From the NCBI GenBank assembly GCA_022823055.1, contig JAJDXX010000109.1, forward strand, positions 1 to 35,852: 35,852 nt of DNA, written 5' to 3'. The position numbers and the translations under genes are program-made. The stretch comes from Candidatus Binatia bacterium. Its GTDB lineage: Bacteria > Desulfobacterota > Binatia > UBA9968 > JAJDTQ01. The notes under the pieces were generated by a model. That model saw only the letters and a program-made list of their open reading frames with translations, searched no databases and was not told the origin of the DNA. Position 1 is the first letter of the stretch; every line of letters starts with the position of its first letter. Below are positions 1 through 35,852 of the stretch, piece by piece.

Positions 1-138
1 AAATCCACGCTCTCCCATCCCCGCCGCCTTCACACACACTGCCACGAAGCCGACTGCGTCGGTAAGCCCCTTACAGATGCCCCTCTGTTTCATCCCACGG
101 GGCGGCTCCCCTCGGAACCATGGCCGTTTGCAAGTGGC

Positions 139-267
139 TCACCAGTCTTCCTTCTGTTCCCGGTTGTCCAGGTCCATCGGCCTGACGGTGTAGTCCAGGC
201 CAGATTCCTCAAGCATGATGGAGGCTTTGCGGCCGTTGGAGGTGGCCTTGCTGTACAGGGTGATCAT
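139..267 (-). pseudogene. Glutathione S-transferase N-terminal fragment (42 aa), truncated
   Basis: Minus-strand reading gives MITLYSKATSNGRKASIMLEESGLDYTVRPMDLDNREQKEDW then TGA; resembles the thioredoxin-fold N-terminus of GSTs and stops abruptly where the domain should continue. Confidence 0.55.
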
Positions 268-416
268 CGTGGCTCCTTTCGGTAGCGCGGTGACACGGGC
301 GTCCCATCTGGCGCCGTTCGTCTCGTCGCGAGACGGTTTATAGCGACTTCACCGATTTCCTGTAAACTGAACCGTAGGGACGCATTCATCCCCATCCGAT
401 TCGGAGGATCGGTTCC

Positions 417-2054
417 ATGACGACACCCTATCGCGACATCCTGGACAAGGTGCGGCTGGCGTTTCCCCAGCCGGTGTCCGATCCCATCCACGACTCGTAT
501 TTCATCCATTCCATCATGCGTGCCCTCGACCAGGTGGACGCGCTGAAGACGGAGCTGCCGATCCTCGGCGAGTTGACGGCGGGCGACTTCGAGGCGGCGC
601 GCACGGCGACCTTGCCGGAGGGGACGTCGTCGGTGGAGGCGGTCACGGCCGAGCTCGTGGGCTACCTGCGCGGCATGACGCTCTTCGGCCACCCGCGCAC
701 GCAGCAGAACGTGATCCCGCCGCCCACCATCCCCAGCGTGATCGGCGTCCTGCTGGCCGCGCTGTACAACCCCAACGTCGCCTGGGACGAGTACAGTCGG
801 CTCGTGGCGCTGGCCGAGGTGGAGGCCGCGGGCATCACCGCGGGGCTCATCGGCTACGACCCGGAGCGGTCCGGCGGGGTGTTCACCTTCGGGGGCACCG
901 GCACATCCCTTTACGGGGTCAAGATGGGGCTGGAGAAGGCCTGCCCGGACACCATCCAGAACGGGGTGTCTCGGGACGCCGTGATCCTCGTGTCGGATAC
1001 AGGGCACTACTGCGCCGCCAACATCGCCGGCTGGCTCGGTCTGGGCACGCGCAACCTGATCACCGTCCCTACGACGCCGGAGAACGAAATCGATGTGGCC
1101 CAACTGGACCAGGCCGCGCGAACGGCCCTGTCGGAAGGCCGGAAGATCGCCGCCATCATCGCCACCATGGGCACCACCGATTCCTTCGGCCTCGACGACC
1201 TCGAGGCCATTGCGGCGCTGCGGGACACGCTGGTGGACGAATTCCAGCTCGCCTACCGCCCGCACATCCACGCCGACGCGGTCATCGGCTGGGCGTGGGC
1301 GGTCTTCAACGACTACGACTTCGAGGCCAACCCGCTGGGTTTCCGGCCGCGTACCCTTCGCGCCCTGGCGGGGGCGTGCCGCCGCATGCGCCACCTGCCG
1401 CTGGCGGACTCCGTGGGGGTGGACTTCCACAAGACCGGCTTCGCGCCGTACATATCGAGCCTGTTACTGGCCAAGGACCGCGCCGACCTGCAGCGGCTAG
1501 CCCGTGACCCGGCGCAGATGCCCTACCTCTACCACTTCGGCGAGCACCGTCCCGGCATGTACACGCTGGAGACCTCCCGGGCCGGCACCGGCCCCCTCGC
1601 CGCCATCGCCAACTACCGCCTGTTCGGGCGCCAGGGCCTGCAGGTGGTGCTGGGTCACATCGTGGAGATGGCCCAGCTCCTGCGCGAACACCTGGAAGGA
1701 CGCGAAGGCAGCACCGTGCTCAACCGCGACAACTTCGGCACCGTGAGCCTCTTCCGCGCCTATCCGCCGGGAGTGGACACCTTCGCCATTAAGCGCCAGG
1801 AATTCGAAGACCCCGCCTTCCGCGACAGCCTGCTGGCCCACAACGACTTCAACCGGAAGGTCTTCCAGTACGTCCACTCCGAGGCCATGGCCGGCCGCGG
1901 CGTCGTCATCTCCGGCACCGACTGCTACCGCCGCACCGCCTACGGCGAGCCCATCTACGCCCTCAAGTCCTACATCCTGTCCCCGTTCGTGGACGAAGCG
2001 GACGTGGAGGCCGTGGTCCACAAGATCATGGAGGCGCGGGAGAGGGTGGGGTAG
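417..2054 (+). CDS. Pyridoxal-dependent group II decarboxylase family protein
   Basis: 545 aa ORF; PLP-lysine context 'SVGVDFHKTGFAPY', 'HIHADAVIGWAWAVF' and decarboxylase-like overall layout. Confidence 0.85.
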   Translation: MTTPYRDILDKVRLAFPQPVSDPIHDSYFIHSIMRALDQVDALKTELPILGELTAGDFEAARTATLPEGTSSVEAVTAELVGYLRGMTLFGHPRTQQNVIPPPTIPSVIGVLLAALYNPNVAWDEYSRLVALAEVEAAGITAGLIGYDPERSGGVFTFGGTGTSLYGVKMGLEKACPDTIQNGVSRDAVILVSDTGHYCAANIAGWLGLGTRNLITVPTTPENEIDVAQLDQAARTALSEGRKIAAIIATMGTTDSFGLDDLEAIAALRDTLVDEFQLAYRPHIHADAVIGWAWAVFNDYDFEANPLGFRPRTLRALAGACRRMRHLPLADSVGVDFHKTGFAPYISSLLLAKDRADLQRLARDPAQMPYLYHFGEHRPGMYTLETSRAGTGPLAAIANYRLFGRQGLQVVLGHIVEMAQLLREHLEGREGSTVLNRDNFGTVSLFRAYPPGVDTFAIKRQEFEDPAFRDSLLAHNDFNRKVFQYVHSEAMAGRGVVISGTDCYRRTAYGEPIYALKSYILSPFVDEADVEAVVHKIMEARERVG

Positions 2055-2087
2055 GGATGGCGCTCCTGAGGTTGTGCCGATACAGGC

Positions 2088-3005
2088 TCAATCGTCCGGA
2101 AAGTAATCCGAATCGATCCTCTTCACTTCGTAGGTTTCCTCGGTCGTCACTCCGACGCCGTGGTCGATCATGAACTCGGCGAGTTTGGCTCCGTCGATCA
2201 AAATGATCTTGGTTTCAATATTTGCGGCGAACGCCATCGCCTCACGCGAGAAGGTTGAAGTAGTGATGAAGACGCCCTTACGGGCGCGCTGCCCCTGAAG
2301 GGCGCCAGCAAATTTCTGGACGTCGGGCCTACCGACGACATTCTCCCACCGTTTGGCTTGGACGTAAATGATGTCCAGCCCAAGCCGGTCCTCCTTAATG
2401 ATTCCGTCTATGCCCTCGTCGCCGGAGCGGCCTATCGCCTCACCGGCTTCCTGTCGTGAACCGCCGTAGCCCATGCGGAGGAGCAAATCCACAACGAGTT
2501 GCTCGAAGAAAGAGGGGGGCGATTCCATAACAGCCTTGAGGAGTTCGTCCGCCAAGTTCTTGCGTAGCACCATGTACGCATCCTGTAGGGTTTCCTCAGG
2601 CGTGTTCTCCTGGTTCCCGTTATTCGGGGAGGTTACTCCAACCTGCGATGATGGCTGGCGGCGACGCTGCTGAAAGCTCTTGAATTCTTCGAACTGTTCA
2701 AGAAATTTGATATTGATCGCGGAGGGTTTGTTAGCGAGAACATCACGTCCCCTTTCCGTGATGCAAAAGCAGCCCCTCTTGGGAGATTCCAGTAGGCCGG
2801 CGTTTGTGAGGTATGACCGAGCCCAGTGGACTCGGTTGACAAACCTTGGCTGGCGGCCACTCGGCAAGATTTCCCTTTTCTCGTCGTCCGTTAAATCGAA
2901 GCGTTGGGCTAGGGTGTCGTATGTCTGGCGGAGATGGCGAGTTTCCCCGTCAGTAGCCAGTTCCAACAAAGGCAACATTAGAGACTGGAAGTCCGGAATT
3001 GGCAT
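2088..3005 (-). CDS. mrr: Mrr-type restriction endonuclease
   Basis: Likely start MPIPDFQSLMLPLLELATDGE at 3005 (the 3248 start is over-extended); C-terminal 'GRSGDEGIDGIIKEDRLGLDIIYVQAKRW' matches the D...QxK Mrr catalytic core; N-terminal winged-helix-like Mrr_N. Confidence 0.9.
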   Translation of the reverse strand: MPIPDFQSLMLPLLELATDGETRHLRQTYDTLAQRFDLTDDEKREILPSGRQPRFVNRVHWARSYLTNAGLLESPKRGCFCITERGRDVLANKPSAINIKFLEQFEEFKSFQQRRRQPSSQVGVTSPNNGNQENTPEETLQDAYMVLRKNLADELLKAVMESPPSFFEQLVVDLLLRMGYGGSRQEAGEAIGRSGDEGIDGIIKEDRLGLDIIYVQAKRWENVVGRPDVQKFAGALQGQRARKGVFITTSTFSREAMAFAANIETKIILIDGAKLAEFMIDHGVGVTTEETYEVKRIDSDYFPDD

Positions 3006-3069
3006 GCGTTTCTCCGGTACGTATTCTGCTGGAGCGGTAGATGCGTGTCTCGTAGCGGGACCCAAGCTC

Positions 3070-3288
3070 TCACCCGGCTCGATAAGTCCGCACCGGCAGC
3101 GCCTCGGTCTCCAAGGTGGACAGGTCGAGGCGTTTGGAAGCATTATCGATGTCGAAGCCCACGACGTCCCCGTTGGCGTCGAGATCGACGTTGAGCCCTC
3201 CGGCGACTTCGCGTGTCTCGGTACCCGGTCCCAGCTTGAGTTCGACATAAAGACTGTCGGTTTCGGGGTAGTAGTGGAGTTTCATCAT
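3070..3288 (-). CDS. DUF2283 domain-containing protein
   Basis: 72 aa 'MMKLHYYPETDSLYVELK...NVDLDANGDVVGFDIDNASKRLDL' is characteristic of DUF2283. Confidence 0.85.
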   Translation of the reverse strand: MMKLHYYPETDSLYVELKLGPGTETREVAGGLNVDLDANGDVVGFDIDNASKRLDLSTLETEALPVRTYRAG

Positions 3289-3363
3289 TCTTCCTTTCGA
3301 AAACCGCGATCAAAGAAGGTCGTGGACTCCACCATCGATTGTCTCGTTCAACTTTTCTCCTGG

Positions 3364-4461
3364 TCACTCCCCGTCCAACTCCCGGTGCAGCCACTTCAAT
3401 ATCGTCGGAAACACGTCCGGCGACTCCCCCATATGCCCGCCCGGGAAGAGCCGTATGGTCTTGGGGTCGCCGCACTCCAGCAGCATGAAGAAGTCCTCGA
3501 TGGGTACCTGGAGGTCGTCCTTGCCGTTGACCAGGAGCATGGGGGCGCAGGGCTTGTCGAGCAGGCCCTGGTCCTTGAGGGACAGGATCGGCATGATCTC
3601 ACAGAGTTCGTCGAAGGTGCGCTTGCCGAACAGGTTGGCGCGGGCCTCGATGAGGTCGAAGAGGTAGGAGGAGGCGTTGCGGGAGCGCTGCTGCCAGTCG
3701 GGCTGGAAGAAGCCGTGGATGCCGCCGCCCCAGTTGACCGCGGCGCGCAGGCGCTCGGGCTCCACGTGGGCCAGCTTGGTGGACCAGTAGCCGCCGAAGC
3801 TGGCGCCCAAGGCGGCGATGCGGTCGGAGTCCACTTCGGGCCGGGTGACGAGGTGGTCCAGGGCCGTGGTGTAGACCTCGTGGGCGGTGTCGGAGGCGAG
3901 CACCGGGGACTCGCCGGTTCCGGGGCTGTCCATGATGAAACAACCCCAGCCCTCGGCGAGCATGGACTCGACGAAGCTGTGGCGCTCCTCCTTCCAGTTG
4001 TCGATGCCGCCCCAGTGCATGATGACCGGCGCGGGCCGCTTGTCGGGCAGGCGCAGGTAGCCCACCACCTCCTTGTCGCGCAAGGGCAGGGCGATGCGCT
4101 CCAGCGGGGGGTCGAAGTAGCGCGAGGCGGCCAGGTAGTTCGCGATGGTCTTGCGGTAGGCCCCCTGTTTGCCGGGTGAGCTGGGGAAGGGGTGGCGTGC
4201 GGCGCCGTACCAGGCGGCGGCCTGGAAGTAGGCGGCCTTGGCCTCCTCGGCCTTTCCCTTTCCCTCGGCTTCCTTGGCGGTCTCTTCCCAGCGTGCGCCG
4301 GGTTTGCTCCAGGCGTCGGCCCAAGCGTCGGCGTCCATGCTGGTGAGTTCCGCTAGGGCGCCTTCGGCTTCGGCCGGGTCCATGAGATGGAAGGGGCTGC
4401 GGTTGCCCACGCGCTTGCGGATGCGGTCCTTGATTTCGTCCAGTGTTGCGGCTTCGGCCAT
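3364..4461 (-). CDS. Alpha/beta hydrolase (FrsA/DUF1100-like)
   Basis: 365 aa; nucleophile elbow 'GASFGGYWS', 'VIMHWGGIDNWKEE', 'PMLLVNGKDDLQVP' and terminal 'GGHMG'. Confidence 0.85.
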   Translation of the reverse strand: MAEAATLDEIKDRIRKRVGNRSPFHLMDPAEAEGALAELTSMDADAWADAWSKPGARWEETAKEAEGKGKAEEAKAAYFQAAAWYGAARHPFPSSPGKQGAYRKTIANYLAASRYFDPPLERIALPLRDKEVVGYLRLPDKRPAPVIMHWGGIDNWKEERHSFVESMLAEGWGCFIMDSPGTGESPVLASDTAHEVYTTALDHLVTRPEVDSDRIAALGASFGGYWSTKLAHVEPERLRAAVNWGGGIHGFFQPDWQQRSRNASSYLFDLIEARANLFGKRTFDELCEIMPILSLKDQGLLDKPCAPMLLVNGKDDLQVPIEDFFMLLECGDPKTIRLFPGGHMGESPDVFPTILKWLHRELDGE

Positions 4462-4544
4462 GATGGTGGGTCCTCCGTGTTGCTCAGGTCGGTTGAGAAT
4501 ATCACGGATTCGTAATACACAGTAATTCCGTCAGGTGAAGGGCC

Positions 4545-4877
4545 ATGACGAAAGAGGACCTTTATATCCAGGGCATGGAAGCGTACGCCGACGATCGGGT
4601 GGACGAGGCCATCGAGTCATATAAGCAGGCTCTGGCCGAGGATCCGGATTACGGCGACGCGCTGCACGCCCTGGCCATGGTGTACGCCAATACGGAGCGC
4701 CTGGACGAGGCCATCGAAGTGGGCAAGCGCCTGGTGGAGGCGTGCCCCGACGATGAGCTGGCGCACACGAGCCTTTCCATCTTCTACCAGCGCAAGGGGA
4801 TGATCGAGGAGGCCGAGACCGTCGGCGCCAAGGCGCGCACCTTGGGATGGAAACGGCAGCTCGCCGAGAACAAGTAG
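4545..4877 (+). CDS. Tetratricopeptide repeat protein
   Basis: 110 aa with repeats such as 'DRVDEAIESYKQALAEDPDYGDALHALAMVYANTERLDEAIEVGKRLVEACPDD'. Confidence 0.85.
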   Translation: MTKEDLYIQGMEAYADDRVDEAIESYKQALAEDPDYGDALHALAMVYANTERLDEAIEVGKRLVEACPDDELAHTSLSIFYQRKGMIEEAETVGAKARTLGWKRQLAENK

Positions 4878-4977
4878 CCAGGTAACGCCACGCACGAAAC
4901 GCCGTCGCGTGACCCTCGCGGCCGCCGCCACGCACAGACAGCATTCACAAACTCACCGGACCGTCCGCAAAGAAGGG

Positions 4978-5916
4978 ATGAGCATGAATCTGGACAGCAT
5001 TACCGTCGATTCGATCCGGGACTCGTTGCGCGAGCGCAAGTACATATGCGACCGGAGCCTCGCCACCGTGGTCTATCTCTCGGTGCGCCTGGGCAAGCCG
5101 ATCCTGCTGGAAGGGGAGGCGGGCGTAGGCAAGACCGAGATCGCCAAGGTGCTCGCGGACGTGCTTCAGACCCGGCTCATCCGGCTCCAGTGCTACGAAG
5201 GGCTGGACTCCAACACCGCGCTCTATGAGTGGAACTACCCGAAGCAGATGCTGCGCATCAAGCTGGAGGAGATCGGCACGGGCAACCGCGAGGCGGTGGA
5301 GACGGAGATCTTCTCCGAGGAATACCTCATCAGCCGGCCTTTGCTGGACGCCATCCGCACCGACGGCGCCGAGCCTCCGGTGCTGCTCATCGACGAGATC
5401 GACCGCGCGGACATGGAGTTCGAGGCCTTCCTCCTCGAGGTGCTGTCGGATTTCCAGATCAGCATTCCCGAGGTCGGCACCATCGCGGCGGCCAAGCGCC
5501 CCTACGTGTTCCTCACCTCGAACCGCACTCGCGAAATCCACGACGCCCTCAAGCGCCGCTGCCTGTACCACTGGATCGAGTACCCCACGTTCGAGAAGGA
5601 GTACGAGATCATCACCACCAAGCATCCGGAGATCCAGACGCTCATGGCCGAGCAGATCTGCGCGTTCATGCAGCAGGTGCGGCAGATGAACTTCTACAAG
5701 CGGCCGGGGGTGGCGGAGACCCTGGACTGGGCGTCGGCACTGCTGCTGCTGAACCGCGGCGAGCTGGACCCGGAGATCGTGAAGGAGACCGTGGGCTGCG
5801 TGTTCAAATACCGCGAGGACCTGCACCACCTGGAGGAAGAGCTGTCCGGCGACAAGCTCGACATGGACCGCATCCTCAAGGAGCCGGCCACCGTGGTCGG
5901 CGGGGGCGTCCGGTAA
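4978..5916 (+). CDS. MoxR-family AAA+ ATPase (CoxD-like)
   Basis: Walker A 'LEGEAGVGKTEIAKVLA', Walker B 'VLLIDEIDRADMEFEAFLLEVL', 'FLTSNRTREIHDALKRRCLYHWIEYP'; start taken at MSMNLDS. Confidence 0.93.
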   Translation: MSMNLDSITVDSIRDSLRERKYICDRSLATVVYLSVRLGKPILLEGEAGVGKTEIAKVLADVLQTRLIRLQCYEGLDSNTALYEWNYPKQMLRIKLEEIGTGNREAVETEIFSEEYLISRPLLDAIRTDGAEPPVLLIDEIDRADMEFEAFLLEVLSDFQISIPEVGTIAAAKRPYVFLTSNRTREIHDALKRRCLYHWIEYPTFEKEYEIITTKHPEIQTLMAEQICAFMQQVRQMNFYKRPGVAETLDWASALLLLNRGELDPEIVKETVGCVFKYREDLHHLEEELSGDKLDMDRILKEPATVVGGGVR

Positions 5917-5941
5917 CGCGGTTGCCCGCCCGGATCTCGAC

Positions 5942-7162
5942 ATGGCAAGAGAAGTCAACGAGGAAGAGATCGTCCGCGCGGTGGAGCGCTACAAGCGCCT
6001 GCGCGGCCAGGGCACCATGGCCAACATGCTCGTGTTCGGCCGGGTGCTCAAGGACCTGGGCTTCCGCCTCGGGCTGAGCCAGGTCATCGACGCCAACCGC
6101 TGCATGCCGCTCATCGACATCCGCAGCCGGCCGGACTTCCACCGGACGCTGGCGGCCAACCTGCTCCACGACCACGAGGACATTGCGCTCTTCGACCAGG
6201 TGTTCGAGGCCTTCTGGCAGGGCGACATGGAGATCGAGCCCGCCATGGAGACCATGGAGGTGCCGGCCCAGAGCCCCGACGACTCGCTGGACCCCTCGGA
6301 CGACAGCAGCGGCACGACGGAGGAGACCATCGCCGAAGAGGAGGGCGCGGCCGACGAGGGCGATCCGGACGCGGACCCGATGCTGGTGCCCACCTACAGC
6401 CCCAACGAGCTGTTGAACGAGAAGGACTTCAGCGAGATGGGCATCGAGGAGAGCCGGGCCGTGACCCAGGCGATCCTGCTCATCGCCTCGAAGATCGCCA
6501 CCCAGGTTAGCCGGCGCAAGAAGCGCGCGCGCCGGGGCACCGAGATCGACCCGCGCGGCACCATGCGGCGCAACATCAAGTACGGCGGCGAGCTGGTGGA
6601 GCTGGTGGCGCGCAAGCGGCGCATCAAGAAGACACGGGTGGTGCTGCTGTGCGACGTGAGCGGCTCCATGGATTGCTACAGCCGCTTCCTGATCCAGTTC
6701 ATGTACGGCCTGCAGAACGAGCTGTGGGGCGTGGAGACCTTCGTCTTCAGCACCACCTTGAGCCGCATCACCCACCTGATCCGCACCAAGAACATCGGCA
6801 ACGCCCTGGAGAAGATCTCCAAGAGCGTGCTGGGCTGGTCCGGCGGCACCAACATCGGGCGCTCGCTGGAAATCTTCAACCGCGATTTCGCGGTGAGCAT
6901 GGTGACGCACCGCACCGTCGTGGTCATCATCAGCGACGGCTGGGACCGGGGCGACGTGGGCGTGCTGGAACGGCAGATGCAGGCCCTCAAGCGGCGCTGC
7001 GGCAAGATGATCTGGCTCAATCCGCTGCTGGCGAGCGAGAACTACGAGCCCTTGTGCAAGGGCATGCAGGCGGCGCTGCCGTACCTGGACCTGTTCCTGT
7101 CGGCGCACAACGCCAACAGCCTGGTCCATCTCGGCCACACCATGCGCCGGCTGGTGGCGTAG
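5942..7162 (+). CDS. VWA domain-containing protein, CoxE-like
   Basis: MIDAS-like 'LLCDVSGSMDCYSRF', 'GWSGGTNIGRSL', 'VVIISDGWDRGD'; directly after MoxR. Confidence 0.92.
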   Translation: MAREVNEEEIVRAVERYKRLRGQGTMANMLVFGRVLKDLGFRLGLSQVIDANRCMPLIDIRSRPDFHRTLAANLLHDHEDIALFDQVFEAFWQGDMEIEPAMETMEVPAQSPDDSLDPSDDSSGTTEETIAEEEGAADEGDPDADPMLVPTYSPNELLNEKDFSEMGIEESRAVTQAILLIASKIATQVSRRKKRARRGTEIDPRGTMRRNIKYGGELVELVARKRRIKKTRVVLLCDVSGSMDCYSRFLIQFMYGLQNELWGVETFVFSTTLSRITHLIRTKNIGNALEKISKSVLGWSGGTNIGRSLEIFNRDFAVSMVTHRTVVVIISDGWDRGDVGVLERQMQALKRRCGKMIWLNPLLASENYEPLCKGMQAALPYLDLFLSAHNANSLVHLGHTMRRLVA

Positions 7163-7280
7163 CGCGAAGAGAGTGTCGCCGGGGACGATCGGCAACGCCG
7201 CCCGGGAAGGGCGTATTTCAAACCCGTCCGAGTAGCGGCTTACCGAACTCTTTCGGCAGGCTCGGGACTGGGAGGCATCG

Positions 7281-7622
7281 ATGGAGAACATCTACGACGA
7301 CGTCAAGGAATTCCTCGACAAGGGCGAGACGGTGGCGGTGGCGACCATCGTGTCCACCAAGGGTTCGACCCCGCGGGAGGTCGGCGCCAAGATGGTGGTG
7401 ACGGCCTGGGGCGAGATCCTCGGCACCATCGGTGGCGGCTGCGGCGAGGCGGACGTGCGGCGCGAGGCCATCGAGGTGGTGCGCACGCGCAAGCCCCGCA
7501 CGGTGCGCGTGGACCTGCTGGACGAGATCTCGTCCGACAGCCCGGCGGTGTGCGGCGGCATCATGAACGTCTTCATCGACCCCTGGTGGAAGGACGAGGA
7601 AGGGGACGAGAAGAGCGCGTGA
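7281..7622 (+). CDS. XdhC/CoxI N-terminal domain protein (single domain)
   Basis: 113 aa 'VATIVSTKGSTPREVGAKMVVTAWGEILGTIGGGCGEADV...AVCGGIMNVFIDP'. Confidence 0.9.
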   Translation: MENIYDDVKEFLDKGETVAVATIVSTKGSTPREVGAKMVVTAWGEILGTIGGGCGEADVRREAIEVVRTRKPRTVRVDLLDEISSDSPAVCGGIMNVFIDPWWKDEEGDEKSA

Positions 7623-7677
7623 GGGAGCCTGTCGCGGGCGCCGGGCCCGGACCGGCGTATGGCAAGGTGACGGATGC

Positions 7678-8448
7678 ATGGACGCACTGGTTGAAGAGCT
7701 GATCAAGGTCAAGAGCGAGGGCGCCGGCGCGGTGCTCATCACCGTGGTGGAGTCCGACGGCGTCGACGGGTTGGACAGCGGCGCCAAGTGCCTCGTGCGC
7801 GACGGGCGCATCGTGCTGGGATCGGTGAGCGACCCGGCGCTTGAGCAGAGGATCGTGCGCGAAGCCGCCGAGCGGCTGGCCGAGGAGCGCTCCCGACTGC
7901 TTTCGCTGGAGACGGACTCGGGCGGGCAGGCGGACGTCTTCTTCGAGGTGATGCCGTCGCCGCCCAAGCTTATCGTCGTCGGCGCCGGACACATCGCCGT
8001 GCCGCTGGTCAAGATGGCCAAGCTCATGGACTACCACGTGGTGGTCGTCGACGACCGCATACTCTTCGCCAACCGCGAGAGGTTCCCCGAGGCTGACGAG
8101 GTGGTGGTGGGGGACATGGCCGAGACCGTGAAGGACATGGACATCACCCCCACCACCTACGTCGTGCTCATCACGCGCGGCCACAAGTACGACGAGCCGT
8201 GCCTGCGCGAGCTGCTGGACCGCCCGGCCAAGTACATCGGCATGATCGGCAGCAAGCGGCGCATCAAGGCGTGCTTCGAGCGCTTCAAGGAAGAGGAACA
8301 GATATCAGAAGAGCTCATCTCCCGAGTGTACGCCCCCATCGGCCTCGACATCGCGACGGAAACTCCCGAAGAGATCGCGCTGGGTATCCTGGGCGAGATC
8401 ATCAAGGTCCGGCGCGGCGGCAAGGCCCGGTCCCTGTCCCGGAAGTAG
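7678..8448 (+). CDS. XdhC/CoxI family protein with C-terminal Rossmann domain
   Basis: 256 aa; 'KLIVVGAGHIAVPLVKMAKLMDYHVVVVDDR', 'YIGMIGSKRRIKACFERF', 'VYAPIGLDIATETPEEIALGILGEII'. Confidence 0.92.
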   Translation: MDALVEELIKVKSEGAGAVLITVVESDGVDGLDSGAKCLVRDGRIVLGSVSDPALEQRIVREAAERLAEERSRLLSLETDSGGQADVFFEVMPSPPKLIVVGAGHIAVPLVKMAKLMDYHVVVVDDRILFANRERFPEADEVVVGDMAETVKDMDITPTTYVVLITRGHKYDEPCLRELLDRPAKYIGMIGSKRRIKACFERFKEEEQISEELISRVYAPIGLDIATETPEEIALGILGEIIKVRRGGKARSLSRK

Positions 8449-8486
8449 AGGTTCGTATCCTGTCCACGCGTTCCCGCGAAACTCGG

Positions 8487-8888
8487 GTGAAAGGGGAGGT
8501 GTTCTCGGACCTGGGACGCGCCGGTGCGTTTCTGGGCGTCGACTGGGTGCGGGAGGCCATCCGTGAGCGGATCGGGTTCGATCCCTACCCCGGCACATTG
8601 AACCTGCGGCCGCGCGGGGACGAGCTGTCCCGCTGGGAAGAGGTCCGGCGGGACGGGGCAAGGAGCGTGGTGTCGCCGCCCGATCCGGGTTTCTGCGGTG
8701 CCTTCCTCTACACGGGCTTTCTCGAAGGCTGGGCATCTTCGGCGGGACCGCGCGAAAAGGTCGCGGTGGTGGTGCCCGAGGTCAGGGACTATCCCACAGA
8801 CAAGCTGGAGATCATCGCCGCGGTTTCGTTGAAGCAGACCCGCTCGGTGCGTGACGGCGACGAGTTGACCGTGGTTTTCGGCGAGTAG
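8487..8888 (+). CDS. Archaeal-type CTP-dependent riboflavin kinase (DUF120) domain protein
   Basis: 'VKGEVFSDLGRAGAFLG...IGFDPYPGTLNLRP...KLEIIAAVSLKQTRSVRDGDELTVVF' shows the PYPGTLNL and EIIA...L.DGD motifs of archaeal RibK. GTG at 8487 chosen; exact start uncertain. Confidence 0.85.
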   Translation: MKGEVFSDLGRAGAFLGVDWVREAIRERIGFDPYPGTLNLRPRGDELSRWEEVRRDGARSVVSPPDPGFCGAFLYTGFLEGWASSAGPREKVAVVVPEVRDYPTDKLEIIAAVSLKQTRSVRDGDELTVVFGE

Positions 8889-8912
8889 GCAGTTTACAGG
8901 AGGTAAGTCCGC

Positions 8913-9506
8913 ATGCGTCGTGTCATCGTAGGCCTGTCAGGGGCCACCGGTTCCATCTACGGAATCCGCATACTCCAGGTGCTGCACAAGATACCGGACA
9001 TCGAGACCCACCTCGTCATGAGCAAGGCGGCCAAGATGACGCTCCAGGTGGAGACGCCGCACACGGTCAAGGAAGTGGAAGCCATGGCCGACATGGTGCA
9101 CGACATCAACAACATCGGCGCGAGCATCGCCAGCGGCTCGTTCCGCACCGAGGGGATGGTCATCGCGCCGTGCTCCATGAAGTCCATGGGCGGCATCGTC
9201 ATGTCCGTCGGCGGCGACCTGCTGGTGCGCGCCTCGGACGTCATCCTGAAGGAGCGGAAGAAGCTCGTGCTGGTGGTGCGGGAGACCCCGCTGCACCTGG
9301 GGCATCTGGAGAGCATGGCGCAGCTCACGCGCATGGGCGCGGTGATCTTTCCGCCCGTGCCCGCCTTCTATCACAGGCCCAAGACCCTGGACGACGTCAT
9401 CAACCAGACCGTGGCGCGGATACTCGACCAGTTCGACGTCGAGACCGACATGTTCCACCGGTGGGACGAGGAGTCCCTGAGCCGCTATCCCGGCGACGGG
9501 CAATGA
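8913..9506 (+). CDS. ubiX: UbiX family flavin prenyltransferase
   Basis: 'RRVIVGLSGATGSIYGIRILQVL', 'VIAPCSMKSMGGI', 'LVLVVRETPLHLGHLESMAQLTRMGAVIFPPVPAFYHRPKTLDDVI'. Confidence 0.93.
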   Translation: MRRVIVGLSGATGSIYGIRILQVLHKIPDIETHLVMSKAAKMTLQVETPHTVKEVEAMADMVHDINNIGASIASGSFRTEGMVIAPCSMKSMGGIVMSVGGDLLVRASDVILKERKKLVLVVRETPLHLGHLESMAQLTRMGAVIFPPVPAFYHRPKTLDDVINQTVARILDQFDVETDMFHRWDEESLSRYPGDGQ

Positions 9507-9557
9507 GCCCGAGCCGCGTTCCCCGGTGAGCGCCGGACCGCCCGCGCGGAGAGCCGC

Positions 9558-10043
9558 ATGGCCGATCTCGAAGAACAGGTGCTGGAATACCTCCGCACCC
9601 ACAACACCATGACCCTCGGCACCTGCCGCGACGGCGTGCCGTGGAACGCCACGGTGTTCTATGCCAGCGACGGACTCCAGCTCTACTTCTTCTCGGCGCC
9701 GGACTCGCGCCACTGCACCAACCTCGCGGACAACCCGCGGGTGGCGGTGACCGTCCAGGAGGACTACAAAGACTGGCGCGAGATCAAGGGCATCCAGCTC
9801 GAGGGCACCGTGGAGCTCGTGGACTCGGTCATCGCCAAGGCCAAGGCCCTGGCGGTGTACGCGCGCAAGTATCCGGGCATCATCAAGCTCTTCACGGACC
9901 CGGCGAGCGGCATCTACCACAAGGCGTTTCTCAAGGTGAAGTTCTACCGGGTGACCCCGGAGAGGCTCTACTACATCGACAACCAGCAGGGGTTCGGCAA
10001 GAGGCAGGAGCTGGCGCTGGGCGAGGGCGCGGCGGCGAGCTGA
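9558..10043 (+). CDS. Pyridoxamine 5'-phosphate oxidase family (FMN-binding split-barrel) protein
   Basis: 161 aa 'NTMTLGTCRDGVPWNATVFYASDGLQLYFFSAPDSRHCTNLADNPRVAVTV'. Confidence 0.88.
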   Translation: MADLEEQVLEYLRTHNTMTLGTCRDGVPWNATVFYASDGLQLYFFSAPDSRHCTNLADNPRVAVTVQEDYKDWREIKGIQLEGTVELVDSVIAKAKALAVYARKYPGIIKLFTDPASGIYHKAFLKVKFYRVTPERLYYIDNQQGFGKRQELALGEGAAAS

Positions 10044-10103
10044 CGCGGCTGAACGGGGATGGCGCGGCGTCCACGGCCGCGTCGAACCGAGGAGGAAGGG
10101 TTC

Positions 10104-10589
10104 ATGTCACGACTGGTGGGCAAGGAGATGCCGGACGATCTGTTCGCGCTGATGAGCGGCAAATCGGTCGAAGCCGGAAAGGTGTTCATCATGGCCACGG
10201 TGGACGAGAACGGCTGGTGCCACCCGGCCATGGGCTCCTACTACGAGCTGGTGGCCAAGAGCCCGGGGCGCATCCATCTGGCCGTGGGCAAGAACAGCAC
10301 CACGGAAAGGAACCTCGTGCGCACCGGCGCGCTGACCCTGGTGGTCACGGACCACGGCCTGAACTACTACCTCAAGGGCAACGCCACGCGCACGCGGGAA
10401 CAACTGGAAGACACCCCCTTCGCGCTGTTCCAGGTGGAGCTTGACACCGTGCTGGAAGACCAGGAACAGGGAGTCACCATCGTAAGCGGCGTCCGCTACG
10501 AGTTGAATCAGAGCAGCAACGCCGGTTTCATGCGGCAGATGCTCGACAAGACCTGCGCCGCGCTCGCTGCGGCACCCTGGGAGGAATAG
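10104..10589 (+). CDS. PPOX-like FMN-binding split-barrel protein
   Basis: 'VFIMATVDENGWCHPAMGSYYELVAKSPGRIHLAVGKNSTTERNLVRTGALTLVV'; start MSRLVGK after gaggaggaag RBS. Confidence 0.75.
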   Translation: MSRLVGKEMPDDLFALMSGKSVEAGKVFIMATVDENGWCHPAMGSYYELVAKSPGRIHLAVGKNSTTERNLVRTGALTLVVTDHGLNYYLKGNATRTREQLEDTPFALFQVELDTVLEDQEQGVTIVSGVRYELNQSSNAGFMRQMLDKTCAALAAAPWEE

Positions 10590-10720
10590 CGGGCCGCGCT
10601 GGCCAGCCATCGCGGATCGTGCTAGCTAACAGGGTCGGGCTTCAAGCCCGCCCGTTCGTATTCGGCAGCGAGTTCCATGCTGCCGCCGGCATTCGATCAA
10701 ACCCAAGGAGGACCGACAGT

Positions 10721-11581
10721 ATGGACCCGATTACGGACCCCATCGCCATCGACGTGCACGTGCACCTTTGCGACGAGCTGACCCTCAGCTCCAAGGGCGA
10801 CCGCCCCAAGCAGATGGCCCAGTACTTCAAGCGCGAACGCAAGCCCGTGTCCATCGACGAGATGGCGGACGAGTACCGCGCGCGCAACATGATGGCCGTG
10901 ATTCAGAACACCACCGATGAAACCATCACGGGGTTGACCCCGGTCCCCAACAAGCACGTAGCCGACGGCGTGAAGCGGAACCCCGACGTTTTCCTGGGCT
11001 TCGGCGTCATCGATCCGTGGCAGCAGAAGGTGGCGCTGCAAGAGATCCAGCGCATCAAGGACCTCGGCCTGCACGGCGTCGGCGAGATCAACCCGGCCCG
11101 CCAGCAGTTCTTCCCCAACGATACCCGCTTCTACCCCTTGTGGGAGGAATGCCAGAAGCTGGAGCTGCCGATCCTGTTCCACAGCGGCATGGCCGGCGCC
11201 GGCGCCGGCACTCCCGGCGGCATGGGCAACAAGCTCAAGTTCACCCAGCCGATCCACCTGGACGACGTGGCCGCGGACTTTCCCGAGCTGAAGATCATCT
11301 GCGCCCATCCGTCGTGGCCCTGGACGGCCGAGAGCCTGGCCATCGCGCGCCACAAGAGCAACTTCTACATCGACCTGTCCGGCTGGTCGCCCAAGTACTT
11401 TGCCGCCGAGCTGGTGCAGCAGGTGAACTCGATCCTGCAGGACAAGGCCATGTTCGGCTCGGACTGGCCGGCCATCGGCGTGGAGCGCTGGCTCGACGAC
11501 TTCGAGAAGATCCAGCTCAAGCCCGAGGTGCGCCAGAAGATCATGCTGGACAACGCCAGGAAGTTCTTCGGCATGAACTGA
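10721..11581 (+). CDS. Amidohydrolase family (ACMSD/amidohydrolase_2-like) protein
   Basis: 'IAIDVHVHLCDE', 'PILFHSGMAG', 'LKIICAHPSWPWTAESLAIARHKSNFYIDLSG', 'MFGSDWPAIGVERWLDDF'; start at 10721 preceded by aaggagg. Confidence 0.9.
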   Translation: MDPITDPIAIDVHVHLCDELTLSSKGDRPKQMAQYFKRERKPVSIDEMADEYRARNMMAVIQNTTDETITGLTPVPNKHVADGVKRNPDVFLGFGVIDPWQQKVALQEIQRIKDLGLHGVGEINPARQQFFPNDTRFYPLWEECQKLELPILFHSGMAGAGAGTPGGMGNKLKFTQPIHLDDVAADFPELKIICAHPSWPWTAESLAIARHKSNFYIDLSGWSPKYFAAELVQQVNSILQDKAMFGSDWPAIGVERWLDDFEKIQLKPEVRQKIMLDNARKFFGMN

Positions 11582-11588
11582 AGACGGC

Positions 11589-11702
11589 GTCCTTCGACTT
11601 CGCCCGGCTTCACCGGGCTACGCTCGGGACGAACGGGAAATGGTGACAACAACCGTTCGTCCCGAGCCCTTCGACAAGCTCAGGACAGCGAAGTCGAAGG
11701 AC
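11589..11702. repeat. Nested intergenic inverted repeat
   Basis: GTCCTTCGACTTCGC (11589-11603) pairs with GCGAAGTCGAAGGAC (11688-11702); GCTCGGGACGAACGG (11622-11636) pairs with CCGTTCGTCCCGAGC (11653-11667). Confidence 0.9.
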
Positions 11703-11716
11703 TGGCACGATTCCGA

Positions 11717-13003
11717 ATGGCGATCGAACTGATCAAGCCCGTTCCGCCGCCGGCCTCGCGCGGCTTCCAGATCATGGCCAAGCCCACCGGGGCCATCTGC
11801 AATCTGGACTGCGTCTACTGCTACTACCTCCAGAAGGAAGACCTCTACCCGGAGACCAAGTCGTTCCGCATGGAGCCGGACGTGCTGGAGGATTACATCG
11901 CCCAGCACATCCAGGCCTCGCCGGACCCGGTCGTCGACTTCGCCTGGCACGGCGGCGAACCGACGATCCTGGGCCTCGACTATTTCCGCGACATCGTCGC
12001 GCTCCAGCGCAAGCACTGCCCGCCGGGCCGCAAGGTGCGTAACGGCATGCAGACCAACGGCGTCCTGCTGGACGACGAGTGGTGCCGCTTCTTCGCCGAG
12101 GAAGGCTTTTCCATCGGACTCAGCATCGACGGTCCCGAGAAGCTCCACGACGAGTACCGCGTTACCAAGGGCCAGCAGCCCACCCATCGGAAGGTCGTGC
12201 AGGCGTACAAGCGGCTCAGGGCGCACCGCGTGCCCTGCGACGTGCTCTGCGTGGTGCACGCCGGCAACGTCGGCCACCCCACCACGGTGTACCGCTACTT
12301 CAAGAGCCTCGGCGCCGACCACCAGCAGTTCATTCCGCTGGTGGAACGGGCACCCGGGAGTGCCTCGGTGGGCCCGCGCAGCGTCCCGGCAGAGGCTTTC
12401 GGCACCTTCCTGTGCGCCATCTTCGACGAATGGATCCGCAACGACGTGGGCCGGGTCACCATCCAGATCTTCGACGAGGCGGCGCGCACCGGCCTGGGCA
12501 TCGAGCACGCCCTGTGCATCTTCCGGGAAACCTGCGGCGACGTGCCCGTGGTGGAGCACAACGGCGACTTCTATTCCTGCGACCACTACGTGGACCCGGA
12601 GTACCGCGTCGGCAACATCCGCGAGACGTCGGTGGCGCAGATGATCGACAGCGAGGCACAGCGCCGCTTCGGCCGCGACAAGTGGACCTCGCTGCCGCGT
12701 TACTGCCGCGAGTGCGAGGTGCGCGCGCAGTGCAACGGCGGCTGCCCCAAGGACCGCTTCATCAAGACCCCCGACGGAGAGGACGGCCTCAACTACCTGT
12801 GCGCCGGCTACAAGAAGTTCTTCATCCACAGCCGCGAGCACCTGAGCACCATGGCCGGCCTGTGGCAGGCCGGCCAGCCCATCGAGAAGGTCATGCGCCT
12901 AGTGCGCGAAGCCGACGACGACGCCCGCCCCGCGGCCGGCCGCAACGACCCTTGCCCCTGCGGCAGCGGCCGCAAGTACAAGCGCTGCTGCATGCCCCGG
13001 TAA
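11717..13003 (+). CDS. Anaerobic sulfatase-maturase-like radical SAM/SPASM protein with C-terminal SEC-C motif
   Basis: Radical SAM CxxxCxxC 'CNLDCVYCYYLQK'; SPASM 'CRECEVRAQCNGGCPKDRF'; C-terminal 'NDPCPCGSGRKYKRCCMPR'. Confidence 0.92.
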   Translation: MAIELIKPVPPPASRGFQIMAKPTGAICNLDCVYCYYLQKEDLYPETKSFRMEPDVLEDYIAQHIQASPDPVVDFAWHGGEPTILGLDYFRDIVALQRKHCPPGRKVRNGMQTNGVLLDDEWCRFFAEEGFSIGLSIDGPEKLHDEYRVTKGQQPTHRKVVQAYKRLRAHRVPCDVLCVVHAGNVGHPTTVYRYFKSLGADHQQFIPLVERAPGSASVGPRSVPAEAFGTFLCAIFDEWIRNDVGRVTIQIFDEAARTGLGIEHALCIFRETCGDVPVVEHNGDFYSCDHYVDPEYRVGNIRETSVAQMIDSEAQRRFGRDKWTSLPRYCRECEVRAQCNGGCPKDRFIKTPDGEDGLNYLCAGYKKFFIHSREHLSTMAGLWQAGQPIEKVMRLVREADDDARPAAGRNDPCPCGSGRKYKRCCMPR

Positions 13004-13042
13004 GGACAATTGGGGCACGGTCCTGATTTGACTCGGCACACA

Positions 13043-14218
13043 ATGGCGAATTGGGAAGCACGGCGAATGAAGGCGGTGCCCTACTCGGGTCTCCGCAAGA
13101 TGATGTTGCGGGCCGACGAGTTGGGGCGGGAAGGCAAGCCGGTGATCCACCTGGAGATCGGCCGGCCGGACTTCGACACGCCGGAGCACATCAAGGCCGC
13201 CGCGCGGCGTGCCCTGGACGAGGGCAGGGTGCACTACACCTCCAACTACGGCGTGCCGGAGATCCGCCGCGCCATCGCCGGCAAGCTGCGCTCCGAGAAC
13301 GGCCTGGAGTTCGACGAGAACGGGGAGATCGCGGTCACCATCGGCGCCAACGAGGCGGTGTTCCTGGCCATGATGGCGTTCCTCGACGAGGGCGACGAAG
13401 TGCTGGTGCCGGACCCGTCCTGGCTCAACTACTTCTACTGCATCACCTTGGCGGGCGGCGTGCCCGTGAGCGTGCCGCTACGGGTGGGAAAGGGGTTCCG
13501 CATGGACCCCGACGACGTGGCGCGGCTCTTGACGCCGCGCACGCGCATGATGGTGGTCATGAGCCCGCACAATCCCACCGGCGCCGTGCTCGACCGGGAC
13601 CACCTCCAGGCGCTGGCGGCCCTTGCGCAGGAGCGCGACCTGCTGGTGCTGGCCGACGAGATCTACGAGAAGATGGTGTACGACGGCGCCGTGCACCACA
13701 GCATCGGCGGCCTCCCCGGCATGCGCGAGCGTACGCTGCTGGTGAACGGTTTCTCCAAGAGCTACTCCATGACCGGTTGGCGCCTCGGCTACGTGGCCGC
13801 GCCGCGGGAACTCATCGACGTCATGATCCGCGTGCACCAGTACACGGTGATGTGCCCCACCTCCTTTGCCCAGTACGGCGCGGTGGCCGCCTACGAGGGA
13901 CCGCAGGACTGCGTGCAGGACATGCGGCGGGAGTTCGCCCGCCGCCGGGAGCTGATACTGCGCCGGCTCCAGGCCATGGAGGGCATCGATTGCCCCGTGC
14001 CCGAGGGCGCGTTCTACGCCTTCCCGTCGGTGCGGCGCCTTGGACGTTCGTGCCGGGAGGTAGCGGAGCACCTGCTTGAGGACGCCTACATCGCCACGGT
14101 GCCGGGCAGCGCCTTCGGAGAGCACGGCACGGGACACGTCAGGCTCGCGTACTCCAACTCCTACGAGAACATCGAGGAAGCCATGGACCGCATGGAGACG
14201 AGCCTCGCGAAACTATAA
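13043..14218 (+). CDS. Pyridoxal phosphate-dependent aminotransferase (class I/II)
   Basis: 'SPHNPTGAVLDRDHLQALAALAQERDLLVLADEIYEKMVYDG', PLP-lysine 'NGFSKSYSMTGWRLGYVAAP'. Confidence 0.93.
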   Translation: MANWEARRMKAVPYSGLRKMMLRADELGREGKPVIHLEIGRPDFDTPEHIKAAARRALDEGRVHYTSNYGVPEIRRAIAGKLRSENGLEFDENGEIAVTIGANEAVFLAMMAFLDEGDEVLVPDPSWLNYFYCITLAGGVPVSVPLRVGKGFRMDPDDVARLLTPRTRMMVVMSPHNPTGAVLDRDHLQALAALAQERDLLVLADEIYEKMVYDGAVHHSIGGLPGMRERTLLVNGFSKSYSMTGWRLGYVAAPRELIDVMIRVHQYTVMCPTSFAQYGAVAAYEGPQDCVQDMRREFARRRELILRRLQAMEGIDCPVPEGAFYAFPSVRRLGRSCREVAEHLLEDAYIATVPGSAFGEHGTGHVRLAYSNSYENIEEAMDRMETSLAKL

Positions 14219-14284
14219 CGATGGATTCGAGGCGGGAGCGCGTCCGGAGCGCGCGTCCGGGCCGGATCCGAACCCGAGGGACCT

Positions 14285-15274
14285 ATGGCGAACATTGAAC
14301 TGACGCTGGCATGTGAGGACTACGACCGCACCCGTGCCCTCAAGGACGGGCTGGTGAAGCCCGACGGCATCGATCTCAACTACGTGGCGCTGCCCGTGGA
14401 GGAGATCTTCTGGCGCATGCTCCACTTCCACGAGTTCGACGCCGCCGAGATGTCCATGGGTGCCTACCACGTGGACGCCTCCCGCGGGCACCAGCCGTTC
14501 ATCGCCATCCCGGTGTTCCCGTCGCGCATGTTCCGGCACCGCTGCATCTTCGTCAACGCGGCGTCGGGCATCGAGAAGCCCGAGGACTTGAAGGGCCGGC
14601 GCGTGGGCGTGCCCGAGTACACCATGACCGCATCCGTGTGGGTCCGTGGCATGCTGCGGCACGACTTCGGCGTGGAAGCCAGGGATGTCCACTGGGTCCA
14701 GGGCGGCGTCGAGCAGCCCGGCCGCAAGGACCGCGTGCCGTTCGACGCTCCGGCCGGTGTCGAGATCGACACCGAGGAGGAGCGGACCCTCGACGACATG
14801 CTGGAGAAGGGCGACATCGACGCACTGGTGTCGGCGCGCATGCCTTCCTGCTTCGTGCGGCGCGCCCCCGGAATCACTCGGCTCTTCAAGGACTGCCGCG
14901 CCGCCGAGATGGACTACTTTCGCCGCACCGGCCTGTTCCCTATCATGCACTGCATCGTGGTGCGCCGGGAGATCCACGAGGCGCACCCGTGGGTTACCCA
15001 GAACCTCTACAAGGCCTTCTGCCAAGCCAAGGACCTGTGCCAGTCGCAGATCTACGACACCAACGTACTGCGCACGCACCACCTCTGGTACCTGTTCGAG
15101 TACGAGGAAACGGTGGACCTCATGGGCGAGGACTACTGGCCCTACGGCTTCGAGAGCAACCGCAAGACCCTGGAGACCTTTCACTCCTACCTGCTGGAGC
15201 AGGGCGTGATCAAGAATCCGGTGGACCTGGAGAGTCTGTACGCGTCCAACACGCGCGAGGCCTTCAAGATCTGA
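14285..15274 (+). CDS. 4,5-dihydroxyphthalate decarboxylase-like / ABC-type substrate-binding-fold protein
   Basis: 329 aa 'IELTLACEDYDRTRALKDGLVKPDGIDLNYVALPVEEIFWRMLHFHEFDAAEMSMGAYH'; resembles the Pht5/SBP-like family; no obvious signal peptide. Confidence 0.8.
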   Translation: MANIELTLACEDYDRTRALKDGLVKPDGIDLNYVALPVEEIFWRMLHFHEFDAAEMSMGAYHVDASRGHQPFIAIPVFPSRMFRHRCIFVNAASGIEKPEDLKGRRVGVPEYTMTASVWVRGMLRHDFGVEARDVHWVQGGVEQPGRKDRVPFDAPAGVEIDTEEERTLDDMLEKGDIDALVSARMPSCFVRRAPGITRLFKDCRAAEMDYFRRTGLFPIMHCIVVRREIHEAHPWVTQNLYKAFCQAKDLCQSQIYDTNVLRTHHLWYLFEYEETVDLMGEDYWPYGFESNRKTLETFHSYLLEQGVIKNPVDLESLYASNTREAFKI

Positions 15275-15373
15275 GGAAGCACTTTGGGAACGAGTGTCCT
15301 TCGGCTTCGCTACGCAGGCACGTCGCTACGCCTGTCCTGATCTCGTCGAAGAGCTCGGGACGAACGGCGGGGG

Positions 15374-16129
15374 TCATTGGAACGGCACGCCGTACGACGG
15401 ACGCACGCGGAAGTAGTCGCTGACGTACTCGTTGGCGGGGTGGCGCATCAGGCGCTCGGCGGTACCCACCTGCTCCAGGCGCCCCTCGTGCATGAGCGCG
15501 ATGCGGTCGGCCAGCTCCAGCGCGTCTTCGAGGTTGTGGGTCACGAAGAGGGTGGTGAGGCGCTGGTCCCGGTGGAACGCGCGGATCTCCTCGCGCACCC
15601 GGCGGCGGTTGGGCGGATCGAGGTTGCTGAGGGGCTCGTCCATGAGCATGATCTGCGGGAACGTGGTCATGGCCCGGGCCAGGGCCACGCGTTGTTGCTG
15701 CCCCGCGGACAGCTCCTGCGGCTTGCGTTCGAACAGCCGTTCCTCGATGTTCAGGGCCTTGGCCAGAGGCCGGATCAGTTCACGGATGGCGCCGACGGAC
15801 CACTTGCGGATGCGCAACGGCAGCGTCAGGTTGGCGTACTTGCGATCCTCGAAGACGCGCATGTGCGGCCACAGCGCGTAGCTCTGGAAGATGAGCTGCA
15901 CGTCCCGGCGCCCGGCGGGCACGTCGTTCACCGGCACGCCGCCGATGAGCACCTCGCCCGTGTCCGGGGTCTCCAGCCCGGCAATGACGCGCAGCAGGGT
16001 GGTCTTGCCGCAACCGCTCTCTCCGATGATGACCAGGAACTCGCCCTGGTCCACTTCGAGATCGAAGCCGTCCACGGCCGTCACCGCTCCGAAGCGCTTG
16101 GTGATGTTGCGCAAGACAAGGTTCTTCAC
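15374..16129 (-). CDS. ABC transporter ATP-binding protein
   Basis: Walker A 'GESGCGKTT', signature 'LSAGQQQRVALARAM', Walker B 'IMLMDEPLSNLD', 'LFVTHNLEDALELADRI'; GTG start at 16129. Confidence 0.93.
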   Translation of the reverse strand: MKNLVLRNITKRFGAVTAVDGFDLEVDQGEFLVIIGESGCGKTTLLRVIAGLETPDTGEVLIGGVPVNDVPAGRRDVQLIFQSYALWPHMRVFEDRKYANLTLPLRIRKWSVGAIRELIRPLAKALNIEERLFERKPQELSAGQQQRVALARAMTTFPQIMLMDEPLSNLDPPNRRRVREEIRAFHRDQRLTTLFVTHNLEDALELADRIALMHEGRLEQVGTAERLMRHPANEYVSDYFRVRPSYGVPFQ

Positions 16130-16170
16130 GCGGCCATGGTAAGGCAAAGGCCGGGGTAAAACAATCCGAG

Positions 16171-16287
16171 CCCCCAATCGTCATTCCCGCGAAAGCGGGA
16201 ATCCAGGCGGGGTGAGGCGGGGAAGCCTGCCGGGTGTGTCCCTCCCCACCCATGGATTCCCGCTTTCGCGGGAATGACGATTGGGGG
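16171..16287. repeat. Perfect 35-bp inverted repeat with 47-nt spacer; each arm is itself a GAAA/TTTC-loop hairpin (REP/MITE-like)
   Basis: 16171-16205 CCCCCAATCGTCATTCCCGCGAAAGCGGGAATCCA is the exact reverse complement of 16253-16287. Confidence 0.95.
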
Positions 16288-16322
16288 CGGCAGTCCGTGC
16301 GACAACCTGAAGCAAAAGTCCC

Positions 16323-18086
16323 ATGCAGAAATCCAAGGAAACGATACAACGCCTGATCCGCGCCAGCATGGGCGAAGTGAAGTCCGACCTCGTGGTGACC
16401 GGTGGGCGGCTGATCAACGTCTACAGCGGCGAAGTGCTCAACGGCGTGGAGATGGCGGTGAGCCAGGGACGCGTCTGTTACGTCGGCCCCAGCGCGGACC
16501 ACACCCGCGGCGACGAAACCCGGGTCATCGATGCCCGCGGCCGCTGGATCGCGCCCGGTTTCATCGACGCCCACACGCATATCGGCCACTTCTGCCGCCC
16601 CTTCGAGCTGTTGCAGGCGTACCTGCCCCACGGCACCACCGCGCTCATGGCGTCTTGCGACGAGCACACCGTGGCCTTCGGCTTCACCGGCATGAAGCTC
16701 TTCCTGGACGAAGTCGCGTCCCACCCGCTCCGGGTCTACACCCTGATCTCCATGGCCGCGCCCCAGGACCCGTTGCTGTGCGAGACCGAGTCCCTGTCGG
16801 ACGAGCAGGTCGAGGAGGTCCTGCGCGACCCCAGGGTGCTGGGCCTTGGCGAGGTGGTCTCGTGGCTGCGCCTGGTGCAGGGCGACCCGGACTTGGCGAC
16901 GCGCATCGACATGACGCTCAACCAGGGGAAGATCGTCCACGGCCATACCGCAGGGGCGCGGGACCGCCGTCTCAACGCCATCGCCGCCGCCTCGGTGTCG
17001 TCGTGCCACGAGCCCATCAGCGGCGAGGACGCGCTGGCTCGGCTGCGCCTCGGCTACTGGACCATGCTGCGCGAAGGCTCCTTCCGCCAAGACCTGGAAG
17101 CCACCCTCAAGCCGCTCCTGGCCGCCGGGGTGGATACCGGCCGGCTGATCCTGGTCACCGATGGCATGGCCCCCGACGACGTCGCGGCGCACGGGCACAT
17201 GGACCACGTGATCCGCCGCGCCGTGGCGTGCGGCCTGAGCCCGGTGCGCGCCATCCAGGCCGCCACGCTGCACCCGGCTACCTACTCCGGCCTGGAACAG
17301 GACATCGGCGGCCTTGCGCCGGGCCGGTTCGCGGACTTCGTGCTGCTGGACGACCTGGACAGCGTGCGCGTCGGCGCCACCTACATCGGCGGCGAGCCGG
17401 TGGCCCAGGCCGGCGAAACGAACGTCGCCGTCGTTCCGCCTGCCTTCCCAGACGGCATGGGCCTCAAGACCGCCTTCCGCCTTCCCGTGACCGCCGAGGA
17501 CATGCGCGTCCGCTGCGACGAGTCCCGCGCCCGCATCCGCGTCATGGACCTGGTCAACCAGACCATCACACGGGAACGCGTCGTCGAGGTCCCGTGCGCC
17601 GGCGGGGTCGTCTCCGCGGACGTGGAGGCCGACCTCCTCAAGGTCGCGGTCTTCGACCGCCGGGAAGGCTTCAGCCCCGCCTTCGGCTTCGTGCGCGGCC
17701 TTGGAACCGACATCGGCGCGGCAGGCACCACCGTCAACCTCGACGAGTACACGCTCCTGGTGGCCGGCTCCAGCGACTACGACATGGCCTATTGCGCCAA
17801 CCTGTTGCTGGAAAACGGCGGCGGCATCGCCGTCGTCGACAAGGGCCGGATTCTCGAAGAGATTCCGTTTCCCATAGGCGGTCTCTTTTCATTGGCACCC
17901 TGGCGCGACGTCGGCGAGAAGCTCGCCGCCGTCCAGGGTATTCTGAAGGAACGCGGCAGCGCGTTTCCCAAGCCCCTCTACGCCCTCTGCTTCCTTACCT
18001 TCGTCACCCTCCCGGAGCTCCGCATCACCGGCCGCGGCTTGGTGCGCGCCAAGGAGCGGCGCATCATCCCGTTGATGGCGGAGTGA
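16323..18086 (+). CDS. ade: Adenine deaminase
   Basis: 587 aa amidohydrolase: 'RWIAPGFIDAHTHIGHF', 'GLGEVVSW', 'SSCHEPISGEDALARLRLGYWTMLREGS', 'LVTDGMAPDD', and a C-terminal adenine deaminase domain. Confidence 0.9.
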   Translation: MQKSKETIQRLIRASMGEVKSDLVVTGGRLINVYSGEVLNGVEMAVSQGRVCYVGPSADHTRGDETRVIDARGRWIAPGFIDAHTHIGHFCRPFELLQAYLPHGTTALMASCDEHTVAFGFTGMKLFLDEVASHPLRVYTLISMAAPQDPLLCETESLSDEQVEEVLRDPRVLGLGEVVSWLRLVQGDPDLATRIDMTLNQGKIVHGHTAGARDRRLNAIAAASVSSCHEPISGEDALARLRLGYWTMLREGSFRQDLEATLKPLLAAGVDTGRLILVTDGMAPDDVAAHGHMDHVIRRAVACGLSPVRAIQAATLHPATYSGLEQDIGGLAPGRFADFVLLDDLDSVRVGATYIGGEPVAQAGETNVAVVPPAFPDGMGLKTAFRLPVTAEDMRVRCDESRARIRVMDLVNQTITRERVVEVPCAGGVVSADVEADLLKVAVFDRREGFSPAFGFVRGLGTDIGAAGTTVNLDEYTLLVAGSSDYDMAYCANLLLENGGGIAVVDKGRILEEIPFPIGGLFSLAPWRDVGEKLAAVQGILKERGSAFPKPLYALCFLTFVTLPELRITGRGLVRAKERRIIPLMAE

Positions 18087-18235
18087 TGTTGGCGTCGCTT
18101 CGAGTGACGGTTCATTTGTATTGACATTTGAAGTTTGTTCGACGCGCCGTCGAGGAATCGCTCAATAAGTCGAACGCCAAGTCCCAATAGACTACCATCG
18201 GAGACTTCCGGCGTGGTCGTCCGGCGGCCTCGGGT

Positions 18236-20182
18236 TCATTGGAACAGTTCGAATGTACCGCGCACTCCGGCGTGGAAGCCGATGCCGGTGGTCCGGTACC
18301 CGGGGATTTCCTCGTAGTCCTCGTCGAAGAGGTTTTCGATCCGTCCGAACATCTCCATCTGTCCGCCGAGCTTGTAGCCGGCAGCGACATTGACCAGGAC
18401 GAAGTCATCAATCATCACGGGATCCGTCGTGCGGTTGAGTTGCTTGCCGTTGTAATCGAGGCCGAGGTCCACGTTGACCTTGCCGCCGGGGAAGCGGTAG
18501 CCGAGGTTCAAGCTGGCCACGTGCTCGGCGCGGCGCGGCAACGGTTGGCCGTCCGGATCCTTCGCGTCCGTGCAGGTGTACTGGGCGGAGATGTTCCATC
18601 CCTCCGCGGGTGTCGCCCTCAAGGTGAGTTCCAGGCCGCGAATCCTCGATGTCCCTTCCAGGTTGTCGTAGAAGTCGTCGTCACCGGTCTCGGGGTTCTG
18701 CCAATCGTAAGGCGTGCCGGCGTCGTTCCAGTAGATCAGGTTCGTCGGCCGGTTGCTGAAGTACGTGAGGTCCAGGGAGAGTCGGTCTTCCATCAGGCTC
18801 TGCTCAACGCCGATGTCCCAACCCTGGCTCTCCTCCGGCTCGACGTCAGGGTTCGGCCCGATGCGGCCAAACTGTTGAAAGAGATGTGACAGGGTAGGGT
18901 TCTTCACTCCCGTGCCGTAGCTGCCGTGGAACCGCGTCCCGCTTCGGTCGACAACATAGGCGGCCGTGACCCGGAACGTCGTCGTATCCTTGAAGCGTTT
19001 GTTGTCGTCGTAGCGGAGGCTGCCGGACAGGAAGAGCCGGTCCAGCAGACCGAGTTGATACTCGCCGGAATAGCCGTAGTTGGTGACCTCCGAGGCGAGG
19101 CCCCCGGACTTCTGCGAATTCTTCTCCTGCTCCGCGACGAAGGTCACGGCGTGGCTGGCGTCGGCCATCGCCTCTGTCTCGAAGAGGAGGTTTGTCTCGT
19201 AGTCGAAGCGGGTTTTCCTGCCGTCGTATTCATTGGTTCCCCACTGGCTGACGACGCTCCTTCTCGTTCGGTGCAGGGCCGCGCCAAAGGCATGCTTCCA
19301 GTCCCCGTCGAGCAGGCTGTACCTTAATCGGCCGCGTCCCATGACTTGATCCGAGTCGGTGCGGTCGTCGTTGTCCGTCGGCACGTTGTCGGTTTCCACC
19401 CGCGCCTTGACGTAGCGTCCCGCAAGCTCCAGATCCAGGTCCTCGGCGGGTCGTACTCCCAGCTTGGCGCTGTAGGTCTGATTCCTGTACCCGTCCTTCT
19501 CGTCTCCCCCGGCAATGGAAATCCCGGACGTGCCGAGACCTGCCGCGCCCAGGGAGAAATGGTGTCCGTTGCTTCCGCCCCGGATGCCGGCGGAGAAGCC
19601 GCTGGTTCCGAACGAACCGCCCTCCACGCTGGCGTTCGCCGTGACCGGCCCGTGTCCCTTCTTCGTCGTGATGTGGATCACGCCGCCGATGGCGTCGCTG
19701 CCGTAGAGGCCGCTCTGCGGCCCACGGAGAATCTCGATGCGCTCGATGTCTGCGGCCAGCAGGTCCGCAAAGTCGTAAATCGCCCCGATGCTGCTCGGGT
19801 CGCTGACCTTTACGCCGTCGATGAGGACCAGGGTGTGCCGGTGCGCCGAGCCGCGCATCCGTACCGCGGTCAAGGTGCCCGCCGTGCCCGATCGGTGCAC
19901 CGCGATCCCGGGAACCTCCCGCAGCAGGTCGGACACCACGCGTACCTGCTTGCGCGCGATCTCTTCGGCGGTGATGACCGTGACCGAGCTGCCCACGGCC
20001 TCGGCCTCCAACGGCACGCGGCTGGCCGAGACGACGATCTCGGGAAGCTGTTCGACGTTCTCCGGGGCAGCCCCCGGATCGGCGGCCGGCTCCGAGGCGT
20101 TTCCCGGGGGCGACTGGGCCGCGCCGGGTTGGACGGTCACAACGAGAGAGAGGGCGAGGACACCCGTGATCAGGAGCTTCAT
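18236..20182 (-). CDS. btuB: TonB-dependent outer-membrane cobalamin receptor (BtuB-like)
   Basis: Signal peptide, TonB box region 'LPEIVVSASRVPLEAEAVGSSVTVITAEEIARKQ', plug 'LIDGVKVSDPSS...ILRGPQSGLYGSDAIGGVIHITTKKG'; preceded by a cobalamin riboswitch. Confidence 0.93.
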   Translation of the reverse strand: MKLLITGVLALSLVVTVQPGAAQSPPGNASEPAADPGAAPENVEQLPEIVVSASRVPLEAEAVGSSVTVITAEEIARKQVRVVSDLLREVPGIAVHRSGTAGTLTAVRMRGSAHRHTLVLIDGVKVSDPSSIGAIYDFADLLAADIERIEILRGPQSGLYGSDAIGGVIHITTKKGHGPVTANASVEGGSFGTSGFSAGIRGGSNGHHFSLGAAGLGTSGISIAGGDEKDGYRNQTYSAKLGVRPAEDLDLELAGRYVKARVETDNVPTDNDDRTDSDQVMGRGRLRYSLLDGDWKHAFGAALHRTRRSVVSQWGTNEYDGRKTRFDYETNLLFETEAMADASHAVTFVAEQEKNSQKSGGLASEVTNYGYSGEYQLGLLDRLFLSGSLRYDDNKRFKDTTTFRVTAAYVVDRSGTRFHGSYGTGVKNPTLSHLFQQFGRIGPNPDVEPEESQGWDIGVEQSLMEDRLSLDLTYFSNRPTNLIYWNDAGTPYDWQNPETGDDDFYDNLEGTSRIRGLELTLRATPAEGWNISAQYTCTDAKDPDGQPLPRRAEHVASLNLGYRFPGGKVNVDLGLDYNGKQLNRTTDPVMIDDFVLVNVAAGYKLGGQMEMFGRIENLFDEDYEEIPGYRTTGIGFHAGVRGTFELFQ

Positions 20183-20218
20183 GGCAATCTTCCTTTCCCG
20201 CGAAGGCGGATTGTGGAT

Positions 20219-20392
20219 GAAGAACGGACAGGTCTCCTGGCTTGGGCTTCCTGGCAGTCCGCGGCGGCTGCCGTCCTACTCGCCGCGCCTTCCCACCCGC
20301 CGTAGGGGCAGTGGCTCGATCTGCGGCTTTCGTAGCCGTTACAGTTGCGGGGCAGCAGGGGATTCGCACCCCTTTCCCTGGCGTCCGTCTTC
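20219..20392 (-). promoter_or_regulatory. Cobalamin riboswitch upstream of btuB-like gene
   Basis: Minus strand: CCAGGGAAAGGGGTGCGAATCCCCTGCTGCCCCGCAACTGTAACGG...GAGCCACTGC...GGGTGGGAAGGCGCGGCGA...GCCAGGAGACCTGTCC; P1 formed by GAAGACGGAC / GTCCGTTCTTC. Confidence 0.93.
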
Positions 20393-20435
20393 AGGCCTTT
20401 GAATGGTGGCGGATCAGGTTCTCTTCGTTACGGTT

Positions 20436-21218
20436 TCATCGCCGAACCTCCTCCAATCTGAAAGCGACTGGGATACGCACCCAACTCGACAAGGGCGCGA
20501 TCCCGCGCCGCGCCGGGTGAAACCGCCAGCGCCGCACCGCCTTCACGGCCGCTTCGTCGAGGATTTCGAAGCCCGACGTGCGTTCCACCGTCACGCGGCC
20601 CGGTGCGCCTTCAGAGTTGACGAGCACCCTGAGCAGCGTCGTGCCTTCCCAGCCGGCGCGGCGCGCCTTGCGCGGATAGCGGGGTTTGACGGTCCGTGCG
20701 TAGCGGACCGGGCTGAATTCCGCGCCGGCCGTGACCTGCTCCGCGGGCGCGCCACGAGCGATATTGCGTGCGCCTCCGACTTCTCGCTTCGAGCCGGCAG
20801 TGGCGGTCTTCAACGGGTTTTCGGTGGCATCTCCCCCCGTGCCCCGCTGTTTCCTTGCGGCGGCCGTGATGGAGGGTGTTTTCGTCGGGTTGTCGGACAC
20901 CGCATGCCTCGTAGCCACGTCGGCGCTCGCTTCCAAGGTCGGCCGAACGGGCTCCGCTCTCCGTGCTACGCGTGGCGTCTCCGGCGCCACGTGCCGCGGC
21001 TTCGTCCGTGCCTGGAGCGCTCGTCCGTTTTGCTCGGCCCGTTCGTCACGACGCGACTTCCGCTGCACGGCATCGCTCCTCGGTGCCTCCACGAACCGCA
21101 CCCGCACGAGCAGCAGGTCATCCGCGCCCGCACCTCCCGCGTTCATGGGCAGGGGTACCCACAGCAGCGCGGCGTGGAACAGCGCGGAGCCCAACAGGCA
21201 ATAAAGAAGACGGCGCAC
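20436..21218 (-). CDS. TonB family energy transducer protein
   Basis: N-terminal TM 'LLYCLLGSALFHAALLWVPL'; C-terminal 'VKPRYPRKARRAGWEGTTLLRVLVNSEGAPGRVTVERTSGFEILDEAAVKAVRRWRFHPA'. Confidence 0.9.
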   Translation of the reverse strand: MRRLLYCLLGSALFHAALLWVPLPMNAGGAGADDLLLVRVRFVEAPRSDAVQRKSRRDERAEQNGRALQARTKPRHVAPETPRVARRAEPVRPTLEASADVATRHAVSDNPTKTPSITAAARKQRGTGGDATENPLKTATAGSKREVGGARNIARGAPAEQVTAGAEFSPVRYARTVKPRYPRKARRAGWEGTTLLRVLVNSEGAPGRVTVERTSGFEILDEAAVKAVRRWRFHPARRGIAPLSSWVRIPVAFRLEEVRR

Positions 21219-21344
21219 GTCGTTGCCGGCGGTCCGGGGCCGGTCAGAGAGGACCGGACCCGGCGGATGCGGGAACGAACGCGTCTATGGAACGAGTGCG
21301 GATGGCGAGACCTCCTCTCTCCTCGGAGAGCACGGCTGCGTCGT

Positions 21345-21514
21345 GTCCTCAGGTAGGTCTCCTGGCTCATGGGCTGGCCGCGTGGACCGCCTTGCCGCCT
21401 TCCCGTTCCCGCGTGGGGAACAGTGGCACCCTGGCAAGGGTTCCCATTTACAGTGGCGGGACCGCACCGGCTTTCAACCGGTTTCCCTGTTATCCCCTGA
21501 GGGGACCTGAGGAC
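21345..21514 (-). promoter_or_regulatory. Cobalamin riboswitch upstream of tonB-like gene
   Basis: Minus strand: AACAGGGAAACCGGTTGAAAGCCGGTGCGGTCCCGCCACTGTAAATGGG...TGCCACTGTTCCC...GGGAACGGGAAGGCGGCAAGG...GAGCCAGGAGACCTACC; perfect 10-bp P1 GTCCTCAGGT / ACCTGAGGAC. Confidence 0.93.
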
Positions 21515-21666
21515 CGGACGGCCGGGAAGGGCCGTCCGTGGCTTGGTGTCCTGCCCGGTTCATTGGACAGAACCGGACAGGGCCTTTGGGTTTGTAGTCG
21601 CGCGGGGAGATCTTGTCAAGACGGAAGGTCTCCCCGCTGCGTGAGGCTTCGACCCGGGGCGGGGCG

Positions 21667-22611
21667 TCACCCGATTCCGGCCGCCTTCATGTCTTCGATG
21701 TAGGCCTTGAACCCTTCCTCCACGGTGTACTCGGGTTCCCAGCCGAGCACGTCCTTGGCGCGGCTGATGACCATGGGTTGCTTCGAGGAGCGCGGCGGTT
21801 TGCCTGGAATGATCTCCACGTCCAGCTTCGGCAGAAGCCCTTGCACCATGGAAACCAAGTCGTCGAAGGTGACCACCACGCCGGTGCCGATGTTGAAGGT
21901 GGTCTCCGCCGGGGCGGGGATGGTGGCGGCCAGCTCGATGGCCCGGCCCACGTCCTTGAAGTAGACGTACTCGAAGTCGCGGGTGGATTCCTGGGGGATG
22001 TGGGCGACGCGGCCGGTGAGGCCGGACTCCACCAGGTTCTGCAGCATCTCGCCGCCGGCGGAGCCGCCCGCGAAGTGGCCGAAGCCGAACACGTTGGCCA
22101 GCCGCAGCACAATGAGCTCGAAGCCGTAGAGCCGCTGATAGGCCTCCACCATGAGCTCCTTGGCCACCTTGGAGTTGCCGTAGGCGTTGCCGTCCCCCCG
22201 GTTGAAACCTTCGCCGATAGGCTCGTCGCCCTCCATGCGGCGGTTGTACACGCCCATGGTGCTGATCTGGATCAAGCGCTTGACGCCGGTGAGGCGCACG
22301 GCCTCGGCCACGTTGACGGTGCCCATGACGTTGATCTGGAGTCCGCTGTAGACGGGGTTGGCCACCGCGCCGCCGATGAGGCCGGCGGTGTGCAGCACCG
22401 TATCCACCTCGTGGGTCTGCATGGCGTCGATCAGCGCCGGCAGGTCCCGGATGTCGCGCTTCAGCACGGTCACGTCCACCTTGCCCAGCTTGCGTTCGAG
22501 GAAATCCATCCGCGGTGCCATGTCGTAAAAGACGATCTTCTCGCCCCGTTGCAGCGCGCGTTGCGCAAAGGCGGTGCCCACGAGGCCGATGCCGGTTATC
22601 AGAGTGCTCAT
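21667..22611 (-). CDS. NAD-dependent epimerase/dehydratase (SDR family)
   Basis: 'MSTLITGIGLVGTAFAQRAL', 'VDTVLHTAGLIGG', 'YGNSKVAKELMVEAYQ', 'IGTGVVVTFDDLV'. Confidence 0.9.
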   Translation of the reverse strand: MSTLITGIGLVGTAFAQRALQRGEKIVFYDMAPRMDFLERKLGKVDVTVLKRDIRDLPALIDAMQTHEVDTVLHTAGLIGGAVANPVYSGLQINVMGTVNVAEAVRLTGVKRLIQISTMGVYNRRMEGDEPIGEGFNRGDGNAYGNSKVAKELMVEAYQRLYGFELIVLRLANVFGFGHFAGGSAGGEMLQNLVESGLTGRVAHIPQESTRDFEYVYFKDVGRAIELAATIPAPAETTFNIGTGVVVTFDDLVSMVQGLLPKLDVEIIPGKPPRSSKQPMVISRAKDVLGWEPEYTVEEGFKAYIEDMKAAGIG

Positions 22612-22768
22612 CGAGGCTCCCTTCTGGTCGGGTGTTGTTGTCCAAGTACGCCCATGAACCCAGGCGCCTGTCAAGGCGCGTGGCCGCGGACCCGCCGTGT
22701 ACCGCGATGCGGGCGTCAAAGCACCAGGCAAGCATTCACGGTTCCCGTCGCTGGGTTGGCTTCAACCG

Positions 22769-23542
22769 CTACGCCGGCCCGGTCACGGCCACCACCCAGT
22801 CCTCCGCGATGCGCCGGACCGTGGCGCGCACGTCGTACACCTCGGCCATGCGCTCGGGCGTGAGGGTCTGGTCCGGCGGGCCGTCCGCGACGATGCGTCC
22901 ATCGCGCATCCATGCCAGCCGGTCGGCAAAGCGCGCGGCCAGGGCGGCCTCGTGCAACACTACCAGGGCGCCGTTGCCGGCGTCCGCGTAGGCGCGGATC
23001 AGGCTCAGGACCTGGTGCTGGTGGAGCGGGTCCAGGGCCTCGGTGGGCTCGTCGGCGAGCAGAATCGACGCTTCCCCCGCCATGGCCCGGGCCATGTGGG
23101 CGCGGCACAGTTCCCCGCCCGAGAGTGTATCGCACGGCCGGTCGGCGAGCCGTTGGAGATCACAGGCAACCAGCGCGCGCTCCACGGCGGCGGCGTCTTC
23201 GTTCCCCAGCCGTTCGGGCGAGGCGCCGTGGGCGAAGCGCCCCAGGGCCACCATGTCGCGCACCCGCAGGGGCCAGGCCAATGGCCGGGACTGAGGCAGA
23301 TAGGAGAGGCGGCGGGCGCGCTCGGCGGCGGAAAGCAGGGCCGGGTCGTCGCCGTCCAGTCGGACACTGCCCCGGCGGCGGTTTACGAGGCCGAGCACCG
23401 CCCTGAGGAGCATGGTCTTGCCGGCCCCGTTGGGACCGAGCAGCACCACCAATTCCCTCGACATCACACGCAGCGACGCGCCGCGCAACACGTCACGCTG
23501 TGCCAGGGTCACGGCGACGTCGTGTACGCACAGCTCAGCCAC
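22769..23542 (-). CDS. btuD: ABC transporter ATP-binding protein, cobalamin/heme/siderophore type
   Basis: 'LLGPNGAGKTMLLRAVLGL', 'LSGGELCRAHMARAMAGEASILLADEPTEALDP'; overlaps permease gene. Confidence 0.88.
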   Translation of the reverse strand: MAELCVHDVAVTLAQRDVLRGASLRVMSRELVVLLGPNGAGKTMLLRAVLGLVNRRRGSVRLDGDDPALLSAAERARRLSYLPQSRPLAWPLRVRDMVALGRFAHGASPERLGNEDAAAVERALVACDLQRLADRPCDTLSGGELCRAHMARAMAGEASILLADEPTEALDPLHQHQVLSLIRAYADAGNGALVVLHEAALAARFADRLAWMRDGRIVADGPPDQTLTPERMAEVYDVRATVRRIAEDWVVAVTGPA

Positions 23543-24524
23543 TGGTCACCCGCCTCCTCGCGGCAATCCAGATGAACACCGGTGCGCCCAAGAGCGCCGC
23601 CACCACCCCGAGCTTCAACTCGGCGTCGGGTGGCGCCCACCGTACGCCGATGTCCGCCAATACCAGGATCAGGCCCGCCAGCAACGCCGACGGCGCCAGC
23701 GTACGCGCGGGATCGTGATTCACGAGGGGCCGCACCAGGTGCGGCGCCACGATGCCGACGAAGCCGATGGCGCCGGCGATGGCCACCGCCGCGCCGGTGG
23801 CGAGGCCCGCGCCCAGCACCACCAGCCGGCGGGTGCGGGGAAGGTCGACACCCACGCCCGCCGCGCCCTCCTCGCCCAAGGTCAAGGCGGAGAGACCGCG
23901 CCGCCCCGCGAAGAGGATCGCCAGTCCCGCCGCCAGGAACGGGGCCGCGGGCAGCAGGTCGTTGAAGCTCCGGTTGGCCACGGTGCCGAGCATCCAGTTC
24001 AGCATGTCCGACAGGGAGAACGGGTGCGGTGCGAGGTTCATCAGCAATGCCGTCAGCGAGCCGGCGAAGCTCGACAGCCCGACCCCCACCAGGATGAGCG
24101 TCACCACCGAGCCCACTCTACGGGCCGCCGCCGTCAGAAGGGCGGTGGCGGCGAGGGCGCCCGCGACGGCGGCCATGGGCAACGCGAGCGTGCCGGCGCC
24201 GGCGATCCCGTAGTAGATCACCGTGGTGGCGCCGAGAGCGGCGGCGGCGGAGACGCCCAGCACGCCCGGCTCGGCCAGGGGATTGCGCAGGAGCCCTTGT
24301 AGCGACGCGCCCGACGCACCCAGCGCGGCGCCCACCACCAGCGCCGCCACTGCCCGTGGCAGCCGGATCTCCCACACCACCACGCGGTCCCCCGCCGATC
24401 CCCCTCCCGCCAGGGCGGCAAGAACGCGGTCCACTCCCAGTGACGTGGAACCCACCAGGCAGGCCGCCGCCAGAGCTGCGAAAACCGCCGCCGCCAGCGC
24501 CAGGAGCACGCCCCGGTCCGTCAC
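23535..24524 (-). CDS. btuC: FecCD/BtuC-family ABC transporter permease
   Basis: Multi-TM; 'WEIRLPRAVAALVVGAALGASGASLQGLLRNPLAEPGVLGVSAAAALGA', 'GFVGIVAPHLVRPLVNHDPARTLAPSALLAGLILVLADIGVR'. GTG at 24524 overlaps the btuF stop. Confidence 0.92.
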   Translation of the reverse strand: MTDRGVLLALAAAVFAALAAACLVGSTSLGVDRVLAALAGGGSAGDRVVVWEIRLPRAVAALVVGAALGASGASLQGLLRNPLAEPGVLGVSAAAALGATTVIYYGIAGAGTLALPMAAVAGALAATALLTAAARRVGSVVTLILVGVGLSSFAGSLTALLMNLAPHPFSLSDMLNWMLGTVANRSFNDLLPAAPFLAAGLAILFAGRRGLSALTLGEEGAAGVGVDLPRTRRLVVLGAGLATGAAVAIAGAIGFVGIVAPHLVRPLVNHDPARTLAPSALLAGLILVLADIGVRWAPPDAELKLGVVAALLGAPVFIWIAARRRVTSG

Positions 24525-25390
24525 GGTTCGGCCCGCGTCGGCGCCCCTCTGCGGAGGGCTGCCAGAGCCGCGACGGCGTCGGCCACGAACCAGCCGCCGC
24601 ACGAGGTGGTGGCGCCGTCGAGCGCAGCCACGGGAACGGCCTGTATGGTGCGCCGGACCACGGGATGGCGGAACGAGGTCCAGGCGTCGTCATGGCTGGT
24701 GCCCTCGCCGAAGTCGGCCCGGGCCACGAGAGCCGGGGTTTCATAGGCCAAGGCTTCCAGGGGGATCGGTTGCCAGCCCCGCCGCGATTGGAAGTTGCCG
24801 AGACCGGCGGCCGTCAACACGTCGTGCACGAGGGTGCCGGGGCCGGCGGAATAGCCCGCGGGCGTCATGTACAACGCGCGCGCGTCCGGGCCGCGGACCC
24901 GCGCCGCGCGAAGCCGCGCGTCCATCTCGGCGATCAAGGTTTCTCCTCGTTCAGGCACGCCGAGCCCGCGGGCAGCGTGCCGGATCACCGCCCGCGCGCC
25001 CGCGATGTCGTCCGCGAACGGGACCTGCAACACCGGCACCCCGGCGTGCTCGAAAAAGGCCCGCGCATTGGGACCGCCGCCGTACGCGCGAACTACCAAG
25101 TCCGGGTCCAGCGCCAGCACATCCTCCGCCCGTGGGCGGACTGTCGGCAATCCTTGGGCCGCGGCACGCATGTAGGAGAACGCCGCGCCCGCGTCCGGCG
25201 AAACAGCCAGGATGTCGGCGCGCTCTGCGAGGCCGAGCACGAACTGGTCCGCGCAGTAGTCCAGGCTCACGATGCGGCGCCCCGGCGACTTGGCAGGCGG
25301 TGGGGGCTGGCAGGCGGCCAGGACGAAGCACGCGACCAACATGCCGGGCACTATCGTCATCCGTAACGGTTGCTTGAAGTCTGCGTACAT
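24521..25390 (-). CDS. btuF: Cobalamin ABC transporter substrate-binding lipoprotein (BtuF-like)
   Basis: Lipobox-like 'LVACFVLAACQ', 'RRIVSLDYCADQFVLGLAERADILAVSPD...PRAEDVLALDPDLVV'; start at 25390 or 25360. Confidence 0.85.
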   Translation of the reverse strand: MYADFKQPLRMTIVPGMLVACFVLAACQPPPPAKSPGRRIVSLDYCADQFVLGLAERADILAVSPDAGAAFSYMRAAAQGLPTVRPRAEDVLALDPDLVVRAYGGGPNARAFFEHAGVPVLQVPFADDIAGARAVIRHAARGLGVPERGETLIAEMDARLRAARVRGPDARALYMTPAGYSAGPGTLVHDVLTAAGLGNFQSRRGWQPIPLEALAYETPALVARADFGEGTSHDDAWTSFRHPVVRRTIQAVPVAALDGATTSCGGWFVADAVAALAALRRGAPTRAEP

Positions 25391-25494
25391 GGGTGGTTCG
25401 GCCCCACGGTTCGGTGGCAAGCGCTTGCCGCATCCGCTTCATCAGGAACGATGCCCGTCCGGCCTTTGTATTGGAAACGTGACGGCGTCTCAAT

Positions 25495-25580
25495 GTCCGG
25501 AACCCGCGGAATCGGCCAGAACGAGCTGCAATTGGCCGGAATGACCCAGAAACGGCCGGAATTGGCCGGGATAGGCTCCG
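25495..25580. repeat. Short degenerate direct repeats of about 20 bp around GGCCGGAAT
   Basis: GGCCAGAACGAGCTGCAATT / GGCCGGAATGACCCAGAAAC / GGCCGGAATTGGCCGGGATA read in series. Confidence 0.6.
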
Positions 25581-25684
25581 GAGCACGCAAGGCATACCGC
25601 ATGGTCCGATCCAACAGCGTGGTTTGTCGTGACCCGGAACATGGGCTAGACTCGCGACGATTCAACCCCGAGAGGAAACCGGAC

Positions 25685-25804
25685 ATGATCATCCCCACGG
25701 AACCCATCGGCAACATTCCCCGGCGGGGGTGGAGGGCGCGGTGCCGGCGAGAGAGCGGCTTGAATGACGAGCCTTGCGTCGTTCTCGTGCCGGCCGGAAG
25801 GTGA
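25685..25804 (+). pseudogene. Possible 5' remnant of a MetE-like (cobalamin-independent methionine synthase family) gene
   Basis: RBS-like gagaggaaa then MIIPTEPIGNIPR, resembling the MxxPTExxGSIPRP N-terminus of that family, followed by unrelated residues and a stop. Confidence 0.35.
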
Positions 25805-25807
25805 CTC

Positions 25808-26830
25808 GTGTTCCATGTCCCGCCTGTCTCCCACGCGCTCGACGATGCGATCCGGCGCGCCATCGACGGCAAGACCAAGCCCCTAGGCGCCTTGGGAGTC
25901 CTGGAGACCGTCGGCGCACAGATCGCGCGCATTCAACACACGCTGACTCCCAGGCTGCGCCACTGCCGCCTCACCATCTTCGCCGGCGACCACGGAATCG
26001 CCGCGGAGGGTGTGTCTCCCTATCCGCAGGCCGTGACCCGTCAGATGGTGACCAATTTCCTCGCCGGCGGCGCCGCCGCCAACGTGTTCGCCCGTACCAA
26101 CGGCGTGGACCTGCAGGTGGTGGACGCCGGGGTCGCGGGCCACTCCATGGAGGCGCCGGGGCTCGTGTCGCGGCGCATTGCCGCGGGCACGCGCAACTGC
26201 GCGGTGGAGCCGGCCATGTCCCCGGAGCAATGCGAAGAAGCGCTGAGCGCCGGCGAGGCGCTCGGCGCCGCGGTGGCGGCGGACGCCGCGGCCTTCGGCG
26301 AGATGGGAATCGGCAACACCTCCTCGGCCACGCTGGTGGCCCACAAGCTCACGGGCGCGGGGCTGGACTCGCTCGTCGGACGGGGTGCCGGCCTCGACGA
26401 CGCGGGTCTGGAACGCAAGCATGCGATCCTTGACCGGGCGGCCCGGCGCACCGCCGCGCGGCTGGACGGCCAGGACGCGCTGCGGGAATACGGCGGCTTC
26501 GAGATGGCCATGATGGCCGGAGCCATGGTGGGAGCTGCCCGCGCCGGGGCGGTCGTGCTGGTGGACGGGTTCATCGCCGGCGCGGTCGCGCTGGCCGCGG
26601 TGCGGTTGGCGCCCGCGTTGCGGGACTACCTCGTCTTCGCCCACCGGTCCGCCGAGCACGGCCACGGCGCGGTACTGCTGGCGCTGGAGGCGCGCCCATT
26701 GCTGGCCTTCGACATGCGCCTCGGTGAAGGTACCGGCGCGCTGCTCGCCTGGCCGGTGCTCAAGTGTGCGGCGGCCATGCTCTCTGAAATGGCGAGCTTC
26801 GAGAGCGCCGGGGTGAGCGGTCCGGTGTGA
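25808..26830 (+). CDS. cobT: Nicotinate-nucleotide--dimethylbenzimidazole phosphoribosyltransferase
   Basis: 'KTKPLGALGVLETVGAQIARIQ', 'IFAGDHGIAAEGVSPYPQAVTRQMVTNFLAGGAAANVFAR', 'EMGIGNTSSATLV', 'GFEMAMMAGAM'; GTG start. Confidence 0.95.
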   Translation: MFHVPPVSHALDDAIRRAIDGKTKPLGALGVLETVGAQIARIQHTLTPRLRHCRLTIFAGDHGIAAEGVSPYPQAVTRQMVTNFLAGGAAANVFARTNGVDLQVVDAGVAGHSMEAPGLVSRRIAAGTRNCAVEPAMSPEQCEEALSAGEALGAAVAADAAAFGEMGIGNTSSATLVAHKLTGAGLDSLVGRGAGLDDAGLERKHAILDRAARRTAARLDGQDALREYGGFEMAMMAGAMVGAARAGAVVLVDGFIAGAVALAAVRLAPALRDYLVFAHRSAEHGHGAVLLALEARPLLAFDMRLGEGTGALLAWPVLKCAAAMLSEMASFESAGVSGPV

Positions 26831-26985
26831 TGCGGCGGGTTGGTAGAAGTTCAGCTCGGGGAGGTTCCCGGTAACCTGAGCGTCGTTCGGCGCTTGGACC
26901 AAATCCGATTGTTGCCGCCGAGCGAGTTGGCGCCCTTCGACTTCGCTACGCTCAGGACGAACGGTGTCCGTGTTTCCTTGGAGGA

Positions 26986-27753
26986 TTGCGCGGGGTGCGT
27001 GAAGAACTGGCGGTGTTTCTTTTGGCGGTGCAGTTTCTCACGCGCGTTCCGGTGTCGTCGGCGGACCTCTTCACCGAGGCGCGCTTTGCCGCCGCCACCC
27101 GATACTATCCTCTGGTGGGTGCTCTGGTGGGCGCGGTCGCGGGTGCGGTGTTTTGGTTTGCGCACTTGGTCTTTCCCATAACGCTGTCGGTGGTTCTCGC
27201 AACCGCCGCGGTGCTCCTGGTCACCGGCGCGTTCCACGAGGACGGGTTCGCCGACGCCTGTGACGGGCTTGGCGGTGGCGCCGCGCGCGAGCAGGCACTG
27301 GAGATCATGCGTGACAGCCGCCTCGGCACCTACGGCGCGGCCGGTCTCGGCCTGATGCTGGCCGCCAAGATACTGGCGCTGGCGGCCGTGCCGGCGGTGG
27401 TGATTCCGTGGCTCCTGGTGGCGGCCCACGCCGCGAGCCGCGCCTCGGCGGTGCTCGCCATTGCGACGGGCCGGTACGTGAGGGAAGACGGCGCGGCCAA
27501 GCCGGTGGCGGACGGCGTGACGCCGGCCGGTCTGGCTCTGGCGCTTGCCACCGGGGCCGTGGCGGTGGCGGGGCTGTGGCATCTGGCATCCCCGGCGGCG
27601 ATGCTGGCCGGTTTCACCGGGTTTGCGATCGGTCACGTCGTCATGCGTGGATTGTACGAACGAAAGCTCGGCGGTTATACAGGGGACTGTCTCGGGGCCG
27701 TGCAACAGACCAGCGAGTTGGGGCTCTACCTCGGCATCGTCGCGGTTTTGTAG
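26986..27753 (+). CDS. cobS: Adenosylcobinamide-GDP ribazoletransferase
   Basis: 'FLLAVQFLTRVPV', 'YYPLVGALVGA', 'GAFHEDGFADACDGLGGG', 'REQALEIMRDSRLGTYGAAGL', 'YTGDCLGAVQQTSEL'; start may be GTG at 26995. Confidence 0.95.
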   Translation: MRGVREELAVFLLAVQFLTRVPVSSADLFTEARFAAATRYYPLVGALVGAVAGAVFWFAHLVFPITLSVVLATAAVLLVTGAFHEDGFADACDGLGGGAAREQALEIMRDSRLGTYGAAGLGLMLAAKILALAAVPAVVIPWLLVAAHAASRASAVLAIATGRYVREDGAAKPVADGVTPAGLALALATGAVAVAGLWHLASPAAMLAGFTGFAIGHVVMRGLYERKLGGYTGDCLGAVQQTSELGLYLGIVAVL

Positions 27754-27786
27754 GCACGGTCAAAACTCATGAGACAAGGACCTCCT

Positions 27787-27917
27787 GAAACGTCATTCCC
27801 GCGGAACATGTTGTGTCAAAACACCATCTGAGAGAGGCAACAACCCCTTGAAATGTCATTCCCGCGAAAGCTTGCCCTCGACCCCGATCGGGGGCGGGAA
27901 TCCAGGGGTGGGCAGGG
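27787..27917. repeat. Two GTCATTCCCGCG-core repeat copies between cobS and cobC
   Basis: gaaacgtcattcccgcgg (about 27787-27804) and gaaatgtcattcccgcgaaagc...gcgggaatccagggg (about 27850-27907); same core as the 16171-16287 element. Confidence 0.8.
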
Positions 27918-27928
27918 GTTTCGGCACC

Positions 27929-28501
27929 ATGCGCTTGATTCTCATCCGTCATACGCGGCCCGCGGTCGCGGACAACGTGTGTTATGGCGTCACGGACGTA
28001 GACGTGGCGCCGACGTTCGAGGAGGATGCGGCGCGCGTGGTGGCGACCCTGCCGGCGGTGGAGCGGCTCGTGACCAGCCCGTTGCGGCGCTGCATGAGGC
28101 TGGCGGAGCGGATTGGGGCGGCGCGCGGACTCGTTCCGGTGGTCGACGGCAGGATCCGGGAGATGGACTTCGGTCGTTGGGAGTGCTTGCCGTGGAGTGC
28201 CATCGACCGGACGGAGCTGGACGCGTGGGCCGCGGACTTCTCTCACGCACGGCCCCACGGCGGCGAGAGCGTGGCGATGGTATCAAAGCGGGTCGGTTCC
28301 GCGCTGGCCGACTACCGCCGCAGCGGCGTGTCTCATGCGGTGGTGACCCACGCGGGTATCATCAAGGCCGCGCTGGCCGAGGCGGGCTGCGCGGACGCAT
28401 GGATGACATCGGCGGGTTTCGGCGATGCGGTGCACATCGAGTTTCCGGCCGAGCCGGAACGCTCACCCTCGGGTCCGCGCGGGGTGGGGTCGTGGGATTG
28501 A
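27929..28501 (+). CDS. cobC: Histidine phosphatase family, likely alpha-ribazole phosphatase
   Basis: 'MRLILIRHTRPAVADNVCYGVTDVDV', 'EMDFGRWECLPWSAID', 'VVTHAGIIKA'; lies inside a cob gene run. Confidence 0.85.
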   Translation: MRLILIRHTRPAVADNVCYGVTDVDVAPTFEEDAARVVATLPAVERLVTSPLRRCMRLAERIGAARGLVPVVDGRIREMDFGRWECLPWSAIDRTELDAWAADFSHARPHGGESVAMVSKRVGSALADYRRSGVSHAVVTHAGIIKAALAEAGCADAWMTSAGFGDAVHIEFPAEPERSPSGPRGVGSWD

Positions 28502-29499
28502 GCTCCTTCCATCCGCGGCACGGCGGCGATCTTGCGGCTGCCCGGCGGACATTCGGCTCGCCGCCTTGCGCGTGGCTCGACCTCTCCACCGGCGTCAACC
28601 CCTGGCCCTATCCATACGGTGCCATCGGCCCCGAAACCCTGACCCGCCTGCCGCAGCACGACGCGATGGAGGCGTTGCTGGCGGCGGCGCGAGAGGCCTA
28701 CGGCATCGCGCCCGCCAGCGTTCTGGCGGCGGCTCCGGGAAGTCAGGCCTTGCTCCAGTTGCTGCCGGCCATGAGGACCCGCTGCCGCGTGGCTGTCCTG
28801 GCGCCCACCTACGAGGAACATGCCGTGGCATGGCGTCGCCTGGGGCACGTCGTGGACGAGGTCCGCTCGCTCGGGCAACGTCCCGACGCCGACGTGGTCG
28901 TGGTGGTCAACCCCAACAATCCCGACGGCCGCATCACGGACCGGGAGACGCTGGTGCGGGCCGCCGAGAAACTGGCGCCACGCGGCGGCTGGCTCGTCGT
29001 CGACGAAACCTTTGCGGACGTCGCACCCGATGTCAGCCTGGCATCGGCTCCGGGCCTTCCCAATACGTTGATCGTGCGCTCTTTCGGCAAGTTTTTCGGC
29101 CTCCCCGGCCTGCGGCTGGGTTTCGTAGCCGGCCCGCCAACTCTGGTGGACGGCATCGCGCGGCGTCTGGGCCCCTGGGCCGTCTCCGGGCCCGCCCTGG
29201 AGATCGGCAGGCGGGCGCTGGCCGACACGGACTGGATCGTCCGCACCCGCGCCCGGCTGGCGGATATGCGGCTACGGCTCGACGGCGTTCTCTCGGAAGC
29301 CGGCTTGAGCCTTGTCGGCGGCACTGATCTGTTCCGGCTGGTGGAAACGGCCGGAGCCCGTGACCTCGCCCACCGCCTCGGCCGGGCCGGGATCCTGGTC
29401 CGGTCCTTCGATCGTCATCCAAGCTGGCTCAGGATCGGTCTGCCCCCGTCGCTGGATGCCCTGCAACGGCTTTCGGCGGAGTTGAAGGGGGCTCGTTGA
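28492..29499 (+). CDS. cobD: Threonine-phosphate decarboxylase
   Basis: 'HPRHGGDL...WLDLSTGVNPWPYP', 'VVNPNNPDGRITDRETLV', 'VVDETFADVAPDVSLA', 'IVRSFGKFFGLPGLRLGFV'; GTG start at 28492 overlapping cobC. Confidence 0.93.
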   Translation: MGLSSFHPRHGGDLAAARRTFGSPPCAWLDLSTGVNPWPYPYGAIGPETLTRLPQHDAMEALLAAAREAYGIAPASVLAAAPGSQALLQLLPAMRTRCRVAVLAPTYEEHAVAWRRLGHVVDEVRSLGQRPDADVVVVVNPNNPDGRITDRETLVRAAEKLAPRGGWLVVDETFADVAPDVSLASAPGLPNTLIVRSFGKFFGLPGLRLGFVAGPPTLVDGIARRLGPWAVSGPALEIGRRALADTDWIVRTRARLADMRLRLDGVLSEAGLSLVGGTDLFRLVETAGARDLAHRLGRAGILVRSFDRHPSWLRIGLPPSLDALQRLSAELKGAR

Positions 29500-29522
29500 G
29501 GCCGGGAGGCTAGCCGGGCGTC

Positions 29523-30518
29523 TTGCGCCGACGGACCGACGTGAACCTCTCCGACACCGCATCTCTCTTGCTGGCCGCGATGGTGTTCGACGCCTTCATC
29601 GGCGACCCCCGCTGGCTATACCGGGTTGTCCCGCATCCCACGGTGGTCATGGGCCGGGTGCTGGCGTTCTGCGATGGCCGATTGAATCGCCCCGCCTTCG
29701 GCCGCGCGGGCCGCCGCGTCGCGGGAGCCATCTCTACGGTAGCCGTCGTCGCCTCGTTCGGCTTGCTGGCGGCGCTGATCAGTGCCGGCCTGAGCGGATG
29801 GCCGGTCGGATTCTGGGTGGAGGCTCTGCTGGTCTCGGTGCTGATTGCCCAGAACGGCCTTTACCGCCACGTCGCCGACGTCGCCAACGCGCTGGAGCGC
29901 GACGGCGTCGATGCCGGCCGGAGCGCCGTCGCCCACATAGTCGGACGCGACCCCGAATCCCTGGATGCCCACGGCGTAGCCCGTGGCGCGGTCGAATCGC
30001 TGGCCGAGAACTTCAGCGACGGCGTGGTGGCGCCGGTCCTGTGGGGTCTGCTGCTCGGCCTGCCGGGCATCGCGGCCTACAAGGCGCTCAACACCGCCGA
30101 CAGCATGATCGGGCACCACGATCACCGCTACCGCGACTTCGGATGGGCGGCGGCGCGGCTGGACGATGTTGCCAACTGGGTGCCGGCGCGGATCGCCGGA
30201 TTCCTGTTGGCCGTTGCTGGCGCACCATCGAAGGTCGACAGCGCGATGCACGGCCTGAGGATCATGTGGCGGGACGGCGGCACCCATCGCTCGGTCAACG
30301 CCGGCTATCCGGAGGGCGCCATGGCCGGCGTCTTGGGCTTGCGTCTGGCCGGACCGCGCCGGTATCGGGGCGTCGTGACGGCTGACCCGTGGCTGGGCGA
30401 CGGCGCCGCCGAGGCGACCGCCGCCGACATCCGGCGCGCTCTCCGCGTCTATGTCGGCGCCTGCCTGCTCCTGGCCGTGCTGGTGGGAGCGTTGTTCGCC
30501 GCGTTGCGAGTGGCTTGA
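29523..30518 (+). CDS. cbiB: Adenosylcobinamide-phosphate synthase
   Basis: 'DAFIGDPRWLYRVVPHPTVVMGR', 'VAHIVGRDPESLDAHGVARGAVESLAENFSDGVVAPVLWGLLLGLPGIAAYKALNTADSMIGH', 'NAGYPEGAMAGVLGLRL'. Start may be GTG at 29541. Confidence 0.95.
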   Translation: MRRRTDVNLSDTASLLLAAMVFDAFIGDPRWLYRVVPHPTVVMGRVLAFCDGRLNRPAFGRAGRRVAGAISTVAVVASFGLLAALISAGLSGWPVGFWVEALLVSVLIAQNGLYRHVADVANALERDGVDAGRSAVAHIVGRDPESLDAHGVARGAVESLAENFSDGVVAPVLWGLLLGLPGIAAYKALNTADSMIGHHDHRYRDFGWAAARLDDVANWVPARIAGFLLAVAGAPSKVDSAMHGLRIMWRDGGTHRSVNAGYPEGAMAGVLGLRLAGPRRYRGVVTADPWLGDGAAEATAADIRRALRVYVGACLLLAVLVGALFAALRVA

Positions 30519-30565
30519 CCGCGAGGCTGCCAACCCATCGCGGGGGAGAAGGACGGAGGCATCAA

Positions 30566-30796
30566 ATGGACCGAATCGCCGTTGATCCAAGAGTTCACTT
30601 CGGTAAACCATGCGTCGCCGGTACGCGCATTGCGGTGCAGGATGTCCTGGGACTCGTTGACGAGGACATTCCCTTCAACCAGATCATTCGCGACTACTAT
30701 CCCGACCTGACCGTCGAGGATGTCCATGCGTGTATTCGCTACGCGATCGCCCTGGTCGGCGCCGAGGACATTCGCCTGCGCCCGACGACCGGGTAG
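30566..30796 (+). CDS. DUF433 family antitoxin-like protein
   Basis: 'MDRIAVDPRVHFGKPCVAGTRIAVQDVLGLVDEDIPFNQIIRDYYPDLTVEDVHACIRYA'. Confidence 0.9.
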   Translation: MDRIAVDPRVHFGKPCVAGTRIAVQDVLGLVDEDIPFNQIIRDYYPDLTVEDVHACIRYAIALVGAEDIRLRPTTG

Positions 30797-31155
30797 ATGA
30801 GGTTTCTGGTCGACCAGGACGTCTACGCAGCCACGGCTCGGCACCTGAAGGAGTTGGGACACGACGTGGTTCGCGTATCGGAAATCGGTCTCTCCAGGGC
30901 CACGGACGAGGAGCTTGTTGAAGTAGCCAGTGCGCAAGGTCGCCTGTTCATCACCAGAGACAGGGATTTTGGGCGAATCGTTTCCTGAATCGGCAACGCG
31001 GCGCGGTTCTCTATCTGCGTGTGCTGCCGGCGACGCAGGACGCCGTGCACGCCGAACTTACCGAAGTGCTACAACTCTACGGCGAGCCGGAGCTGTCACG
31101 GGCATTCGTTGTCGTCGAACCCGGTGGCCACAGAATAAGAAGACTCGGACCATAG
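30797..31155 (+). pseudogene. DUF5615 (PIN-like) toxin, apparently frameshifted
   Basis: Frame 1: MRFLVDQDVYAATARHLKELGHDVVRVSEIGLSRATDEELVEVASAQGRLFITRDRDFGRIVS* (stop at 30988). One added T in 'gtttcctg' would continue as ...RIVFLNRQRGAVLYLRVLPATQDAVHAELTEVLQLYGEPELSRAFVVVEPGGHRIRRLGP*, a full-length DUF5615 layout. Confidence 0.8.
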
Positions 31156-31283
31156 CCTCGTTGCCTTTAACTCATCGGAAATAGCGGTATTATTGGCACC
31201 GGCAGCGCATGCATCGGTATCGGTGCCGTCGACGGACAGGCGGGTTTGAAACCCGTCCGCCAGCAGGACGTTGCAGCCTCGCC

Positions 31284-32753
31284 CTACTCGGCCGCCGCCA
31301 GCAGCCGGTCGATGTCGATGGCATCTTCGAAGGCGTCGGCTACGGCGTCCAAGGCTTCTTCCACGCCGGCTTCGTAGGCCGGACCGAATGCACCGTTAAC
31401 GCCCAGGGAACGGAGGAACTCGTGGCGGAAGGCATCGCCGGCCAGGAGCCCGTGGACGTAGCAGCCCATGACCCTTCCGTCCGCGGACACGCTCCCGGGA
31501 TCGTGTCCCTCGCCCTCGGGCACGAGGAAAGGCCTGGAGGCGTCGCCGCCGGTGCTCTTGCCGATATGCATCTCGTAGCCGGCAAAGGCCGCGTCCACTG
31601 TGGCGCCGACTCCCGTAACCTGTCTCAGCGTCTTGGCGCCGGCAATCACGGTCTCGTGGTCCAGGAAGCCCAGCCCCGGTTCCTCGCCCGGCGGGCCTTC
31701 CATACCTTTCGGGTCCGCCACCCTTCGTCCGAGCATCTGGTATCCGGCGCAGATGCCCAGCACCGCGCCGCCCCGGCGGCGGTGGGCGAGAAGGTCGATA
31801 TCCCAGCCCTCACGCCTGAAGGTCCGCAGATCGGAAAGGGTGGCCTTGGAGCCCGGCAGGATGACCAAGTCGGCATCGCCCGGGAGCGGGCGGCCGGGCG
31901 CCACCATGTCCACCGTTACCGCCGGTTCGGCCAGAAGAGGATCGAAGTCGTCGAAGTTGGCGATGTGAGGCAGCCGGGGAACGGCGATGTGGAAGGCTCC
32001 GTCGCCAACCCGCGACGGACGGTTGTCGAGGGAAAAGGCATCCTCTTGCGGCAGGCGCAGCGCGGCGGGGAGATAGGGGATGACGCCGAAGCACGGCAGG
32101 CCGGTGCGCGCGGTGATGACGCCGAGCCCACCGGCGAACAGGCCTACGTCGCCGCGGAACCGGTTGATCAAGTACCCTCGCAGCAGCGTGCGCTCGTCGT
32201 CCGGCAGCAGCTCCCAGGTGCCTACCAGGTTGGCGATGACGCCGCCCCGATCGATGTCCGCCACCAGCACCACCGGTACTTGCGCAGCGGCGGCAAAGCC
32301 CATGTTGGCGATGTCGTGGGTACGCAGGTTGATCTCGGCGGCGCTGCCCGCGCCTTCCACCAGGACGAAGTCCGCCGCGGCCCTCAGCCGTTCGAAGCTC
32401 TCCAGGACCGCGGGCATCAGCTCGCGCTTCACCCTCTGGAACCCGGCGGCGTCGTGGTTGCCGCGCACCTTGCCGTGGACCACCACCTGGGCGCCGATGT
32501 TGGACTGCGGCTTGAGCAGCACCGGGTTCATGTCCACCGACGGCGCCACCCCGCAGGCCCTGGCCTGCAGTGCCTGGGCGCGGCCGATCTCCCCACCGTC
32601 CGGGGTCACCGCGGCGTTGTTGGACATGTTCTGCGGCTTGAACGGGCGCACGGCGTATCCCCGGCGCGTCAGCACACGGCAGACGCCAGCGGTGACCAGC
32701 GACTTGCCGGCGTCCGACGCTGTCCCCTGGAACATGAGCGCGCGGGCAGGCAT
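31284..32753 (-). CDS. cobQ: Cobyric acid synthase
   Basis: '[60 protein letters not shown]', '[12 protein letters not shown]', '[11 protein letters not shown]'. Confidence 0.96.
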
Positions 32754-33286
32754 CAGTCGGGCGCCGGTCCCTTGAGCGTCATGGGGACACCGGCCGCCAT
32801 GAAGTAAACGCGGCTCGCCACGCGTGCCACGGCCTGGTTGAGACGCCCGGCATGATCGCGAAAGGCGCGCGCCATGGCGTTGTCCGGTACGATGCCGAGC
32901 CCTACCTCGTTGGCCACCAGCACCACCGGTCCAGGGGCGGAGGCGAGCGCTTCGAGGAGCGCTTCACCGGCGGCGTCCACGTCACGTTCGTGGTGCATGA
33001 GGTTGCCGAGCCAGACCGTGAGGCAGTCCACCAACAGGCCGGTGGCTGGCGCGCTTTCCCTCCGGATCACGGCGGACAGCTCAAGGGGTTCCTCGACGGT
33101 GCGCCAGCTCGGGCCTCGGCGGGTTCGGTGCAACGCGATGCGCTCCGCCATCTCATCGTCCGTGACGACCGCGGTGGCTATGTAAACGCGTTGAGCCCAT
33201 GTTTTCGCAAGCCCCTCGGCGAAGGCGCTCTTGCCCGCGCGGGCGCCGCCCAGGACGAGCGTCACGGCTTTTGACGACCAGCCCAT
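32753..33286 (-). CDS. cobU: Bifunctional adenosylcobinamide kinase/adenosylcobinamide-phosphate guanylyltransferase
   Basis: '[20 protein letters not shown]', '[34 protein letters not shown]', '[29 protein letters not shown]'. Confidence 0.95.
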
Positions 33287-33366
33287 TGAGGCGATAGCGT
33301 ACCAATCAGAAGCGTTCTTGACACCCCCAAGGCTTTTCCGTATTGCTGAAACCCACGGAGGACGCC

Positions 33367-33675
33367 ATGAAGAGGACCCATGACATGGGCGGGGACACGG
33401 ACGCGGGGGCCATCGACCGTACCGAGCACGCGATGGACGACTGGGAGGTTCTCGCCGATGCGCTGAACCAGGTGCTCGGGGTGAAGGGCATCAAGTGTAC
33501 GGACGAGACCCGGCGCGCGCGCGAGGACATGGATTCGGAAGCGTACCTGTCTCTGAGCTACTACGAGCGCTGGATCGCCAGCCTGGAGACCATCCTGGTG
33601 GAGAAGGGTCTCGTGACCCGGGAGGAGGTCGACCGGAAGGTGGCCGAGCTGGAAAATCGCTGGGGTGAGCCATGA
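33367..33675 (+). CDS. Nitrile hydratase beta N-terminal-half-like subunit (cf. thiocyanate hydrolase beta)
   Basis: 'LSLSYYERWIASLETILVEKGLVTREEVDRKVAELENRWGEP'; start at ATG 33367 after cggagg. Confidence 0.8.
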   Translation: MKRTHDMGGDTDAGAIDRTEHAMDDWEVLADALNQVLGVKGIKCTDETRRAREDMDSEAYLSLSYYERWIASLETILVEKGLVTREEVDRKVAELENRWGEP

Positions 33676-33977
33676 GCGGCGCCGCGGTTTTCCGGGATGG
33701 CGCGGCGGTGCGAGTGAAGTCCCACTTCAAGCCGGGGCACGTGCGCACGCCGTTCTACATCAAGGGCAAGACCGGCTGGGTGGAACGGTGCTACGGCGAG
33801 TTCCGCAACCCGGAGTCCCTGGGCCACAGCGGCGACGGGTTGCCGCGGGTGCGTCTCTACTTGGTGGGGTTTCACCAGCAGGACGTGTGGGACGGTTACG
33901 ACGCGGGCAGCAAAGACAAGGTCTTCGTGGATATCTTCGAGCACTGGCTCGAGCCCGCCGCCGACGCGGGCGCCTGA
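33672..33977 (+). CDS. Nitrile hydratase beta C-terminal-half-like subunit (cf. thiocyanate hydrolase alpha)
   Basis: 'GAAVRVKSHFKPGHVRTPFYIKGKTGWVERCYGEFRNPE...LYLVGFHQQDVW...DKVFVDIFEHWLEPA'; ATGA overlap with the previous gene. Confidence 0.85.
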   Translation: MSGAAVFRDGAAVRVKSHFKPGHVRTPFYIKGKTGWVERCYGEFRNPESLGHSGDGLPRVRLYLVGFHQQDVWDGYDAGSKDKVFVDIFEHWLEPAADAGA

Positions 33978-33994
33978 GAAGAGGGGGGAAGACG

Positions 33995-34627
33995 ATGGCA
34001 CACGAGCACGAACCGGGAGAGGAGCACGAGGCGGGGCCGCGGCATGAGCTGAGCCACTGGGCCAAGCGGGCCTACGCCATGCGCGACATCCTGGTCGAGA
34101 AGGGCGTGGTGACGGAGAACGACATCCGCCAGCAGGCGGAGTTCACCGAGTCCAAGACGCCGGCCAACGGCGCCCGGCTGGTGGCGCTCTCCTGGACCGA
34201 TCCCGAGTTCAAGGCGCGGTTCATGGCCGATCCCAAGAAGGTGTGCGCCGAGATGGGCATCGACGCCAGCACCCTGAACGAGTTCGTGATCCTGGAGAAC
34301 ACGGACAAGGTGCGCCACATGGTCGTGTGCACGCTGTGCTCGTGCTACCCGCGTCCGATCCTGGGCCGGCCGCCGGACTGGTACAAGAGCTTCAACTACC
34401 GCAAGCGCGCGGTGAACGACCCGAGAGGGGTCATGCGCGAGTTCGGCCTGGATCTGCCCGACGACGTCGAGGTCCGGGTGCACGACAGCACCGCGGACAT
34501 GCGCTACCTGGTGATCCCGGCGCGCCCGGCGGGAACGGAGAACCTGAGCGTCGAGGAGTTGGAGAAGCTCGTCACGCGGGACAGCATGATCGGCGTGATG
34601 GACGCGTTGCCGTCCGTTCCGGAATAG
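33995..34627 (+). CDS. Co-type nitrile hydratase alpha / thiocyanate hydrolase gamma-like subunit
   Basis: Metal-claw motif 'VVCTLCSCYPRPILGRPPDWYKSFNYRKRAV'; VCTLCSC is the cobalt-type variant. Confidence 0.9.
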   Translation: MAHEHEPGEEHEAGPRHELSHWAKRAYAMRDILVEKGVVTENDIRQQAEFTESKTPANGARLVALSWTDPEFKARFMADPKKVCAEMGIDASTLNEFVILENTDKVRHMVVCTLCSCYPRPILGRPPDWYKSFNYRKRAVNDPRGVMREFGLDLPDDVEVRVHDSTADMRYLVIPARPAGTENLSVEELEKLVTRDSMIGVMDALPSVPE

Positions 34628-34635
34628 AGGGCGTC

Positions 34636-35811
34636 GTGTTTCACGTGGACCTTACGCCGTTCGGCGTCGACGTCGATCGCTTGCGCACCGACCGCCTGAG
34701 CCGCCTCCAGAGCACCATGCGCGAGCGCGGCCTGAGCGCGATGCTGCTCACCGACCCGCTCAACATCCGCTACGCCACCAACACCGTGCTATGGCTTAAC
34801 CTGCGCGCCACCGGTGTGCAGCGCTTTGCGCTGGTGCCCGCCGAGGGCGAGCCGTTGGTGTACGAGCGCTTCTTCGGCAGCGAGCGCGCCGCCGGTTACA
34901 AGAAGAATGATGCGATCCGGGGCTTCGGAGCCTTCATGTTCGGCATGCGGCCGCCGGTGGCTACCCAGGACTTCGTCAACCTGGCGGCCGACGGGTTGAA
35001 GGAGCTGGGTGTTGCCGGAGAACGGGTGGGAATCGATGCCTTGTGCCTTGGCGCGGTGGACCTCCTGCGGGAGAGCGGCTTCGCGGTGGTGGACGGTCTT
35101 CCGGCCGTCGGAGAGGCGCGCGTGGTCAAGACGCAGGACGAGGTGGCGCTGATCCGCTGGACCAGCCGTGCGAAAGAGGGCGGCTACGACTTGGTGCGGC
35201 AGGCGGTGCGCAAGCCCCCGGTGGTGGAGGAGCGGCTCAGCCGCATGATGCTCGAATACCTGCTGGAGCAGGGCTTCGAGGCGGGCAGCGAGTTCATCTC
35301 GATCTTCGATTCCTCACGGATGGCCATCCGGCCGCATCGCGAGCCCATGGGCATGGACCTGGTGATGACCGAGGGCGATCTGGTCATCTGCGACGCCACC
35401 GTGGCCGGCCCGGGCGGCTACTACAGCGATTTCGCGCGGACCTTCTGCCACGGCACTCCGTCCCAGGCGGACCGGGACCGCTACGCCGAGGCATACGCGA
35501 CGCTGCAGGAGGCTCTGGGTTACGTCCGGCCCGGTCCGTGCACCGAACTGTTCGCCCGCTTCGGCAGGGATTCCACCTCGCGGCTACCCGGCTTGGACGG
35601 GTTTCACGGGGTCGGCATGTGCATCTACGAGGCGCCCTGGCTGCGCGGGTTCGATCCCCCGGAGTACAACCTGTCCCTGGAAGAGAACATGATCATCGCC
35701 CTGGAGATCAACCACCACCCGGTGAAGCTGGAGCACCTGCTGCGGGTCACGGCAGACGGGGCCGAGATTCTCTCCACCTATCCCATGGAGCCGGAGCTGA
35801 CGCCGGCGTAG
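34636..35811 (+). CDS. M24 family (Xaa-Pro peptidase-like) metallopeptidase
   Basis: 'RLSRLQSTMRERGLSAMLLTDPLNIRYATN', 'ICDATVAGPGGYYSDFARTF', 'NMIIALEINHHPVKLEHLLRVTADGAEIL'; GTG start at 34636. Confidence 0.85.
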   Translation: MFHVDLTPFGVDVDRLRTDRLSRLQSTMRERGLSAMLLTDPLNIRYATNTVLWLNLRATGVQRFALVPAEGEPLVYERFFGSERAAGYKKNDAIRGFGAFMFGMRPPVATQDFVNLAADGLKELGVAGERVGIDALCLGAVDLLRESGFAVVDGLPAVGEARVVKTQDEVALIRWTSRAKEGGYDLVRQAVRKPPVVEERLSRMMLEYLLEQGFEAGSEFISIFDSSRMAIRPHREPMGMDLVMTEGDLVICDATVAGPGGYYSDFARTFCHGTPSQADRDRYAEAYATLQEALGYVRPGPCTELFARFGRDSTSRLPGLDGFHGVGMCIYEAPWLRGFDPPEYNLSLEENMIIALEINHHPVKLEHLLRVTADGAEILSTYPMEPELTPA

Positions 35812-35835
35812 TGAGACGGCGAAACCCCGCCACCC

Positions 35836-35852
35836 CGAAACGTCATTCCCGC
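35836..35852. repeat. Partial GTCATTCCCGC repeat cut by window end
   Basis: gaaacgtcattcccgc, identical to the start of the copy near 27787. Confidence 0.7.

Follow-up and report, generated by a model that had tools for sequence, protein, structure and literature searches.

A UbiX-linked riboflavin kinase homologue in Binatia suggests a supply module for prenylated FMN

Introduction

Why would a bacterium keep a riboflavin kinase homologue of an archaeal family (RibK, DUF120) directly in front of ubiX? The UbiX family prenylates reduced FMN with dimethylallyl phosphate or pyrophosphate, and the UbiD enzymes that depend on the resulting cofactor (prFMN) contribute to ubiquinone synthesis, to the anaerobic degradation of aromatic compounds and to biotechnological decarboxylations. 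That UbiD is poorly activated in heterologous hosts is a recognised bottleneck, and to our knowledge little is understood about the way in which UbiX is provided with FMN and a dimethylallyl donor in the cell. Here, the question was approached through a stretch of 35,852 nucleotides from a Candidatus Binatia bacterium (the window) and through comparative genomics of RibK loci. In open-licence papers of PubMed Central, we found no description of a link between RibK and UbiX or UbiD, or of DUF120 in that role.

Results

The RibK homologue of the window

The original prediction of a DUF120-like protein was borne out, since the product of the first gene in Table 1 matched the Pfam family PF01982 (CTP-dep_RFKase) over positions 1-119 of 121 with 77 bits (cut-off 25). 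A genome-wide family search identified no other PF01982 gene in this genome. The AlphaFold model of the protein (pLDDT 92, pTM 0.87) had as its top Foldseek match MJ0056 (2VBU/2VBV; E 2.9e-9, TM 0.79 to 2VBU), the Methanocaldococcus jannaschii riboflavin kinase that uses CTP. Residues T37, N39 and E108 were invariant among 31 archaeal and 81 bacterial sequences and corresponded to T43, N45 and E107 of MJ0056, where the Thr and Asn are presumably the Mg ligands and the Glu the flavin contact. In the MJ0056 row of this alignment, residues 8-56 and 91-129 matched the PDB alignment; the row set the numbering, counted among the 31 archaeal rows and was included in the tree.

The glycine-rich nucleotide loop GxGxG was not kept in the window RibK, where it read SDLGRAG. 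Namely, archaeal G14 (100% Gly) and G18 (90% Gly) were replaced by D8 and A12. Bacterial sequences had a signature of their own, with F15 and W20 near-invariant and C70 present in 81 of 81. The NCBIfam equivalogs for CTP-dependent riboflavin kinase were missed (NF040694, 44 vs 168 bits; NF010762, which describes a longer protein, 49 vs 279 bits). RibK may phosphorylate riboflavin, with CTP presumably the donor by analogy to archaea, but since the loop differed and the NCBIfam cut-offs were missed, the use of CTP by the window protein should not be assumed. With the altered loop, the nucleotide used or even the activity itself may deviate from that of archaeal RibK.

The dN/dS values (0.23-0.57 for RibK and 0.03-0.11 for UbiX) indicated that RibK was under purifying selection yet evolved faster than UbiX. 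In the RibK tree, which was modestly supported owing to the small size of the protein, bacterial sequences were apart from the archaeal ones with a single exception. This was locus L041 (genome G163), a phylum member whose RibK grouped with archaeal sequences and had no prFMN genes nearby; an independent transfer or an error in binning might account for it. In summary of the comparison with archaeal MJ0056, the window RibK shared the fold, the Pfam family, the Mg-ligand Thr/Asn and the flavin-contact Glu, whereas it differed by the changed loop and the bacterial signature, by being a second kinase in a genome that also has RibF instead of the sole FMN source, and by the linkage of the bacterial form to UbiX and UbiD.

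UbiX, the split-barrel proteins and the upstream genes

Table 1. Features of the RibK-UbiX operon region (positions in the window)
Feature	Position	Strand	Basis and remarks
MoxR-type AAA ATPase	4984..5916	+	AAA_5, MadB-like 274 bits; syntenic in order
CoxE-type VWA protein	5942..7162	+	PF05762 215 bits; syntenic in order
XdhC-family protein 1	7281..7622	+	PF02625 91 bits; syntenic in order
XdhC-family protein 2	7678..8448	+	PF13478 150 bits; syntenic in order
RibK-like riboflavin kinase homologue	8487..8888	+	PF01982/DUF120; 133 aa; GTG start at 8487 likely, not certain
UbiX flavin prenyltransferase, sole genome copy	8913..9506	+	PRK06029 275 bits, TIGR00421 237 bits
PPOX1, FMN split-barrel protein	9558..10043	+	PF01243 65 bits; related proteins fused to RibK or NUDIX in L086, L106, L118 and L132 (other phyla)
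PPOX2, PhdC-like split-barrel, candidate prFMN maturase or carrier	10104..10589	+	PhdC as best PDB match

The spacing and families that had been read from the letters also stood, with ubiX following ribK after 24 bp and two split-barrel genes coming next. The UbiX protein exceeded the cut-offs of both subfamily models (188 for PRK06029 in NCBIfam and 109 for TIGR00421).

The conserved start of PPOX2, according to alignment with relatives, was at 10104, as opposed to 10059 for the open frame. The frame 10059-10589 fell just under the PF01243 cut-off (24.6 vs 28.1). A PDB search with this single sequence placed PhdC (9SRG/9NK0) on top with an E-value of 0.0026, and a profile of 17 family sequences recovered 9SRG at 8e-7, the next unrelated match being at 0.22. 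PhdC, from Mycolicibacterium fortuitum, matures prFMN, has a split-barrel fold and activates UbiD (PMC13040415). The invariant E48 of PPOX2 corresponded to Glu47 of PhdC, while the C-terminal half of PhdC with Glu136 (ExW) was outside the alignment, and E118/E121 in the unaligned C-terminal half of PPOX2 were candidates for its counterpart. Since that half was unaligned, PPOX2 is a putative maturase. PhdC was the nearest PDB match and its Glu47 was kept, but the identity was low, and PhdC homologues have so far been reported from Actinomycetota only (PMC13040415). The split-barrel proteins had originally been regarded as flavin-binding partners or carriers; for PPOX2 this held in a specific form, as a PhdC-like protein, and the notion of a generic carrier did not.

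The MoxR, CoxE and two XdhC genes were located upstream of ribK in the same direction. No promoter-like or terminator-like sites above the shuffled expectation were found in the operon stretch. We know of no link between XdhC or CoxE and prFMN. The block of four genes (window 4984-8448) preceded RibK-UbiX throughout the order. Further upstream in a related locus (L068:11419-12243), there was a YqeB-type molybdenum-cofactor protein (TIGR03309, 359 bits). The operon would combine genes for the maturation of molybdenum enzymes with those for prFMN supply.

Consumers of prFMN and sources of its precursors in the genome

The genome of the window (4.27 Mb, 97.6% complete) contained UbiX in a single copy, the one beside RibK. 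UbiD was absent from the window, as had been noted originally, and the search of the genome revealed 32 UbiD (PF01977) loci as putative consumers, all on other contigs. The motif E-[GA]-x-x-G-[ED], which we take to be the Glu pair of the UbiD prFMN site, was kept in 22 of the 31 UbiD open frames that were read. The genome shared with the known UbiX-UbiD system a member of the UbiX family and a large number of UbiD proteins; in contrast to that system, its UbiX was paired with a riboflavin kinase homologue and putative maturation factors, apart from its 32 UbiD clients. The UbiD repertoire was unusually large across the order, with about 30 or more per genome and candidates up to 65 in genome G407.

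A search for ribF, suggested together with the original prediction, identified one ordinary RibF in the same genome. RibK was therefore a second riboflavin kinase homologue, and a role as replacement for RibF was ruled out. Likewise, RibF was found in 36 of 39 and 29 of 32 RibK-bearing bacterial genomes in two surveys, so that RibK was additional to RibF in most of them. A type-2 isopentenyl-diphosphate (IPP) isomerase was not found in the genome of the window, and its DMAPP would thus come from elsewhere.

Conservation of the gene pair within the order

Of 35 genomes from the order, 34 had PF01982, covering 15 of 15 genera, and RibK adjoined UbiX in all 19 loci inspected there. The upstream XdhC/CoxE genes were the same in the inspected loci wherever the contig reached. 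A close relative from Binatota/Binatia (L082) had UbiX 98% and RibK 80% identical to the window proteins. In a sister family (f2), a gene of 350 aa was located directly after ubiX, ahead of PPOX1 and PPOX2, and encoded a type-2 IPP isomerase (TIGR02151, 413 bits at a cut-off of 281). This enzyme converts IPP to DMAPP, and in f2 the operon could therefore serve both UbiX substrates. In many f2 genomes, a MacA/MacB-type efflux set, recognised by eye, was present after the PhdC-like gene (L068:3293-4585, 2583-3305 and 1283-2500).

Linkage across phyla

In an even draw of the phylum, 40 of 395 genomes had RibK. Among the 41 loci of these genomes, ubiX was located within 5 kb of RibK in 20, and in 18 of them within 200 bp; a rough estimate of the chance rate, based on three ubiX copies per 3.5 Mb, was about 1% per locus. 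Since the loci are related, a nominal p-value for this linkage would not be fair. At least one of UbiX, UbiD, LpdD, a PhdC-like protein or type-2 IPP isomerase was encoded within 5 kb in 25 of the 41. The recurrence of the ubiX linkage in related and unrelated genomes was thus in line with the original prediction, and the conservation in the order together with the linkage in other phyla ruled out a chance adjacency of ribK and ubiX.

The same five types of partners were found within 5 kb at 45 of 81 bacterial and 1 of 30 archaeal RibK loci (Fisher p 1.6e-7), where the bacterial set of distinct loci was partly seeded with UbiX-linked sequences. The contig scan was seeded mostly with such sequences and biased to them, and the draw of 395 genomes gave the unbiased count. 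Counts of UbiD linkage were lower bounds, as UbiD detection rested on L007, L046, L130 and L134. The order ribK-ubiX was observed in Binatota, in Aliiruegeria haliotis and in an Anaerolineae genome, while Syntrophaceae and others had the order ubiD-ubiD-ubiX-ribK with approximately 20-70 bp between the matched ubiX and ribK stretches. These differing gene orders suggested that RibK and UbiX were brought together repeatedly.

In roughly half of the RibK loci from bacteria, no prFMN gene was recognised within 5 kb. Most of these were RibK-HAD loci, fused or adjacent; the genomes of such loci, where UbiD was counted, still had two or more. About 38 bacterial loci had a HAD gene or domain next to RibK, fused or adjacent (e.g., L050, L055, L077 and L078), and the substrate of the HAD protein may be FMN, a riboflavin precursor or a prenyl phosphate. 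The plant AtFMN/FHy (PMC9678776), combining riboflavin kinase and FMN hydrolase, is a parallel to the bacterial RibK-HAD fusions, although its kinase belongs to another family and the window RibK is unfused.

The number of UbiD genes per genome followed the presence of RibK. RibK-bearing members of the phylum had a median of 4 and a minimum of 2 (n=26), and RibK-less members a median of 1 and a maximum of 3 (n=25; Mann-Whitney p 2e-9, with relatedness ignored). Genomes of the order contained from 29 to at least 33; among RibK-less class-mates, 13 of 14 were without UbiD and one had three.

Fusions and other partners of RibK

Some partners were joined to RibK in one open frame. In L118 and L132 (Actinomycetota), the fused partner was the type-2 IPP isomerase, and the frame just upstream was a NUDIX-PPOX fusion. 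PPOX1 was fused to RibK in L106 (Actinomycetes, PPOX1 first) and in L086 (Chloroflexi, RibK first). LpdD-like proteins (PF21758; best PDB matches LpdD, E 8e-8) were encoded near RibK in L074, L083, L084, L087, L108, L111, L120 and L137, including the order LpdD-RibBA-UbiX-RibK in L083 (Nitrospinota). LpdD is a prFMNH2-binding chaperone (PMC10865409); LpdD-like genes stood beside RibK in these other bacteria, with none in the window operon. NUDIX enzymes such as NudJ convert DMAPP to DMAP, which is needed for prFMN synthesis (PMC12359138), while DMAPP itself is a substrate for some UbiX enzymes (PMC6541611). Accordingly, the survey of neighbourhoods that had been proposed for the homologues extended the module of the relatives to type-2 IPP isomerase, LpdD, RibBA or NUDIX genes.

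Discussion

Taken together, these comparisons suggested that the operon was probably a prFMN supply module, in which RibK would act as a second FMN source dedicated to prFMN and feeding UbiX, with maturation factors encoded downstream. The original prediction of a dedicated module leading from FMN to prenyl-FMN was thus supported by comparative genomics. In the proposed scheme, RibK would convert riboflavin to FMN, presumably with CTP, and UbiX would transfer the prenyl group of dimethylallyl (pyro)phosphate onto reduced FMN, yielding prFMNH2. The PhdC-like protein, perhaps together with PPOX1, may then bind, carry or oxidatively mature the product, judging from its similarity, and the mature cofactor would reach the 32 (de)carboxylases of the UbiD family, whose genes lie on other contigs. 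The general FMN and FAD supply would be left to the separate RibF. In f2, the type-2 IPP isomerase of the operon could help to supply the prenyl donor. The altered nucleotide loop, the missed NCBIfam cut-offs, the many bacterial RibK loci with no prFMN gene close by and the XdhC/CoxE genes of the operon speak against this scheme.

A kinase next to UbiX might also serve the other substrate of this enzyme. It was unlikely, in our estimate, that RibK was a CTP-dependent kinase converting dimethylallyl alcohol (prenol) to dimethylallyl phosphate, even though the UbiX adjacency and the fusion with type-2 IPP isomerase fitted the prenyl side as well as the flavin side. Additionally, the flavin-contact position T99 of MJ0056 was not conserved in bacteria, and a precedent exists in E. 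coli, where ThiM converts prenol to DMAP (PMC12359138). However, the flavin-contact E108 and the Mg ligands were invariant and the fold was that of a riboflavin kinase. The prenol reading fitted less well because of this conserved Glu, the RibBA neighbours and the fusions with FMN-binding PPOX domains, all on the flavin side. A flavin role could in turn be a broader one, with RibK as a general back-up or regulated source of FMN and its adjacency to ubiX reflecting co-regulation with other flavin users, namely type-2 IPP isomerase, PPOX proteins and FAD subunits of molybdenum hydroxylases. We regarded this as unlikely, too. The isomerase and PPOX proteins do use flavin, XdhC/CoxE genes were in the operon, and many RibK loci had no prFMN genes nearby, but the recurring UbiX, UbiD, LpdD and PhdC-like genes are specific to prFMN, and UbiD number tracked RibK. 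Moreover, archaeal RibK, the general enzyme there, was without such linkage.

It seemed very unlikely that RibK was catalytically dead here and served as a flavin-binding chaperone or regulator. Such a role would agree with the changed nucleotide loop in the clade, the evolution faster than that of UbiX and the archaeal relative RbkR (5TRD), which doubles as a DNA-binding regulator. On the other hand, T37, N39 and E108 were invariant in the 81 bacterial sequences, the model kept the fold and the DNA-binding domain was absent.

Returning to the reading of RibK as a dedicated FMN source, its repeated joining to prFMN genes across bacteria points to a dedicated prFMN production line. More tentatively, bacteria with large or specialised UbiD sets might possess a self-contained prFMN factory, repeatedly assembled from RibK, UbiX, type-2 IPP isomerase, NUDIX/HAD, split-barrel and LpdD parts, where a CTP-dependent RibK would hand FMN directly to UbiX, apart from the route from RibF to FAD; we considered this joint proposal possible, though with the odds somewhat against it. 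Because a second riboflavin kinase homologue recurs together with UbiX, an enzyme for the prenyl donor and putative maturation factors, a function that can be tested directly may be proposed for bacterial DUF120 proteins, and this gene set offers parts for improving the activation of UbiD.

Two other regions of the window were recognised by eye. Positions 25808-30518 contained cobalamin genes (CobT-, CobS- and CobD-like), and positions 33665-34627 encoded a protein similar to the alpha subunit of nitrile hydratase with a CTLCSC motif.
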